From Bacteroidales bacterium (GTDB taxonomy: Bacteria > Bacteroidota > Bacteroidia > Bacteroidales > JAAYJT01), in NCBI GenBank assembly GCA_012522795.1, contig JAAYJT010000031.1, positions 1 through 64,000 of the forward strand: DNA of 64,000 nt. The letters run 5' to 3'. Positions 1 to 64,000 of the stretch are shown here, one piece after another. Below the pieces are notes generated by a model that had not been told where the DNA came from, did no database searches, and was given only the letters and a program-made list of their open reading frames with translations. The translations under genes and the position numbers were made by a program. How positions within the stretch are numbered: the first letter of the stretch is position 1; each line of letters begins with the position of its first letter.

Positions 1-248
1 AAATCAAGATTTATCCAAATCCTGCAAGAGATTATATTGAGTTTAATATTCAAAATATAATGTTCAAAACTGCTGATCTAATAATATTTGATATTTTCGG
101 CAGATATGTTGTTAACAAAGAAATTACAACACCTTATGCCAGAATTGATGTAAGTAAATTGCCTGCAGGTATTTATTTTTATAGACTAATAATAGATGAA
201 GATATACTTTCAGGAAAAATTGTAATATCTGATTTGTTATTCAGGTAG
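1..248 (+). CDS. T9SS cargo protein, C-terminal sorting domain (5' end outside window)
   Basis: Only the last ~82 codons are present; the open frame runs from base 3 to the stop at 246-248 and enters from outside the window. The translation begins IKIYPNPARDYIEF and continues with a beta-rich segment containing DIFGRYV and LPAGIYFYRL. This is the classic layout of a type IX secretion C-terminal sorting domain (Por_Secre_tail): a YPNPA motif, a 'gR' segment and a 'G.Y.y' strand. Such domains direct proteins across the outer membrane through T9SS and are then cleaved or anchored. The catalytic or adhesive part of the protein is not visible, so no function beyond secretion can be assigned. The internal ATG at 60 is not a real start, because the sorting domain continues upstream of it. 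Confidence 0.85.
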   Translation, partial: IKIYPNPARDYIEFNIQNIMFKTADLIIFDIFGRYVVNKEITTPYARIDVSKLPAGIYFYRLIIDEDILSGKIVISDLLFR

Positions 249-299
249 TAAATAGCTTTGTATTGATTATTCGTTTAATATTGAATTGGTTAGATATAA

Positions 300-452
300 T
301 ACCGGTTGGAAAAATATAATAGACCAATTTTACCGGTTGGCAAAATATAACAGACCAATTATCGCTCCGCTCAATTGTTCTGAATGTTTTAACCAACGGC
401 ATTGACGATTTTATATTTACAAAACAGCTTGGACTATTTTGTAAATACAATT
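300..452 (+). repeat. Dispersed non-coding repeat, copy 1 (with 5' tandem duplication)
   Basis: Bases 331-452 are about 93% identical by eye to 40906-41028, in the same orientation. The first ~30 bases (TACCGGTTGGMAAAATATAAYAGACCAATT) occur twice in tandem here (300-330 and 331-360) but once in the other copy. The 3' part contains a perfect 10-bp inverted repeat, ATTTACAAAA and TTTTGTAAAT, around a 12-nt loop (about 416-447), so a transcript could fold into a hairpin. The repeat fills the gap between the T9SS cargo gene and the THX gene. No transposase or convincing coding frame lies inside. It may be a MITE-like or REP-like element; its nature is inferred only. Confidence 0.75.
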
Positions 453-530
453 CTTCTTACTTCACAAAAGATACTCATTATTAAAAAATTTCTTAATTTT
501 ACCGCATAAATTATTAAAATCTTTAAATCT

Positions 531-1394
531 ATGGGCAAAGGAGATAAAAAAACCCGAAGAGGCAAAATAGTTGCCGGAACCTATGGGGTAAGGCGTAAAA
601 AGAAAAGAAAAAGAAAAACAGCAAGCTTCTCAGCAGTAGCATCACCTAAAAAAGAAGCTGCTGAAATAGTAGAAGAAATAATTGCAACTCCGGAAATTAA
701 AGAAGAACCGGTAGCTGAAGTTATTGAAAAAAGTGAAGCTGCAGAAACAAAAACGAGCGAAGCTGAAGCTGCAAAGAAGGCTGTTGAGGAAGCTAAAGTA
801 ACCGAGAAAAAGAAAAAGAAAACAGAAAGCTCTGCAGCAGAAGTATCTCCTGTAAAAGAAGCTGCTGAACTAGTAAAAGAAAAAACTGCAGCTCCGAAAA
901 TTAAAGAAGAACCGGTAGCTGAAGTTATTGAAAAAAGTGAAGTTGTAGAAACAAAAGAGAGTAAAACTGCTAAGGAGGCTGTTAAAGATACAAAAGTAAC
1001 CGAAAAAAAGAAAAAGAAAACAGAAAGCTCTGCAGCAGAGGCATCTCCTAAAAAAGAAGTTGCTGAACTGGTAAAAGAAAAGACTGCAGCTCCGAAAATT
1101 AAAGAAGAGCCGGTAGCTGAAATTATAGAAGAAAGTGAAGTTGCAGAAACAAAAGCGAAAGAAGCTGAAGCTTCTAAGGATACTATTGAAGAGGTTAAAA
1201 CAGCTGAAGAAAAGAAAAAGAAAACAACTGCAAAGAAAACTAAAACTGAGGCAAAGGCTGATGAAGAAAAAGTTCCTGCTGAGGAAAAGAAGAAAAAGAC
1301 AGTAAGCAAGAAAGCAGCTGAGAAGACAAAAGAAAAGGAAGGGGATAAGGAAAAAAAAGAGACTAAAACAGAAGATACAAAGGAGGCTGAATGA
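531..1394 (+). CDS. 30S ribosomal protein THX with long repetitive K/E/A-rich C-terminal extension
   Basis: Residues 1-29 (MGKGDKKTRRGKI...GTYGVRRKKKRKRK) are an almost canonical bTHX/Thx, a 25-45 residue basic peptide that sits in the head of the small ribosomal subunit. Here it runs on without a stop for ~255 further residues of low-complexity Lys/Glu/Ala sequence. The tail has three imperfect tandem units starting near residues 38, 106 and 172 (SPKKEAAEIV, SPVKEAAELV, SPKKEVAELV). Each unit contains KIKEEPVAE or a close variant and ends near EKKKKKT. A fourth region (233-287) is lysine/glutamate repeats. The tail is probably disordered or coiled coil. Start ATG 531 fits the THX family exactly. 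Extended THX proteins may exist in relatives; the tail's function is unknown. Confidence 0.85.
   Translation: MGKGDKKTRRGKIVAGTYGVRRKKKRKRKTASFSAVASPKKEAAEIVEEIIATPEIKEEPVAEVIEKSEAAETKTSEAEAAKKAVEEAKVTEKKKKKTESSAAEVSPVKEAAELVKEKTAAPKIKEEPVAEVIEKSEVVETKESKTAKEAVKDTKVTEKKKKKTESSAAEASPKKEVAELVKEKTAAPKIKEEPVAEIIEESEVAETKAKEAEASKDTIEEVKTAEEKKKKTTAKKTKTEAKADEEKVPAEEKKKKTVSKKAAEKTKEKEGDKEKKETKTEDTKEAE
642..1226 (+). repeat. Three in-frame ~200-bp tandem repeats in the THX tail
   Basis: Units begin near 642, 846 and 1044, about 204 and 198 bp apart, and keep the reading frame. Shared blocks include the DNA for APKIKEEPVAE and EKKKKKTESSAAE. Units 2 and 3 are the most alike, suggesting recent duplication by slippage or unequal crossing over. 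Tail length could therefore vary between strains. Confidence 0.8.
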
Positions 1395-1488
1395 TTTATT
1401 AATGTAGTCTGTTGAAAATCAATTATATTCAAAAATATACACCCATAAATATATTACGATATTTATTTTACAACAATCGAGCGTAGCA

Positions 1489-2910
1489 TTATAAATTACC
1501 GGATAGTTTTGTTGTGTTCTGATCTTTCAGGGATTGAAACCAGTTATTAACCAATTTCCTGAACCGGTTTCCACGGTGTTCAAAATTCATGAACTTATCA
1601 TAGCTCGCTGCTGCAGGGGATAAAAGGCAAGCACGGTTTTCAGAAGTATTTTTAATTGCCTGCTTTACCATTTCATCGAAATTTTTAAACCATTTACATT
1701 GATGCTTTCGTGTCAGACGTGGCTTTAGCATATTCAACATCCGTTTACCGGCATCACCTGTAAAGAAAAAATTTGGTATTTCAGAATTGGCAAGATAATC
1801 AACTAATTGTGAATAATCTATTCCCCGATCGTATCCTCCAAGGAGCAAACAATCAATATCTTTAATGGTATCTAGGGCATAAATAACTGCTTCGGGAATA
1901 GTTGCAATTGAATCATTATAGAATCGTTTGCCGTTATAACTACCAATGAATTCCAGTCTATGCTGTAAGCCCCTGAAGTCTACCAGTGAGTTACAAAAGT
2001 TAAAATCAGTTACTCCGGCTCCAATAAGCGCCGAAAATGCAGCCATCAGATTTAATTGGTTATGTCTTCCTGGCAGAAATTCAATTCCAGTAAGATCGCA
2101 AATCATTTTTAAAGCACCTGAGGTATTCAAAAAAATCTGATCATCCTTAAAACAAGTATTTAAACACGGTTCTGTTCCAAAACCATAAGTTATCTTGTTT
2201 GAAACCAGAGTAGAATGATTTATTAAATCTACAACTGAGTTTTCCTTACCCGGGTAAATCAAAAAATCTTTGCTGGTCTGCCATTTCGCAATATTGAGTT
2301 TAGCAAGCTGATACGACTGAAAATCATTGAAATGATCAAGATGTTCCTGATAAATGTTTAGCAATACGGCAATATGTGGAGAAACTCTTACCTTTTCAAG
2401 CTGATGGGCTGACAACTCAAAAACAATAAGAGTTTCAGGCTGTATCTGGTCTATTACATCGAAAGGAGGCAGACCAATATTTCCAACAAGCAAGGATTTA
2501 TATTTAGCTGAGCTTAAAAGATGATGTATTAATCTGGCAGTTGTACTTTTTCCTTTTGTCCCAGTTATTCCAATGGTCTGGTTGCGATATACCTCAAGGA
2601 ACAGCTCAGTTTGCGAAGTAAGTTTCTCATCAGGCAATGATGCAGGAAACAGGTTTTCAGAAATTCCGGGGCTTTTAATAATTACATCAAAAGATCCAAG
2701 GTCATGAAGATAATTCTCTCCAAAATTCATGATGGTATTTACATGCCGGAATTCATCAATATTTAGAAGCTCAGTGCGCTGATCAGAAAGAGTAATCTGC
2801 TGATCCGGAAGCATTTTCCGCAAAAATCTGTATGTTGACTTGCCTTCAACACCAAGACCAAGGATCAACACTCTTTTTCCAGCAATCTTACTGTTAAAAA
2901 CCTGTTCCAT
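1489..2910 (-). CDS. murD2: MurD2: UDP-N-acetylmuramoyl-L-alanine--L-glutamate ligase
   Basis: A 473-residue Mur ligase. Visible features are an N-terminal Rossmann motif (VLILGLGVEGKST, residues ~14-26), the ATP P-loop GITGTKGKSTTA (~113-124), and C-terminal ligase-domain motifs (GGYDRGIDY, LLSPAAASYDKFMNFEHRG). The GTKGKST form and the coupling to murL (17-bp overlap with its 3' end) match the MurD2/MurL system characterised in Xanthomonas. There MurD2 adds L-Glu to UDP-MurNAc-L-Ala and MurL then epimerises it to D-Glu. The protein acts in the cytoplasm in peptidoglycan precursor synthesis. By sequence alone a canonical MurD (D-Glu adding) cannot be fully excluded; the assignment to MurD2 rests on the neighbour. 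Confidence 0.8.
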   Translation of the reverse strand: MEQVFNSKIAGKRVLILGLGVEGKSTYRFLRKMLPDQQITLSDQRTELLNIDEFRHVNTIMNFGENYLHDLGSFDVIIKSPGISENLFPASLPDEKLTSQTELFLEVYRNQTIGITGTKGKSTTARLIHHLLSSAKYKSLLVGNIGLPPFDVIDQIQPETLIVFELSAHQLEKVRVSPHIAVLLNIYQEHLDHFNDFQSYQLAKLNIAKWQTSKDFLIYPGKENSVVDLINHSTLVSNKITYGFGTEPCLNTCFKDDQIFLNTSGALKMICDLTGIEFLPGRHNQLNLMAAFSALIGAGVTDFNFCNSLVDFRGLQHRLEFIGSYNGKRFYNDSIATIPEAVIYALDTIKDIDCLLLGGYDRGIDYSQLVDYLANSEIPNFFFTGDAGKRMLNMLKPRLTRKHQCKWFKNFDEMVKQAIKNTSENRACLLSPAAASYDKFMNFEHRGNRFRKLVNNWFQSLKDQNTTKLSGNL

Positions 2911-4270
2911 ACAAAATCTTTTTCAACAAGCTTAAAAATGGTTCCTCAAGAAAATGCTGTTCATTAAATTGAGATAAAAGCTTCTCAGCACTTCGGTATT
3001 CTATCTTTGAGTATTTGTTACTATTCATGTAATGCCGAAGTAATACAGGGATATTATTTTCTTCATATTTATTTATAGCCATATGCAAAGCTGTATTTAC
3101 TTCATCCAAAGTGCCAACACATTCAAAAGGTTTTTCATCTTCGATGCCGCACAACTGATCAAAATAAAACAATAACTCATTGTCGTTTAACAGATTACTG
3201 CCAAATATCTTAACAAGTTCTTCAGGATCAAGAAAAGCTGAAAGAATTATAAAAGTAAAAAGGCATTTAGAACATTTACCGCACAATATCCCCTGTTTGC
3301 TACCAGCATTACAACTTCTGAAAACACTGTGATATTGAGAAAAACCTGAAAAAAGTCCGGCGATCTGCAACTCATTTAAAGGGCGTAAGAAACTGAAATA
3401 ATTAAAGTCGTCACTGATATTTTTTCTGCAATACTCTCTGAAATCCTTTTCAAAACCATAGCTTTTTGAATATTGATGATTTATCCCGGTTCCCGGTATA
3501 GTAGGCTCATTGGCGCTGGATTCATTGCTAAGGGCAATGTATCTGGTTTTCCTCAATGTAGCAGAAAGCAAGGAATAAAAGGCAAGCAGTGCTGAAAACG
3601 GAGTATGACCGTTTAAAAAACCTGCTTCATTCATTTTCAGGAGTTCGGGATCAATAGTCCTTTTTACAATCAATACATTTTTTTCTGTTCCAGCCTTTTG
3701 TACTACATTAACAGCTGCCTGAACCGGGTTCAGATAAAAAGGGATAAGTGGCATTTTCAGATTTGAAAGAACACTAAGTGTAACGGCAGAATCCTTACCT
3801 CCCCCAACCGGTATCAAAACTGAATTATCAAGACTGACCTGTTGTTTTTCAAAAGCCTGATCGTTTTTATTTCTGATCTCAAGAAAATGGTTAAAATCCG
3901 GTTCAATTTTATTGGTATAAAAAAACTCGCCTAAGCCATAAAAAAACAATTTCCTCCACCATGCAACTGCAAAATCATTCAAAGCAAAAGGTTTCACAAT
4001 AAGTACAGGAGGACAAGCTGCTTTCCAGTAACTTATGATTTCAACCATGCCAATATGAAAAACCAGATTATTCAGTAATGTATCGGGTAAGGCATTTATG
4101 TTATTGATATTTTCAATATAAAATTCAGGTGAAAATTTAATTTTATCAGCCAGATTAAAAACAAATTGCACCTTTAACGAGTTAATATTCTTATAGATAT
4201 GATATTTCTCAAAAACCATGAACGGATATTCGTTTCTCAGGTTCAGATACTTTTTATTAGAGTTGGACAT
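2894..4270 (-). CDS. murL: MurL: UDP-MurNAc-L-Ala-L-Glu epimerase
   Basis: A 458-residue protein with an ATP-pyrophosphatase-type motif (LIPVGGGKDSAVTLSVL, ~residues 151-167). It also has conserved stretches I recall from MurL proteins: ISYWKAACPP, GLGEFFYTNKI, NGHTPFSALLAF, SNEPTIPGTGINHQYSKS and the cysteine motif LCGKCSKCLFT. MurL converts the terminal L-Glu of UDP-MurNAc-L-Ala-L-Glu to D-Glu in an ATP-dependent reaction, replacing glutamate racemase MurI. It lies upstream of murD2 on the same strand with a 17-bp overlap, so the two are probably translationally coupled. ATG 4270 is the first good start, about 50 nt below a TAnnTTTG box. Function is assigned from motif memory plus context. 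Confidence 0.8.
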   Translation of the reverse strand: MSNSNKKYLNLRNEYPFMVFEKYHIYKNINSLKVQFVFNLADKIKFSPEFYIENINNINALPDTLLNNLVFHIGMVEIISYWKAACPPVLIVKPFALNDFAVAWWRKLFFYGLGEFFYTNKIEPDFNHFLEIRNKNDQAFEKQQVSLDNSVLIPVGGGKDSAVTLSVLSNLKMPLIPFYLNPVQAAVNVVQKAGTEKNVLIVKRTIDPELLKMNEAGFLNGHTPFSALLAFYSLLSATLRKTRYIALSNESSANEPTIPGTGINHQYSKSYGFEKDFREYCRKNISDDFNYFSFLRPLNELQIAGLFSGFSQYHSVFRSCNAGSKQGILCGKCSKCLFTFIILSAFLDPEELVKIFGSNLLNDNELLFYFDQLCGIEDEKPFECVGTLDEVNTALHMAINKYEENNIPVLLRHYMNSNKYSKIEYRSAEKLLSQFNEQHFLEEPFLSLLKKILYGTGF

Positions 4271-4316
4271 GGTAGAAATGAAAATTTTGACTATCTTTAC
4301 GCTTTCAAAATCACTG

Positions 4317-4324
4317 CAAAAGTA
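4317..4324 (-). promoter_or_regulatory. Candidate -7 box for murL-murD2
   Basis: Read on the minus strand this is TACTTTTG, a perfect match to the Bacteroidota -7 element TAnnTTTG, 47 nt before the murL ATG. No convincing -33 TTTG is seen at the right distance, so this is a weak single-element call. Confidence 0.35.
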
Positions 4325-4370
4325 ATGATTGCAATTGCATATAGTTTTAAATACTGAAGTATTAAATAAA

Positions 4371-4955
4371 ATGTCAGTAAAACGCGAAAATAAAAGATAC
4401 GGTTTAATGCCTCCGGCACCGGGCAGGATCCTGATTTCAGAGCCCTTCCTGCAGGATTTCTATTTCAGGCGTTCAATAGTTTTATTGGCTGAACATAATG
4501 AAGAAGGTTCGTTTGGAATTATAGTCAATAAACGGGTGGATGTTCGTTTTAATGATGTCATAAAGGGATTTCCAAAATTTAATGCTCCTTTGTATCTTGG
4601 AGGTCCGGTTCAAACCAGTAATTTATATTTCATTCATACTTTGGGTGATGCAATTGAAAACAGCCTAAAACTCACCAAAGGAATTTATTGGGGTGGTGAT
4701 ATTGAGCAGGTTAAAGAAATGATGACTCTTGGACAGTTAAATCCTGAAAATATAAGGTTTTTTATTGGTTATGCCGGTTGGGTAAGCAAACAACTTGACC
4801 GCGAACTTGATGAAAATTCGTGGGTTGTTGCTACTGCTACTACTGAGCAGCTAATTACTCAAAATCCTGAAAATTTATGGCGTAATATAGTAAAGACACT
4901 TGGAAAAGACTTTGCTATATGGGCTAATTACCCTCCCGATCCTTTACTCAACTGA
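4371..4955 (+). CDS. YqgE/AlgH family protein
   Basis: About 194 residues from ATG 4371. The core matches the YqgE/AlgH (DUF179) family: GRILISEPFLQDFYFRRSIVLLAEHN, then EGSFGIIVNKR, LGGPVQ, LYFIHTLG, and FFIGYAGWVSKQLDRELDENSWVV. The family is widespread and its biochemical role is unsettled; AlgH was linked to alginate transcription in Pseudomonas. A longer frame back to 4329 would need a TTG start and adds residues without family resemblance, so 4371 is preferred. It diverges from murL, and its 3' end overlaps the convergent membrane-protein gene by 12 bp. Confidence 0.85.
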   Translation: MSVKRENKRYGLMPPAPGRILISEPFLQDFYFRRSIVLLAEHNEEGSFGIIVNKRVDVRFNDVIKGFPKFNAPLYLGGPVQTSNLYFIHTLGDAIENSLKLTKGIYWGGDIEQVKEMMTLGQLNPENIRFFIGYAGWVSKQLDRELDENSWVVATATTEQLITQNPENLWRNIVKTLGKDFAIWANYPPDPLLN

Positions 4956-5753
4956 AACTCCGGTAGTATGATCAATCTCAGAACCAAGCATACTGTGAGG
5001 TATGAGATAAACTAATAGCAATACCACAGTTGCTATTATTACCCAGGTTCTTTCCTGTCGGTTTTTATGTAGTCTTATAAGTGCTATGATCCATATAATC
5101 AGAGCTAATGCTGTTTTATTATCTGTAAGATCGGTACCAAGAGGCCAGCCTGTCCAATAAGCACCAAAAGCATATTTCTGCACTATCGGTCCAAATACAG
5201 CACCACCGAGTGCAAGGAAAACAACTGTGAACCACGCCAGAATGTAAGTTTTTGGTCGCCTAAACAAAGCCTCAAGACCTGTACGTATTGAAAATATTAT
5301 TGCAAAAAGCATGAAAAGTATATGTGGAACAAGTATACCGTCAGGTACAACGCCTTTAAAACGTATAATTACATTTTCATCATTAAGCTTTATGTTCTGA
5401 TCAGTGTATTGCAACACAACATCATACATAATTTTACCCGCTGATGGTTGATTTGGCAGATAAGCCACCAACTCCCCACCTTCTCTTATCATTTGTGTTT
5501 CAGTCCATGAATCATAACTTTTATAACGGCGATATTTTACAATACCATTGATACCGCGGTTTGAAGCCTTAATACGTATGGCAGCATCGGCACCGGTTTC
5601 ATGAGTTCTCATCAATTTATATTTTATTTGTTCGCCTGCTATTTCAACTTTACCTCTTACCGGTTTTGTAGGTCCGGTTCTCCGCTGATAAACTGATGTG
5701 CCAAGTGTCAGTACTATTGTAAGAATCCACAGTATCAAAGAGTTGACTTTCAT
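4944..5753 (-). CDS. Conserved membrane protein of unknown function
   Basis: A 269-residue protein I cannot name. It has an N-terminal hydrophobic helix (residues ~5-20) and a soluble beta-rich extracytoplasmic region (~30-130; fibronectin-like strands with YRRYKSYDSWTE and MYDVVLQY). Four or so transmembrane helices follow in 140-260. Histidines sit at membrane edges (VPHILFML, IPHSML), and there is a conserved-looking loop (GPIVQKYAFGAYWTGWPLGTDLTDNKT). Such His placement could ligate heme, but no CxxCH or other definite heme motif is seen. It appears to be monocistronic and convergent with yqgE. Confidence 0.7.
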   Translation of the reverse strand: MKVNSLILWILTIVLTLGTSVYQRRTGPTKPVRGKVEIAGEQIKYKLMRTHETGADAAIRIKASNRGINGIVKYRRYKSYDSWTETQMIREGGELVAYLPNQPSAGKIMYDVVLQYTDQNIKLNDENVIIRFKGVVPDGILVPHILFMLFAIIFSIRTGLEALFRRPKTYILAWFTVVFLALGGAVFGPIVQKYAFGAYWTGWPLGTDLTDNKTALALIIWIIALIRLHKNRQERTWVIIATVVLLLVYLIPHSMLGSEIDHTTGVSVE

Positions 5754-5843
5754 TTTCAGTAATGTGTTTTTAATAAATCATGGAATACTCAAATATTAAA
5801 GTTAACAATCCACTTTCAGGATTGTTGCAAAATTCAGGGTCAT

Positions 5844-5880
5844 AAAAACAAAAACCCCGTAAATTAACAACTTACAGGGC
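5844..5880 (-). terminator. Rho-independent terminator after tRNA-Met
   Basis: On the minus strand CCCTGTAA pairs with TTACGGGG (one G-T pair) around a short loop, followed by TTTTTG and TTTTT. It lies directly 3' of the tRNA gene. Confidence 0.75.
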
Positions 5881-5887
5881 TAATATG

Positions 5888-5961
5888 TAGCGAGGACGAG
5901 AGTTGAACTCGCGACCTTCGGGTTATGAATCCGACGCTCTAACCACCTGAGCTACCTCGCC
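5888..5961 (-). tRNA. tRNA-Met (anticodon CAT)
   Basis: The 74-nt minus-strand sequence folds as a cloverleaf. The acceptor GGCGAGG pairs with CCTCGCT (one G-U), the D arm is GCTC/GAGC, the anticodon loop is TTCATAA, and the T arm is GCGAG-TTCAACT-CTCGT with A73 as discriminator. CCA is not encoded. The anticodon CAT fits elongator Met, initiator Met or lysidine-modified Ile2. The G1-U72 wobble argues against the mismatched 1-72 pair of an initiator, so elongator Met is the best call, with Ile2 as the alternative. Confidence 0.9.
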
Positions 5962-6021
5962 ATGAATTTTAATGAACTTGCTTTAACCGGGATTAAACCG
6001 TTAAATCTTAATTTTCGGCTG

Positions 6022-6051
6022 CAAAATTAAAAATAATATTAATTCAGCAAA
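6022..6051 (-). promoter_or_regulatory. Promoter of the tRNA-Met gene
   Basis: Minus-strand TTTG, 18 nt, then TAATTTTG: a full match to the Bacteroidota housekeeping promoter. It is ~60 nt upstream of the mature tRNA 5' end. Confidence 0.6.
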
Positions 6052-6113
6052 GCACTTCTTAAATTTGACTATTCACAAAAGCATTTATTTTATTAAAACA
6101 GCTTAATACTAAA

Positions 6114-7379
6114 TCATTTTGTATCCAGGGTAGGTTTCCTAAAATCCATTCCTGCGGGCACCTGAAAGATTTCAAGATCAAACTGCGATACAGAAGCAAG
6201 AATATGATCAAAAATATCTGACTGTAGCTGTTCATAATTAACCCAGGCTCTGTCGGCACTAAATACATATATTTCCATAGGCACACCTTTTTCATTAGGA
6301 TGTAGTTGCCTTACCATCAATGTCATATCCTTGTTCAACAATGGATGATTCATTAAATACTCTTTCAGATAGGCTCTGAACACTCCAATATTGGTTTGCC
6401 GACGTCCGTTAACTATTACCGTGCTATCAATATTATTTGCTGTATTATATTCTAGGAGCTCCTCTTCCTTATTGTCAATATAATCCTTTATCAGATGGAT
6501 TTTCCTGAAACGCTCAAGCATTTCAGGAGTGCAGAATTTAACACTGTTCATATTTACCAGGATTGAGCGTTTAATACGTCTGCCCCCTGATTCAGTCATC
6601 CCTCTCCAGTTCCTGAACGATTCACTTATAAGTGCATAGGTAGGAATGGTGGTTATACTCATATCCCAGTTTCTTACTTTAACGGTAGTAAGGTTCATAT
6701 CAATTACCGAACCATCTGCATCGTATTTTGGCATTTCAATCCAATCGCCAGGTCTTACCATATCAAGTGCCGACAATTGGACACTACCAACCAATCCCAG
6801 TATTGAATCCTTGAATATCAGCAGCAAGATTGCAGAAATAGCTCCCATTCCGGTTAAAATAGGCCAGGGAGAAGTACCTATCAGAATTGAAAGTACCAGC
6901 ACTCCTACAATAATATATATAATGATCTTAACTACCTGAATATAACCCTTTATCGGTTTCACCTTTGAAATATCATATTGCTGATAGATATCATGAGCTG
7001 AATTTAAAAATGCATTAATAATGGATGTAAGAACAGACACAATATAAACCTGCAATGTAACCTGAACAAGCCTGCTTAGTCCAGAAATATCTTTAACGAT
7101 GTCAGGTCCAACCTTATAGATGATCATGGCAGGGATCAAAAGGATAATTCGTTGAAAGAATCTGTTCTCTACTAAAATATCGTCCCATTGGCTAGCAGTC
7201 TTCTTTGCAAATGCTTTAATTACTGTCAGAACTATATATTTCAGTATCAGATATATAATAACACCAAGCAATACTAATGAACCAAAAATAATAAGATTAC
7301 TCAGTTTCAGTGCAGTAACTTCAGAGATTGACATACTTGTCAGCCAGGAAATAATTAAATCAGAATATTTTTCAATCAT
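6114..7379 (-). CDS. Mechanosensitive ion channel, MscS family (YbdG/MscM-like)
   Basis: A 421-residue membrane protein close in length to E. coli YbdG (415). Several N-terminal transmembrane helices (residues ~25-190) are followed by the MscS pore/beta domain: GSVQLSALDMVRPGDWIEMP, then VRNWDMSITTIPTYALISESF and NWRGMTESGGRRIKRS. The last motifs are typical of the YbdG/YnaI-type subfamily rather than the small MscS. It should open on hypo-osmotic membrane tension. Start ATG 7379 gives a sensible N-terminus. It stands alone downstream of a 515-bp gap and upstream of the tRNA gene. Confidence 0.88.
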   Translation of the reverse strand: MIEKYSDLIISWLTSMSISEVTALKLSNLIIFGSLVLLGVIIYLILKYIVLTVIKAFAKKTASQWDDILVENRFFQRIILLIPAMIIYKVGPDIVKDISGLSRLVQVTLQVYIVSVLTSIINAFLNSAHDIYQQYDISKVKPIKGYIQVVKIIIYIIVGVLVLSILIGTSPWPILTGMGAISAILLLIFKDSILGLVGSVQLSALDMVRPGDWIEMPKYDADGSVIDMNLTTVKVRNWDMSITTIPTYALISESFRNWRGMTESGGRRIKRSILVNMNSVKFCTPEMLERFRKIHLIKDYIDNKEEELLEYNTANNIDSTVIVNGRRQTNIGVFRAYLKEYLMNHPLLNKDMTLMVRQLHPNEKGVPMEIYVFSADRAWVNYEQLQSDIFDHILASVSQFDLEIFQVPAGMDFRKPTLDTK

Positions 7380-7894
7380 AACAAATTAATACTTTGATCA
7401 ATAACAGATGATAAAGGATGTCTCTAAATCATTAAGAAAATCTCCAATTCCAGTGCAAAGATAGTTATTCATTAGATAATGCCGGACTCCCTGATATTGT
7501 TTTACGAATCTGATTATTTTTTATCATCTCTATCAAACAAAACCCTGGCAGAAAGTTTAAAAAAAGAAAAAATAATTAAATCCTGAACTTTAATGAAATA
7601 ATTTGTTAAACTGACGCAAAAACAAAAAGAATTCTAAAAATTTAAAAATCTAGCTGAGCACATTTTTTAAGCTTATTTTAAAAAGATTATAAAAAGAGCA
7701 AATAACATATGCACAACTGCTTAATATTTATAGCTTTTATCAGGCTCTAACTTATTTATCTTTAATCATATACGAGCGAGTAGATAGTATACAAAAATCA
7801 AACCTCAAACCTCAGAGTGCTGTTAAAAAATGTTAATCTAATTGATTATTAACGAGTGATTCATTTATTTTGCACACAAATTAACATATCGAAT
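7380..7894. other. Non-coding gap between divergent mscS-like gene and gldA
   Basis: No credible gene on either strand; very AT-rich. It holds a perfect minus-strand -7 box TATCTTTG at 7456-7463, ~77 nt before the mscS ATG. Towards gldA it holds a weak promoter-like arrangement (TTG at 7842-7844, then a near-match around 7865-7872). The frame continuing upstream of gldA to 7856 needs a GTG and is not supported. No RNA structure stands out. Confidence 0.5.
7456..7463 (-). promoter_or_regulatory. Candidate -7 box of the mscS-like gene
   Basis: TATCTTTG on the minus strand, an exact TAnnTTTG match in non-coding DNA upstream of the channel gene. No clear -33 element is visible. Confidence 0.4.
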
Positions 7895-8824
7895 ATGGAT
7901 ATAGTAGTTGATAATTTTACTCGTAAGTACGGAGCACAAAAGGCTGTTGACAATATTTCGTTTACTGTTAAAACCGGTGAAGTCCTTGGATTTCTTGGCC
8001 CTAATGGTGCAGGTAAAACCACCACCATGAAAGCCATTACTACTTTCCTTTCACCTACTGCGGGAGATATAAAAGTGGGACCTTATTCAATTACCAAAGA
8101 TCCTGATGAAGTAAGGAAGTTAACAGGTTACCTGCCTGAAACTAATCCTTTATATCCTGAGATGCCTGTGATTGATTACCTAAAATTTGTTGCCCGAATA
8201 CATGGAATTCCTGCAAATAAAATTCAGGATAAGATTTATGAAATGATTGAAGTATGTGGTCTGGGAGCTGAGAAACACAAAAAAATCGGTGAGTTGTCAA
8301 AAGGTTACAAGCAACGTGTGGGACTTGCACAAGCACTGATACACGATCCTGCCGTACTTATCCTCGATGAACCAACCTCCGGGCTTGACCCGAATCAGAT
8401 TGTTGAAATACGTGAACTTATAAAACGTATCGGGCGTGAAAAAACTGTAATTCTCAGCTCGCATATTCTTGCTGAAGTAGAAGCTACCTGCGATAGAATT
8501 TTGATCATTAATAAAGGTCGCATTGTAGCTGATGGCTCTGCCAATGAACTACGCAAGCGTGCTCAGGGCAAAGAAGTTTTACATATATGTATTGAAGATG
8601 CCGATCCTAATGTTGTTTTTGAAGCACTGAAGGAATTAAACACAGTAGAAACTGTTGATTTTGTGAAAGATAAACCGAATTATTATGAAATACAAAGTCG
8701 CACAAATTATTCGTCCCGCAGAGAAATTTTTAGGCTTTGCAGTGATAAAAACTGGTTTCTTACTGAGCTCACCCCTCTTGAAACCAAGCTCGAAGATGTA
8801 TTCAGAGAATTAACATTAAAATAA
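7895..8824 (+). CDS. gldA: GldA-like ABC transporter ATP-binding protein
   Basis: 309 residues from ATG 7895 (MDIVVDNFTRKYG). Walker A GPNGAGKTTT is at residues 35-44, the ABC signature is LSKGYKQRVGLAQAL, and Walker B is AVLILDEPTSGLD, followed by the switch histidine in LSSHILAEVE. The C-terminal ~80 residues match the extension of GldA/CcmA-type exporters. It is followed by gldF, gldG and a DUF4340 gene, the usual partners. In gliding Flavobacteria GldAFG is needed for motility; in non-gliders its cargo is unknown. The GTG start at 7856 would add a non-homologous leader and is rejected. Confidence 0.9.
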   Translation: MDIVVDNFTRKYGAQKAVDNISFTVKTGEVLGFLGPNGAGKTTTMKAITTFLSPTAGDIKVGPYSITKDPDEVRKLTGYLPETNPLYPEMPVIDYLKFVARIHGIPANKIQDKIYEMIEVCGLGAEKHKKIGELSKGYKQRVGLAQALIHDPAVLILDEPTSGLDPNQIVEIRELIKRIGREKTVILSSHILAEVEATCDRILIINKGRIVADGSANELRKRAQGKEVLHICIEDADPNVVFEALKELNTVETVDFVKDKPNYYEIQSRTNYSSRREIFRLCSDKNWFLTELTPLETKLEDVFRELTLK

Positions 8825-8897
8825 TGGTTATCAATCAGTTAAAGATATCATTTTTATCAACCTGATTTTTTAAAAGTATTAATAAATAAATGGATTT

Positions 8898-9617
8898 ATG
8901 AAAGTTTGGGTAATTGCAACAAGAGAACTCAGATCATTTTTCGATTCACTTATGGCATATATCATGCTCATAGCTTTTCTGGGTTTTAGTGGTTTTTTTA
9001 CCTGGTTATACGGTGCTGATATTTTCTTTGTCCGTCAGGCAAGCTTACAGGTATTTTTCTCAATTGCCTACTGGACCTTGTTTTTCTTTATACCAGCACT
9101 TACTATGAAGCTACTTGCTGAAGAAAACAGAACCGGAACCATAGAAATGCTGCTTACAAAACCTATAAGCGACTGGGAAGTGGTACTTGGTAAGTTCACA
9201 TCTGTAATGCTGCTGATAATTATAGCACTGGCACTTACCATTCCTTATTACATTACTGTGGCAAATCTCGGAACCATTGATCATGGAGCAATCATTACCG
9301 GTTACATAGGGCTGATCTTTATGAGTGCTGCATATGTAGGTATAGGGCTATTTGCAAGCAGTATCTCAAATAACCAGATAATAGCTTTTTTGCTTGCATT
9401 GCTTATCAGTATCTTTTTTCACATTATTTTCGATGTATTGTCGTACAGTATTAAAGGCTCGTTAGGTTCAATTTTCAGTTATCTCAGTCTTTCGAACCAT
9501 TATGACTCTATTTCGCGCGGAGTTATTGATTCAAAGGATATTATCTATTTTTTATCTATTGCATTTTTTGGTTTGGTTGGAACCGAGGCAGTTATTGCCA
9601 GACGCAATACAGTTTAG
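8898..9617 (+). CDS. gldF: GldF-like ABC transporter permease
   Basis: 239 residues with about six transmembrane helices. The cytoplasmic motif EENRTGTIEMLLTKPISDWEVVLGKF after helix 2 is characteristic of GldF and ABC-2 type permeases. It lies 73 bp after gldA and 25 bp before gldG. It forms the membrane part of the GldAFG complex. The length fits the family (about 240). Confidence 0.9.
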   Translation: MKVWVIATRELRSFFDSLMAYIMLIAFLGFSGFFTWLYGADIFFVRQASLQVFFSIAYWTLFFFIPALTMKLLAEENRTGTIEMLLTKPISDWEVVLGKFTSVMLLIIIALALTIPYYITVANLGTIDHGAIITGYIGLIFMSAAYVGIGLFASSISNNQIIAFLLALLISIFFHIIFDVLSYSIKGSLGSIFSYLSLSNHYDSISRGVIDSKDIIYFLSIAFFGLVGTEAVIARRNTV

Positions 9618-9642
9618 TTTTGGATAAAAAAACATTTCAGTT

Positions 9643-11151
9643 ATGAAAAGTAAAAACCGTACTACATATCAGTTGCTCATGATTGTTGGGGTAATTGTTC
9701 TTGTTAATATTTTGGCTGACAGATTTTTTCTGCGTCTTGATTTAACACAGGATAAACGATATACGCTCAGTTCTGCAACAAAAAGCATACTTCGCAACCT
9801 GAAAGAGCCTGTAACTATCAGTGCCTACTTCACAAGCGATCTTCCACCGCAATATATCAATGTTCGTCGTGAATTTACTGACCTTCTAGTTGAATACGGA
9901 AATATTTCACGTGGCATGGTTGTTTTTGAAATGAATGATCCAAAGGATGAGGAAGATGAAATGGCTGCCATGCAGGCAGGTGTTCAGCCGGTAATTGTAA
10001 ATATCAGAGAACGGGATCAGGTAAAACAGCAAAGAGCTTTTATGGGCGCGATTATAAAGATGGGAAAAAACAAAGAGATTATCCCTCTTATTCAACCCGA
10101 AGCCTCAATGGAGTACGACCTGTCATCAGCAATTAAGAAATTATCAATTACAGAAAAACCTTTGGTAGGATTTATTCAGGGTCATGGAGAACCAGCACTT
10201 AATCTTTTGCAACAGGCAGTAGCAGGTTTGCTTGTTCTGAATAACGTGGAGGAAGTTAATTTTTATGATAGCGTTCTGAATTTATCAAAATACAGCTCAC
10301 TGATAATGATAGGTCCAAGTGAAACTATTCCTGAGGAACATTTGCATAAGCTTGATGAATACATGGCAAACGGAGGTAATTTACTTGTAGCCTTAAACAG
10401 GGTTCAGGGGGATTTCACTACCCTTCAGGGCACTGCAGTAGAAACCGGTATTGAAACCTGGCTGACAGAAAAAGGTGTTATAGTTGAAAGCCGCTTTATA
10501 ATTGATGCCAATTGTGGTACCGTTGGATTAACCCAGCAGGCTGGCTTTATGCAATACACTACCCAGATAAAATTCCCTTATCTTCCATTGATAAATAATT
10601 TTGCTGATCACCCTATAACCAAAGGATTGAGTAATGTGTTGCTACAGTTTGCAAGTCCTATTGTTTATACCGGAGATACTACTTTAATTTTCGAACCTAT
10701 TGCTTTCACTTCCGATAAATCGGATGCACGAAACGTTCCTTTATATTTTGATGTACAGCATCAGTGGCGCGATGCCGATTTCCTTAACCCAAACCTTGTA
10801 GTGGCAGCTACATTGCAGGGAGCTATTGCCGGAAGCAGCAATACACGTATGGTCATTTTTGGTGATGCTGATTTCCCGGTTGCCGCCGATCAAAGATATA
10901 GCGTTCAGAAAGAGAACGTTAATCTTCTTGTCAATGCAGTTGACTGGTTATCAGACGATACCGGCCTGGTTGAATTAAGAACCAAAGGAGCTAAAGCCCG
11001 ACCACTGGACGAAATAGAAGATAGTAAAAAGCTGTTTTTAAAACTGCTTAATTTTTCACTACCCATTTTACTGATCATTGGTTACGGTATTTTCAGAATG
11101 ATCCGCAACCGTAATATTAGAATGAAAAGAATGGAGGATGTTTATGTTTAA
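9643..11151 (+). CDS. gldG: GldG-like ABC transporter substrate-binding/auxiliary protein
   Basis: 502 residues. One N-terminal transmembrane helix (~10-30) is followed directly by the family motif LDLTQDKRYTLSSATKSIL and NLKEPVTISAYFTSDLPPQY. A large periplasmic domain follows (FIQGHGEP, YDSVLNLS, FGDADFPVA), then a second helix near the C-terminus (~475-493). This matches GldG and IFT52-like ABC auxiliary proteins. The last 14 bases overlap the next gene, so the two are probably translationally coupled. Confidence 0.9.
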   Translation: MKSKNRTTYQLLMIVGVIVLVNILADRFFLRLDLTQDKRYTLSSATKSILRNLKEPVTISAYFTSDLPPQYINVRREFTDLLVEYGNISRGMVVFEMNDPKDEEDEMAAMQAGVQPVIVNIRERDQVKQQRAFMGAIIKMGKNKEIIPLIQPEASMEYDLSSAIKKLSITEKPLVGFIQGHGEPALNLLQQAVAGLLVLNNVEEVNFYDSVLNLSKYSSLIMIGPSETIPEEHLHKLDEYMANGGNLLVALNRVQGDFTTLQGTAVETGIETWLTEKGVIVESRFIIDANCGTVGLTQQAGFMQYTTQIKFPYLPLINNFADHPITKGLSNVLLQFASPIVYTGDTTLIFEPIAFTSDKSDARNVPLYFDVQHQWRDADFLNPNLVVAATLQGAIAGSSNTRMVIFGDADFPVAADQRYSVQKENVNLLVNAVDWLSDDTGLVELRTKGAKARPLDEIEDSKKLFLKLLNFSLPILLIIGYGIFRMIRNRNIRMKRMEDVYV

Positions 11152-12121
11152 AAAATTAAAATCGCCAGTTTTGTTTGCCCTACTGGCATTGCTGCTAATC
11201 TTGTCAGTTGTTCTTCTGCGAGTGGATTCGCGCAAACAGAAAGGAAATTTTGTTCGTGAACTCGCTAATGCTAATGCTGATAAAACAACAAGTATAGTAA
11301 TAATTCCAAATGGAGAAACTGACAATGCCATTATTCTGGAAAAAGCAGATGGAATATGGAATGTAGGAACACCGGGTAAAATGTATCCAGCTAATCCCGA
11401 ACATATTAGCCGCATTTTCCAGACTATTTCACCGCTTGTTCCCGAACAACTGGTTTCGCGAGGAAAAGAAAACCTTGATGAATATGAGATAAGTGGTGAA
11501 AAAGGAACCCGTATCAAGGTTTATCAGGACAAGCGTATTACTGACGAATTTATTTATGGCAAAATGGATTACCAGTCACAAATGATACAGGGACAGCAAA
11601 GGCCTATAATAAGCACTTTTGTGCGTCTTGCCGGAAAAGATGATGTTTATACTGTACAGGGCTTTCTCGGTTCTGTATTCCCGCTGGGAGCTGAACATTA
11701 CCGGAATCAAATAATAATAAATACTTCAGAATCCAATATTGAAAGAATCAATGTTAGCTTTGAAAATCTGAATTATACACTGAACAGGGATGAAAACAAT
11801 TGGACGATTAATGGAATGCCAGCCGATTCAGCTATAACAACTGATTTTATTAGGAAACTAGTTGTACTACGAAGCACCGGATTTGCTGACGAAGATGCTG
11901 AAGGTAAATTAACTCTTGCATCACACAAAATGGTCATAGAACAAAATTCGGGCGAAGAAATTGAGATCCTTGCTTTTCCGGCTGACATTACTCATAACTA
12001 TTTTATTACCAGCTCACAAAATCCAGGTTCAGTTTTCAGTGGAGCACAAAATAATCTTTTTGAAAATCTTTTTAATCCAATTGAGTATTTTCTTGGTTTA
12101 CAAAGCGTTAGCCAGGAATAA
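11138..12121 (+). CDS. DUF4340 domain protein, GldG partner
   Basis: 327 residues (or 325 from the second ATG at 11144). One N-terminal hydrophobic helix (~6-25) is followed by a beta-rich extracytoplasmic region with the repeated motif type W.VGTPGKMYPANPEHISRIFQTIS and IYGKMDYQSQ...YTVQGF, as in DUF4340 proteins. These are often encoded next to GldG-type ABC genes. The overlap with gldG implies coordinated synthesis. The molecular function is unknown; it is likely an accessory subunit on the periplasmic face. Confidence 0.8.
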   Translation: MFMFKKLKSPVLFALLALLLILSVVLLRVDSRKQKGNFVRELANANADKTTSIVIIPNGETDNAIILEKADGIWNVGTPGKMYPANPEHISRIFQTISPLVPEQLVSRGKENLDEYEISGEKGTRIKVYQDKRITDEFIYGKMDYQSQMIQGQQRPIISTFVRLAGKDDVYTVQGFLGSVFPLGAEHYRNQIIINTSESNIERINVSFENLNYTLNRDENNWTINGMPADSAITTDFIRKLVVLRSTGFADEDAEGKLTLASHKMVIEQNSGEEIEILAFPADITHNYFITSSQNPGSVFSGAQNNLFENLFNPIEYFLGLQSVSQE

Positions 12122-12201
12122 AAACCTGATTGCTTTTAATTTATTTTCTCGTTCCTCTTGCTTAAATACTCAAATAGCATACTTCTGAGTGTTGTAAATA
12201 A

Positions 12202-12786
12202 TTACTCAGCACAGATTTTATTAAACACATCAACACACTGTTTTACAAGAGGTTCTATACCATCGTTAACAATAACAAAATCAGCAAAAGGGATTTTTTC
12301 ATCCTCTGACCACTGATTTTCCATCCTTTGTTTTACGAGAGCTTCGTTTATTTTATCTCTGTCAATAACACGCTGAATCCTCAGCTTCTCCGGAGCAGTT
12401 ACCAAAATAAGCCTGTCCAGATTTTTATAATAACTGGTTTCGATGATTATAGCCGCTTCATAAATGCAACAGGGATCATTTGCATGTTTTATACAAAAAT
12501 CTTTGAAATTCTGCCTTACAAGAGGGTGTATCAAATGGTTTACAAAATTCAGGGCATCCTTATCGTTAAACAGGAGCTGCGCCAGTAACTTTCTATCAAT
12601 AATGTTTTCTTCATTGAGGATATGGCTGCCAAAACGCTCAATTAAAAGCTTTTGCATCCTTACTTCTTTCATTATCAGCTTTGCTTCATCATCGGAGTTG
12701 AAAACTGCTGCACCAAACGTACTAAAGATTTTAGCTATTAAGGTTTTACCACTTCCAATATTTCCGGTAAGACCAATTTTCAACAT
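12202..12786 (-). CDS. coaE: Dephospho-CoA kinase
   Basis: 194 residues. The P-loop GNIGSGKT is at residues 8-15, followed by FNSDDEAK, IHPLV, YEAAIIIET and RVIDRD, the expected CoaE landmarks. It phosphorylates dephospho-CoA to CoA, the last step of CoA biosynthesis, in the cytoplasm. It is the last gene of the nusB-DUF1573-yajC-ybbR-coaE run, 1 bp after ybbR. Confidence 0.93.
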   Translation of the reverse strand: MLKIGLTGNIGSGKTLIAKIFSTFGAAVFNSDDEAKLIMKEVRMQKLLIERFGSHILNEENIIDRKLLAQLLFNDKDALNFVNHLIHPLVRQNFKDFCIKHANDPCCIYEAAIIIETSYYKNLDRLILVTAPEKLRIQRVIDRDKINEALVKQRMENQWSEDEKIPFADFVIVNDGIEPLVKQCVDVFNKICAE

Positions 12787-12787
12787 T

Positions 12788-13753
12788 TTATGGCTTATTG
12801 GCAGATTTAATGAGAATAAATTCTATTCTTTCCGGCTCAACACGGGCAATATGCACAAACGAAGGATATTTGACAAGATTGACCTTTAACCTGGTAGCCG
12901 CTTGCATCTCAACTGAATCGTAGGTAACAACAGCTTCAAACATGGCTTCATCAACCCTGTTGTAGTCTTTAAGCGCAACCAGACAATTTACAATTACTTT
13001 TTCCGGAAATATCCTGAGCGCATATTCAGTTCCTGAATTAACAATATTTACAGGAAGTTCAAAAGATCTTTCAGTATATTTTTCCACAGGAATCAATATT
13101 TTAACCCGATTTTCTGATAATGAAACCAGATTTGATTCTGGTTTAATAAGCCTAAGCTCTAATTCCTGATTTTCAGAAAGATCAGAAAAAGATTTTTGTT
13201 CGGTATAAATGAACTGAATTGAATCAATCAATTCCTCAGGCCCAAAAACCCAGATACTGTCGGGCTGTATCTGAACAGAATCGTACAACATAAACTGAGG
13301 ACGTAATTCATAGCTAACCTGCGGCAAAACAGGTATTTGTCTTTTGTATTTAGTCAGGAACTCAAACCTGATAGTATCAGGCGAAACAAAAACAAGATCA
13401 CGCTTTACTCCAATTTGGGAGGCAATTTTTTGTATCTGGTCATTCAATGGCAGGCAGCCTTCTTCTTTCCCGGCATAATACCTGATCTTCAAACCCGTCA
13501 GATCAATATTAATAACCGGAATCTTTTGCAAAAAATGATACTTAATCAGTGTAAATCCTTTGGCATCAAGCCCAACATTGATAACTGTGTCGCTTGATCC
13601 GGATATAATCCTGCCTTTCGGAGCATTTTTAAAATTGATATTGTATGTGATTGTCGAAGTAAAATCTTTCGACAATTTTATTACAACCCATATGAAACTT
13701 GAAAAAACAAGAAAAACAAAAAAAATTGAAAACTGATCTCGGAATCTTTTCAT
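12788..13753 (-). CDS. YbbR-like domain protein
   Basis: 321 residues from ATG 13753. A TTG start at 13801 would add 16 residues and cannot be excluded. The N-terminus carries one transmembrane helix (FSIFFVFLVFSSFIWVVIKLS), then repeated beta domains of YbbR/CdaR type with motifs such as YNINFKNAPKG and DSIWVFGPEELIDSI. In Firmicutes CdaR regulates the c-di-AMP cyclase. In Bacteroidota the role is unproven, though a PgpH-type c-di-AMP phosphodiesterase is encoded at 49135 in this window. The position between yajC and coaE is typical of the phylum. Confidence 0.82.
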   Translation of the reverse strand: MKRFRDQFSIFFVFLVFSSFIWVVIKLSKDFTSTITYNINFKNAPKGRIISGSSDTVINVGLDAKGFTLIKYHFLQKIPVINIDLTGLKIRYYAGKEEGCLPLNDQIQKIASQIGVKRDLVFVSPDTIRFEFLTKYKRQIPVLPQVSYELRPQFMLYDSVQIQPDSIWVFGPEELIDSIQFIYTEQKSFSDLSENQELELRLIKPESNLVSLSENRVKILIPVEKYTERSFELPVNIVNSGTEYALRIFPEKVIVNCLVALKDYNRVDEAMFEAVVTYDSVEMQAATRLKVNLVKYPSFVHIARVEPERIEFILIKSANKP

Positions 13754-13822
13754 CAAAGAATCCTGCACAGGCTGTTCATTATCAGGAATACCGGTTTTCA
13801 ATTCAAAAGGTTCTTAATAATT

Positions 13823-14161
13823 CTATTTCTGTTCGCCAATTTGTGACTGGCTATCCATTGCAACAGCTGATTTATCAATTCTTATTTTAACATTATCAGC
13901 AAGTTCAAGGGTAAATGTGGTTTCTTGTACTTCTGTAATTTTACCATGCAAACCACCAATAGTAACAACTTTATCTCCTTTTTTCAGGTTCTCGCGGAAT
14001 TTTTTCTGTTCTTTTGAACGCTTCATTTGTGGTCGGATAAAAAACAAATAAAAAATAACCATTATGGCCACTAGTACAAATAAAGAACCGAAACCGCCAC
14101 TACCGCCTTCCTGGGTTTGTGGTGCAAAAAGTAAAATGCTGCTTAAAATCGTTGAGTTCAT
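13823..14161 (-). CDS. yajC: Preprotein translocase subunit YajC
   Basis: 112 residues. One transmembrane helix (SLFVLVAIMVIFYLFFIRPQMKRSKEQKKF) is followed by the small soluble domain with LKKGDKVVTIGGLHGKI, the YajC hallmark. It is an inner-membrane accessory of SecDF-YajC. It lies 59 bp below the DUF1573 gene in the same operon. Confidence 0.93.
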   Translation of the reverse strand: MNSTILSSILLFAPQTQEGGSGGFGSLFVLVAIMVIFYLFFIRPQMKRSKEQKKFRENLKKGDKVVTIGGLHGKITEVQETTFTLELADNVKIRIDKSAVAMDSQSQIGEQK

Positions 14162-14220
14162 AGAATTAATTTAAAATATTTAATAATTCGATTTAATTAT
14201 ACTTATTTGAGATTCAGTAA

Positions 14221-14709
14221 TTAAAAATTCATAGTTTCAGGTACAACAATATTAGCCTGAACCATTAATTGTTTTGTACCCGGCTGGGTATTAGCCAGAA
14301 TAGTAACAGTTTTCATCTGCATACCCATTCTTCCTCTGCTGTCAAAACTAACTGTTATAACTCCTTCTTCACCGGGTTTCATGGGTTTATCAGGAAATGA
14401 AGCCACTGTACATCCGCACGATGAACTAACACTCGATATAAGTAATAATGCATTGCCTGAGTTTTTAAACTTGAACCCAAATGACACCTGTTCACCCTGA
14501 ATAACTCTGCCAAAATCATGAAAATCCTTTACAAATTCAAAAGCCGGCATTTCTACATTTTTATTGATACCTTCAGCAGTATTTGGGTTCTGAATAATAT
14601 CTACAGGCAAATTGTCCCTACCCGAATTGCCTCCACATGAGGCAACTACAAGCAAAACCGCGATTATCGAAGCCAATACCAAAGATTGAAGTATGCTGCT
14701 AATTTTCAT
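14221..14709 (-). CDS. DUF1573 lipoprotein
   Basis: 162 residues with a lipoprotein signal (lipobox VASC, Cys25) and one DUF1573 domain. The domain contains FHDFGRVIQGEQVSFGFKFKNSGN, the SSCGCTV motif and FDSRGRMG..MKTVTILAN. It has an immunoglobulin/ASPM-like fold and is found almost always beside nusB/yajC in Bacteroidota. The function is not known; it is probably an envelope protein facing the periplasm. Confidence 0.88.
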   Translation of the reverse strand: MKISSILQSLVLASIIAVLLVVASCGGNSGRDNLPVDIIQNPNTAEGINKNVEMPAFEFVKDFHDFGRVIQGEQVSFGFKFKNSGNALLLISSVSSSCGCTVASFPDKPMKPGEEGVITVSFDSRGRMGMQMKTVTILANTQPGTKQLMVQANIVVPETMNF

Positions 14710-14725
14710 ATAAATTTTAATTTTG

Positions 14726-14733
14726 CAAATTTA
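14726..14733 (-). promoter_or_regulatory. Possible internal -7 box before DUF1573 gene
   Basis: TAAATTTG on the minus strand, 17-24 nt above the ATG. It fits TAnnTTTG but has no recognisable -33 partner; a chance match in AT-rich DNA is possible. Confidence 0.25.
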
Positions 14734-14792
14734 ATATTTTTAGCTTAATCCTTTGTTAATCTGATCCCTGTTTCCTACGAAACGGCCAAAAG

Positions 14793-15752
14793 CTAATTAT
14801 CAATGAGACCACGCCCTGTCTTTTTTATCTTATTTTCCTCCCTGAACTCTACTATCAGTCTATCAAGCAAACCATTGATAAATATCTTACTTTTAGGCGT
14901 GCTATACTGTTTTGAAATCTCAATATATTCGTTAAGAGTTACTTTAACCGGTATTGACGGAAACTGAAGCAACTCAACTATTGCCATTTTCATAATAATA
15001 ATATCAAGTATGGCTATTCGATCCAATTCCCAATTTTTTGCCTTCAGAGCTATAATAGCTGAATATTCATCGCTGTATAATATACTTTTGGCAAAAAGTT
15101 CGCTTGCAAAGGCTTTATCTTCAATTTGAGTCTCCTCTTCTTCAAAGAGGGTCGGGAGTTTAGCCAAAGCATCCTGTTTTGCTGCAAACGATTTCAGAGT
15201 TCTCATAACCATCAGCAATGTATTGCTATAATCATCAGCCCAGTAAATATTTTTCTCTTCGAAAAACACTTGTAAAGTCTCAGAAGGCAGTAAATGAGTC
15301 CGGATAAGCTTTATAAGAATACTTTTATCGTCCTCGTAATAATTCTTTTCAGCATTCATATAACTGATATACTCTTCGCTGCTGCGGATCTTATTGTAAA
15401 AAGAACGAAACATTTCCTGTTCGCCAGCCCAGTTTATTTTATATCGTGAATAATATTGATTGTAATCCTCATTCTCCTGAAGCTGCTGTATAAGCCTGTT
15501 ATCAACAAATCTCGTACTTGGATTTAATTCCTCTTCAGTAGGCAGAAATTTTTGCCTTGCTTCATCCATACGAAACCTGAAATATTCGATCAGTTCAACC
15601 AAAAACGATAATTGCCAGATATACAGCTCGTATACCCTATCAATATTTTTTATCAGATTCCTCTCCATTGCAGGCAATTCATTATCATCATTCTGAACAA
15701 AAGCATACAATGCCTGCATTACCTTGATCCTGATAAGCCTTCTACTAAGCAT
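14793..15752 (-). CDS. nusB: Transcription antitermination protein NusB (long Bacteroidota form)
   Basis: 319 residues from ATG 15752; the two extra codons to 15758 would need TTG. The start MLSRRLIRIKVMQALYAF is the NusB opening. The C-terminal ~150 residues contain the domain landmarks (NWELDRIAILDIIIMKMAIVELLQFPSIPVKVTLNEYIEISKQYS). A ~150-residue insertion rich in charged residues separates the two. E. coli NusB is only 139 residues; the long form is usual in this phylum. NusB with NusE/S10 binds boxA RNA for rRNA antitermination. It is the first gene of the five-gene operon. Confidence 0.9.
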   Translation of the reverse strand: MLSRRLIRIKVMQALYAFVQNDDNELPAMERNLIKNIDRVYELYIWQLSFLVELIEYFRFRMDEARQKFLPTEEELNPSTRFVDNRLIQQLQENEDYNQYYSRYKINWAGEQEMFRSFYNKIRSSEEYISYMNAEKNYYEDDKSILIKLIRTHLLPSETLQVFFEEKNIYWADDYSNTLLMVMRTLKSFAAKQDALAKLPTLFEEEETQIEDKAFASELFAKSILYSDEYSAIIALKAKNWELDRIAILDIIIMKMAIVELLQFPSIPVKVTLNEYIEISKQYSTPKSKIFINGLLDRLIVEFREENKIKKTGRGLIDN

Positions 15753-15798
15753 GAACAAATAATTTATGTATGAACTCCAGGTTAATTTTATGGAAGCG

Positions 15799-15806
15799 CA
15801 AAAGTA
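15799..15806 (-). promoter_or_regulatory. Candidate -7 box of the nusB operon
   Basis: TACTTTTG on the minus strand, 47 nt above the nusB ATG and back to back with the rpsF promoter. It is an exact TAnnTTTG match without an obvious -33 TTTG. Confidence 0.4.
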
Positions 15807-15902
15807 TACAAATATTAAATATGGAGAATACTATTGACTGGTTGAAATATTTCAGAAATTGGAAATAAGTATTTGTAATGGCAGAAATTCATCAATTATA
15901 TA

Positions 15903-15932
15903 TTTGTAATTCAAAAAATATATCTACCTTTG
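15903..15932 (+). promoter_or_regulatory. Promoter of rpsF-rpsR-rplI
   Basis: TTTG (15903-15906), 18 nt, TACCTTTG (15925-15932): a complete Bacteroidota consensus promoter ~75 nt before the rpsF ATG. It drives the ribosomal operon and is divergent from nusB. Confidence 0.7.
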
Positions 15933-16006
15933 CGCTTCACTTTATAAAAAGCGTTTTGCGCTGATAATAAAGCAATTAAATAATCATTAATTAATTTTTT
16001 GTTAAA

Positions 16007-16363
16007 ATGGTACGACAGTATGAAACCGTTTTCATTATGACTCCCGTTTTATCTGAAGATCAGATGAAGGAAGCGGTAAAAAAAGTCAGAGATTTTTTAA
16101 CAGGGAAAGGAGCAGAAATCATTTTTGAAAATAATTGGGGCATGCGTAGGTTAGCTTATCCTATCCAGAAAAAATCAACGGGATTTTATTATTTGATCGA
16201 GTTCAAAGCTGAAGGTTCTGCTATTGCCGAACTGGAAGTAATGTTTAAACGCGATGAGCGTTGTCTGAGATTTCTAACCGTAGCACTGGATAAACATGCT
16301 ATTGCTTACAACGAGAAAAAACGCACTCCCAAAGCTGCTGAGGCGGTTACTGAAGAAGTATAA
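16007..16363 (+). CDS. rpsF: 30S ribosomal protein S6 (bS6)
   Basis: 118 residues beginning [24 protein letters not shown] and containing [23 protein letters not shown] and [15 protein letters not shown], all standard for bS6. It binds the central domain of 16S rRNA together with bS18. It is the first gene of rpsF-rpsR-rplI. In Bacteroidota, bS6, bS18 and bS21 help bury the anti-Shine-Dalgarno sequence. Confidence 0.96.
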
Positions 16364-16392
16364 GGTGTTGTTGAATTTAAAACTGTTAAAAA

Positions 16393-16665
16393 ATGAGTAG
16401 ACAAGGAAATGCTGATATAAAATATCTTACGCCAATTGCAATAGATATTAAAAAGAAAAAATATTGCCGCTTTAAAAGAAGTGGTATTAAATATATTGAC
16501 TATAAGGATGCCGATTTTCTTCTGAGATTTGTAAATGAACAGGGAAAGATTTTACCTCGCCGCGTAACAGGTACATCTACAAAATATCAAAAAAAGGTTG
16601 CCCAGGCAATTAAACGTGCCAGACACATAGCATTATTACCATATGTTGCTGACTTACTTAAATAA
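16393..16665 (+). CDS. rpsR: 30S ribosomal protein S18 (bS18)
   Basis: 90 residues. [26 protein letters not shown] and [31 protein letters not shown] are the bS18 signature. It is the partner of bS6 on the small-subunit platform. It lies 29 bp after rpsF and 12 bp before rplI. Confidence 0.96.
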
Positions 16666-16666
16666 A

Positions 16667-16673
16667 GGGAGGG
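16667..16673 (+). promoter_or_regulatory. Strong Shine-Dalgarno sequence of rplI
   Basis: AGGGAGGGAGACATG: GGAGG at 16668-16672 with 5 nt to the rplI ATG, placed directly after the rpsR stop. I noticed no equally strong purine motif before the other starts I inspected. The phylum generally does not use Shine-Dalgarno pairing, so this site is exceptional and may be regulatory. Confidence 0.7.
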
Positions 16674-16677
16674 AGAC

Positions 16678-17127
16678 ATGGAAGTTATTTTAAAACAAGA
16701 TATTCATAACCTGGGTTTTGCAAACGATATTGTAACCGTAAAAGACGGATATGCACGCAATTATCTTATCCCTATGGGATTTGCTATCGTTGCCGATGAA
16801 AAAAACAAAAAGATAAATGCTGAAAATCTGAAACAAAAATCATTTAAGGAAATTAAAATCCGCAGTGAGGCGGAAGCCTTTGCAGCAAAACTTAGCGATA
16901 TTACCCTTACTATTGGGGCAAAAGCTGCTTCAACAGGAAAGATTTTTGGTTCAGTTAATGTTATTCAAATCGCTGAAGCACTCAAAGATCAGTTTAACTT
17001 TGATGTTGATCGTAAACGTATAAAACTCGATGGTGATTCGATAAAAGAGCTTGGAAATTATGAAGCTGAAGTTATTCTGCATAAAGAAGTTAAAGCTACC
17101 ATTAAATTTGAAGTGGTTGCCGAATAA
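16678..17127 (+). CDS. rplI: 50S ribosomal protein L9 (bL9)
   Basis: 149 residues with the bL9 N-terminal motif MEVILKQDIHNLGFANDIVTVKDGYARNYLIP, a long connecting helix and a C-terminal domain (GKIFGSVNVIQIAEAL, KRIKLDG.SIKELGNYEAEVILH). It is part of the large subunit at the base of the L1 stalk. It is the last ribosomal gene of the operon and is followed by a strong terminator. Confidence 0.97.
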   Translation: MEVILKQDIHNLGFANDIVTVKDGYARNYLIPMGFAIVADEKNKKINAENLKQKSFKEIKIRSEAEAFAAKLSDITLTIGAKAASTGKIFGSVNVIQIAEALKDQFNFDVDRKRIKLDGDSIKELGNYEAEVILHKEVKATIKFEVVAE

Positions 17128-17154
17128 TTTGCGTTTAGATATTTACTAATTTAG

Positions 17155-17180
17155 CCCGGTTCATAATACCGGGTTTTTTT
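17155..17180 (+). terminator. Rho-independent terminator after rplI, abutting the next ATG
   Basis: CCCGGT (17155-17160) pairs with ACCGGG (17168-17173) around a 7-nt loop and is followed by seven T (17174-17180). The next base starts the ATG of the methyltransferase gene at 17181. Confidence 0.85.
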
Positions 17181-17948
17181 ATGCTCAGCCGTCAGAAAAT
17201 AAAATTCATTAAGTCTTTGCATTTAAAGAAGATAAGGAAAGAACTTCAACTATTCGTAGCTGAAGGCAGTAAACTTGTTGAGGAACTTATATCAAGCAGG
17301 CTTGAAACTCATAGTGTTTTGGCTGTTGATGCATGGTTACAGAAGAATAGATCAATTATCGCTAAAAGAAATATAAAGGCTTTTGCTGTTACGGAAGCTG
17401 AACTTGAGCAAATCAGCACTCAAAAATCAGCAAATCAGGCAATTGGTGTTTTTTATATTCCGGCTTTTCAGTTCAACCCCAAAATCCTGAATGAAGAGAT
17501 AGTTCTGATGCTTGACGATATTAACGATCCCGGAAATCTTGGCACCATTTTAAGAACTGCCGATTGGTTTGGAATTCAGCATGTTGTCTGCTCAAAAAAC
17601 ACCGTTGATCTCTATAATCTAAAAACCGTACAGGCTACAATGGGTTCGATAGCCAGAATAAGTACCTACTATCTTGATCTTCTGAGCATTCTGTCCAATA
17701 CTAAAGTACCTGTTTACGGAGCCTTGCTTAACGGAAAACCACTGACTGAAATAAATCCTTCAAAAAACGGAGTGATACTCATAGGTAACGAAGCACATGG
17801 AATTTCTCCGGTCCTTCATCAGTTTATCACTCATCCCTTGTTTATCCCTTCTTTTATTGCTGAAGGCGCCGGCTTGCATAGACCCGAATCTTTAAATGCT
17901 GCTATGGCTGCAGCAATCCTTTGCTGGGAGTTCAGAAAGAATGGATAA
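17181..17948 (+). CDS. TrmH-family (SPOUT) RNA methyltransferase
   Basis: 255 residues. The N-terminal RNA-binding domain starts MLSRQKIKFIKSLHLKK and has LFVAEGSKLVEELI. The SPOUT domain has motif 1 NDPGNLGTILRTADWFG, motif 2 VILIGNEAHGISP and motif 3 RPESLNAAMAAAILCWE. It transfers methyl from SAM to a 2'-O-ribose of rRNA or tRNA; the exact target cannot be told from sequence. The family N-terminus fits ATG 17181 despite the T-run directly upstream, so expression may depend on terminator read-through. Confidence 0.88.
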   Translation: MLSRQKIKFIKSLHLKKIRKELQLFVAEGSKLVEELISSRLETHSVLAVDAWLQKNRSIIAKRNIKAFAVTEAELEQISTQKSANQAIGVFYIPAFQFNPKILNEEIVLMLDDINDPGNLGTILRTADWFGIQHVVCSKNTVDLYNLKTVQATMGSIARISTYYLDLLSILSNTKVPVYGALLNGKPLTEINPSKNGVILIGNEAHGISPVLHQFITHPLFIPSFIAEGAGLHRPESLNAAMAAAILCWEFRKNG

Positions 17949-18136
17949 TACAGCAAAACAAAGCTGGTTAATAATCAGGATACACTACTGAGAAGCCTTT
18001 AAGGATAATAGAAACTTTCAGGTATCATTATGAACTAACAGCCTTGATTTAAGCCTATTAGTGATAAAGTTCGACTTTAATATATTGCTGAAGATCAGTG
18101 ACATACAATTAGAGCCATTAAACAAATCGCTTGTGT

Positions 18137-19327
18137 TCATTTCTTATCTATGACTTCATTGTAAACCTTAGCAAGAGATTTACCAATTACTTCCTTACTG
18201 AAATGATTGACGGCATAGTCTCTTATCTCCAGCTTGTTGTAGATATCAGGATTATCAAGAAAAGACCTGAGTTCATCCAGAAACTGTTCTTCATTTTGCT
18301 TTTCAACAAGTTTTCCAAGTCCAGTATGCAAATGTTCATGTATCCCTCCCACCCTTGTAGAAATGACTGGTACTCCGCAGGCATAACTTTCAAGTATTAC
18401 TACCGGAAGGTTCTCATAATTGCTGAACATTATCATAAGATCAGAATTGCTTAACAGCTCCACAAGTTCTTCGTTCTGTTTCAATCCGGTAAAAATCACA
18501 AACTCGTAAGTAAGTTGCAGTTTATCAGAAAGTTGTTTCATTTCATCAAAATCCTCACCATCACCAATAAGTTTTAGCAAAAAATCATTTCTTTCAGAAC
18601 TTAATTTTTTTATGACCCTAAGAATACCAGAGATGTTTTTTTGTTTATCGGTAAAGCACGACAGATGAACCAGGATTTTTTTATCTCTTTTTGTAGCTTT
18701 TACAGCAGGTTTGAATTTGTCAACATCCACCACATTTGGGATCACAACATAATCTTCATTGCTCAGGCCTCTGGAGATCATTGCATCACGCAGGTTTACA
18801 GTAACCGGCATAACTGCTCCAGCATACTTAACAACAAAAGCGGTTAACCATTTTCTAGCCGCTCCCTGATATGAGTCAGTTGTTGGTAAGTATCGCGTCC
18901 AGTGTTCAGTAATTACATAGGGCGCACCGGTAAGAACTTTGATTATCAATGCAAGCAATCCGGTGCGGGTAAGCACGTGTACATGCGTAATTGTAGGTTT
19001 ACCTTGTTGACGGCGTATTTTACGGTAACACCGTCTGAAAGCCAGAAAATAACGATACAGGTTAATTACTGAATTTAATGACAAAATCCTGAATGATGCC
19101 TTTCTAATATATGCAGTGCAATTATATACATCATTTATTATTTGAGTATCAATTTCTATTGCGCTATCTTGTTCATCAACAAATTGCAGAAACAAAACAC
19201 TATTATTAAAGGCGTCCGGTAAACTTTCGATATGGTTTTTCACGAATAGCCCAAGCATAGGGTCACCACGATGAGGATACCAGCGTGGAATGTGCAATAC
19301 ATGTGTATTACCGTGTTTTACATCCAT
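18137..19327 (-). CDS. Glycosyltransferase family 4 protein
   Basis: 397 residues from ATG 19327 (the frame reaches 19336 only with TTG). The N-terminal Rossmann domain opens HVLHIPRWYPHRGDPMLGLFVKNH, with HVHVLTRTGLLALI and VITEHWTRY. The C-terminal GT-B domain has LIGDGEDFDEMKQL, VIFTGLKQNEELVELLSNSDLMIMFSNYENLPVVILESYACGVPVISTRVGGI, i.e. the E-x7-E nucleotide-sugar motif. It is a cytoplasmic enzyme for a cell-surface glycan; donor and acceptor are unknown. It is downstream of the M16 protease gene with a 56-bp gap. Confidence 0.87.
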   Translation of the reverse strand: MDVKHGNTHVLHIPRWYPHRGDPMLGLFVKNHIESLPDAFNNSVLFLQFVDEQDSAIEIDTQIINDVYNCTAYIRKASFRILSLNSVINLYRYFLAFRRCYRKIRRQQGKPTITHVHVLTRTGLLALIIKVLTGAPYVITEHWTRYLPTTDSYQGAARKWLTAFVVKYAGAVMPVTVNLRDAMISRGLSNEDYVVIPNVVDVDKFKPAVKATKRDKKILVHLSCFTDKQKNISGILRVIKKLSSERNDFLLKLIGDGEDFDEMKQLSDKLQLTYEFVIFTGLKQNEELVELLSNSDLMIMFSNYENLPVVILESYACGVPVISTRVGGIHEHLHTGLGKLVEKQNEEQFLDELRSFLDNPDIYNKLEIRDYAVNHFSKEVIGKSLAKVYNEVIDKK

Positions 19328-19383
19328 TTGAAACAATTATACATAAAATTAGCATATATTGAAATTGATCAGGATCTCAAAGA

Positions 19384-22308
19384 TCAATATCCAAATATTT
19401 CTTCAAGTGTCAGAAATTCCACTTCACCATATTGTCGCAGGGTATTCATATCAAGCTGATCTTTATTACCCAGAACCAGGACATGATAGTTTTTATTTTT
19501 CAGATATTTTTCCTGAAAGGCTTTCAGATCATCAAAATTCATTTTTTGTACACCTGCAAATACATCCTCACGTATATCGTAATCATAACCAAGTTTCCGG
19601 GCTCTTTCATAGCTGAACAATATGCTGGATTTCGTAATTCTTTCGGTTCTGATCTTTTCTTCAATAGCCTCACGTGCAGTATTAAAACTGCGTTCTGATT
19701 CCGGCATGTTGTTTAACAAACCAAGCATTCCGCTCATTGCTTCCGGAAGTTTATCGTTCTGAGTTCCTATGAAAGAGGTAATATAATGTGAACGATCGGG
19801 GCGAGAAGGAATTGAATATGTTGCATAAGCGCTATAGGCAAGTCCTTTGGCTTCGCGAAGTTCCTGAAAAACAACTGATGACATCCCTCTGCCGAAGTAT
19901 TCATTGAAAAGATTGATCGAAGGTGTATTGTCTTTTCTATATCCGTCAGATTTTGATAACATTACAATTTCCACCTGCTTCATATCGTAATCCACTACAA
20001 AAACCTTGTTGGTGTTAGTTTCCAGTTCCTTAAACTGCTTTTCAGCAGGTATGGGTTTAAATTTCTTAGGAACGCGATGCAGTTTGGTAAGGATTTGAGC
20101 CAGCGCATTCTGATTCAAAGTACCATAATATAATACCCGGTGTTCGTAACTATTCAGATCCCTGATTATATCAACAAGTTCACCGGCTTTAAGACTATTG
20201 AGTTCATCTTTGCTGAGTATGTTACGGAATGGTGAATCTAATCCATACACGCCATAATTATAAAGTGCACCCCACAAAATAGATGATTTTGAAAGTTTTC
20301 TATCGTTACGCTGTTTCAGCACATCGGCTATAAGATTTTGTAATGCTTCTTCGTTAGGCTGCGCATCAGCAAGCAAATGTTCAAACAATTCAAGTCCCTG
20401 GGCAAAATTGCCTGTTAAGCCAGTAAGAGAAACGTAGACCTGATCGTCGCTTGCAGAAATATTAAACGAACAGCCAAGTTTATAAAACTCCATCTGAATT
20501 TCGGAAGGACTATATTTTGAAGTTCCCAGATATCGTAGATAATTTAATGCTAAGCCAAGGCGTCTATCGTTATTATTGCCCTTATCGGCAATGTAATAAA
20601 GGTTGAAAATATCATTTTCCACATTCTGGATATAATAAACAGGTACTTTTTTATCAAGCATGAATTGATGAACGTCCTTGTCGTATTTAAGGAAAACAGG
20701 CTCAATATCAAGAACTTGTGTATCAAGAATTTTTTTAACAAAATCTGACTGTGCCACCCTGTTAACTTCAATTGGTGTGATTGAAGGCTTTTCAACCTTT
20801 GCAACTGAATTATCAACACCTGTACGCTTATAAACAATTACGTAATTATCACCATAATTTTCCCTTGCAAATCTTACGATATCATCTTTTGTTATCCTTG
20901 AGAGCCTTTCAAGCCGGTTAGCCACAAAATCATAAGGCATGTTCATAATAAAAGAATTAAGCATAGTGCTTACCCTTGACGAATTACTTTCAAACGACCT
21001 TAGTTCTCTCATTTTTAAATCGTTAATAATGGCACTGACCATCCAGTCAGGAAACTCTCCTCTTTTTACAAGCTCAATCTGTTCCAGAATCAGTTTTCCA
21101 ACTTCCTCCAATGATTGCCCTGATTTTGGAGAACCTGAAAAAATATGAGATGAATAATCCTGTTTTATATATGGAAAACAACTTGCTGACAACACTTTCT
21201 GTGCCTGCACAAGATTCAGGTCAATAAGCCCCGCCGAGCGATTATTAAGTATCATATTTAAAATGCTAAGTAAATCTGCATCCTGACTTTGATAGCCTTT
21301 CAGTCTGAAGCCTATACGCAGATTCTCAGCATCCGGTCCAAACACTTCCCTGATCAAAGGAGACGTTGTCGGCTTTTCTACAGGAACATCAAAAGGCATT
21401 ATTTTACGTGGTTTAAGAGTACCGAATTTTTCATCAATAAGCCGTATAGCTACATCAGGGTCAAACTCACCTGAAAGGGCAACAGCCATATTATTTGGCA
21501 CATATCTGCTATCATAATATTCTTTCAGGCTTTTAAGTGAAGGATTTTTCAGGTGTTCCTGCGAACCCAGTGTAGTTTGTGTTCCATAGGTATGTGTAGG
21601 ATAGAGACCTTGCATCAGAGCCTCCATCACTTTACGGCCATCGTTGTCGAGGCTCATGTTCTTTTCTTCATAAACGGTTTCAAGTTCGGTATGAAAAAGC
21701 CGGAAAACAGGATTACTAAAGCGTTCAGCTTCAATAATGAGCCAGCGTTCAAGCTGGTTTGAAGGAATATCGTTAATATAAACTGTTTGTTCAACGCTGG
21801 TATAAGCATTTGTACCTTTTGCTCCCAACGCCGCCATCATTACATCATATTCATTAGCAATAGCATACCGTGAGGCAATATTCGAAATACTGTCAATAAC
21901 CCTGTAAACAGCCTTGCGCTCCTCAGTATCGGTTAACGAACGGTAAACCTCAAAAAGACTGTCAATTTTATTCAGATAAATACTCTCTTCTTTATAATTG
22001 ATGGTTCCGTAATTTTTAGTTCCCTTAAACATCATGTGTTCCAGATAATGACTAAGTCCTGTATTGTCAGAAGGGTCATTTTTACTGCCGGTTCGAACAG
22101 CTACAGCAGTATAAATACGCGGAGCATCCCGGTAAACGCTCAAAAACACCGTAAGTCCGTTATCAAGAGTATAAATCCTTGCCTGTAATGGGTCGTTGGG
22201 AACGGTTTTATACTCGTATTTCTTTTGTGAAAAAGCAGGCAAAGCAGCAATCAGAACACAAAACAGTGCAAACCGGAATAAAATTTTTGAAACAATCTTT
22301 TTAGTCAT
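19384..22308 (-). CDS. Secreted M16 family zinc metallopeptidase (insulinase-like)
   Basis: 974 residues with a signal peptide (residues ~1-27, ending AFSQ). It holds two tandem M16 halves. The first half carries the inverted zinc motif HYLEH (His87, Glu90, His91), with the third ligand likely in the LETVYEEKNMSLDN region. The second half (from ~540) lacks it and contains RGMSSVVFQELREAKGLAYSAYA, the substrate-binding R/Y region. This is the pitrilysin/PqqL layout. It probably degrades peptides in the periplasm or at the cell surface. A short palindrome lies 48 bp upstream. Confidence 0.9.
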   Translation of the reverse strand: MTKKIVSKILFRFALFCVLIAALPAFSQKKYEYKTVPNDPLQARIYTLDNGLTVFLSVYRDAPRIYTAVAVRTGSKNDPSDNTGLSHYLEHMMFKGTKNYGTINYKEESIYLNKIDSLFEVYRSLTDTEERKAVYRVIDSISNIASRYAIANEYDVMMAALGAKGTNAYTSVEQTVYINDIPSNQLERWLIIEAERFSNPVFRLFHTELETVYEEKNMSLDNDGRKVMEALMQGLYPTHTYGTQTTLGSQEHLKNPSLKSLKEYYDSRYVPNNMAVALSGEFDPDVAIRLIDEKFGTLKPRKIMPFDVPVEKPTTSPLIREVFGPDAENLRIGFRLKGYQSQDADLLSILNMILNNRSAGLIDLNLVQAQKVLSASCFPYIKQDYSSHIFSGSPKSGQSLEEVGKLILEQIELVKRGEFPDWMVSAIINDLKMRELRSFESNSSRVSTMLNSFIMNMPYDFVANRLERLSRITKDDIVRFARENYGDNYVIVYKRTGVDNSVAKVEKPSITPIEVNRVAQSDFVKKILDTQVLDIEPVFLKYDKDVHQFMLDKKVPVYYIQNVENDIFNLYYIADKGNNNDRRLGLALNYLRYLGTSKYSPSEIQMEFYKLGCSFNISASDDQVYVSLTGLTGNFAQGLELFEHLLADAQPNEEALQNLIADVLKQRNDRKLSKSSILWGALYNYGVYGLDSPFRNILSKDELNSLKAGELVDIIRDLNSYEHRVLYYGTLNQNALAQILTKLHRVPKKFKPIPAEKQFKELETNTNKVFVVDYDMKQVEIVMLSKSDGYRKDNTPSINLFNEYFGRGMSSVVFQELREAKGLAYSAYATYSIPSRPDRSHYITSFIGTQNDKLPEAMSGMLGLLNNMPESERSFNTAREAIEEKIRTERITKSSILFSYERARKLGYDYDIREDVFAGVQKMNFDDLKAFQEKYLKNKNYHVLVLGNKDQLDMNTLRQYGEVEFLTLEEIFGY

Positions 22309-22849
22309 GACTTAATTATTTGATTATAAGTTAATAGTAAGTTGATAATTTATAAATTGACTTTTAGTCAATAGCCTTTAGCTGCCAGTTATTCATCCCG
22401 AATAAGAAGTTTGAATATTATGTATGGTAAGACATATACCCATATTTAAGAAGCCAGTTGGCAAATGTAATACTATTTCAGTTGGTTTTCTCATAAGCTT
22501 TAATCTTTCAAACCAAATCATTGAAAACATTTATGCTGAATAAATATGATAGTCCGGAAGAAACCAGCCCTGTAGATTTTAAACCATGCATCAATAAAAA
22601 TTCAATAAGAAATTTAAAAACTATATATGATTCAGCTTATCAGGCTAAATCCCTCCAATTCAACCATTTTCAACTAATGAGTTTTTGATGTTAAAATAAG
22701 TTTGGCTCTGTAACTAAGATAAAAGGCTCGAAATAAAAAAAACGCTACCACCTGCTGAAATATAAATATTCCGATCTTTGTTTGCTTAAAAACATTGATG
22801 AATTTCTGTCAAAGAAAAGGATTGCAAAAAAAATTGAACTACTTTAGCT
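22309..22849. other. 541-bp non-coding gap between divergent genes
   Basis: No credible coding frame. It contains the palindrome at 22356-22372 and a minus-strand TACATTTG box at 22462-22469 that could start an ~150-nt leader for the M16 gene. Before the lipoprotein gene there is a near-match GATCTTTG around 22773-22780. Nothing else stands out. Confidence 0.45.
22356..22372. promoter_or_regulatory. Short perfect palindrome upstream of the M16 gene
   Basis: ATTGACT, TTT, AGTCAAT: a 7-bp perfect inverted repeat 48 bp before the protease start. It could be an operator for a dimeric regulator. It is short enough to arise by chance. Confidence 0.3.
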
Positions 22850-23905
22850 ATGAAAATAACAGTAATGAACAGCAAAAATAGTATGGCATTAAGATTAAAC
22901 GGCTTTCTGAAAAATTATTACTGTAGATTAACAGTTAAAACAAAGCCTTTGCTGTTGATACTGATTTTTCTGACTGCCGGCTGTAACAAACCTTTTCCTG
23001 CCGAAAAAGCTCGTAAATATATTAAAGCTGCTGACCATGAGATCATACGGGTTGGGCAGAGAATTGAGGATTCTGATGCGTTCAGGGCTATCACTCAGTT
23101 ATATAATATTAAAACAGCACCATTGCCCGGCAAATTACTATATATACCTGAATCAAACACTTATATCATGTTTGAAATGAATAAACATTCAGGATATTAT
23201 ATACAAAACACTAATGGCGAGATAGAATTTCAGCGGCAATCGGATTCGCTTATAATTGATTTTAAACCTGATGGCAAACCACAAACCAAAACACGCTTTA
23301 TCTTAAGTAAATATGAAGAAAGCGTAACTGCAACAGGCGATATAATGCCTATAAAAGCCGAAGCATTAATTTATTCAAAAGGTAAAACAATATTTGATCT
23401 TAATTTAAATACCTCAATAAAATATGGGTTTCCTGAAAACATCTCGCTTGAAATATTCGCTTTCCCATTTTCTATTGATTTTAAATCAAATATAAAATTC
23501 AGGAAACACGTTTCCCATCTTAATTCTAACGCTTCAATCAAAGAAGGAGAAAAACAACTCCTTTGCGCTAATATATTTACAAGGGTAGGCTTATCAGAGT
23601 ATAACACACTTATTTTTGGGAAGAAAAAAATTAAATTAAGCGTATACCCTTTAAAGCTAAATATGGTTTCTGACTATCCATTTATTAATATGCCCGTAGA
23701 AACATTTACTTATGATTTTAACCAAATGAGCAAAATGAGAATTACAGATTATAAAGGAAACAGTATGGCGCATCTTTCGTTAAAAGATCATCCTGAACGG
23801 GACTACCTTAATATTAATGTTCAGTATAATGATGGGTCAACTGATGAACTTGAAGATATAATGCTCAGTATTAAATATTTATTGAAATTTAAAATCAGGC
23901 ACTAG
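22850..23905 (+). CDS. Hypothetical lipoprotein
   Basis: 351 residues from ATG 22850; later ATGs (22865 or beyond) are possible because the leader is long. A hydrophobic stretch ends in the lipobox LTAGC (Cys45), so the mature protein is lipid-anchored. The body is beta-rich with no motif I recognise (ITQLYNIKTAPLPGKLLYIP, LNLNTSIKYGFPENISLEIFAFP, YDFNQMSKMRITDYKGN). It converges with the papain-like gene, 9 bp apart. The function is unknown. Confidence 0.65.
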   Translation: MKITVMNSKNSMALRLNGFLKNYYCRLTVKTKPLLLILIFLTAGCNKPFPAEKARKYIKAADHEIIRVGQRIEDSDAFRAITQLYNIKTAPLPGKLLYIPESNTYIMFEMNKHSGYYIQNTNGEIEFQRQSDSLIIDFKPDGKPQTKTRFILSKYEESVTATGDIMPIKAEALIYSKGKTIFDLNLNTSIKYGFPENISLEIFAFPFSIDFKSNIKFRKHVSHLNSNASIKEGEKQLLCANIFTRVGLSEYNTLIFGKKKIKLSVYPLKLNMVSDYPFINMPVETFTYDFNQMSKMRITDYKGNSMAHLSLKDHPERDYLNINVQYNDGSTDELEDIMLSIKYLLKFKIRH

Positions 23906-23914
23906 CAAACAATC

Positions 23915-24658
23915 TCAGAATCTTGCTCTACCAATAAAATCTCCTCCAATACTATCAAAAACAGGACTTGCAATTAAATCGTTGGGATAAACCATGTATC
24001 GACCGTTGGGGTCAAGATCTATACCAGTATATTTTAAAACAGCCTGCCAAACCAAAAGTGAACAATACCAATGAGTATTATCTGACCAGTCTTTACGCAA
24101 ACCATTATTTACCAGCTCATTGGCATATAAGTGTCCTTCAAATCGTTTAGCAGCATTCCATGCGGAAGCCTTACCTTTCTGACTACGTGTAAATTCAATT
24201 ATTGAATCAATTGTTGATTGTGGCAGGTTCAAACGCAACCGATATCTATTCCCTGAATATCTGTTATCGAAATTTTGGTTCCTGAAAGCAAGAACCCTGC
24301 TATTAGCCAGAGCTTTTATTTCTCTTATTTGATATGCGACAGGAACATCTTTGGCAATGGACTCAATTATAGTAGTGTTGGCCAAAAGACTATCCGGATT
24401 ATCATGGTTGTAATAACTTATGACAATAGCTGCATGACCAAAGCCTGAACCGCCCGGCACAATGGCTGAACCCGGCAGAAAGTTCAGGTTAGGACGAACC
24501 AGAATATCCCCGGGCCTTAACTCATTGACTCCTTCGGCACAATTATCTATTACACTTTTTTTATCTGAAAGATCAAACAATTCAGGATGTTTTTCGTTAC
24601 AGAAAGTAAATATTGCAATAATTAGCAGAAAATATGCTAATGGATATTTAAAAAGCAT
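23915..24658 (-). CDS. YiiX-like permuted papain-fold hydrolase
   Basis: 247 residues from ATG 24658 (the frame reaches 24688 only with TTG). An N-terminal hydrophobic signal or anchor is followed by the circularly permuted NlpC/P60 order: RPGDILV, then GFGHAAIVI with the catalytic His (about residue 75), and much later HWYCSLLVWQAVL with the catalytic Cys (about 199). The YiiX/YaeF family is predicted to act on lipids or amides in the envelope. It faces two lipoprotein genes, convergent with one and divergent from the other. The substrate is unknown. Confidence 0.75.
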   Translation of the reverse strand: MLFKYPLAYFLLIIAIFTFCNEKHPELFDLSDKKSVIDNCAEGVNELRPGDILVRPNLNFLPGSAIVPGGSGFGHAAIVISYYNHDNPDSLLANTTIIESIAKDVPVAYQIREIKALANSRVLAFRNQNFDNRYSGNRYRLRLNLPQSTIDSIIEFTRSQKGKASAWNAAKRFEGHLYANELVNNGLRKDWSDNTHWYCSLLVWQAVLKYTGIDLDPNGRYMVYPNDLIASPVFDSIGGDFIGRARF

Positions 24659-24744
24659 TGCTCTGAAAATTGTATAGAAAGGCTTCAAAACTATAAATAA
24701 TAATTACACCGGAATAAAAGTTAACTGTTAATAATTTTATATTG

Positions 24745-24775
24745 TTTGGAAATTTATCAAATAGTCATACCTTTG
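24745..24775 (+). promoter_or_regulatory. Promoter of the lipoprotein gene at 24819
   Basis: TTTG (24745-24748), 19 nt, TACCTTTG (24768-24775): a complete consensus promoter 43 nt before the ATG. Confidence 0.65.
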
Positions 24776-24818
24776 CATTATAGAAACTCAATTATTTATT
24801 AATAAAAAATTTTAGACT

Positions 24819-25952
24819 ATGAAACAAAAGCTTTTAGCAATTCTTGTTGTAGCGTCTGTACTAGTAATGACTGCGATATCATGCAACAAAAAAGATGATG
24901 AAATGAAAGCTGAGGATGCTAAAGTAGAAATGAAAAACAGTATCCAGGAAATAAATAATAAGGTATTTGAGCTTTTGGCAGAGCCTTCGGTTCAATCCTT
25001 AGCATTTCTCTCTCAACTCATGGACATTGACATTGTTATAGGGAAATCAGTTATTAACAAAATCAATGATCAGCCGGGTACAATTCACCTTGCAAAGATA
25101 AAGCAAGCTTTTATGCCACGAAACTCCTTTAAATCAGCCAATGATCTTGACGATCTCAATCTTGGGATTTATGTATATAATTTTGAAATTGAAGACTTTA
25201 CTCTTGAGCAGGAGTCTGAAACCGTTTTTAAAGTTACTTACCCTGCTGATGAAACGGCTTTTGGAAACCAGAAAAATAATGCTGAGCTTCTGGTAGAAAA
25301 CATTGAACTGGCCATGGTAGTATATACTGAAACCTATTATGATAGCTGGGATAATGAGTGGGTTACAGAAACTTATGAAGAAGAAGTGCCTGTTAAATTT
25401 GATGCCACTCAAAAAATTGATGGTGTTACTACTGTATCCGGTAGCTACGATGCTGAATTAAACCCTAATGGTTTCCCGACTGGAGCAACAGTAAACTTCA
25501 ATGCAGATTCGTACAATGTTACCGGTTCGTTGAATGGCAGCGGGCAATCGTTTAATACCAAGCATACATCAAAAAAAGGAGGTTCAACAATTATGGGGCA
25601 TGACATAGACATAAAATATACTTCCGATATGGAAGATATTGAAAAACTGTCAGGCAACTATGTTTTATCTCCTCTTAAAGTAGAAGGTTCAGTGAAAGTA
25701 AAAGCTCTGGATGATCTCATGGACCAGTATGATGAAACCGGTGATTATAATTTAAAGGATCTGAATGCTCAGATAGACCTTGATCTCATACAAACAAGTA
25801 AAGGTCTTAAAATCGGAGGTATTGAGTTTGTTACTATTTCGCATCCTTTTTTTGGTGACATGCCAACATTGGCCATTGTTTATTCTGATGGATCGTTTGA
25901 TTTATTAGATGAGTTTTTTGATTTTGATTTAAAATCAAGAAAAAAGTATTAG
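24819..25952 (+). CDS. Hypothetical lipoprotein
   Basis: 377 residues with a clear lipoprotein signal (MKQKLLAILVVASVLVMTAISC, Cys22) followed by an acidic/lysine linker and a helical segment. From ~residue 100 the chain is beta-rich with Gly/Ser/Thr turns (YDAELNPNGFPTGATVNFNADSYNVTGSLNG). No known domain is recognised. A strong promoter upstream and a strong terminator downstream make it a single-gene unit, perhaps well expressed. It resembles the general style, but not clearly the sequence, of the lipoprotein at 22850. Confidence 0.7.
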   Translation: MKQKLLAILVVASVLVMTAISCNKKDDEMKAEDAKVEMKNSIQEINNKVFELLAEPSVQSLAFLSQLMDIDIVIGKSVINKINDQPGTIHLAKIKQAFMPRNSFKSANDLDDLNLGIYVYNFEIEDFTLEQESETVFKVTYPADETAFGNQKNNAELLVENIELAMVVYTETYYDSWDNEWVTETYEEEVPVKFDATQKIDGVTTVSGSYDAELNPNGFPTGATVNFNADSYNVTGSLNGSGQSFNTKHTSKKGGSTIMGHDIDIKYTSDMEDIEKLSGNYVLSPLKVEGSVKVKALDDLMDQYDETGDYNLKDLNAQIDLDLIQTSKGLKIGGIEFVTISHPFFGDMPTLAIVYSDGSFDLLDEFFDFDLKSRKKY

Positions 25953-25970
25953 CAGATTATTTTCAAAAAA

Positions 25971-25993
25971 ACGGCCTTGTGCCGTTTTTTTTT
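25971..25993 (+). terminator. Rho-independent terminator
   Basis: ACGGC, loop CTTGT, GCCGT, followed by nine T. A run of A on the 5' side means it could work on both strands. It ends the lipoprotein unit at 24819-25952. Confidence 0.82.
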
Positions 25994-26075
25994 GCTCATA
26001 ATGTTTGAAAGATTATCATATGAGCAATAAACGAAAACTATTTTTATAATTCATTATGCGAACGCTAAAAATATT

Positions 26076-26083
26076 TAGTTTTG
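26076..26083 (+). promoter_or_regulatory. Candidate -7 box for the deacetylase-FemAB pair
   Basis: TAGTTTTG, exact TAnnTTTG, 25 nt before the ATG at 26109. No -33 TTTG is found at the usual spacing. Confidence 0.35.
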
Positions 26084-26108
26084 TTATCTGCATAAGCAAT
26101 TTGAATAA

Positions 26109-27416
26109 ATGATCCTTGTTTTTGCTCCAAAATCCACGGCTCGCCTACGTTACACCCTAAACCTGATGCTAAGGGAACTGCTCGGTTTTGACTTTTCAAT
26201 CACTACCAATGCTGATGATTTCCAATCGTATGCAGGAGCAAAATTCAGTTATGGAAAACGATTACAGGATAATAATCTGCATTTTGCTTCAACAGATTTA
26301 CTTTTTAAAACTGGAATTCATAATCTGGATTTGCTTAGTAAAGAGTATAATGGCACCAAAGTATTATTTCCGGTTAATGAACGTGATGTAGCACTTCCCT
26401 ACGATCCGTTTGCAGCAGTATTTTTTATGGTTTCCCGATACGAAGAGCACTTGCATTACCGAAAAGATAAATTCGGTAGGTTCACAGCAATGGAAAGTAT
26501 TGCGTATAAATTTGGCTTCCTGCATAAGCCTGTTGTAAATATATGGACGCTTAAAGTAGGGAAAACGCTTGAGAATCACTTTAATGGATTAAAAATTAAA
26601 CCAAGGCATTATCGCTTTTTACCAACTTATGATATTGATCAGGCATGGTCGTATAAAAACAAAGGTTTCCTGCGTGTTACACGCACTCTGGCTAAATCAG
26701 CGATCAAAGGTGATTTCTCAAATGTTATTGAAAAGATAAGGGTTGTTACCGGCTTTAGAAAAGATCCATTCGACACCTATGAGTATCAGTTATACCTGCA
26801 AATGAAATATCATCTGAAGCCTATTTATTTCTTTCTTTTTGGTAAATACGGTGAGTATGATAAAAATATAGCTACTTCAAATATACATTACCGGAATTTG
26901 ATAAAATATATTGCTGATTATTCGGAAACCGGAATTCATCCATCATACTCATCAAATTCGAGCAAAGAGATACTTGGCAAAGAAATTAAAGAACTATCGA
27001 AAGTATTGAATCGTGAAATTCATCATAGCCGTCAGCATTATTTAAAACTGCATCTGCCAGATACTTATCGGAATCTTGCAAATTTTGGTATTTCAAAGGA
27101 TTATACAATGGGCTTTGCTGCCCTACCGGGATTCAGAGCAGGAATTTGCACACCCTACCAGTTTTACGATATTGATATGGAAACAGTAGTCCCTGTTACT
27201 GTAACACCTTTTGCTGTTATGGATGGCACACTGAAAGATTATATGAAACTAAGCCCTGGTAAAGCAATTGATACTATTAATGATCTGATTGCAGAAGTAA
27301 AGGCAGTAAACGGAGTTTTTTCGAGTCTGTGGCATAACGAAAGCCTTTCAGAAACTGATAGATGGCTTGGATGGCTGCGGGTATATGAATCGCTGATCGA
27401 AAATGCAGTACCTTAA
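26109..27416 (+). CDS. Polysaccharide deacetylase-like protein
   Basis: 435 residues. The N-terminal part (1-170) has the motif FPVNERDVALPYDPFAAVFFMVSRYEEH seen in Bacteroidota deacetylase-like proteins. The C-terminal NodB-like barrel has FLPTYDIDQAW (catalytic/metal Asp), a GIHPSYSSN histidine motif, and GISKDYTMGFAALPGFRAG. It likely deacetylates or hydrolyses a surface polysaccharide, or is a degenerate relative. No signal peptide is seen, so it may be cytoplasmic. It is 17 bp upstream of a FemAB-like gene, suggesting one pathway. Confidence 0.75.
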   Translation: MILVFAPKSTARLRYTLNLMLRELLGFDFSITTNADDFQSYAGAKFSYGKRLQDNNLHFASTDLLFKTGIHNLDLLSKEYNGTKVLFPVNERDVALPYDPFAAVFFMVSRYEEHLHYRKDKFGRFTAMESIAYKFGFLHKPVVNIWTLKVGKTLENHFNGLKIKPRHYRFLPTYDIDQAWSYKNKGFLRVTRTLAKSAIKGDFSNVIEKIRVVTGFRKDPFDTYEYQLYLQMKYHLKPIYFFLFGKYGEYDKNIATSNIHYRNLIKYIADYSETGIHPSYSSNSSKEILGKEIKELSKVLNREIHHSRQHYLKLHLPDTYRNLANFGISKDYTMGFAALPGFRAGICTPYQFYDIDMETVVPVTVTPFAVMDGTLKDYMKLSPGKAIDTINDLIAEVKAVNGVFSSLWHNESLSETDRWLGWLRVYESLIENAVP

Positions 27417-27433
27417 ACTAACTAAGCGGATCT

Positions 27434-28372
27434 ATGATAAGATACCTGATAAATTCTGAAATTGACTACAACAAATGGGATGATTGCATTGAGCGTTCAT
27501 ATAATGGCAATCTATATGCGTGGTCGTGGTATCTTGATTTGGTTTGTGAAGGCTGGGATGCAATAATCGCAGGAGATTATGAACAAGTCATGCCTGTTAC
27601 GGTAGGTAAAAAATATGGCATAAAATATCTGTATCAACCACCATTCACACAACAGCTTGGTATATTTTCAACCACCCCTGAATCTGGTTATTCAAATAAT
27701 GATTTTCTTGAAGTACTTACACATCATTACCGTTTTGCTGAAATAAACCTTAACCGTTACAACAGGATCAACAATAATAATTTCAAAATCAATTTCAGAA
27801 AAAATTATGAACTCGATCTTATTAAACCATACGAACAACTACAAGGCAATTATTCGGAAAACACTAGGCGTAATATTAAAAAAGCCGTTAAAGAAGGGAT
27901 AAATATTTCAGAAAATAGCGATCCAAGAAGCATTATTAAAATATTCAGACAGGAAAAAGGACGGGAACTGAGAAAGATGGGTGAGCACCATTACAAAATC
28001 CTTGAAAAACTTATATACCGCAGTTTATATAAGAATATAGCTACAGTTTCAGGAGCATTCACACACGAGAATATATTATGCGCCGGCGTTTTTATTATCA
28101 GAAGTCATCACAGGTTGGTATTGATTTTTTCAGCAAATAATTCCATTGCCCGAAATACAGGTTCTATGCATTTATTAATAGATAGCATAATAAAAAAATA
28201 TGCCGGGCAAGCCCTTACACTTGATTTCGAAGGTTCGGAAATAGAAGGATTGGCAAGGTTCTATGCTAGTTTTGGTTCAGCTGAGACCCGCTATCCTGTA
28301 CTTCAGTATAATAATCTGCCATTTTTCGTAAAGCTGATAATTGAAGCTATGAAACGAATGGGGCTAAAATAG
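27434..28372 (+). CDS. FemAB/GNAT-like acyl- or aminoacyltransferase
   Basis: 312 residues in the FemAB/BioF2-like fold. Visible features are NLYAWSWYLDLVCEGWDAII near the N-terminus, NTRRNIKKAVKEGINI in the middle, and a C-terminal GNAT half with AGVFIIRSHHRLVLIFSANNSIARNTGSMHLLIDSIIKKY and LDFEGSEIEGLARFYASFG. Relatives transfer amino acids or acyl groups to peptidoglycan precursors or surface sugars; the specific reaction is unknown. It is coupled to the deacetylase-like gene. Confidence 0.75.
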   Translation: MIRYLINSEIDYNKWDDCIERSYNGNLYAWSWYLDLVCEGWDAIIAGDYEQVMPVTVGKKYGIKYLYQPPFTQQLGIFSTTPESGYSNNDFLEVLTHHYRFAEINLNRYNRINNNNFKINFRKNYELDLIKPYEQLQGNYSENTRRNIKKAVKEGINISENSDPRSIIKIFRQEKGRELRKMGEHHYKILEKLIYRSLYKNIATVSGAFTHENILCAGVFIIRSHHRLVLIFSANNSIARNTGSMHLLIDSIIKKYAGQALTLDFEGSEIEGLARFYASFGSAETRYPVLQYNNLPFFVKLIIEAMKRMGLK

Positions 28373-28375
28373 ATC

Positions 28376-28393
28376 AAAGCGCAGCTTTTTTTA
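28376..28393 (+). terminator. Weak possible terminator between FemAB-like gene and upp
   Basis: AAAGC, GCA, GCTTT followed by T-rich sequence. The stem is only 5 bp with a 3-nt loop, so efficiency is doubtful; it ends 10 bp before the upp promoter. Confidence 0.35.
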
Positions 28394-28402
28394 TTATTAT
28401 TC

Positions 28403-28432
28403 TTTGCTATTCTTCAGCTTTATGTATTTTTG
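28403..28432 (+). promoter_or_regulatory. Promoter of upp
   Basis: TTTG (28403-28406), 18 nt, TATTTTTG (28425-28432). Full consensus, 60 nt before the upp ATG. Confidence 0.6.
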
Positions 28433-28491
28433 TCGAAATATAGCTGTATTACATAACCACATAGAAGGATTACAAAACCTATTATTCCAAC

Positions 28492-29142
28492 ATGCTTATC
28501 AAAATTTTGGGCAATCAGAACACGATCATTGATCAGTATATTGCCGAGCTAAGAGATGCAAATATTCAGCAAGATAATATGCGTTTCAGACATAACCTTG
28601 AGAGGATAGGTGAACTTTTTGCCTATGAAATAAGCAAAGAGCTGGTTTATGAAACCAAACAGGTACTTACTTCACTTGGTGTTGCTGATGTACCTATGCT
28701 GAAAAATTATCCTGTGCTGGCAACAATACTAAGGGCAGGTCTGCCTCTTCATCAAGGCTTGCTGAATATTTTTGATAAATCAAGTAATGCTTTTGTTTCG
28801 GCATATCGTCGTTATCATAAGGATGGGAATTTCAATATAAAAGTTGAGTACTCGTCATGTCCGATCATTGAAGACAAAGTGTTGATTTTGTCCGATGCCA
28901 TGCTTGCCACAGGCATTTCAATGCATTTGTGTTATAAAGAACTAATAAGCAACGGAACTCCGAGTCATACACATCTTGTTACAGTACTGGCAAGTACCGA
29001 AGGGGTTGAATATTTAAAGCGAAAATTCAAAAATTCTGCTACTCTTTGGGTTGGTGCAGTTGATTCTGATCTGACAGCCCAGGCTTATATTGTTCCCGGA
29101 CTTGGTGATGCAGGTGATCTGGCTTTTGGAGCCAAAGACTAA
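28492..29142 (+). CDS. upp: Uracil phosphoribosyltransferase
   Basis: 216 residues with UPRT landmarks: ATILRAGLPLHQGLLNIFD, SAYRRYHKDGNF, and the PRPP loop LILSDAMLATGISMHL, then YIVPGLGDAGDLAFG at the C-terminus, the uracil-binding region. It salvages uracil to UMP with PRPP. The PRPP loop reads DAMLATGIS instead of the common DPMLATGGS. The overall family assignment is firm, but PRPP affinity might differ. It is followed 25 bp later by an ABC permease. Confidence 0.92.
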   Translation: MLIKILGNQNTIIDQYIAELRDANIQQDNMRFRHNLERIGELFAYEISKELVYETKQVLTSLGVADVPMLKNYPVLATILRAGLPLHQGLLNIFDKSSNAFVSAYRRYHKDGNFNIKVEYSSCPIIEDKVLILSDAMLATGISMHLCYKELISNGTPSHTHLVTVLASTEGVEYLKRKFKNSATLWVGAVDSDLTAQAYIVPGLGDAGDLAFGAKD

Positions 29143-29167
29143 AACATTTATTTAAATTCGGGCATCA

Positions 29168-30421
29168 ATGATGGGTTCTAAACTATTTTTTATCAGCGAA
29201 AATGTAAAACTGGCGGTTCATTCCATCAAAAGTCATTTGCTCAGAGCTATCATAACAATAATGATCATTGCTCTGGGAATAACTGCTTTAGTTGGGATTT
29301 TAACCTCAATTGATGCTATCAAATATTTTTTAAATGAGAATTTCTCAATGATGGGTGCTAATACCCTCACCATCCAAAACAGGGGGATGAGGATCCAGAT
29401 AGGTTCACACAGTATACGCCCGAAAACCTATCGTTACATTACTTATAAGGAAGCAATGCGTTTTAAAAACGAATTTGACTTCAATGCTCATACTTCGGTT
29501 TATGTATATGGCTCAGGGGCAGCAACTCTGAATTACGGTTCAGAAAAAACCAACCCTAACATACCGGTAATAGGGACTGATAATGAATACATTATAACAT
29601 CAGGTAATGAGGTAGCACAAGGCAGGGATTTCAATGCAATTGAACTTGAACTTGGGTCGAACGTAGCTATTATTGGCAGCAATGTGGTTTCGAAACTATT
29701 TAAAGCAGGTGTTGATCCTCTGGGGAAAATGGTTGGAATAGGTTCTGACAAATATATGGTGATCGGTATTTTAAAAGAAAAAGGCTCTTCAATAGGAATC
29801 ACCAGCGACAATCATTGTATTGTACCGCTTGAAAATGTCAGGCGTAATTTTTCAAGGGCTAACATGAATTACTCAATCAATGTAATGGTTGTTGACCCCG
29901 AATTGGTCTCAGATGCCGAAAGTGAAGCTATTGGTCTGTTTCGGACCATAAGGCTGGTTAAAACAGGTGAAGAAACCAATTTTGATGTATCAAAAAGTGA
30001 TAATATAGCTGAAATACTATTTGAAAACCTGAAATATCTGAGACTGGCTGCTACTATAATAGGGCTGATAACGCTTTTAGGTGCTGCTATAGGGCTGATG
30101 AACATTATGCTTGTATCAGTAACTGAACGAACCCGCGAAATCGGGATACTAAAGGCTGTAGGAGCAACAAAGAAAACCATCCGCAACCAATTTCTTGCTG
30201 AAGCAATAGTAATAGCTCAGTTTGGAGGCATTATCGGGATCATTCTTGGAATACTTGCCGGCAATGCGCTTGGCGCTATAATAGGTTCCGGATTTATCAT
30301 TCCCTGGTTGTGGATAATAGGAGGTGTTATTCTTTGCTTCCTGGTTGCTCTTGTTTCCGGGATCTTGCCCGCAACAAAAGCTGCCAATCTCGATCCGGTT
30401 GATTCGTTACGATATGAGTAA
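29168..30421 (+). CDS. MacB-like ABC transporter permease (FtsX family)
   Basis: 417 residues. An N-terminal helix ([25 protein letters not shown]), a periplasmic MacB_PCD domain (~50-270) and three C-terminal helices with [37 protein letters not shown] and the ending [17 protein letters not shown] are diagnostic of MacB/LolC-type permeases. It probably exports a lipoprotein, peptide or drug with an ATPase encoded elsewhere, since none is adjacent. Start ATG 29168 is followed by a second ATG at 29171. Confidence 0.9.
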
Positions 30422-30461
30422 ATCCATACAGTAACCTTATTCTCAGACGATTAACCAATGA

Positions 30462-31469
30462 TTATTTTCTTTCCACAATCTTTGATCTGAAGCCTTCACT
30501 TATCCATGTTTGTAATTCTTCGCCATTCTCTGAATAAATCAGGAAAGCTTCCAAATCTTTTCTGATTTTAAGAAATTCAATAGTTTTTTCAACTCCCATA
30601 ACCATAAAAGCTGTAGCGTAAGCATCGGCCGTCATACAATCTTCTGCCAATACCGAGACGCTAAGCAGAGAATGTTGTACCGGATAGCCGGTAAATGGAT
30701 CAATGGTATGAGAATAGCGAACACCGTCTTCAATATAAAACCTCCGGTAATTTCCCGAAGTAGCTATTGCCATGTTTTCAAGCTCCACAATAGCTTTAAG
30801 TTCACGTGAACTATTCTGATCTTCTGATGGTTTCTCCACTCCTACTTTCCATAATGTCCCATTGGGTTTACGTCCGTGGGCTATCACCTCACCACCAATA
30901 TCAACAAGATATCTACTAACACCTTTTGACTCAATAAATTGCGCAACCACATCAACTGCATATCCTTTGGCAATAGCATTAAAATCAATCTGAGCGCCCG
31001 GAACAGCTTTTATTATCCTGTTATTCTCAAGTTTAAAATTTCTGTAACCAACCAGTTTCAATAAACTATCAATTGTGTTTCTGTCAAGATGCAGCCTGTC
31101 GCTAAAACCAAATCCCCAGGCATTTACCAGGGGTCCTACCGAAAAATCAAAATATCCGTCTGTTGCTTCCGCTACCTCATAAGCCTTGCGAAAAACAGTA
31201 ATAAACCAGTCATCCGCTTCTGTATCAGTTTCATCCCGGTTGATTTTTGAAATAATCGAGTTTGGCTCATAAACTGAAACTGAAAAATTAAAAGCATCAA
31301 GCAGGGAATCAATTTCTTTCTGGAAATTGCGTTCTTGATTATCAAAATAGCTTATATCGTAATAAGTGCCCTGAGCTGCCCCCTGAAACCTGACCATTTT
31401 CTCATTGCCAGAATGTGAGCAGGCGGAAAAAACCAAGAGCAATACATTGAAAATCAATAAATTTCTCAT
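30462..31469 (-). CDS. apbE: FAD:protein FMN transferase (ApbE)
   Basis: 335 residues with a lipoprotein signal (FSAC, Cys17). ApbE motifs are visible: GAAQGTYYDISYF, FDFSVGPLVNAWGFG, AQIDFNAIAKGYAVDVVA, RYLVDIGGEV and AIATSGNYRRFY, SHTIDPFTGYPV, AEDCMTADAYATAFMVMG. It attaches FMN covalently to Thr/Ser of NqrB and NqrC. Its place after nqrF is the usual context. A terminator sits just upstream (31478-31533), so its level may be set by read-through. Confidence 0.93.
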   Translation of the reverse strand: MRNLLIFNVLLLVFSACSHSGNEKMVRFQGAAQGTYYDISYFDNQERNFQKEIDSLLDAFNFSVSVYEPNSIISKINRDETDTEADDWFITVFRKAYEVAEATDGYFDFSVGPLVNAWGFGFSDRLHLDRNTIDSLLKLVGYRNFKLENNRIIKAVPGAQIDFNAIAKGYAVDVVAQFIESKGVSRYLVDIGGEVIAHGRKPNGTLWKVGVEKPSEDQNSSRELKAIVELENMAIATSGNYRRFYIEDGVRYSHTIDPFTGYPVQHSLLSVSVLAEDCMTADAYATAFMVMGVEKTIEFLKIRKDLEAFLIYSENGEELQTWISEGFRSKIVERK

Positions 31470-31477
31470 ACTATTAA

Positions 31478-31533
31478 ATAAAAAAACGACACATTATTTG
31501 CATTGACAACTCTCAATATTTAATGTGTCGTTT
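31478..31533 (-). terminator. Rho-independent terminator between nqrF and apbE
   Basis: Perfect 13-bp arms AAACGACACATTA (31484-31496, plus strand) and its complement (31521-31533), with a nested ATTGA/TCAAT pair in the loop. On the minus strand they are followed by TTTTTTTATTT. The T-run ends only ~9 nt before the apbE ATG. Confidence 0.75.
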
Positions 31534-31556
31534 GTAATTTTCAGAACATTACTTTA

Positions 31557-32801
31557 TCATGAGCCAAAATCGTCGAATGCAATATTTTCTTTTGGAACCC
31601 CAAGGTTATCAAGCATCTTAAATACAGCATCGTTCATCATTGGCGGTCCACATAGGTAATATTCAATTTCTTCAGGCTCAGAATGCTTACTAAGATAATT
31701 ATTCAATACCACCTGGTGAATAAAACCAGTATAGCCTGTCCAGTTGTCTTCGGGCAATGGTTCTGAAAGAGCAAGATTAAACTCAAAATTAGGAAAATTC
31801 TTTTCAATTTCATGAAACTCATCATCGTAGAAAACTTCGCGCAGCGACCTGGCTCCATACCAATACGATACTTTACGTGTTGTTTTTTCAGTATGGAAAA
31901 GATGGAAAATTTGCGAACGCAATGGAGCCATTCCAGCGCCACCACCAATATAAACCATCTCTTTATCTGTATTTTTAATATGGAAATCACCATAAGGTCC
32001 TGAAACCATAACTTTATCGCCCGGCTTTCTTGCGAATATATACGAAGAACAAATGCCAGGATTAACATTCATAAAACGGTTTTTGGTACGATCCCATGGT
32101 GGAGTTGCAATACGAATGTTAAGCATTACAATATTACCTTCAGCGGGATGATTCGCCATTGAATAAGCTCTGAAAATAGGTTCAGGATTTTTCATTTTCA
32201 AATCAAAAATACCAAGCTTATCCCAATCCTCACGGAATTTTTCTTCAACTTCAATATCCTTAAAATCTATCTGAGTTTTGGGTACATCAATCTGAATATA
32301 ACCTCCTGACTGAAAATCAAGTATTTCGCCTTCTGGTAATTTAACCACAAATTCTTTGATAAACGTTGCCACATTTCGGTTGCTAATCACTTCACATTCC
32401 CATTTCTTAATTCCGAAAATTTCTTTTGGAATTCCAATCTTCAGATCTTCACGAACTTTAACCTGGCAACTCAACCTCCAGTGATTTTGTTGTTCTTTTC
32501 GAGTAAAATAACCCTTTTCCGTTTGAAGAATTTCTCCGGCTCCTTCAAACACCTGACATTTGCACATAGCGCATGTGCCTTGCCCTCCACATGCTGATGG
32601 CAAGAAAATCTTTTCCTGTGCCAAAGTGCTTAAAAGAGTCGAACCAGGATCTGCTTCTATAACTTTGTCATCGTTGATAGTAATTTTTACTTTACCGGGA
32701 GGAGTCAGCTTTGCACGTACATATAGCAAAATGCCAACCAAGAGCAAGGTTATGGCAAGAAAAACCACAATACTTATCAAAATAATTGTTCCGGTTCCCA
32801 T
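31557..32801 (-). CDS. nqrF: Na+-translocating NADH:quinone reductase subunit F
   Basis: 414 residues. An N-terminal membrane helix is followed by a plant-type [2Fe-2S] domain with Cys71, Cys77, Cys80 and Cys112 ([12 protein letters not shown]). The FAD domain has [12 protein letters not shown] and the NADH domain has [14 protein letters not shown] and the terminal [13 protein letters not shown]...FDDFGS. It oxidises NADH and passes electrons into the pump. It is the last structural gene of nqrABCDEF. Confidence 0.96.
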
Positions 32802-32844
32802 TTTATAATTTTTCAGTATTTAATAATTATTTCCTTAACAAATT

Positions 32845-33462
32845 TTAGAGTTTTATTCCCATAAAACTCATAAAGGCTATTGCCATCAAACCTGTAACAA
32901 TAAATGCAATCCCAAGCCCTCTGAGTGGCTTAGGAATATTTGAATAACGTATTTTTTCCCTTATTGCAGCAATTGCAACAATAGCAAGAAACCATCCTAT
33001 ACCACTTCCAAAACCAAATGCAGTTGCTTCGGCAATTGAACCATAATCACGCTCCTGCATAAAAAGCGACCCACCAAGAATAGCACAGTTTACAGCGATA
33101 AGAGGAAGAAATATACCTAAAGAATTGTACAATGCAGGTGAAAATTTCTCGACTATCATCTCAACAAGCTGTACAATTGAAGCAATAACAGCAATGAACA
33201 TGATGAAGCTGAGAAAACTAAGATCAACATTGGCAAAACTATCACCAAGCCACGATAATGCACCTTCGCGTAGAAGATAATTGTGGATAAGATAGTCAAC
33301 CGGTACAGTTACCACCATTACAAAAATAACGGCAACTCCAAGTCCTACTGAAGTTTTCAATGTTTTTGATACTGCCAGATATGAACACATACCCAGGAAG
33401 TATGCAAAAATCATATTCTCAATAAAAATTGACTTTATGAAGATGTTAAAGATATTTTCCAT
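32845..33462 (-). CDS. nqrE: Na+-NQR subunit E
   Basis: 205 residues from ATG 33462 (33468 would need TTG). It is an integral membrane subunit with six helices and the family motifs [12 protein letters not shown] and [15 protein letters not shown], which hold the Cys ligand of the iron centre shared with NqrD. The spacing to nqrD (24 bp) supports an operon. Confidence 0.95.
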
Positions 33463-33486
33463 AATCAATCCGTATTAAATAGTTGA

Positions 33487-34143
33487 CTAATTTTCTTCCT
33501 GTAAATCAGGGTTCTTAGTACGCTGTATCCAAATAATGATCCCTACAAGAAACAAAGCTGCTGGCGGTAAGATCATCAATCCGTTGTTTACATATCCTAG
33601 ATCGTAAAAAACCTTAGGTAGAACCGGTAGCCCCCAGATAGTTCCTGAGCCCAGCAATTCACGGAAGAATGCAACAACAATCAGAATGATTCCATATCCT
33701 ACACCATTTCCGATACCGTCAATAAAGGAATCCCATGGTTTATTAGCCATAGCGAAAGCTTCAAGACGTCCCATAAGAATACAGTTTGTAATAATGAGCC
33801 CAACAAATACCGATAGTTGTTTACTTACATCATACATATATGCTTTAAGTACCTGATCGACAAGGATAACAAGTGCTGCTATTACAACAAGCTGAACAAT
33901 AATCCTGATCCTTGGCGGTATGGTATTACGAAGTGCCGATATGGTCAGGTTGGACATGGCAGTAACAATTACTACTGATAGAGCCATTACAAAAGCAGGT
34001 TCAAGTTTAACTGTTACAGCAAGAGCCGAACAAATCCCAAGCACCTGAACAGTTATAGGGTTTTCTTTGTTGAGGGGACCCAATAACAGTTTTTTTGTTT
34101 TAGCTGAGAATAAAGGTTCTCTTTCAGTTTTTGCTGTATTCAT
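33487..34143 (-). CDS. nqrD: Na+-NQR subunit D
   Basis: 218 residues. Membrane subunit with [23 protein letters not shown] and [19 protein letters not shown], which supply the cysteines of the NqrD/E iron site, and [23 protein letters not shown]. Its first 20 bases overlap the end of nqrC. Confidence 0.95.
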
Positions 34144-34900
34144 AAAGCTTTCTGATTTTAAAGTAAGTAATATAATTTTCCATACAATCTTTCAGCATAG
34201 CCGAAACACCATTACTGGTAATGGTTCCACCCGAAATTGCATCAACACCATGCACAGGGTCAATATTAGAGTTTGCTACTCCACCTTGTACCACCTGTAC
34301 TGAAACGAAGTTACCTGATTTATCAAAAATGGTTTTTTCGGGGAATTGATGTGTGAATATTTCGGTAGATATTTCAGCTCCTAACCCCGGGGTTTCGCCT
34401 TTATGACCGAAAGTAACACCTTCTACAGTATTAAAATCACTTTTAAGCGCTATATTTCCCCATATTCCACCCCATAAACCAGTACCACTCAATGGGATAA
34501 TATAAATAACTTCTTCTCCTTTTTCACATACAAATAAAGGGAAAACCGGATCTTCAACCTGTTTGCCCTTAGCAAGATTCTGCTTGGCTTTTAATTCCGT
34601 TTTGAGATCAACGTCAAAAGCCCTGCGGTCTCCCATTTCAAACTTCCCGTCAGCATAAATGCTTACCTCTTCACCGTCACTGTTAATAAGTATTTCTCTG
34701 GTAATATGTTTGTCGTAAAGTGCTTCTGCTGTTGCAGGAGTTGATTCAATATTAGCTGAGCTGAGCATATCCTGAATCTTCTCGATCTTTACATTTCTAT
34801 CCTGTGCGGGTTTAAGCAGAAGAGCTGCTGCCGAAAGCATTGCTGCTACCAATATTACCATGATAGAAGCATATCTGAATATATAACCGTTACTGAACAT
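34124..34900 (-). CDS. nqrC: Na+-NQR subunit C
   Basis: 258 residues with an N-terminal membrane helix and a periplasmic FMN_bind domain. The flavinylation motif reads D-A-I-S-G-G-T-I-T, placing covalent FMN on Thr226; most described NqrC proteins have SGAT, so Gly replaces Ala here. GLWGGIWG and [13 protein letters not shown] are other family motifs. The overlap with nqrD is 20 bp. Confidence 0.95.
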
Positions 34901-34932
34901 AATGATATATTATTTTTAATTTGGTATAAATA

Positions 34933-36090
34933 TCAGGCTTTTACCGGTTTCATACGTTTAAGCCTTCTTTTAATATTTGCTTCTACCACATAATTATCAA
35001 TAAGTGGAGCAAAAACGTTCATAAGCAGAATTGCCAGCATCATACCCTCAGGATATGCCGGATTCAAAACTCTGATAAGTACAGCAAAAACGCCTATCAG
35101 GAAACCATAAATGATCTTACCTGTGCTAGTTTGTGCTGCAGTTACAGGATCAGTTGCCATAAAGATCGCTCCAAAAGCAAAGCCTCCAATCACCAGATGG
35201 TAATAAAAAGGCACTTCCATAAAGGCATTCACAGCAACAAGATTTAAAAGCCCACCCATAAAAATTCCGCCAAGAACTACAGAAATCATAATCCTGAGGC
35301 TACCCACACCAGTAAAGGCTAGAATAACAGCACCTATCAAAATGGCTATCACAGAAGTTTCACCAATTGATCCGGGTATAAAACCACAAAACATATCCAT
35401 AAAAGAATGTGTGAAATGAACCGAACCGGTATCAATTCCGGCGGCGGCTTCTGCCAATGGAGTTGCACCTGAAAATCCATCTGCTTTATCAGATATCCAT
35501 ACTTTTTCACCCGACATAAAAGCGGGATAGGCAAAAAACAAAAATGCTCGTGCTGTTAAAGCCGGATTAAGGATGTTCATTCCGGTACCTCCAAAAACCT
35601 CTTTGCCGATAATAACAGCAAAAGCAGTTGCAACAGCCACCATCCATAACGGTATATCAGGCGGAACTATAAGGGGTATAAGCATACCTGTTACCAGGAA
35701 GCCTTCATTCACTTCGTGGTGTCTGATCTGAGCAAAAATAAATTCAATAGCAAGCCCTGTAACATAAGAAACTATGATTATAGGAAGCACTTTACCCAAG
35801 CCGTACAATATATTATTCCAAAACCCTGCAGTTTGACCCAAAGAAAGGTAGTGCTGATAACCTACATTCCAAATCCCAAACAGCAATGCAGGAATCACCG
35901 AAGCGACAACAATACTCATAGTACGCTTCATATCAATGCTGTCGCGGATATGGCTGCCTTGTAAAGTCGTTTTATCGGGAACAAAGAGAAAAGTTTCAAA
36001 AGCATCGAATGTGGAATGCAACTTTTCGAACTTTCCCCCCTTTTGGAATTGAGGCTTGATTTTGTCCAGTTGTTTTCTGAGCGATTTCAT
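34933..36090 (-). CDS. nqrB: Na+-NQR subunit B
   Basis: 385 residues, about ten membrane helices. The covalent FMN site is Thr210 in GFSGATPLAEAA; NPALTARAFLFFAYP and ATDPVTAAQTSTGKIIYG are NqrB/RnfD hallmarks. It carries the sodium path together with D and E. The N-terminus (FEKLHSTFDAFETFLFVPDKTT) is typical of NqrB. Confidence 0.96.
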   Translation of the reverse strand: MKSLRKQLDKIKPQFQKGGKFEKLHSTFDAFETFLFVPDKTTLQGSHIRDSIDMKRTMSIVVASVIPALLFGIWNVGYQHYLSLGQTAGFWNNILYGLGKVLPIIIVSYVTGLAIEFIFAQIRHHEVNEGFLVTGMLIPLIVPPDIPLWMVAVATAFAVIIGKEVFGGTGMNILNPALTARAFLFFAYPAFMSGEKVWISDKADGFSGATPLAEAAAGIDTGSVHFTHSFMDMFCGFIPGSIGETSVIAILIGAVILAFTGVGSLRIMISVVLGGIFMGGLLNLVAVNAFMEVPFYYHLVIGGFAFGAIFMATDPVTAAQTSTGKIIYGFLIGVFAVLIRVLNPAYPEGMMLAILLMNVFAPLIDNYVVEANIKRRLKRMKPVKA

Positions 36091-36146
36091 TAAAATTTAT
36101 GTTGATTCTTGTTTAAATAATCTGATTAATTAGTATCACATTAGAA

Positions 36147-37493
36147 TTAACTCATTTCTTTTCTCATTAGTTCAAGTCCTTTTCTTATAATACCCTGGAT
36201 CTCGGTTTTTGAAGTGTCAACAAATTCGCATAAAGCAAAATCTTCAGGCTCAACTTCGTAAATACCAAGGTTTTCCATCAGATCAATATCTTCATACATA
36301 ATTGCTTTAATAAGCTGTAAAGGATAAATATCCATTGGGAATACTTTTTCAAATTCACCTGTCATCACAAAAGCGCGATTTCCACCATTCAGATTGGTAT
36401 TAAGAGCATACTTTTTATTTGGTGTAAGCCATGAAAAGAAGGTTCTGGAAGTACTGTATTTGCCAAAGCCAGGTAATGCCCAACCCAGAAACTCATGATA
36501 ATTGCCTTCGGGAATAACAGTAACCATGGAATCGTAGATCCCCAGATAATTGTCGGCTCTAATTTGTGTTCCAGTTAGTACATTACCGGAAATATATCTT
36601 AAATCACCTTCCTTAACATTATTATCAACCATATTACTTATTGACGCACCTCTTCTAGTCTTAAAATACTGGGGTTTAATCACTTCTGACCCCGTCAGAG
36701 CTACAATAACTGAGGAATCGTATTTGCCTTGCCTGAAAAGGCGACCAATAGTTATAACACTCTGAACATCAATAACCCAAACTATATCACCTTTGTTTAT
36801 CGGGTCAATATGATGGATCTGAACACCAACATTTCCTGCCGGATGAGGACCTGAAAATGAATTCAGGATAACATTACGAGCACTCAAGAATTCTTTTGCC
36901 TTTGTTTTATCACTGATATTCAGGTTAACTTTCCCATTGCTCAATTTCGAGAGAACATCAATACCGGTCTGAAAATGCTCACCCTGTCCGTTAACAATGA
37001 AATCATAATCAGGTGCCAGCGGAGCAGTATCAAAAGCTGAAATATGAACAGCTTTTGGTGTATGATCAAGATTGGCAATAATAGCATAAGGGCGCTGCCT
37101 TATAAGAGGCCAGATCCCGCTGTTAATCAGTTTTTCAACTATTTCTTCCCGGCTGATCTTTTCCGGATCGGCAGCTCCAAAATCCACACAGCTGTTTTTA
37201 TCATCAGATTCGATCCTGATCTCTTCCAGTAAGCGTTTTTCACCACGTCTTATCTCTGTCACCTTACCACTAACCGGTGAAGTAAAAAGTATTCTCTCCT
37301 GATATTTGTTAAAAAACAAATGGGTACCAGCTTTAACTTCATCACCTTCTTTAACAAGCAGCTTAGGAATAACACCAATGAAATCAGTTGGCTTTACCGC
37401 AAAATTGGTTGAATCCAGATTTTTAAACACTTTCTCGGCATGCCCGACAAGAGGAATATCAAGACCTTTTTTGATCTTAACAATTTTGTTCAT
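36147..37493 (-). CDS. nqrA: Na+-NQR subunit A
   Basis: 448 residues, soluble. Motifs PTDFIGVIPKLLVKEGDEVKAG, INSGIWPLIRQRPYA and FNPHPAG-like SGPHPAGNVGVQIHHIDPI are NqrA landmarks, and the C-terminus has FPMDIYPLQLIKAIMYEDIDLMENLGIYEVEPEDFALCEFVD. First gene of nqrABCDEF, 57 bp before nqrB. Confidence 0.96.
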   Translation of the reverse strand: MNKIVKIKKGLDIPLVGHAEKVFKNLDSTNFAVKPTDFIGVIPKLLVKEGDEVKAGTHLFFNKYQERILFTSPVSGKVTEIRRGEKRLLEEIRIESDDKNSCVDFGAADPEKISREEIVEKLINSGIWPLIRQRPYAIIANLDHTPKAVHISAFDTAPLAPDYDFIVNGQGEHFQTGIDVLSKLSNGKVNLNISDKTKAKEFLSARNVILNSFSGPHPAGNVGVQIHHIDPINKGDIVWVIDVQSVITIGRLFRQGKYDSSVIVALTGSEVIKPQYFKTRRGASISNMVDNNVKEGDLRYISGNVLTGTQIRADNYLGIYDSMVTVIPEGNYHEFLGWALPGFGKYSTSRTFFSWLTPNKKYALNTNLNGGNRAFVMTGEFEKVFPMDIYPLQLIKAIMYEDIDLMENLGIYEVEPEDFALCEFVDTSKTEIQGIIRKGLELMRKEMS

Positions 37494-37531
37494 AATCGGA
37501 AGTTATATTTGTGTTAAGCATTTTATGGGCG

Positions 37532-37539
37532 CAAAGGTA
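37532..37539 (-). promoter_or_regulatory. Candidate -7 box of the nqr operon
   Basis: TACCTTTG on the minus strand followed by CGC, 39 nt before the nqrA ATG. Exact TAnnTTTG match; no clear -33 TTTG. Confidence 0.45.
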
Positions 37540-37563
37540 TATAGAAAAGTAAATACTTTTATA

Positions 37564-37591
37564 TTTGATTATGTTTTTTATTTTATTTTTG
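37564..37591 (+). promoter_or_regulatory. Candidate promoter of the T9SS plug gene
   Basis: TTTG (37564-37567), 16 nt, TATTTTTG (37584-37591), 20 nt before the ATG. The spacer is shorter than the usual 18-20, so confidence is moderate to low. Confidence 0.35.
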
Positions 37592-37610
37592 TCAAAACAC
37601 TATTAATTAT

Positions 37611-38909
37611 ATGAATAATAATCGCATGGCTTTTAAAAACCTTATAGTTTTATCCCCAATATTTATATTTCTGGTTCTCACTACAAGTGCACAAAGCGAT
37701 AAAGCATATCGGATTCAGGACGATGTTTATATTAAAAACATTCAAACCGTAAGATTGCAGCGTCTGGGATATGAAATGTCATTCCCTGTCATCAATTTCA
37801 ATTCCGACGAACAGTTAAAACTTACTTTCGACGACCTTGACGGAGATATAAAATACTTCAGATATACTTTTGTTCATTGCGATGCCTTATGGAACCTGTC
37901 TGATTTATGGCAATCAGATTATATTTCAGGATTCCCCGATGATATGATACATAATTATCAGTCGTCGTTCAACACTATTCAGCCTTATACCCATTATGAA
38001 CTTATCTTTCCAAACGATAATTTTAATTTCATTTTGCCTGGTAATTACCTGCTAATTGTTTTCAATGACAATAATCCCGACGATGTTGTTCTGACACGTC
38101 GTTTCAGTGTAGTTGACATGAAGGTAAGCATTGACGGTTTTATTCAAACCCCAAAAACTATAAGCGAAAGAAATCAAAAACAGGAAATAGGTTTTACAGT
38201 AAATACAAATAAATACCCTCTAAGCGATATCAGCCGCAATCTCAAAGTCATTATTAAACAAAATTGTCGATGGGACAATGAGCTTTACCTGCAACCCTAT
38301 CAAACAAACGGCAACATACTTGATTTCAGATTTCCCGATGGAAGCAATACGTTTTACGGCGTAAATGAATTCAGAACTCTTGATTTGAGAAGTCTGAAAT
38401 ATAAAAGCAAAAACATCAGGGATTTTGAACGCGATACTGATGGCTATCATTTTTATTTGTGGCCTGACCAGATCAAAACTACCAAGCCATATATTTTTGA
38501 ACAGGATCTGAACGGAAGATATCAGATATTAGCAGAAAATTCTTCTGATCCGGCTATTGACGCTGAATATGTGTACGTATATTTCTCTTTGCCATTTGAA
38601 CAGATCCCCGATGCTGATGTATACGTTACAGGAATGCTTGCCGACTGGCAATTCAGGGATCAGAATAAAATGTACTATAATGCGCGTCGTTCAGCTTATG
38701 AACTCAGAATGTTCCTTAAACAAGGCTTTTACAATTATCATTATGCATTGCTTAAAAAGGGTTCACAAAATGCCGACCCTGGATATTTTGAAGGTAATCA
38801 TACCGAAACCGGAAATGAATATACAGTGTATATTTATTATCGTGAACCAGGTGCCAGATATGATATTCTGATAGGTGTAAAAACCTTTAATTCAAAGGAT
38901 TATTTATAA
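37611..38909 (+). CDS. Type IX secretion system plug protein (former DUF5103)
   Basis: 432 residues with a signal peptide (ends TTSAQS). The N-terminal domain has DVYIKNIQTVRLQRLGYEMSFPVI, FDDLDGDIKYFRYTFVHCDALWNLSDLWQSDYISGF and FPNDNF..LPGNYLLIVF, as in DUF5103/T9SS plug proteins. The plug occludes the SprA translocon pore from the periplasmic side when no cargo is bound. This matches the T9SS cargo domain at the start of the window. It is divergent from nqrA and monocistronic. Confidence 0.82.
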   Translation: MNNNRMAFKNLIVLSPIFIFLVLTTSAQSDKAYRIQDDVYIKNIQTVRLQRLGYEMSFPVINFNSDEQLKLTFDDLDGDIKYFRYTFVHCDALWNLSDLWQSDYISGFPDDMIHNYQSSFNTIQPYTHYELIFPNDNFNFILPGNYLLIVFNDNNPDDVVLTRRFSVVDMKVSIDGFIQTPKTISERNQKQEIGFTVNTNKYPLSDISRNLKVIIKQNCRWDNELYLQPYQTNGNILDFRFPDGSNTFYGVNEFRTLDLRSLKYKSKNIRDFERDTDGYHFYLWPDQIKTTKPYIFEQDLNGRYQILAENSSDPAIDAEYVYVYFSLPFEQIPDADVYVTGMLADWQFRDQNKMYYNARRSAYELRMFLKQGFYNYHYALLKKGSQNADPGYFEGNHTETGNEYTVYIYYREPGARYDILIGVKTFNSKDYL

Positions 38910-38981
38910 AGGAGTAAAATTACTAAAAATAAGAACGCAGAGTATTCAGGTAATTGCCGGATTTCTACTATTGATTCTTTA

Positions 38982-39176
38982 TTATTTATTATGACAATTT
39001 ACTGGCTCACCTGCACTACACGAACAGTGAACGGTTTTACCCGTTTTAGGATCTATACTTGAACAAGTCTTCTTAAACTCACCGTTTTTCTGAATAAACA
39101 TTTTTATAGCAATCGCCATAAAAGACAATCCTACAATTATTACTGCCGCTACTAATATTTTTACAAATGCAACCAT
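38982..39176 (-). CDS. NqrM-like Na+-NQR maturation protein
   Basis: 64 residues. One N-terminal transmembrane helix (residues ~5-26) is followed by a lysine-containing turn (MFIQKNGEF) and a four-cysteine tail: Cys38, then Cys51-x-Cys53, then Cys61. NqrM (DUF539) proteins of Vibrio have the same size, one helix and a C...C-x-C...C tail. They are needed to load iron into the NqrD/NqrE centre. The complete nqr operon lies 1.5 kb away. The residues between the cysteines differ from Vibrio NqrM, so this rests on architecture and context. Confidence 0.65.
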   Translation of the reverse strand: MVAFVKILVAAVIIVGLSFMAIAIKMFIQKNGEFKKTCSSIDPKTGKTVHCSCSAGEPVNCHNK

Positions 39177-39213
39177 AATATCCTATTATAAATAGTTTCG
39201 TTCTTGTTCGGTA

Positions 39214-40689
39214 CTATAACAACTTAAGCTGTACGTTTGTTTGCTCAAATGCTGTATAATCTTTTGATGAAAGACCAATATAACCACCTTTATAAAAAAC
39301 AAAGTTTCCATGCTGATCGAGCTTAAGGTTTGAATAGATGTTTTTTTCATTTGTTCTCCTATATTGATTTATATGCTTGGTTATCATTGCAATATGCATG
39401 GGATTTTTATTTTCCTCTAAATATTCTATTACAAGTTGTTTAATAGTCCCCAGTTTTACATGATGCCATGATTTAAGAGCATATGTACTACTTTTACCTA
39501 TTGTTGCTATTTCAGGCGAGGAGATTATAGCCGATCTTAGAGATTCAAGGATGATATTTTCCCTTATCTTACGTTTCCTGATCAGATTATAAATTTCATT
39601 TAAGTGCATTGGGCGTCCTGTTTCAGCTAAAATATATTCAACATGTTCGTGCAATCTGATCTTTGTATTCCGAGGAATTATAATCTCATCATTTATATTA
39701 CAACGCAAATCAAATTCGTTCAGTGCAATTTGTTTACAAACTTCTACAATTCTTTCAAAATATGAAAACTTACCTGGCCTGTAAAAAGTTCTTATATAAT
39801 GCCTGAAATCAATATTATAACTTTTGCGAACCATGGTATTCATTTTTAGCTTTAGGTCGTTATAAAATTTAGCAAAATTAAACTGTTCGAATAATTTCCT
39901 GTGTATCAAGTAATAATTCTTATAAGGCTCAAATGCTTCCTGAAAAAACGAATAATTATTATGATACAAAATTGAAAAACCAAAGCAATAAAACCTAGAA
40001 GTACAATTTAATTCTTCAATTTCATTCAGATGATCTTTAGTCAGATTGTCAATACGAATATAATCTTTGTATCGTTTCAGCTCATATTGCAAATGATTTT
40101 CAATAAAATTCAGTTTATCAGCAAAAGGCATCAGGAAATCCTTTATCTGTGGTAAGAGGACCATAACAATTTGCCTGGCTCTTTCGCGTGTGATACCGAA
40201 CTTATTACCAATAGCCTGAAGAGTATGCTTTTTCTTATCTTCAAAAAATCCGAAATTATGCTCAAAAATAAAATATTCACGCTCTTTTAGCAGATTTTTA
40301 ATAACAAGTAGTAAAAACTGAAAAAACGGAAAACGGTCTTCCAGAAATGCATTACGAAAACTTTCAGCCTGAGCGGAGCTTAGTTTGAAAAACTCAAAAC
40401 ATAACATCTTGCATTCTTCAAACGTACGATGCTGTTCACCAGCAATAAACATATCCTGCAAAGAATCATAATCATCAATGTATTTTTCAGCAAGAGCTAT
40501 CAATTCACTGTTGGTTTTTTCACCGCAATTACGTAATGACAGAAAACTTCCATATTCTTTATAAAAAGTAAGAAATTTATAAAGGTTATTCATATCATTA
40601 TCTAAACAAATATTCTTTGCCCGTTCTGATAATTTTTCCTTTAAATGAAGTTCATTAATGTGGTAGTTAACCGGTATACTCTGGTTCAT
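39214..40689 (-). CDS. Alpha-CTD-like / sigma region 4-like / HARE-HTH domain protein
   Basis: 491 residues with no signal peptide. Domains in order: a helix-hairpin-helix like the RNA polymerase alpha-CTD (residues ~48-70, SLRNCGEKTNSELIALAEKY); a sigma-70 region 4-like HTH (~154-174, TLQAIGNKFGITRERARQIV); a helical middle; and two winged-helix modules like HARE-HTH (~343-407 with GRPMHLNEIYNLI, and ~412-473 with KNPMHIAMITKHI). All parts predict DNA or RNA-polymerase contact. It could be an accessory transcription factor or chromatin-like protein. A dispersed repeat lies ~215 bp upstream. The function is unknown. Confidence 0.75.
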   Translation of the reverse strand: MNQSIPVNYHINELHLKEKLSERAKNICLDNDMNNLYKFLTFYKEYGSFLSLRNCGEKTNSELIALAEKYIDDYDSLQDMFIAGEQHRTFEECKMLCFEFFKLSSAQAESFRNAFLEDRFPFFQFLLLVIKNLLKEREYFIFEHNFGFFEDKKKHTLQAIGNKFGITRERARQIVMVLLPQIKDFLMPFADKLNFIENHLQYELKRYKDYIRIDNLTKDHLNEIEELNCTSRFYCFGFSILYHNNYSFFQEAFEPYKNYYLIHRKLFEQFNFAKFYNDLKLKMNTMVRKSYNIDFRHYIRTFYRPGKFSYFERIVEVCKQIALNEFDLRCNINDEIIIPRNTKIRLHEHVEYILAETGRPMHLNEIYNLIRKRKIRENIILESLRSAIISSPEIATIGKSSTYALKSWHHVKLGTIKQLVIEYLEENKNPMHIAMITKHINQYRRTNEKNIYSNLKLDQHGNFVFYKGGYIGLSSKDYTAFEQTNVQLKLL

Positions 40690-40799
40690 GGCTTTAAGGT
40701 TTAATGTGTTAATTAAATGGGTTTGTTTGTTTTCTTAATAATGAAATAAATCTTCGACTTTAGCCTTAATTCAAAAGGATAAATTCCTGAATAATGTCA

Positions 40800-40807
40800 C
40801 AAAGATA
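40800..40807 (-). promoter_or_regulatory. Candidate -7 box for the HARE-HTH domain gene
   Basis: TATCTTTG on the minus strand, exact TAnnTTTG, 111 nt before the ATG. No -33 partner is seen. Confidence 0.35.
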
Positions 40808-40905
40808 AGGTAAAAAGTGTGAAAATGCTAATTTTTAATCGATAAAGTTCATCATAATTTAACAAATGCAACAATAGCGCTACTTTCAGCACATCCATTT
40901 TTTTA

Positions 40906-41028
40906 TACCGAATGGAAAAATATAACAGACCAATTATCGCTCCGCTCAATTGTTCTGAATATTTTAACCACCGGCATTAACGATTGTAATTTACAAAACA
41001 GCTTGGACTATTTTGTAAATACAATTCG
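40906..41028 (+). repeat. Dispersed non-coding repeat, copy 2
   Basis: About 93% identical by eye to 331-452 and in the same orientation. It shares the block CAGACCAATTATCGCTCCGC, the middle TTGTTCTGAAT and the terminal hairpin ATTTACAAAA-loop-TTTTGTAAAT (about 40989-41020). The 5' tandem duplication seen in copy 1 is absent. It sits just after the 3' end of the phosphodiesterase gene (minus strand), ~35 bp from its stop. Confidence 0.75.
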
Positions 41029-41063
41029 TATTATAAAACACAATTTGAAGCCTAAAACCAGAA

Positions 41064-42269
41064 TTATTTTACCAGCATTCCCTTAACATTCTCAAGTTTT
41101 CCATCCACTTTTGCCGGCTCTACACCAATAATATGTGCTATAAGAGGGTATAAATCAACATTATCAAACTTTGGCTGAACATAACCCTTGCGAAATGCAG
41201 GGCCAACAGCATAAAATATTGCCTGCATATCCAACTGGCGAACATCATATCCATGAGTGCCGCCTGAATTGTAATGATCGGGCGTTGGAGCCCAGTTGAC
41301 GCTCCAGGAACTATCTGCTGCCACTATAAGGTCCAGTGTGCGGGGATTGGTGCCATAATTAAGTTCTGATGGAACTTCTCCTTGCTTCCATACCTGAATA
41401 TGATCTACCGCTTTTAGTTCTGTATAAATAGAATCAATATAACCATCGTTAGCCTTGATATTATATACCGGATTCCCGCCCACTGCCTTCTCAACCCAGT
41501 GCTCGGGTATATGATCGCTAAGCGTAACAACACGTTCGGGCGAAATGGCTCCCATACCATGATCTGAAGTAAATATCAGATTAATGCGATTGGCATGATC
41601 AAGACTGCGTATTTTTTTGCAAAAAACTCCGACAAGACTGTCAAGATACCTTACCTTTCCCAGAGTTACCTCGCTTTCTGGCCCATGTTTATGAGCTATT
41701 GCATCAGGCTCATGCATATACCACATTATAAGGTGTGGCCGTTCGACTTTGGGTAATTGCAGCCAGGCAACAACACTGTCAATACGTTGCTCAAACGGGA
41801 ATTTATGTTCATAATATTTCCATATTGAAGGCTGTATACCTTGTATAGGTAGCTCACTTCCCACCCAGAAATATGAAGCAGTTCTTACATTTTGTTTTTC
41901 AGCGGTTACCCAGATTGGTTCACCACCATAAAAATACGGGTTCATTCTGCTGGCGCTATCCCGCATTGAATAAGTCATGCCGCTTTCAGGGTCATAAAAA
42001 TGGTTATTCACTATTCCGTGATGATCAGGATAAAGACCTGTAGCCATGGTATAATGGTTTGGAAATGTATTTGAAGGGAAACCCGAACGTACAGATTCAG
42101 CCCTAACTCCAACTCTTGCAATAGAATCAAGGTTAGGAGTTTCCGTCATATTAGGATAATCCCATCTGAAACCATCCAAAGAAAGCACAAGAAGGTAATT
42201 TTTTCCTGATTTTTTATTACAGGAACAAAACAAGGCAGCCAATAAGAGAATTGTCAGTATTTTTTTCAT
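41064..42269 (-). CDS. Nucleotide pyrophosphatase/phosphodiesterase family lipoprotein
   Basis: 401 residues with a lipoprotein signal (LFCSC). The alkaline-phosphatase superfamily core is clear. LSLDGFRWDY carries metal-binding Asp32, PSNTFPNHYTMATG carries the nucleophile Thr68, HEPDAIAHKHGP and TSDHGMG hold further metal ligands, and HGYD completes the site. The family hydrolyses phosphodiester or pyrophosphate bonds of nucleotides or lipids outside the cytoplasm. It has its own promoter embedded in the upstream gene's terminator. Confidence 0.88.
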   Translation of the reverse strand: MKKILTILLLAALFCSCNKKSGKNYLLVLSLDGFRWDYPNMTETPNLDSIARVGVRAESVRSGFPSNTFPNHYTMATGLYPDHHGIVNNHFYDPESGMTYSMRDSASRMNPYFYGGEPIWVTAEKQNVRTASYFWVGSELPIQGIQPSIWKYYEHKFPFEQRIDSVVAWLQLPKVERPHLIMWYMHEPDAIAHKHGPESEVTLGKVRYLDSLVGVFCKKIRSLDHANRINLIFTSDHGMGAISPERVVTLSDHIPEHWVEKAVGGNPVYNIKANDGYIDSIYTELKAVDHIQVWKQGEVPSELNYGTNPRTLDLIVAADSSWSVNWAPTPDHYNSGGTHGYDVRQLDMQAIFYAVGPAFRKGYVQPKFDNVDLYPLIAHIIGVEPAKVDGKLENVKGMLVK

Positions 42270-42298
42270 CGTGATATAATAAAAATGAGTAGTGAGCG

Positions 42299-42327
42299 CA
42301 AAAATAAATAAAAAGTCCCGCTTTCAA
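42299..42327 (-). promoter_or_regulatory. Promoter of the phosphodiesterase gene, inside the upstream terminator
   Basis: On the minus strand TTG (42325-42327, in the loop of the terminator hairpin), 18 nt, TATTTTTG (42299-42306, following its T-run), 30 nt before the ATG. Terminator and promoter share the same bases. Confidence 0.5.
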
Positions 42328-42337
42328 GGGCGGGACT
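42307..42337 (-). terminator. Rho-independent terminator of the TonB-dependent receptor gene
   Basis: AGTCCCGC (42314-42321) and GCGGGACT (42330-42337) form a GC-rich 8-bp stem with an 8-nt loop. On the minus strand it is followed by TTTTTATTTATTTTTG. Confidence 0.82.
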
Positions 42338-42362
42338 CGTATAAATTAATTAAAACAAGATA

Positions 42363-45300
42363 TTAGAATAAATATCTAATACCAATTTGCAATTGCCACG
42401 CCTGACCAAAATTATAGAGCGGTGAGTATGTTTCTGTAGGATATTCGCCACCAACTTTAACCATTGAGAAGCTTGGCACATTGTTAGCATCCTTGCCTTC
42501 ATAATTCAGGATACGGCCACCGTTTGATTTTGCATTGGTTTTGTATACACCCCATTCACTGTTCAGGATATTACCAAAGTTCAGCAGGTCGACGCTAAAT
42601 TGCAGTGTATTGCGTTGTCCTGCCACCATGAAGTAATATTCACGGGCAAGGCGTAAATCAAATCTGTTAACCCACGGAGCACGGGCTGCATAAGCTTCAG
42701 CATATTCACCTTTGTGTTTGCTGAGATATTTATCTTGTTCCATGAATTTAAAGAAAGCATCTTCATCTTCCTGGCTTATAAATTTAATTTCACCTTTTTC
42801 TTTGGGGATGTATATAAGATCATTCTGAATTCCATCGCCATTCATATCATTAATATAGGCAAAACTGTTTCCATAAGGAGTAAATCCGGTATAGAACAGA
42901 TTAACTATGGTAGAAGACTTCATAGCATCATTACCCCATGGAATTTTGTAATAAACTGACCCAATGAGTTTTGAAGGCATAACATATTGTGAACGCTGAA
43001 CCAATGGCAGATGAGGTCCGTCAATCGTGAAAAGTCCGGTATATGCAGATGCTGCATTACTTCCGGGCATTCCGGTAATTTCTTTCGATTCAGTCTTTGT
43101 GTACGACAGCATCAGATGCATATCTTTCACAGGCTCAGCAAATATTGATATATTAGCAATTGCACCCCATCCTTCGTTAGTGTTTGACAAAACATAGGCA
43201 TTCCTGTTATTATATGACAAATCAGCTCCTGCAGGATAAATATATCTGTCATCCGGACCATTGAAGCGTTCCCAAGTAGCATCGGGTTCTTTAAGGTCAT
43301 AGTTCTTAAGCATCACTCCATTAAGATTCTTGGTGAAGACTCCTTCCAAAGTAATTGACAACGGAAAATCAGTGGGTAACTGATATTCTAGCGCCAATGA
43401 GGTTTTCCATACCTGAGGCATTTTGAAATCAGGATCAGTACCATTAATATCTCGCGGCAATGCTCCATCTTCAGGAGTTATAGTGCTGGGCAAGCCTAAT
43501 ATACGTATCATTTCTTCAATATCAGTAAGCATCTTTCCAGCCAACAAAGCAAGTTTAGGATCAACACTGGTTACATTACCATTGTTATCATACTTTGTAA
43601 CAGCAGCATAACTTCCCTGTACCATTCCGGAGTTGGTAGGCATATTGGTGAAGAACACCAATGGGAGTCTTCCGGCAAATAATCCGGTACCTCCACGAAG
43701 TTTCATTGATTTGTCACCCTTTATATCCCATGAGAATCCTACCCTGGGAGAGAACTGAATTTTTGCATCAGGCCAATTTCCTGTGTTGATTGTTTTTCCA
43801 CCAAAATCCAGAGCACTAATGGCATTGTTCCCGATCAAATTGTCTTCGTAAGCAAGGTAATCCAAACGAACTCCATAAGTTAATTTTAAATCCGGATTGA
43901 TGGTCCACTCATCCTGACCATAGATACCAAACTGGTTGAAAGCAACCTCAGCAGCAGGATTCTTTTCGCCATCGTAACCATAGGTTACTGCAAAGTCTGT
44001 CGGAGCAGCCTGATTCAGGAAATCGTCAATACTTGCATAACGATAATAACCAGTTCCGTTACGCATATATGAGTTATTTGCCATCTGATGCTCAAATGTA
44101 GCTCCTAAAGTAATTTTATGGTTATTCATATAGATGTTCACGTTATCAACAATGTTAAAAATATTGTTGTGAACACCGTTGTTCCATGTAAACAGCTCAT
44201 AACCGGCTGACATATATGGTTCTAGAATCTGACTACCATCATCCCTTAATCCATACATAATATCAATAAACGGGAATGGAGATGAGTTTGAACCTCGAAT
44301 GTCAGCAATCTTGGTATAAGTTGTCAGGAATTGATTCGACAATTTATTGGAAAAACGACTATGCAGATCAAGTGCAACAGAGTTTACTATATTATCCTGT
44401 GAGTAAATTGAGTTTGAAAAAGACATTGAATGCTGGGAAATTCTGTTAAGACCACTGAGACGGTAACCGGCATCGGTAGAGTTTCCGTTAGTAGGGAACC
44501 ATGCCTGATTCTTTGTATAATTATATCTTAAACTCAGCTTATTAGCCTTGTTTATGTTCCAGTCAATTCTTGCCATTAGTTTTCTGTTGCTTTCGTCAGC
44601 CGGGTAGCTGGTATATGAACCCGGGTCATATCCATAGTTTGAAATCAAATGCTGTTTCACACGTTCCATATCAGCACTGCTTGTGCGTGAAAGCTGAAGA
44701 TTTATGTTTGCAACTCCATCATCTGAAGGTCTCCAGTTAATAACCTGACCGGGTTTTAATTCATATTCACCATTCACGAAGAAGAATACTTTGTTTTTGA
44801 TAATGGGACCACCCAATGAAAGTCCATAGGTTTTAACAGATTCTGCATCGCGGACTCCAAAATCAGTATCGCCGATTTTGTTACCGCGCATATCCTGATT
44901 CCTATAATAAGTGTATAATGAACCTTTGAAAGTGTTAGTTCCTGATTTTGTAATAGCATTAACACCACCACCAATAAAGTTTGTTTGACGAACGTCAAAA
45001 GGAGCTACTACTACCTGAACTTCTTCAATAGCATCCAGCGAAATAGGATTTCCACCACCCGGTAAATTGGAGCTAAGTCCAAAGTTGTTATTAAAGTTAG
45101 CACCGTCAACAGTAAAGTTTGTAGATCTTCCGTCGCCACCGGCAAAACTCATTCCGTTAGCATATGGAGAAAGACGTGCTATGTCCTGAATACTTCTGTT
45201 AATAGTTGGCATTGTACTTATTTCCTGGTTTGAGATATTTATGGAAGCACCTGTTTTATCAGCCTGAAAAGCTGAAGCTCTTTGCCCGATAACCATAATT

Positions 45301-45656
45301 TCACCCAATTCTACCGAACCCGGCTTTAAAGCAGCATTTAAAACAAAAGTCTGACCCAGGTACAGGGTAATATCAGAATACTTCTCAGTAGAGTATCCTA
45401 CATATGAAACTTCCACCAGATATGGTCCTCCTGTTCTCATACCCTGAAGGTTAAACCAACCATCGGTATTAGTAATGGTTCCGTATTGTGTTCCCGAAGG
45501 TCCATGAGTGGCTATTACAGTAGCTCCTGGAAGCACATTTTTATTAAGGTCTGTTACGCGGCCATTCATGCTCGAGGTTGTAACCTGCCCGAACATCAGC
45601 GAAGGCAGTAACATTAATGCCGTAATGACAATGAAAAGTAAATTTGTTTTCTTCAT
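42363..45656 (-). CDS. Oar-like TonB-dependent outer membrane receptor
   Basis: 1097 residues. Signal peptide (ends LMFGQ), then a carboxypeptidase regulatory-like domain (MNGRVTDLNKNVLPGATVIAT, ~29-120) and a plug (SINISNQEISTMPTINRSIQDIARL, FTVDGANFNN, ~140-240). A large beta-barrel ends in ...QLQIGIRYLF, the C-terminal aromatic. The GAV-type plug and length fit the Oar/CarboxypepD_reg family rather than SusC (no SusD gene adjacent). The substrate is unknown; candidates are peptides, proteins or adhesion. A GC-rich terminator follows it. Confidence 0.9.
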   Translation of the reverse strand: MKKTNLLFIVITALMLLPSLMFGQVTTSSMNGRVTDLNKNVLPGATVIATHGPSGTQYGTITNTDGWFNLQGMRTGGPYLVEVSYVGYSTEKYSDITLYLGQTFVLNAALKPGSVELGEIMVIGQRASAFQADKTGASINISNQEISTMPTINRSIQDIARLSPYANGMSFAGGDGRSTNFTVDGANFNNNFGLSSNLPGGGNPISLDAIEEVQVVVAPFDVRQTNFIGGGVNAITKSGTNTFKGSLYTYYRNQDMRGNKIGDTDFGVRDAESVKTYGLSLGGPIIKNKVFFFVNGEYELKPGQVINWRPSDDGVANINLQLSRTSSADMERVKQHLISNYGYDPGSYTSYPADESNRKLMARIDWNINKANKLSLRYNYTKNQAWFPTNGNSTDAGYRLSGLNRISQHSMSFSNSIYSQDNIVNSVALDLHSRFSNKLSNQFLTTYTKIADIRGSNSSPFPFIDIMYGLRDDGSQILEPYMSAGYELFTWNNGVHNNIFNIVDNVNIYMNNHKITLGATFEHQMANNSYMRNGTGYYRYASIDDFLNQAAPTDFAVTYGYDGEKNPAAEVAFNQFGIYGQDEWTINPDLKLTYGVRLDYLAYEDNLIGNNAISALDFGGKTINTGNWPDAKIQFSPRVGFSWDIKGDKSMKLRGGTGLFAGRLPLVFFTNMPTNSGMVQGSYAAVTKYDNNGNVTSVDPKLALLAGKMLTDIEEMIRILGLPSTITPEDGALPRDINGTDPDFKMPQVWKTSLALEYQLPTDFPLSITLEGVFTKNLNGVMLKNYDLKEPDATWERFNGPDDRYIYPAGADLSYNNRNAYVLSNTNEGWGAIANISIFAEPVKDMHLMLSYTKTESKEITGMPGSNAASAYTGLFTIDGPHLPLVQRSQYVMPSKLIGSVYYKIPWGNDAMKSSTIVNLFYTGFTPYGNSFAYINDMNGDGIQNDLIYIPKEKGEIKFISQEDEDAFFKFMEQDKYLSKHKGEYAEAYAARAPWVNRFDLRLAREYYFMVAGQRNTLQFSVDLLNFGNILNSEWGVYKTNAKSNGGRILNYEGKDANNVPSFSMVKVGGEYPTETYSPLYNFGQAWQLQIGIRYLF

Positions 45657-45730
45657 ACTTTAAGAATTTTGATTAATAAATATAATAGCTTGAAAATTTG
45701 TGGGTAAAAATATAAAAGTAAAACCAGTCT

Positions 45731-45762
45731 CAAAAATAAACTTATTAAAAGTTATTAAACAA
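45731..45762 (-). promoter_or_regulatory. Candidate promoter of the TonB-dependent receptor gene
   Basis: On the minus strand TTG (45760-45762), 21 nt, TATTTTTG (45731-45738), ~75 nt before the ATG. A second candidate, TTG, 19 nt, TAATTTTG, lies farther up at 45860-45889. One or both may be used. Confidence 0.4.
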
Positions 45763-45934
45763 TAAAACACACAATACCAACTTATTACAACATAACATAG
45801 TATGCCCTTAACTGTGAATTAACAATAAAACGCAATAATGAAACAGTTTTTAGCGGCGGCAAAATTATAATTTAACCGTTTTAATTCAATAAAAGACTGA
45901 AAAATATGTGCCAATTTATCATTCTACCTGATTA

Positions 45935-46738
45935 CTAAAGTATGCGCCTGATAAGCCTCAGCTTATGAGTATATTGTTTGGTTTCTTCATTAAAAATACC
46001 ATGATGGTCAATTTTGTCAGAGCGGACTTTTCCGCTGGCATGAATAATAGTCTGATTATCAAGCATAAGTCCGACATGAGTAATTTGTCCATCCTCATTG
46101 TCAAAAAATGCGAGGTCGCCGGGATGACTTTCAGAAAGCAAATTAACAACTTCTCCCTGTGTTGCCTGCTGTGAAGAATCTCTTTGTAAAGAAATCCCGC
46201 ACAATTTAAAAACCAGTTGAACAAATCCCGAACAATCAATCCCAAAAGGTGTTCTGCCACCCCACAAATAAGGACTTTGTAAAAAGACCCATGCGTTTTC
46301 AATAAGTTTGCGGCAATTGGTACCAATTGAAGGCATAGTTACTTCACCCTCAAACGAATATTTAATCCCCTCAATTTCAAAAGCCTGATCTTTATATCCT
46401 GGTAATGTGCTACCAATGAGTACCGGAAACATACGGTTACGGGTATGATCATACATAACCTCTACCATATCCGATACAATAGCAGCCTGGCGATTACTTA
46501 AGGCAACGAAAGTTTCTTCGCTAATGCTTTGATATTCAATCTGGTTCACCCAGCCTTCGTAATTATCAAAACTACATCTTACCCTGTTCCAATTGTAATA
46601 TTTCTCATAAACCACAAATGTTTCGCCAAAAAGGATCTGACTTGTCATTTCGGCGGTGTGGAACGGATGTTTTCGCAGCGGAATGACTGATAAATGACCA
46701 ATACCGTAGCCAATTGGCTTTAAATCAATATTTTCCAT
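45935..46738 (-). CDS. NlpC/P60 peptidase with SH3-like domains (YkfC/DppVI-like)
   Basis: 267 residues without a signal peptide. Two SH3b-like domains (PLRKHPFHTAEMTSQILFGE...GWVNQIEY, and ~90-135) precede the NlpC/P60 domain with catalytic Cys169 (GIDCSGF), His221 (ITHVGLML) and His233 (IIHASG). This matches gamma-D-glutamyl-L-diamino acid endopeptidases that cut cell-wall peptides during recycling. The lack of an export signal suggests cytoplasmic work on imported muropeptides. It ends the antiporter operon, 12 bp after it. Confidence 0.88.
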   Translation of the reverse strand: MENIDLKPIGYGIGHLSVIPLRKHPFHTAEMTSQILFGETFVVYEKYYNWNRVRCSFDNYEGWVNQIEYQSISEETFVALSNRQAAIVSDMVEVMYDHTRNRMFPVLIGSTLPGYKDQAFEIEGIKYSFEGEVTMPSIGTNCRKLIENAWVFLQSPYLWGGRTPFGIDCSGFVQLVFKLCGISLQRDSSQQATQGEVVNLLSESHPGDLAFFDNEDGQITHVGLMLDNQTIIHASGKVRSDKIDHHGIFNEETKQYTHKLRLIRRIL

Positions 46739-46750
46739 ATTCTATTAAAA

Positions 46751-48880
46751 TTACTTTTTCAAACCAAATAAACGTTTTGCTCCCCGCACTATCCTGCTTA
46801 TGCGAGTCAGATTTTCATGATATGGAAATACAGAATATTCATCTAACTGCAAACTGCTTTGAGTAGAGCTTCTGGGCGACTGACGGGGATAAACAACAAT
46901 AAAAGAGTATTTCTCAAAATATTTTGAAAGCAAATATGGCATCTCATCAAGGAAGCGCTCATAACTAATGGTAAGCTTGCGGGCACTCATAAAAACACAT
47001 AGATTAGATGTTTTTGCCGTATTGGATATATTCCTTAAATCAGGGAAATTTGTAAATGATTCGCTGTTCAGTTCGATATACGGACTCTGTTTTGAATAAG
47101 AATTCACAATGAAGTTAACATCTTCCTCATGTGCTATTATTTTGATAGTTGTACCTATTTGAAACGCAAGCCGTTTCAATGCTGCAATACTTTCAGGAAA
47201 ACCAAGCTCATACTGGGCTGCCTTGGTGTAGATTACAACTATTTGTCTGAAAGTATTCAGTGGTTCCAATATCTTACAAACCATAATCATCTGATTCATG
47301 CGTTCAAGCAACTGATCAAGGATACTTCCGAATATCCACTGCCGCGTTGTGATCTTAGCGTTCCACCCTAATATTACAGTGGTAATAAACAATTCTCTGA
47401 TTGCACGATTAATTCCATTGCTAACATTTAGATCAACTCTGGTAACCGGCATTATATTGGCATTAACATCGCGCGCAAAAGCAACTGACTCAGTCAATTG
47501 CTTATTTGCATCCTGAAGCTGTGCTTCTGCTTCTTCTGAATCTTTGATAACAGAAAGGGGGTAAATAGGTTCTGGCGAAGTAAGGTCTTTGATGTAAATA
47601 GCAAGCTCAATAAGGCGACTGACGTTCTTAGGATTTGCAACAGGCACAAGAATTCGTTCAACCCGGCTGACTTCCGGTGGCTTTTGTAAAGTTGATTCTA
47701 TAGCAAGCTTACGTCCTGAATGTTCGGTAACAAAACTGCTTGCCAGACATGTTATAAGAATAAGAATAATGGTTCCGTTCAAAACATTATCGTCAATTAT
47801 ACCAAGTTCATAGCCAATAAGTATAACTGCCAGGGTTGCAGCAGCATGCGATGAGCTCAGACCAAAAATTATCTTTCGCTGCAATGAATTATATCTGAAT
47901 ATCTTTTGGGTAAGAAATGCTGCAATCCATTTACTAAAAATGGCAACTATTGTCATTGAAAAAGCAACAATCAATGCCTGTGAGCCTTGAAACACAACCC
48001 TAAGATCAACCAGCATACCTACACTTATCAGAAAGAAAGGTATGAATATGGCATTACCTACAAACTCAATTCTGTTCATCAGCACTGAATTTGAAGGGAT
48101 CAGACGATTCACAGCAAGGCCAGCCAGAAAAGCCCCTATAATTGGCTCCAGACCGGCAAGTTCAGCAAGAATTCCTGCAATGAAGACCAGAGCAAGTACA
48201 AACACATACTGATTTGAGCCGATTTCAGGCATATTTCTGAAAAACCACCTTGCCAAAGCAGGATAGCCATATAGAATGATAACCGCAAATACAACAAGCG
48301 AAACTATCATCCGTATCCAAAAAATCATATCCAGCGATCCCTTTGTAGAACCAACAATGACAGCAAGCATCATCAGTACGGCAGTATCAGTGATGATAGT
48401 ACCTCCTACCGTAACAGTAACCGACTCATCCTTTGAAATACCCAGATTGCTTACAATAGGATAAGAGATCAAAGTGTGGGTTGAAAACATACTGGCAATT
48501 AAAAATGATGTGGTTATTGAAAAATCAAGTAAGTAATGACAAACCACAAACCCGAGACTTAACGGTATAAGGAAAGTAAACAAACCAAAAACGCCGCTTT
48601 TATAGCTATTTTTCTTAAAATGCCCCATGTCAATTTCAAGGGCAGCCATAAACATAATATAAAGCAAACCTACGGTTCCAAACAGGATAATGCTGCTATC
48701 ACGCAACAATATGTTCAATCCATTGGGTCCAATAACGACACCGGCTAACAGCAAACCAATTATACTGGGTATTCGTAATTTTCGGAAAACTATCGGCGAT
48801 AACAGGATTATCAGCAAAACCAGTGTAAAGATCACAACCGGATCTTCTAGTGGCAATGTTATTATTGATAAAATTTTCAT
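46751..48880 (-). CDS. Cation:proton antiporter (CPA2/KefB-like) with C-terminal USP-like domains
   Basis: 709 residues. About twelve membrane helices (1-390) carry Na_H_Exchanger features (IPSIIGLLLAGVVIGPNGLN, FLIASMFSTHTLISYPIVSNLGI, EPIIGAFLAGLAVNRLIP, GLSSSHAAATLAVILIGYELGII). The soluble C-terminal half (~400-700) resembles two universal-stress-protein folds (RILVPVANPKNVSRLIELAIYIKDL) instead of a KTN/TrkA domain. It exchanges K+ or Na+ for H+ at the inner membrane; ion specificity is uncertain. Confidence 0.88.
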   Translation of the reverse strand: MKILSIITLPLEDPVVIFTLVLLIILLSPIVFRKLRIPSIIGLLLAGVVIGPNGLNILLRDSSIILFGTVGLLYIMFMAALEIDMGHFKKNSYKSGVFGLFTFLIPLSLGFVVCHYLLDFSITTSFLIASMFSTHTLISYPIVSNLGISKDESVTVTVGGTIITDTAVLMMLAVIVGSTKGSLDMIFWIRMIVSLVVFAVIILYGYPALARWFFRNMPEIGSNQYVFVLALVFIAGILAELAGLEPIIGAFLAGLAVNRLIPSNSVLMNRIEFVGNAIFIPFFLISVGMLVDLRVVFQGSQALIVAFSMTIVAIFSKWIAAFLTQKIFRYNSLQRKIIFGLSSSHAAATLAVILIGYELGIIDDNVLNGTIILILITCLASSFVTEHSGRKLAIESTLQKPPEVSRVERILVPVANPKNVSRLIELAIYIKDLTSPEPIYPLSVIKDSEEAEAQLQDANKQLTESVAFARDVNANIMPVTRVDLNVSNGINRAIRELFITTVILGWNAKITTRQWIFGSILDQLLERMNQMIMVCKILEPLNTFRQIVVIYTKAAQYELGFPESIAALKRLAFQIGTTIKIIAHEEDVNFIVNSYSKQSPYIELNSESFTNFPDLRNISNTAKTSNLCVFMSARKLTISYERFLDEMPYLLSKYFEKYSFIVVYPRQSPRSSTQSSLQLDEYSVFPYHENLTRISRIVRGAKRLFGLKK

Positions 48881-48899
48881 TTCGCCCGTTTAATATTTA

Positions 48900-48907
48900 C
48901 AAAATTA
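48900..48907 (-). promoter_or_regulatory. Candidate -7 box of the antiporter-peptidase operon
   Basis: TAATTTTG on the minus strand, 20 nt before the antiporter ATG. Single element only; it overlaps an ATTTACAAAAT arm (48895-48905) that resembles the dispersed repeat. Confidence 0.3.
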
Positions 48908-49025
48908 GTTTTTTCGTCATAATACAGGTGAATCACGAGAAATTTTAACAAATATCCTCTTGTCTGGTTTATATGTTAATAAATTAGATATTTCACATAT
49001 TTAGCGTAAATCTTTTATGAAACCC

Positions 49026-49050
49026 GGACATTTTGTAAATACAAATCGTA
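49026..49050 (+). repeat. Partial relic of the dispersed repeat (3' end only)
   Basis: GGACATTTTGTAAATACAAATCGTA matches the 3' end of the repeat at 40906-41028 with about two differences. An inverted ATTTACAAAAT at 48895-48905 could be its displaced left arm. Confidence 0.5.
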
Positions 49051-49102
49051 TAACACCCATTAACTGTTAAAAAAACAATAGATATAAATAACGACTTTTA
49101 GT

Positions 49103-49110
49103 TACTTTCG
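49103..49110 (+). promoter_or_regulatory. Candidate -7 box of the PgpH-like gene
   Basis: TACTTTCG followed by C, one base from TAnnTTTG and of a form often seen in Bacteroidota; 24 nt before the ATG. No -33 TTG found. Confidence 0.3.
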
Positions 49111-49134
49111 CAAGCTCAAACCATTTAGAATAAG

Positions 49135-51201
49135 ATGAAGGTCCTAATAAGGTATTTGAAAAAGAACTCACTGATACTATCCCGTATTTCGCTGTTTTTG
49201 CTTGCAGCAGCAATAATAGTAGTCATGTTTCCAAAAGAAGGGAAATTCAGATATGAATATCAGCGTGGTAAGCCATGGATGCATGAAGCTCTGATTGCTC
49301 CTTTCGATTTCCCTATCCTTAAAACCGAAGCTGAACTTTTGCAAGAAGAGGAAACAGTGCTTAAAACACTCAAACCCGTTTTTGTAATTGATGAAACTGG
49401 TTCAAATAATTCAAGAAAAAAACTTATTGCCGAACTTCAGAAAAAAGCCGGTGAATACGAATGGAACTCAAATGAGTTTGCAAAAATTGAATCGAGGGTT
49501 TTAGGCGCGTATGACTCGGTGATGAATATTGGAATTATTCAGATGAACCCGGTAATTGAGAATAAACCTGATGATTTTCTGGTAATATTGTTAAAAGAAA
49601 ACCGTGCCATAGAACGTGAATTAAGATCTTTTCTTACCATCCAATCGGCTGATACTTTCTTAAGGTCACATCTGTCAGTATCAAATAGAATAGCTGATTC
49701 TGAAGTAGTTATCAATGTTTTAGAAAATCATTTGATACAAAACATACTTTTTGAACCGGACATCACCGAAAGAGGAAAGCAAAACTTAATTAAAAAAATA
49801 TCCCTTGCTCATGGCATGGTTCAAAAAGGTGAGCGTATTATTTCAAAAGGTGAGCTGGTAAACTCTGAAAGATATCAAATTCTGGAATCATTTCGCAAAG
49901 AATATGAAAATCAGGTTGGTGGTTCAGCTGCTTATATTGGCATAATTGTAGGACAAAGCATCCTGGTGATTATTGCTCTGACGGTATTTTTACTTTTTCT
50001 TGTTTTTTTTAGGAATGAAATATACCATCAAAATAAAATGGTAGTTTTCATGCTACTCATAATAGTTTTAATGGTTAAGGTTTTAAGCTTTATGGCAAAA
50101 AACCATCTTACCTATATTTATCTTGTGCCTTTATGTCTGGTTCCGATTATCATAAGCATTTTCACTGATACCCGTCTGGCGTTATTTGTGCATCTGGTTA
50201 CAATTTTCATAACAGGATATCTGGTTCCAAACAGTTTTGAGTTTGTTTTCCTGCAACTGATAGCGGGCATAATTGCTATACTGAGTGTGATAAACCTGTA
50301 TAAGCGCTCGCAGTTTGTAAAAAGTATAATATTGATTTTTCTAACCTATGTTGCTGTTTATACAGGTATGAACCTGATGAGTGAGGGCAATTTTTTAGCT
50401 TTGGAACCTAATATGTTTATCATGTTTGGAGGCAGTGCTATGCTTACTCTGCTTGCTTATCCACTAATTTATATATTTGAAAGATTGTTTGGATTTACAA
50501 CCGACTTAACTCTGCTTGAGCTTTCTGACACTAATAACAAACTGTTACGTGAACTGGCAGAAAAAGCTCCGGGCACTTTTCAGCACTCACTCCAGGTTGC
50601 AAGCATTGCTGAAGAACTTACACGCGAAGTTGGTGGAAATCCTTTGCTGGTTCGAACCGGTGCCCTTTATCACGATATTGGAAAAACACATAATCCGCAA
50701 TATTTTATTGAGAACCAGATAACCGGAGTGAACCCGCATGATGAACTCAGTTATGAAGAAAGCGCAAGGATCATCATCAGGCATGTTATCGAGGGTATTG
50801 AACTGGCACGTAAATATAAGCTTCCGGAAATATTGATTGACTTTATCAGAACTCATCATGGAACGCGTCGTACTGCTTATTTTTTCCAGATGCACAAGAA
50901 TAATAATCCGGATGCAATGATCAATGAAGATGCATTTAAATACCACGGACCTATACCATTTTCACGCGAAACAGCAGTTGTAATGATGGCCGATTCGGTA
51001 GAAGCAGCTTCACGCAGTATTAAAAAACCTGATCAGCAGAAAATAGATGATCTGGTTGAAAACATCATCAACAAACAGTTAGGGGATAATCAGTTTGATA
51101 ATTCGCCAATAACCCTGCGTGATATTACAAAGATAAAAAAGGTGTTGAAACGCAAACTGATGAATATATATCATGTCAGAATTGAGTATCCGGTATCCTG
51201 A
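49135..51201 (+). CDS. PgpH-type cyclic-di-AMP phosphodiesterase (7TM-HD)
   Basis: 688 residues. An N-terminal helix, an extracytoplasmic 7TMR-HDED domain (~40-260), a seven-helix 7TM-7TMR_HD bundle (~270-450) and a cytoplasmic HD domain with GALYHDIGKTHNP (His513-Asp514), RTHHGT and MMADSVEAASRSIKKP. This matches PgpH, which hydrolyses c-di-AMP to pApA and so affects potassium and wall homeostasis. A YbbR/CdaR-like protein is encoded at 12788-13753. No neighbouring gene seems cotranscribed. Confidence 0.92.
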   Translation: MKVLIRYLKKNSLILSRISLFLLAAAIIVVMFPKEGKFRYEYQRGKPWMHEALIAPFDFPILKTEAELLQEEETVLKTLKPVFVIDETGSNNSRKKLIAELQKKAGEYEWNSNEFAKIESRVLGAYDSVMNIGIIQMNPVIENKPDDFLVILLKENRAIERELRSFLTIQSADTFLRSHLSVSNRIADSEVVINVLENHLIQNILFEPDITERGKQNLIKKISLAHGMVQKGERIISKGELVNSERYQILESFRKEYENQVGGSAAYIGIIVGQSILVIIALTVFLLFLVFFRNEIYHQNKMVVFMLLIIVLMVKVLSFMAKNHLTYIYLVPLCLVPIIISIFTDTRLALFVHLVTIFITGYLVPNSFEFVFLQLIAGIIAILSVINLYKRSQFVKSIILIFLTYVAVYTGMNLMSEGNFLALEPNMFIMFGGSAMLTLLAYPLIYIFERLFGFTTDLTLLELSDTNNKLLRELAEKAPGTFQHSLQVASIAEELTREVGGNPLLVRTGALYHDIGKTHNPQYFIENQITGVNPHDELSYEESARIIIRHVIEGIELARKYKLPEILIDFIRTHHGTRRTAYFFQMHKNNNPDAMINEDAFKYHGPIPFSRETAVVMMADSVEAASRSIKKPDQQKIDDLVENIINKQLGDNQFDNSPITLRDITKIKKVLKRKLMNIYHVRIEYPVS

Positions 51202-51248
51202 TTATTTTATTCCGGATATCCTAATTCCGGGATCATAGTTCATATTTC

Positions 51249-54182
51249 TTATTCGATGATCACTTCATCAATAAATAACCACGCCTTACCACCTGCACCC
51301 AGATGCCAATCGGGGATAGTACCAAAATTTTTGGCAATGATTTTCACATATCGTCCGGTAGTATTTACCTTAGTACCCAGATCTTTCCGTACAGGAGTAT
51401 AGTCATCAAATGCAACAGCGCTGGGAACTTGTGCGATCTGACGATATTTTTCACCATCTTCTGAAACAAAGAATGTCACTTCTTTTGGCATCCATATCCA
51501 TGAGCGTATTTCCTGAAAAAATCCTGCTGCAACATAATGTATTGCCTGTTTATTACCCAGATCAACAACGCATTCAAAATCAACGCCACTATAGCCCTGC
51601 CAGCCGCCAAGTCTGAAATTCTTTTCACCCCTTAATCCGTCAATTAGGGCTTCAGGTCCTCCAGCATGATAATTGGCATCAAGCGGAGGCTTGATTTCAA
51701 TTCTACGATTGATATCAATTTTTGTGAAATTGCCTTCAACCTGACTACTAAAACCATATCCTTCTTTCCAGGCACGTGCAGTGATAGTAGTTGTTTTGTC
51801 AAGCATAATGGGTTCGGAATAAACAAAAGATTCAAGATTCGGAAGTGTTCCGTCAGTGGTATAATATATTTTACAATCCGGTATCAGGGTTTTAATTTCA
51901 ACTGTAACAGGCTCGCGAATGATTGCCCCTTCGGCAATCAAATACGGAACCGGCAAGATAATCTCATCATTTATATAGGTCATTGGTATATCTTCATCGC
52001 GGGTCCCCCAGTTCTTTCCGGGTTGTTTGCCCATTTCGAAACTCATATTTCCACCTTTCATTATATCATTATGAGTAATGAACGATTTGCTGTAATTCTG
52101 TCCATTTAGTTTAGCCGATTGGATATAAAAATTATTTTTTGAAACCTTGTTGGCATGAATTGTAAACACATTTCCATTTTCAAGTTCGATCTCTATTTGC
52201 GAAAACCATGGTGTTCCAATAATATAATCAAGCTGACCCGGTGTAACCGGATAAAAACCCATAGCACTCATTACCAGCCATGCCGACATTTGCCCGCAAT
52301 CTTCGTTTCCGCTTAATCCATCGGGATGAGGGGTATAGAAATCATCCATGATCTGTCGTACGCGCTGCTGGGTTTTCCAGGGTTGGTTCAGAAAATTATA
52401 CAAATATGCCATATGATGACTCGGTTCGTTACCCTGGGCATACTGACCGATAAGTCCGGTAATATCTTTCATATCCCTTCCTGAAATACGGTCTCCTGTT
52501 TCGAAAAGTTCGTCAACACGATTTAACAATTTCTCCTTGCCACCATGAAATTCAATAAAACCATTGATATCCTGCGGAACATAAAAGCTGTAATGCCATG
52601 AGTTGGCTTCTGTGAAATGCCAGTCAACAGTTGTGGGGTCAAATGGGGTTAGCCATGAACCATTAAGTCGTGGACGCATGAACCGGGTTTCGGGGTCAAA
52701 AATATTTTTCCATGATTGCGCCCTGCGTATATATTCACGATAAATATCGTCGTGACCCAGATCACGTGCCATCACGGCAATACACCAGTCATTATACGCA
52801 TATTCAAGAGTTTTTGAAATAGATTCATGCTCTTTATTACCCGGTATATATCCGTATTTTTGATAAACATCCAAACCAAAATGATCTTGTGTGGCACTAT
52901 GCAGCATGGCTTTAAGAGCTTTTTCGCCATCAAAATCGCGTAAGCCTTTCATCCACGCATCTGCAATTACTGAAATACTGTGATTACCAATCATGCACCA
53001 GGTTTCGTTAGCGGCAAGCTCCCACACAGGCAGCAATCCACCCTTTTCATACATATTTAACATTGTTTTTATGAAATCGTCGGAGCGTTTTTGCTCAATG
53101 ATAGTCATTAATGGGTGCCACGCCCTGTATGTATCCCAAAGTGAGAACACGGTATAATTTGTGAAATCTTCGGCTGTATGTATCTGCTTATCAATGCCAC
53201 GATAGCGGCGGTCAACATCCATAAATATATTTGGCTGCAGGAAAGAGTGGTACAACGCAGAATAAAACACAGTGTACTGATCATCAGTTCCACCTTTCAC
53301 CCTGATTTTACTCAATTCATTATTCCATGCATCATAGCTGCTTTTTCTAATTCCTTCAAAACCCCATTCAGGGATCTCAGCTACAAGGTTTTTATATGCA
53401 CCTTCGGGATCTACTGCCGAAAGAGCTACTTTAATTTCTATAACTTCATCCTTAGCAGTTTCAAATTCGACAAAAGCCTTAATATTCTGACCTTCAGCTC
53501 TGGAAGTTTCCGGAACTATAACATCATTTACAGTAATTCCTGTTTGTGAAAAAGGCTTTGAGAACACCATGTGGAAATACCAAACCATGTTGTCAGCCCA
53601 GTTCTTTGAACGTCTCATACCTCGTATTTCAGTATCGCTCAATATTTCAATCCATGATTCGAGAACATGGTCACGATGTTTGAGGTCAATAATGAATTTA
53701 GCAGCATCACTGGCAGGGAAAGTGTAACGATGATAACCAACACGGCTAGTTACTGTCATTTCGGCAAGTACACTGGGCTTATCGAGAAACACCTTATAAT
53801 AGCCGGCTTCAGCTTTTTCATTTGATTTTTTAAACGGTGAGCTGTACTCCGAATTATCAAAAACAGGCACACCAAGCACAGGCATTATCAGAATATCGCC
53901 ATAATCGCTTACACCAGTTCCGCTAAGTGCAGTATGAGCAAAACCATATATAACACTGTCTGTATAATGATAACCCGAACAGCCATCCCAACCGTCAAGT
54001 CTTGTTTGAGGTGTGAGCTGAACCATGCCGAATGGAGTTGCTGCACCGGGATAAGTGTGGCCGTGAGCATCAGTACCTATAAAAGGATTAACATATGATA
54101 CTGGTGCAGCAGGTTCTTTTTCTGTTTGACAGGCATTCAGAAATACTACTACCAATATTAACATAAGGAATATTCTTTTCAT
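51249..54182 (-). CDS. GH92 alpha-mannosidase lipoprotein with C-terminal accessory domains
   Basis: 977 residues with a lipoprotein signal (LNAC, Cys18). The GH92 N-domain reads YVNPFIGTDAHGHTYPGAATPFGMVQLTPQT and GWDGCSGYHY. The catalytic domain has FSLWDTYRAWHPL, GLLPVWELAANETWCMIG and SGNEDCGQMSAW. After ~760 there is a chitobiase-type C-terminal module (DCKIYYTTDGTLPN) and a discoidin/F5-8C module (~835-977). GH92 enzymes are Ca2+-dependent exo-alpha-mannosidases that trim N-glycan mannose. It is the last gene of the MFS-GH2-GH92 operon. Confidence 0.95.
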   Translation of the reverse strand: MKRIFLMLILVVVFLNACQTEKEPAAPVSYVNPFIGTDAHGHTYPGAATPFGMVQLTPQTRLDGWDGCSGYHYTDSVIYGFAHTALSGTGVSDYGDILIMPVLGVPVFDNSEYSSPFKKSNEKAEAGYYKVFLDKPSVLAEMTVTSRVGYHRYTFPASDAAKFIIDLKHRDHVLESWIEILSDTEIRGMRRSKNWADNMVWYFHMVFSKPFSQTGITVNDVIVPETSRAEGQNIKAFVEFETAKDEVIEIKVALSAVDPEGAYKNLVAEIPEWGFEGIRKSSYDAWNNELSKIRVKGGTDDQYTVFYSALYHSFLQPNIFMDVDRRYRGIDKQIHTAEDFTNYTVFSLWDTYRAWHPLMTIIEQKRSDDFIKTMLNMYEKGGLLPVWELAANETWCMIGNHSISVIADAWMKGLRDFDGEKALKAMLHSATQDHFGLDVYQKYGYIPGNKEHESISKTLEYAYNDWCIAVMARDLGHDDIYREYIRRAQSWKNIFDPETRFMRPRLNGSWLTPFDPTTVDWHFTEANSWHYSFYVPQDINGFIEFHGGKEKLLNRVDELFETGDRISGRDMKDITGLIGQYAQGNEPSHHMAYLYNFLNQPWKTQQRVRQIMDDFYTPHPDGLSGNEDCGQMSAWLVMSAMGFYPVTPGQLDYIIGTPWFSQIEIELENGNVFTIHANKVSKNNFYIQSAKLNGQNYSKSFITHNDIMKGGNMSFEMGKQPGKNWGTRDEDIPMTYINDEIILPVPYLIAEGAIIREPVTVEIKTLIPDCKIYYTTDGTLPNLESFVYSEPIMLDKTTTITARAWKEGYGFSSQVEGNFTKIDINRRIEIKPPLDANYHAGGPEALIDGLRGEKNFRLGGWQGYSGVDFECVVDLGNKQAIHYVAAGFFQEIRSWIWMPKEVTFFVSEDGEKYRQIAQVPSAVAFDDYTPVRKDLGTKVNTTGRYVKIIAKNFGTIPDWHLGAGGKAWLFIDEVIIE

Positions 54183-54251
54183 TTTTAAAAATTTAAATGT
54201 TAAATGATTGAATAATAATTACTAATCTATCATTGTAAAATTTAATGTTGC

Positions 54252-56798
54252 TCAATTTAAAGAATGCGTTTTCAACTGTTCTTCAAAATCATTTTTATCC
54301 AGAGTGGAATTACAAAAAACGTTTTTCTGAACGCCTGGCCATAAATGGAAGAAATTATCATCAAACCAGGTATGGCTATCAGTAAGATACAGCTGAAGAT
54401 GAGCTACGAACACATCACTTGTAAGGCTTATATTATAACCTCCCTCAGTTTTATGTATCTCTTTTGTAATTTTTGGTTTTTCAAGTTTCAATGAACCAAG
54501 TTTTTCAAAGAATTTACTGTTAGTATATACTTTCCCGTCATGATCGGTAAAAACGACTTCAATGATATGAGAAGCAGCATCTTTGCCTGACAATATTTCA
54601 TTCAATGGTTTTATAAGAACCTTTTGCGAACTGTTAGCCTGAACATTTATTTCCTTATCGAAGAAAACATTGTGTTCTCCGTTAAAGTTGACAACAGCGG
54701 CAGAAAGCTTCCCTCCCGTTTCCTGCAATCTGTCAGAAACCACGTAGATCTCGCAATTACCTTCATTTAAAATAAGCGACACAAGTATATCTTCATAAAG
54801 CTGCCTTGCTCTGTACTGCAATGCTTTCCAGTCGCCGTTCACATCAGTTCCTGACCAGCTCACAACAGGCCAGCAATCGTTGAGCTGCCAGTAAAGTGTG
54901 CCCATACAATATGGTTTAGCCCTGCGCTGTGCTTCAATTGCCATTCCAACACCGTGAGCCTGAACCAACTGACTGTTGTATATATAGCCACTAAATGATG
55001 ATGAACGAAGATTTTCACGGTTAATATACAGGTCTATGGTCTGATAACCTGCTGAATTCCTTTGGTGGCATTGAAGCATCTCAGAAAAGAGAAAAACATC
55101 CTCCTGTGTCTGTATTCCTCTCAAAGTTGCCAATGATGGCATAGCCTGAAATCCAAATTCACTCATAAAGCGTGGTACTTTCTCAATATATTTCTCAAAG
55201 GGTTCCTGCCCCCACCACACACCCCAATAATGTGCACTTCCGTGGGTCATACTCTGTTTTCTGCCCCACCCGTACATTGGTGAAGTAGACTGATAGAACC
55301 TGCCCGGATCATAATCAGCAACAGTTTGAGGTAATAAATCGCGAAATACTCTTTTATAACCTTCCCAAATCTTTGCAGAGTCTTCCTTATTTATTTTATA
55401 TGTTTTTTGCCATTGCCAGTTGTGCCATCCCTCATCCGATTCATTATTTCCACACCATAAAGCAAGGCAGGTATTATTTCTCAGCCGGTTTATCTGTTCT
55501 ATTGCCTCCTGCCTTACATTTTCAACAAAATTATCATCGCCCGGATACATTGAACAGGCAAACATAAAATCCTGCCACACCAAAATACCATTACGGCTAC
55601 AGAGTTCATAAAAAATGTCTCTCTCATAAATACCACCACCCCACACACGAAGCATATTCATATTTGTTTTCACCGCACGCTCAACAATCTCTTTGTAATC
55701 GTCTTCGTTTGGTTCTGTTACAAAGCTGTGCTGAGGAATATAATCAGCGCCCTTAATATAAAGCGGTACTCCGTTCAGCCTGACATAAAGAGATTTTCCA
55801 TACTCATCATTCTCATTTACAACTTCTATGGTTCGAACACCATAAGGAATATGCTTCTTCCATATATTTCCGGAATTTGTTTTCAACTCAAAACACAGTT
55901 CATACATATGTGGGTTTCCCAAACCATTAGTCCACCATAAAACAGGGTCATTTATTGAGAACCCGACTTCATATTTTTGTTTTTCAGGGCTTAACTGCAA
56001 TTTTTCATTAAACAACACTTTTCCGCTGTTACGTTCAGTAATTATAAACCGTGCTTGCTCGTTAATTTCTGAATTAACCATAAGTTCAGCACTTATAGCA
56101 GCTTGTTTTTCGTTTACCTGTGTTGTAAAAAGCTGTATGTCGAAAGGGTGATGTTTATCCCAGGTTTCAAGATAAACAGGTTTCCATATGCCGGCCGTAA
56201 TAAATTTAGGGCCCCAATCCCATCCAAAATGATATGCTGCCTTTCTTGAAAGGTTCCAGCGACCATCCGGAAGCGGATAGCCCAGAGCAGCAGAATCCTG
56301 CAGGTATCTGTTTTCAGCAGATTCAAAAACAATTTCAATCCGGTTTTCACCTTTTTTCAGATATTCTTTGCAATCTACCTGCCATTTACGGAACATATTA
56401 TTGGTTTCCAGAATTTTTTCATCATTCAGAAATATTCGGGCATAGGTGTCAAGACCTTCAAAAACCAGATTAATGTGAGATTTATTCAGAAGTTTATGAT
56501 CAGCCTTAAAAGTTGTACGATAAACCCAGTTGCTACGCCCTATCCATTGCAAATCCCTTTCATTACAACCATAAAATGGATCAGGAATCAGATTGTTTTT
56601 AAATAAATCAGTATGAACCGTGCCGGGGACTACTGCCGGATGCCAGGTTGAGTTCTCTTCATCTGCCTGACGAAACTGCCAGTTGTCGTGTAATGAAAAT
56701 TTCTCGACAAGTTTTTTATCATCTTCTTTTTTACAAGCTGTAAACAGAAAACTTGAGAATATAAAAAAAATGAAAATTTGTTTCAATGTTGGTACCAT
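54252..56798 (-). CDS. GH2 beta-mannosidase lipoprotein
   Basis: 848 residues with a lipoprotein signal (FTAC, Cys21). An N-terminal jelly roll (WHPAVVPGTVHTDLFKNNLIPDPFYG), Ig-like domains and a TIM barrel with MLRVWGGGIYERDIFYELC are present. The catalytic acid/base is Glu453 in LWCGNNES and the nucleophile Glu547 in FMSEFGFQ. This is the beta-mannosidase branch of GH2, able to cut Man-beta-1,4-GlcNAc at the N-glycan core or mannan ends. It is 1 bp after the transporter gene. Confidence 0.93.
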   Translation of the reverse strand: MVPTLKQIFIFFIFSSFLFTACKKEDDKKLVEKFSLHDNWQFRQADEENSTWHPAVVPGTVHTDLFKNNLIPDPFYGCNERDLQWIGRSNWVYRTTFKADHKLLNKSHINLVFEGLDTYARIFLNDEKILETNNMFRKWQVDCKEYLKKGENRIEIVFESAENRYLQDSAALGYPLPDGRWNLSRKAAYHFGWDWGPKFITAGIWKPVYLETWDKHHPFDIQLFTTQVNEKQAAISAELMVNSEINEQARFIITERNSGKVLFNEKLQLSPEKQKYEVGFSINDPVLWWTNGLGNPHMYELCFELKTNSGNIWKKHIPYGVRTIEVVNENDEYGKSLYVRLNGVPLYIKGADYIPQHSFVTEPNEDDYKEIVERAVKTNMNMLRVWGGGIYERDIFYELCSRNGILVWQDFMFACSMYPGDDNFVENVRQEAIEQINRLRNNTCLALWCGNNESDEGWHNWQWQKTYKINKEDSAKIWEGYKRVFRDLLPQTVADYDPGRFYQSTSPMYGWGRKQSMTHGSAHYWGVWWGQEPFEKYIEKVPRFMSEFGFQAMPSLATLRGIQTQEDVFLFSEMLQCHQRNSAGYQTIDLYINRENLRSSSFSGYIYNSQLVQAHGVGMAIEAQRRAKPYCMGTLYWQLNDCWPVVSWSGTDVNGDWKALQYRARQLYEDILVSLILNEGNCEIYVVSDRLQETGGKLSAAVVNFNGEHNVFFDKEINVQANSSQKVLIKPLNEILSGKDAASHIIEVVFTDHDGKVYTNSKFFEKLGSLKLEKPKITKEIHKTEGGYNISLTSDVFVAHLQLYLTDSHTWFDDNFFHLWPGVQKNVFCNSTLDKNDFEEQLKTHSLN

Positions 56799-56799
56799 A

Positions 56800-57978
56800 T
56801 TACTTTTTACTTGTTTTTAAAGCTATAAATAAAATGTAAAGAACACATGCCGCCGGAACCAAAAATCCGAGCAAAACATTAATATCAGCCACTTTACCTG
56901 TAATGGGAGGTATCACGGCACCACCAACAATTGCGGTTACCATCAATCCTGAAAGTTCATTGGCACGGGCAGGTAAAGCATCAACTGTGATCGAGAAGAT
57001 CAAAGGGAACATATTTGCAAATCCCAAACCTATGAGGAAGATTCCGGCAAAGGCAATATATTGGCTTCCAAAGAATAACATCAGCATACCAAGCATTGAG
57101 AGTACAACTGTGTAAACAAGGAACTTCCCTGCCTTTACACTTCGCAGAATAAATGCCCCTGATAAACGACCTATGAATATTGGCAGGAAAAATAATGCCC
57201 ATGCCAGCCATAAACCAAAATTACTAATACCATAAGCCTTTTTCATTAAAATTGGAACCTGAGCACTCATTGAAACTTCAGCACCTACGTATAAAAATAT
57301 TCCGAGTACCATCATAAGCACAAACGGATTCTTCAGTAAAGCAAGGCTGGAAGCTAATGAAGCAGGGCTTGCATCATCGGTTTTCCTTTCAGTAATATTA
57401 ATGGATTGTATCCATATAAGAGTAATAAGAAGAATCAAAGCAAACAAAGGAAAAAGAACAGTCCAGTCCATTCCAAACCATAAAGCTACTGCCGGTGGTA
57501 CAAGGAATCCAAGCGAAGACCCAATAGCTTTTATTGACTGAGCCAGCGAAAGGTTGCTTGAATATTTACCTTCAGTAGAAACATCACGCATTATTGGGTT
57601 TCCTGCTACCTGTAAGGTTGTAGCACCAGCCCCAAGCAGAAAAATCGAGGCAAACAGGGTATATAGCTTCATTGCTGACTGTGAGCCATCTTGTACCGGG
57701 GCGCCATACATCCCAAACAGAATAGGTATGATTAATCCTATGAGAGCTATTGTCAATCCCATTGAGAGCACATATTTCTTTCCTTTTTTATCCTGAAAAA
57801 CTCCCAAAGGAATGGACAATATACCAAACATAATAAATCCACTGGTAGTCATAAGTGATGCAACAAAATTTGACACCTGAAAAGTCTCCTCAACCAGCGA
57901 AACCAATGGTCCAACAACATCGCCAAATCCCATAGCCAGGAATGCAAGAAAAATTGGAAAAGTTTTGTTCTTTGTCAT
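56800..57978 (-). CDS. Sugar MFS transporter
   Basis: 392 residues, twelve membrane helices. The start FPIFLAFLAMGFGDVVGPL and motif GVFQDKKGKKYVLSMG place it among major facilitator sugar:H+ symporters (FHS/FucP-like group). It is first in the operon with the beta- and alpha-mannosidases, so mannose or a mannoside is the likely cargo (inference from context). Confidence 0.85.
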   Translation of the reverse strand: MTKNKTFPIFLAFLAMGFGDVVGPLVSLVEETFQVSNFVASLMTTSGFIMFGILSIPLGVFQDKKGKKYVLSMGLTIALIGLIIPILFGMYGAPVQDGSQSAMKLYTLFASIFLLGAGATTLQVAGNPIMRDVSTEGKYSSNLSLAQSIKAIGSSLGFLVPPAVALWFGMDWTVLFPLFALILLITLIWIQSINITERKTDDASPASLASSLALLKNPFVLMMVLGIFLYVGAEVSMSAQVPILMKKAYGISNFGLWLAWALFFLPIFIGRLSGAFILRSVKAGKFLVYTVVLSMLGMLMLFFGSQYIAFAGIFLIGLGFANMFPLIFSITVDALPARANELSGLMVTAIVGGAVIPPITGKVADINVLLGFLVPAACVLYILFIALKTSKK

Positions 57979-58194
57979 AATTGAATTGGTTTTAATGATG
58001 ATTTCTGAAATTTAATATAAAGCACTTCTTATTTGTACTGATTTTCTTGAATAAGATCCTTTGTCTTTTTCCAGGTCATGACACTAATGTGGTTTTCATT
58101 GCTTTAATGTTGACATTAATGCAAATCACGATTTTAAAATATCAGGAATTCACTTCCGTTTAAAGTCATTATTAACACGTTTTTTAATTCGCTA

Positions 58195-58202
58195 CAAAGA
58201 TA
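58195..58202 (-). promoter_or_regulatory. Candidate -7 box of the mannoside operon
   Basis: TATCTTTG on the minus strand, 217 nt before the transporter ATG. The nearest TTTG is 23 nt farther up, a long spacer. The 292-bp gap (57979-58270) holds no gene and no other clear signal. Confidence 0.3.
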
Positions 58203-58270
58203 TTAATAAGCTACAACGGTTTAGCCAAATAAGAAAATTGCAGTAAAGCTCAACAGGGTTTTATTCAAGA

Positions 58271-61200
58271 TCATCTTATCACTTCTACCCACATTCCTTT
58301 ATCGTACGAATGAATATTCTGATTATACATGGCTTCAACTGAAGGAGCAGGCAGATAAAAGTGTCCGGCATAAGCAGCCATTAATGATATTTTGAAAACC
58401 TTCTTCTGGTTCACTCCCAGATCAAAATACGTCAGCACCCTGTCGTCACGAATATCCTGATGCAAAAATGATGAAGATTTTGTGGTTTCCATATCAAACA
58501 ATCGCTGATTTCTAATTTCCCACCCTGACGGAAAAATCTGATTAAGTATCAGGTCGGACAACTGAGAGTTCGTAGCTAAATTGCTAACTGTAACCTCAGC
58601 AATGAAATCAGTACCGGATTTTATCCTGCGAACATCAATTTCACCACCTTCCAGGCCAAGATAGCGTACTGATACCCTGATATTGTTCTCGGATGCAATC
58701 TCATCACCCGGGGCGGGAATGCCCTTTGTAAATAATCTGACATACAATGGAGCATTAATGTCATTCTGAACCAGTATGCTGCCACTTTCTTTCGCAGATA
58801 TTAAACTGACTTCTGAAATAGTATTATTTGCTTTTACAGCCACAGGCTTAGCGTTATCAAGGCTATAACTTGCTTTGATTGAATGACTTGTAGTTTCACC
58901 AGCCTTATACTTTGAAACAGCTATCAATGAGTAAGCAGTGGTTTGGGTGCTCATCCATAAGCCGGAGCTGAGAGCCTGACTGACCTCTTTAAGTAATTCA
59001 AAGGCTTTTTGACGTTCGTTGAGATAAACCAATGTTTCAAGTATCATAGCACGATCTCTGGTAGCTGAGCCATAGGTTTCAGAAAGTTCAGTATATTCTT
59101 TTACCTTACTGTCAAGGCCATTGATAATATTATTCGATATTTTTTTCTGACCTATAAGTGCATAAGCTGCTGCCAGCCTCCATGATGCAGCCACTGACAG
59201 ATCAGTGCGTTCGCGCAAACGATTCATAGCCCCCGTTTCAGGAGATTTTGCCATAGTAAGCGTAAACAAGCGATATGCCTGTACCAGATCAGGCTGACTG
59301 TATGCATAACGTGTTGACTTAGTTGTTTTACCCCATGCACGAGCAGCAACCTGCTGATAACCAAGCCATTGTTTTTTAACTCCAGGAGGTAGCGCATAAC
59401 CAAGCGCCTCAGCTTCAAGCATAAAATGTCCGGCATAAGTAGTAGCCCATTCATCGGTAAATCTCCCTCCTGCCCAGGTTGAAAAACTACCATCCGGCAA
59501 TTGAAAAGATTTCAAACGGCTAAGAGCCGCTTTTATATTATTCTCTGTACGTTGCTTTTCTGCTTCGTCAAGATTGGTTAAATGACCTAAAAATAATTGC
59601 GGGAAAGCAATTGAAGTTATTTGCTCCAGACAACCATGCGGATAACCGAGAAGATACTTCAGACGTGATGTAAGATCAATTGGTGGCATAGTACTGAGTT
59701 CCATCCAAAGGCTATTGGTACCCGGCAAACCAAAAAATGCGTAATCCAGCGTACCATTTTTGCTGGATTCAAGAAGCATATTTCTGGTGATAACCTGTTC
59801 AGTATTCGGATTTCTTACTCCTATTTCAATATCATGCGAGGCAGTTTCATTGCCTGAAATAGCCGTAACATTTATTTTTCCAATTCCAGCCCGGTTCGCA
59901 GTTTTCAATTCAAAAAACACAGTTTTATCGCCTGAGTTAGAAAATTCAATATTTTTACTTTCCACCCTGCCGGCAAACATATCATTCACCTGAACATTTA
60001 CTGTTACATTACGCTGTTTGCTATCCATTGAAAAAACTGTAACCGGAAGACTAAATGTTTCATTAGGTCCTAAAACCCGGGGCATGGTCGCCAATACCAT
60101 CAATGATTTGCGTACCGGGGTCTGTTTATGAGCAAAGCCGTACGCCTGACGATTGCCCGCAACCACCATGGTTCTGACTGAACCAATATACTGCGGCAGC
60201 TCAATATTTATTTCCTGTTTTTGTTTTGGTTTTATTGTAAATGGTCCTAAAAATTTCACAACAGGTTTGAACCTGTTAGCCAGATTAGCATCTTCAGCAA
60301 ACACAAATTCATCGCCACCTATGCTGAACAATTGTTCGAATTTGCCTCCAAATGCCCCTATCACGTAATCATAAATATCCCAGGATCGCACGCCCAAAGC
60401 CTCACGGGCAAAAAACTTTTCCCAAGGATCAGGGGTTTTAAAACGGGTAAGACTAAGAAGTCCTTCGTCAACAATGGCAAGGGTATAAGTCATTTCCTTT
60501 CCGGTTTCCTCAAAAACAGTGATTTTAAAAGGCTTTTCGGGTTCAAGCACATCGGGCATTGAAATTACTGGCTGCAGATGTGTTGAAGGATCATCAACCA
60601 TTATGGGTAAAATGCCATACAAACGAACCGGAAGGTCATTAACAGTCTGAGAATGAGGTTGAATCAAACTGATATGAATATATGCATTGGGTATCATTTC
60701 ATGGGTGATTGACAATTCGGCTGTAGTTTCGTTATCCTTAGTATTAACCCTGAATATGTCAATGACCCGGGTTCCGTTTTCAATGCTGATAATTGCCGAT
60801 CCTCCTTCTGAGGAAGGGAATGTTATTTTTGCCCTGTCGCCGGGTTTATATTTTTCCTGATCGGTTGTGAAAGTAAGCATTGTTGCTCCATCTGCCACTG
60901 AACGTTTTGGGCGCCCGGCAGTAGAAGGCCAGTCAAAGAACCACATTTCACCTGTGCTATGACCGCTTACCGGGTCAGACACTTTTACATAAAAGCGTCC
61001 CCAATCGTTGTCAGGAATCTTTAAACTAAAAGACCCCTTGCCATCCTGCACAGTAGCAGTTTTGGTATAATAAGGTTTTACTTCATATTGCCTCATGTAC
61101 TGTGCAATATTGTGCTCATAGGCATTCCACCACCAGTTCCAGTCAATTTTATAAACCTCTATATCCAGTTTCCTGTTATTTACAGGAGAACCATCAGCAA

Positions 61201-63871
61201 ATAAAGATGCAATCTGAATTTTATATTCCCTGTCAGTGTCGAGCATTCTGTAACGGTTCATCTCCGGTGTTTTTATACCTGCATAGGCGGTATATGGTGA
61301 AAATTGCTTTTCAATGCCATCAATACTGAACTCACCACCTCCTTCAAATACACGGGTTGTAAAAAAAGCTTTGAGCATTCCAGGAGCATTGGTAATTTTT
61401 GCCAATTCAATATTAAATGTTGCAATACCACGCTCATCGAGTTTGTTGTTGAAAACTGTTTTTTCTTCAGAAGCAAATATCTTTTCAGGATCATCAAAGG
61501 TATAAGTCTCCCAGCCCTTAAACCGTGTTTTTACCGGACTTAAACGCAAATTAACATCTGCCCTGAGATTGTGTGCCGCAGCTCCGTGCAGCCATTCGGC
61601 TTTAAGAGTTGCACGGGTAGCAGGCTGATGCGTAAGAATATGGCGGTCGAAATCAAGATCAATTTTTAAACGATTAGGTTTTATGCTTTCAATTTTTATT
61701 CTCTGTTTGAACTCTGCACCGCCAACTTTCACAACAGCAGTCCAATTTCCAGTGGGAGCATCGTGTGCTGTACGGGTTATAAAAGTATAAAACCCATTAT
61801 TGCCCTGGGCTTTGGTAATTCGGTCATGTATCTGCCCTAAAGGATTCAGTAATTCAAAATTAACAGGATGATCAGCAGGCAAAATATTGTTTTTATCCTC
61901 AAGTATAAAACTCAGAAACAAAGTGTCGCCAGGGCGCCACACACCACGTTCCCCATAGATGAAGCCCTTTAATCCCTGCTGAACAACATCGCCCGAAACA
62001 TCAAAATTACTTACTGATAAAGCCACATTTTCTGATAATTTCAAATACGACCTTTGTTTGTCCTGTTTCGCGATCAGCAAAAATGGTTTGCCATCAGGTT
62101 CAAGAACAGCCATCCCCTGATCGTTAGTACGCCCTTCAGCAATAAGCTGATTCTGATAATTATATACTTCTGTTACCACATTTTGCATTGGGCGGGTAGT
62201 AATCAGATCAGAAACCAGAACAAAAAGTTTTCCGTCGCCACCCTGTTTTGCTATTATACCAAGGTCAGAAGCAAGTATGTTGCGTCTTACTGATTTATCC
62301 CTGTTATAATACTGCGGATAACACGGATCATTGCGTCTTTGATACCATGTTTCGTAATCCACATAATCATAATCATCATATTCATAATAATAATCGCTAT
62401 AATACCAGTACGAAGCATCATCATATGTTTGTGATTCCTTTTCAAAATCAGCTTTATCAATTGCATCCAACTCCGATTGCGAAGGCAGTGAATTTGATTC
62501 AGCACAGGGAAAGGTTGAATGTATCCTTTTGAACGACAGCTCAATGCGATAAATAGCTCCCGGATCAGGCTGGATCATATCTGCCAGATCGAGCGAAAAT
62601 GTATTCCAGCGATTAAGATCAAGCAATTCCTGTTGATTAAGAAGTATTGTCTTTTTCAGTATCAGCCTTCCGGCTCTTTTTAACTCACCACTGTCTCCAA
62701 GATCATTTATTTGTAGAAAAAACGGAATATTCTGTTCAAAAAGTTTTACTACACGCATTTCAACTGCCCGCAGGCTTATAGCCCTGAAAGGTAAAACCAG
62801 CCCTTCAGACCCGGGTAAAATAACACCTTTGCCCGGAATACTGACCTCAGGTCTGGCATGGTTAAAGTAAATAACTTTACTTATCTCGTTATTTAGCCTG
62901 CGACCTTCAAAGTTTTTCAGCGCTGCTTCAACACTCAGCACAAAATCGCCTTCAGTCTGTGATAAAGGATTGACAATAATAACATTATGATTAACAGTAA
63001 CAGAAATATCCTTGTGTTTTTTTTGCTCTTTCTGCTCAATAAGGCTGATAAGCCCGTTAAAATCCTGTTTTTCATCAATTGGATCAGAAAAGCGGATTAT
63101 TGCCTTTTGTTCGGGCAAATTCTTAACGGTGATATCAATTACGGAAAAAACATCTTTAGCAGGAATATTTACTTCATCGGTTTCCTGAGTGCTTATATTC
63201 AATGGCTTGCCATTCCAATTTAATTTAAATGTATAATCACTGGCAAGGCGTGGAATACTATCAATTTCAAAGCGGTGTACATGACCTCCGGCATCATGTT
63301 CCCAGATCACAGGATAAGAAGTATTTGCAGTCTGAGCTTCCAGCATTTTTTCAACAGTCATTGGTTCAACAAAGTCAGCAGTTCGCAAAACTCCGTGTAA
63401 TGCGTAGAGATCATTACGATTTTTATGTTTTGAAACCAAACCTTCAATTTCACTTAAAAACCCCTGACGTATAGTCCGGAAACTAAAATCAAAGCTTTTT
63501 ATATCTGAGGCAATTTCCGGTAACTCCAACAATAAAAAAGAAGCCTGATAAACTGTTGATGAAGGCAATGTTTTGGCAGGGCGAAATTCAATAGTGCGAC
63601 TGTCAACCCAAAAGGCTTCGCCCTCAATGGAGGGCTTGAATTTAAAAACTTTTCTGCCTACGAGAGTATCTGCAGTATGAGCCCCGGGGTAATTCTCCGA
63701 CAATACAACACGAATGTATGACTGCCCCGAAATGGTTCCTGAAGTATATGCAGAGACTAAAGGATGAAATGGGGGTATTTTATCTTTTGCAGGTTGCACG
63801 CAGGTGCTGAAACAAAAAACAATGGCTGTAAGAATCAATAAGCTGTACAAGTTGCCTTTAGGAATTTTCAT
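58271..63871 (-). CDS. Alpha-2-macroglobulin family lipoprotein with intact thioester motif
   Basis: 1866 residues from ATG 63871; the frame extends to an ATG at 63898, but the lipoprotein signal (NLYSLLILTAIVFCFSTC) fits the later start. Macroglobulin domains with MG2 features occupy the first half (RGVWRPGDTLFLSFIL, FYVKVSDPVSGHSTGEMWF). The A2M domain has LAIVDEGLLSLTRFKTPDPWEKFFARE, and the thioester site is GYPHGCLEQITS (Cys1414 and Gln1417 from this start). A Tyr/Asp-rich stretch lies near residues 480-510. It traps proteases at the cell envelope. No pbpC neighbour is seen. Confidence 0.93.
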   Translation of the reverse strand: MKIPKGNLYSLLILTAIVFCFSTCVQPAKDKIPPFHPLVSAYTSGTISGQSYIRVVLSENYPGAHTADTLVGRKVFKFKPSIEGEAFWVDSRTIEFRPAKTLPSSTVYQASFLLLELPEIASDIKSFDFSFRTIRQGFLSEIEGLVSKHKNRNDLYALHGVLRTADFVEPMTVEKMLEAQTANTSYPVIWEHDAGGHVHRFEIDSIPRLASDYTFKLNWNGKPLNISTQETDEVNIPAKDVFSVIDITVKNLPEQKAIIRFSDPIDEKQDFNGLISLIEQKEQKKHKDISVTVNHNVIIVNPLSQTEGDFVLSVEAALKNFEGRRLNNEISKVIYFNHARPEVSIPGKGVILPGSEGLVLPFRAISLRAVEMRVVKLFEQNIPFFLQINDLGDSGELKRAGRLILKKTILLNQQELLDLNRWNTFSLDLADMIQPDPGAIYRIELSFKRIHSTFPCAESNSLPSQSELDAIDKADFEKESQTYDDASYWYYSDYYYEYDDYDYVDYETWYQRRNDPCYPQYYNRDKSVRRNILASDLGIIAKQGGDGKLFVLVSDLITTRPMQNVVTEVYNYQNQLIAEGRTNDQGMAVLEPDGKPFLLIAKQDKQRSYLKLSENVALSVSNFDVSGDVVQQGLKGFIYGERGVWRPGDTLFLSFILEDKNNILPADHPVNFELLNPLGQIHDRITKAQGNNGFYTFITRTAHDAPTGNWTAVVKVGGAEFKQRIKIESIKPNRLKIDLDFDRHILTHQPATRATLKAEWLHGAAAHNLRADVNLRLSPVKTRFKGWETYTFDDPEKIFASEEKTVFNNKLDERGIATFNIELAKITNAPGMLKAFFTTRVFEGGGEFSIDGIEKQFSPYTAYAGIKTPEMNRYRMLDTDREYKIQIASLFADGSPVNNRKLDIEVYKIDWNWWWNAYEHNIAQYMRQYEVKPYYTKTATVQDGKGSFSLKIPDNDWGRFYVKVSDPVSGHSTGEMWFFDWPSTAGRPKRSVADGATMLTFTTDQEKYKPGDRAKITFPSSEGGSAIISIENGTRVIDIFRVNTKDNETTAELSITHEMIPNAYIHISLIQPHSQTVNDLPVRLYGILPIMVDDPSTHLQPVISMPDVLEPEKPFKITVFEETGKEMTYTLAIVDEGLLSLTRFKTPDPWEKFFAREALGVRSWDIYDYVIGAFGGKFEQLFSIGGDEFVFAEDANLANRFKPVVKFLGPFTIKPKQKQEINIELPQYIGSVRTMVVAGNRQAYGFAHKQTPVRKSLMVLATMPRVLGPNETFSLPVTVFSMDSKQRNVTVNVQVNDMFAGRVESKNIEFSNSGDKTVFFELKTANRAGIGKINVTAISGNETASHDIEIGVRNPNTEQVITRNMLLESSKNGTLDYAFFGLPGTNSLWMELSTMPPIDLTSRLKYLLGYPHGCLEQITSIAFPQLFLGHLTNLDEAEKQRTENNIKAALSRLKSFQLPDGSFSTWAGGRFTDEWATTYAGHFMLEAEALGYALPPGVKKQWLGYQQVAARAWGKTTKSTRYAYSQPDLVQAYRLFTLTMAKSPETGAMNRLRERTDLSVAASWRLAAAYALIGQKKISNNIINGLDSKVKEYTELSETYGSATRDRAMILETLVYLNERQKAFELLKEVSQALSSGLWMSTQTTAYSLIAVSKYKAGETTSHSIKASYSLDNAKPVAVKANNTISEVSLISAKESGSILVQNDINAPLYVRLFTKGIPAPGDEIASENNIRVSVRYLGLEGGEIDVRRIKSGTDFIAEVTVSNLATNSQLSDLILNQIFPSGWEIRNQRLFDMETTKSSSFLHQDIRDDRVLTYFDLGVNQKKVFKISLMAAYAGHFYLPAPSVEAMYNQNIHSYDKGMWVEVIR

Positions 63872-64000
63872 AGCTATCAGGGTTAAAATTGAAGGCATAA
63901 AGATACAGTTAAATACAAAAGAAAAAGCACTTAATGAACATAATTAGTATGAGATGTTATCAGTAATAAAAGGCAAATAAGAATATCATAATTTATGAAC

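Follow-up and report, generated by a model that had tools for sequence, protein, structure and literature searches.

A bTHX-type ribosomal protein with a long, repetitive C-terminal tail in Bacteroidales

Introduction

What is a ribosomal protein that is generally regarded as a minimal structural peptide doing with a C-terminal tail of hundreds of residues? The protein, bTHX (also Thx, S31e or PSRP4), is known from Thermus and from plastid and mitochondrial ribosomes, and as a peptide it runs to about 25-45 residues. In the stretch of Bacteroidales DNA analysed here, 64,000 nucleotides long and called the window below, a gene at 531-1394 of the forward strand encodes a THX protein of 287 aa. 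An earlier note had taken this gene for a bTHX core continued in frame by a repetitive, charged tail, and had treated it as a special fusion. Three questions follow: whether the core is really that of bTHX, whether the tail is peculiar to this genome, and what such a tail might do.

We found no description of long THX tails in the open-licence papers searched, the THX alignment in the supplement of PMC3353972 lying outside the scope of that search, and this is weak evidence of novelty. The portions covered of PMC9976891, PMC10039652, PMC3734280, PMC10931766 and PMC3353972 make no mention of such tails.

Results

A bTHX core continued by a repetitive tail

The gene is a single open reading frame of 287 codons without an internal stop; the two other forward frames over the same stretch contain 18 and 38 stops. 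The antisense strand carries an open reading frame of 283 codons at 581-1432, most simply a putative mirror of the K/E/A codons. The protein begins MGKGDKKTRRGKIVAGTYGVRRKKKRKRK, and its residues 1-25 match TIGR04560 with 43.3 bits, where 26 is the cut-off, so that a true bTHX core with an in-frame tail, as the earlier note had it, is borne out by both the family match and the uninterrupted frame. The Pfam model Thx (PF17070) aligns over its full 27-position profile to residues 1-27 at 25.1 bits (E 1.8e-05), below its gathering threshold of 29.7; we read this as a threshold miss, because of the six other THX-core proteins scanned, each either a fusion or long-tailed, five fall short of it too. 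Among PDB sequences, the matching THX chains, the best of them Thermus-type, align to residues 1-27 (best E 1.4e-05), and no Bacteroidota THX chain is among these matches. The window's genome has one THX copy over the TIGR04560 cut-off, the second match reaching 15.7 bits, and the gene stands in the same place in close relatives, as is expected of bTHX.

The core of about 27 residues (531..611, forward strand) is what the window protein shares with bTHX elsewhere, and its location in the 30S head is expected by homology. In an alignment of 12 THX sequences the invariant core positions are M1, G2, K3, G4, D5, R10, G11, K12, G16, G19 and R22. The Thermus-type chains listed measure 23-27 aa, whereas the window protein adds 260 C-terminal residues. 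The five listed organellar THX sequences (94-136 aa) are also longer, but their extra length is largely N-terminal, since the core begins at residue 45 or later; in the window the extension is C-terminal instead.

Counted from residue 28, the tail comprises 260 residues. The earlier figure of 255 was right about a long tail, though the count itself depends on where the core is taken to end. All parts of the tail lie on the forward strand. A linker, RKTASFSAV (residues 28-36, 612..638), leads into three repeat units that start at residues 37, 105 and 171, with spacings of 68 and 66: unit 1 (residues 37-104, 68 aa, 639..842), unit 2 (residues 105-170, 66 aa, 843..1040) and unit 3, the most diverged copy (residues 171-236, 66 aa, 1041..1238). 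Tandem Repeats Finder (TRF) gives a main array at 603-1226 with a period of 198 bp, 3.1 copies and 83% matches, and the three tandem repeats of about 66 residues described before are thus confirmed; a 27-bp sub-array is reported as well, at 1074-1132. The protein closes with a K/E-rich segment (residues 237-287, 1239..1391), previously called lysine-rich; lysine is indeed abundant there, but acidic residues balance it and the net charge is +1. Downstream, in convergent orientation, lies a Mur-ligase-like gene (1489..2910, reverse strand), named by sequence reading rather than by a family search. As a separate observation, TRF finds a 31-bp unit in two copies with 93% matches upstream of the THX gene, at 300-360.

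The tail is 24% K, 24% E and 16% A, with a net charge of -2 over its 260 residues; residues 28-38 carry +2. F and G occur once each in it and L twice, while W, Y, C, M, H, Q and N are absent. The order of its charges is about that of a shuffled sequence (0.64 of shuffles score at least as high). A structure model of the protein made without an alignment has scattered helices, a pLDDT of 58 and a pTM of 0.17, a low confidence that would fit disorder. Given this model and the scarcity of order-promoting residues, the tail is most likely flexible.

Long THX tails are widespread in Bacteroidales

Counting the window's own genome, THX matches were found in 28 of the 60 genomes of the nearest set, in 156 of the 393 genomes of the order (237 giving no match) and in 69 of the 395 of the phylum. 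As a 2012 survey, in the portion covered, reports THX in all Bacteroidetes except one (PMC3353972), the lower rates here may include misses by our search model of 26 positions as well as losses. Nine loci without an MGKGD/S start were dropped before counting (L002, L029, L049, L053, L054, L056, L059, L178 and L179), and three proteins that run off a contig end (L074, L129 and L152) stand outside the length counts.

Among the matches listed, the 150 from Bacteroidales, which take in the window and three fusions to an HNH-like domain described below, have open frames with a median length of 104.5 codons, with 112 above 70 and 12 above 200, as against a median of 56 for the 69 from the phylum outside Bacteroidales, where 18 exceed 70 and none exceeds 200; these open-frame counts include a few codons before the start. 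The comparison of tail lengths across Bacteroidota that the earlier note had proposed therefore finds long tails recurring, and with 112 of the 150 listed Bacteroidales frames above 70 codons a lone, strain-specific fusion is ruled out. A table of 132 closed non-HNH proteins of the order (33 to 315 aa, 101 of them above 60 aa) leaves out many short entries, and the 150 listed frames are the figure to use. The longest low-complexity THX that we read has 315 aa (genome G016), which places the window's 287 aa near the top of the range. In a scan of named genomes a readable THX start was present in 79 of the best 80 of 445 relatives, and the isolates among these 80 have THX proteins of 43 to 87 aa. 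Examples at the long end are Aquimarina algiphila (87 aa), A. atlantica (82 aa) and Paucihalobacter ruber (74 aa), and at the short end Parapedobacter soli (44 aa) and Subsaxibacter sp. (43 aa).

Like the long-tailed THX proteins of other Bacteroidales and of some Flavobacteriia, the window protein combines the same core with a tail of the K/E/A/T/V/P kind, very variable in length; unlike them, it has a clear repeat of 66-68 aa and is neutral where they are positive. A net positive charge is the rule for tails that reach 40 residues, 92 of the 99 such proteins of the order having one, and the window's tail (-2) is an exception. Long-tailed THX is a real and widespread variant of a known protein, and the length of the window protein falls near the top of the lengths commonly seen in Bacteroidales.

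Individual tail ends differ in other ways. Two, at L145 and L159, finish in QTSLFDNE and QKDLFTEDK, which we take to resemble the sliding-clamp-binding motif, and L024 has a weaker look-alike; these are too few to carry weight. One THX protein of 252 aa (L062, G492:C118:30200-31600) ends in about 100 residues of normal complexity; the protein has no Pfam match over cut-off other than Thx.

Tails on bS16 and bL17

Nor is THX the only tailed ribosomal protein of this genome, a further point on which its status as a special fusion gives way. Its bS16 extends 97 residues beyond the query core, part of which may be ordinary bS16, with a net charge of -9, and its bL17 extends 91 residues with a net charge of -11; its bL21 (open frame 108) has no long tail. 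Across these genomes the bS16 and bL17 tails resemble those of THX in being E/K/A-rich and C-terminal. Unlike THX tails, however, all 32 bS16 tails that reach 25 residues (from 33 closed-frame loci) carry a net negative charge. Those of bL17, from 35 closed-frame loci, are not uniformly acidic: of the 28 that reach 25 residues, 16 have a negative net charge, 10 a positive one and 2 none.

The lengths of these tails go together. In a non-random sample of 80 THX-bearing genomes picked from those examined, G016 included, THX length correlates with the open frame of bL17 (Spearman 0.53, n=78) and of bS16 (0.50, n=74), and with one genome taken per family the median rho is 0.57 for bL17 (45 families) and 0.54 for bS16 (42). 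With genome size THX length gives a rho of -0.02 (26 genomes). The genome with the longest THX read, G016, departs from the trend, its bS16 frame being only 87.

Length and selection in close relatives

Two congeners carry THX proteins of 153 aa (L019) and 102 aa (L012) beside the 287 aa of the window, which disposes of the possibility, named in the earlier note, that the tail is absent from all close relatives. The convergent Mur-ligase-like gene adjoins THX in all three, and at this same locus the tails measure 75, 126 and 260 residues. THX tail length therefore shifts greatly within one genus, and the length variation foreseen between strains is strong already between relatives.

Comparing the window's own repeat units with each other gives dN/dS values of 0.86, 0.82 and 1.03; these copies have drifted nearly freely, close to neutral. 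The picture from the relatives is another one. In eight pairs with alignable tails the pooled tail dN/dS is 0.30 over 702 codons (core, 0.125), a value biased downwards because pairs were picked for alignable tails, being admitted only at a tail identity of at least 0.6, and the window itself is in no pair. The pooled proportions are 0.329 for synonymous and 0.120 for nonsynonymous differences (Fisher P 3e-23, treating sites as independent), and differences at codon positions 1, 2 and 3 number 111, 73 and 164, so that the third position changes most. Single pairs range from 0.12 (L114/L125, near saturation at synonymous sites) to 0.84 (L174/L175, two copies from one genome). The alignable tails of these relatives are under purifying selection, and this comparison of sister species argues only against a wholly neutral tail. 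Since the relatives' alignable tails are constrained while the window's repeat units drift nearly freely, the data suggest that selection maintains a type of composition and not an exact sequence. The L174/L175 pair also deserves mention in its own right: these near-identical THX copies lie near opposite ends of one contig (G353:C1) and differ in their tail ends, and they may represent overlapping ends of a circular chromosome that the assembly left unjoined.

THX cores fused to other domains

In three genomes of the order the THX core is fused in frame to a domain with a CxxC-HxP-CxxC pattern, giving proteins of 270-275 aa (L167, G500:C569:1-1500; L168, G558:C188:2000-3500; L170, G483:C8:3200-4750). 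By reading of its motifs this domain appears HNH-like; Pfam HNH_5 was matched in one of the three, at only 15.4 bits, below its cut-off. One of these genomes, G558, also has an ordinary THX of 49 aa. Used as a query in 295 genomes of the order, the HNH part matched in six: the three fusions, a THX-less homologue in G498 (L294) and two weak cases. In a Paludibacter metagenome-assembled genome (MAG), a protein of 452 aa joins THX to a domain some 390 residues long (L244, 1501-2859), putatively PD-(D/E)xK-like and thus nuclease-like by the same kind of reading. That domain has no Pfam match over cut-off and a structure model with a pLDDT of 36.7, and a homologue without THX occurs in one of the 295 genomes, G540 (L348). 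In a Flavobacteriaceae MAG the THX tail ends in a helix-hairpin-helix domain (L269, 1400-2002; PF14520, 29.4 bits, cut-off 27), an ending presumably similar to that of flavobacterial bL21.

Provided that the assemblies are right, THX has acquired unrelated domains on more than one occasion. PADLOC returned no hit for the L170 and L244 fusion proteins. No relative of the THX core was found in the phages and viral contigs searched, and none of the HNH part in the viral contigs and plasmids searched; as far as these searches go, nothing points to an origin in phages or plasmids.

Discussion

The interpretation that we prefer, and that we hold with middling confidence, is that the window encodes a bTHX with a disordered C-terminal extension, in which an embedded ribosomal anchor bears a polyampholyte tail that is exposed, evolves fast and interacts weakly, by electrostatic contacts, around the 30S head. 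As we infer it, the protein would be incorporated in the 30S subunit, its 27-residue core docking in the 16S rRNA of the head as in Thermus, by homology, and the 260-residue tail would leave the subunit as an exposed, flexible polyampholyte, disordered in vivo. There it might engage RNA, as well as the acidic tails of bS16 and in part of bL17 on the same or on neighbouring ribosomes, through electrostatic contacts that are weak and multivalent, presumably to some benefit. It would grow and shrink by tandem duplication, its composition and charge being kept and its exact sequence not. An electrostatic coat of this kind is suggested by the mostly opposite charges of THX and bS16 tails and by the fact that their lengths rise together. 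Several findings speak against the proposal: the net charge of -2 and shuffle-like charge order of the window tail, the near-neutral drift of its own repeats, bL17 tails that are not uniformly acidic, the short bS16 frame of G016, the many genomes with a short or undetected THX, and the lack of a Bacteroidota THX chain among the PDB matches.

The main rival, which we take seriously although we think it unlikely, is that purine-rich repeats expand harmlessly by slippage at the exposed end of THX, so that the tail sits idle on the ribosome and selection does no more than avoid stops, hydrophobic residues and aggregation. Such tolerated slippage explains the repeats and the range of lengths well: the window's units stand at dN/dS 0.82-1.03, THX proteins of the order run from 33 to 315 aa, bS16 and bL17 share the habit, and the charge order equals that of shuffles. 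It explains the selection data less well, for the pooled tail dN/dS of sister species is 0.30, even with the bias of pair choice kept in mind, and THX tails that are net positive in 92 of 99 cases would have to be set against bS16 tails that are net negative in 32 of 32.

It is improbable, in our view, that the tail is directed to DNA or the nucleoid, like the K/A-rich tails of histone H1-like proteins, and couples ribosomes to the chromosome. The K/A/P/T-rich, net positive tails of 92 of 99 relatives would be in keeping with this; yet a histone H1-like K/A/P nucleoid tail has a strong net positive charge, and the window tail, at -2, is as acidic as it is basic. Composition alone, moreover, cannot separate DNA binding from RNA binding. 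We give a similarly small chance to removal of the tail during or after assembly, which would leave a short THX in the ribosome and a freed K/E/A peptide to be degraded or to act elsewhere: the change from core to low-complexity stretch is sharp, but on reading the protein sequences of the relatives we noticed no common cleavage-like junction. An assembly or sequencing artefact, in which THX became linked to an unrelated frame through repeats or a frameshift in a draft genome of 100 contigs, is very improbable and we reject it, as tails recur in other genomes, among them both congeners and the isolates Aquimarina algiphila (87 aa) and Paucihalobacter ruber (74 aa), and selection acts in the same frame in the relatives; the exact number of repeats in the window could alone be an assembly error.

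Beyond the bTHX with an exposed polyampholyte tail that we favour for the window, the fusions invite a broader and distinctly speculative idea, which we regard as doubtful: that THX in Bacteroidota is a ribosome anchor for cargo, usually charged tails forming a coat with the oppositely charged tails of bS16 and in part of bL17, and in a few genomes nuclease-like domains docked on the 30S head, perhaps to cleave RNA or nucleic acid of invaders. Fusions between THX and nuclease-like domains would demonstrate that the core is able to serve as a portable anchor.

The question of the tail can be put to the test, because close species differ in its length and cultured strains (Aquimarina, Paucihalobacter) are tailed. 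If the tails sit on the ribosome, many Bacteroidales ribosomes bear a long, flexible appendage on the head that is present in no PDB chain found. If true, this bears on how ribosomes meet each other and the mRNA in a group whose ribosomes, according to the portion covered of PMC9976891, do not recognise Shine-Dalgarno sequences.
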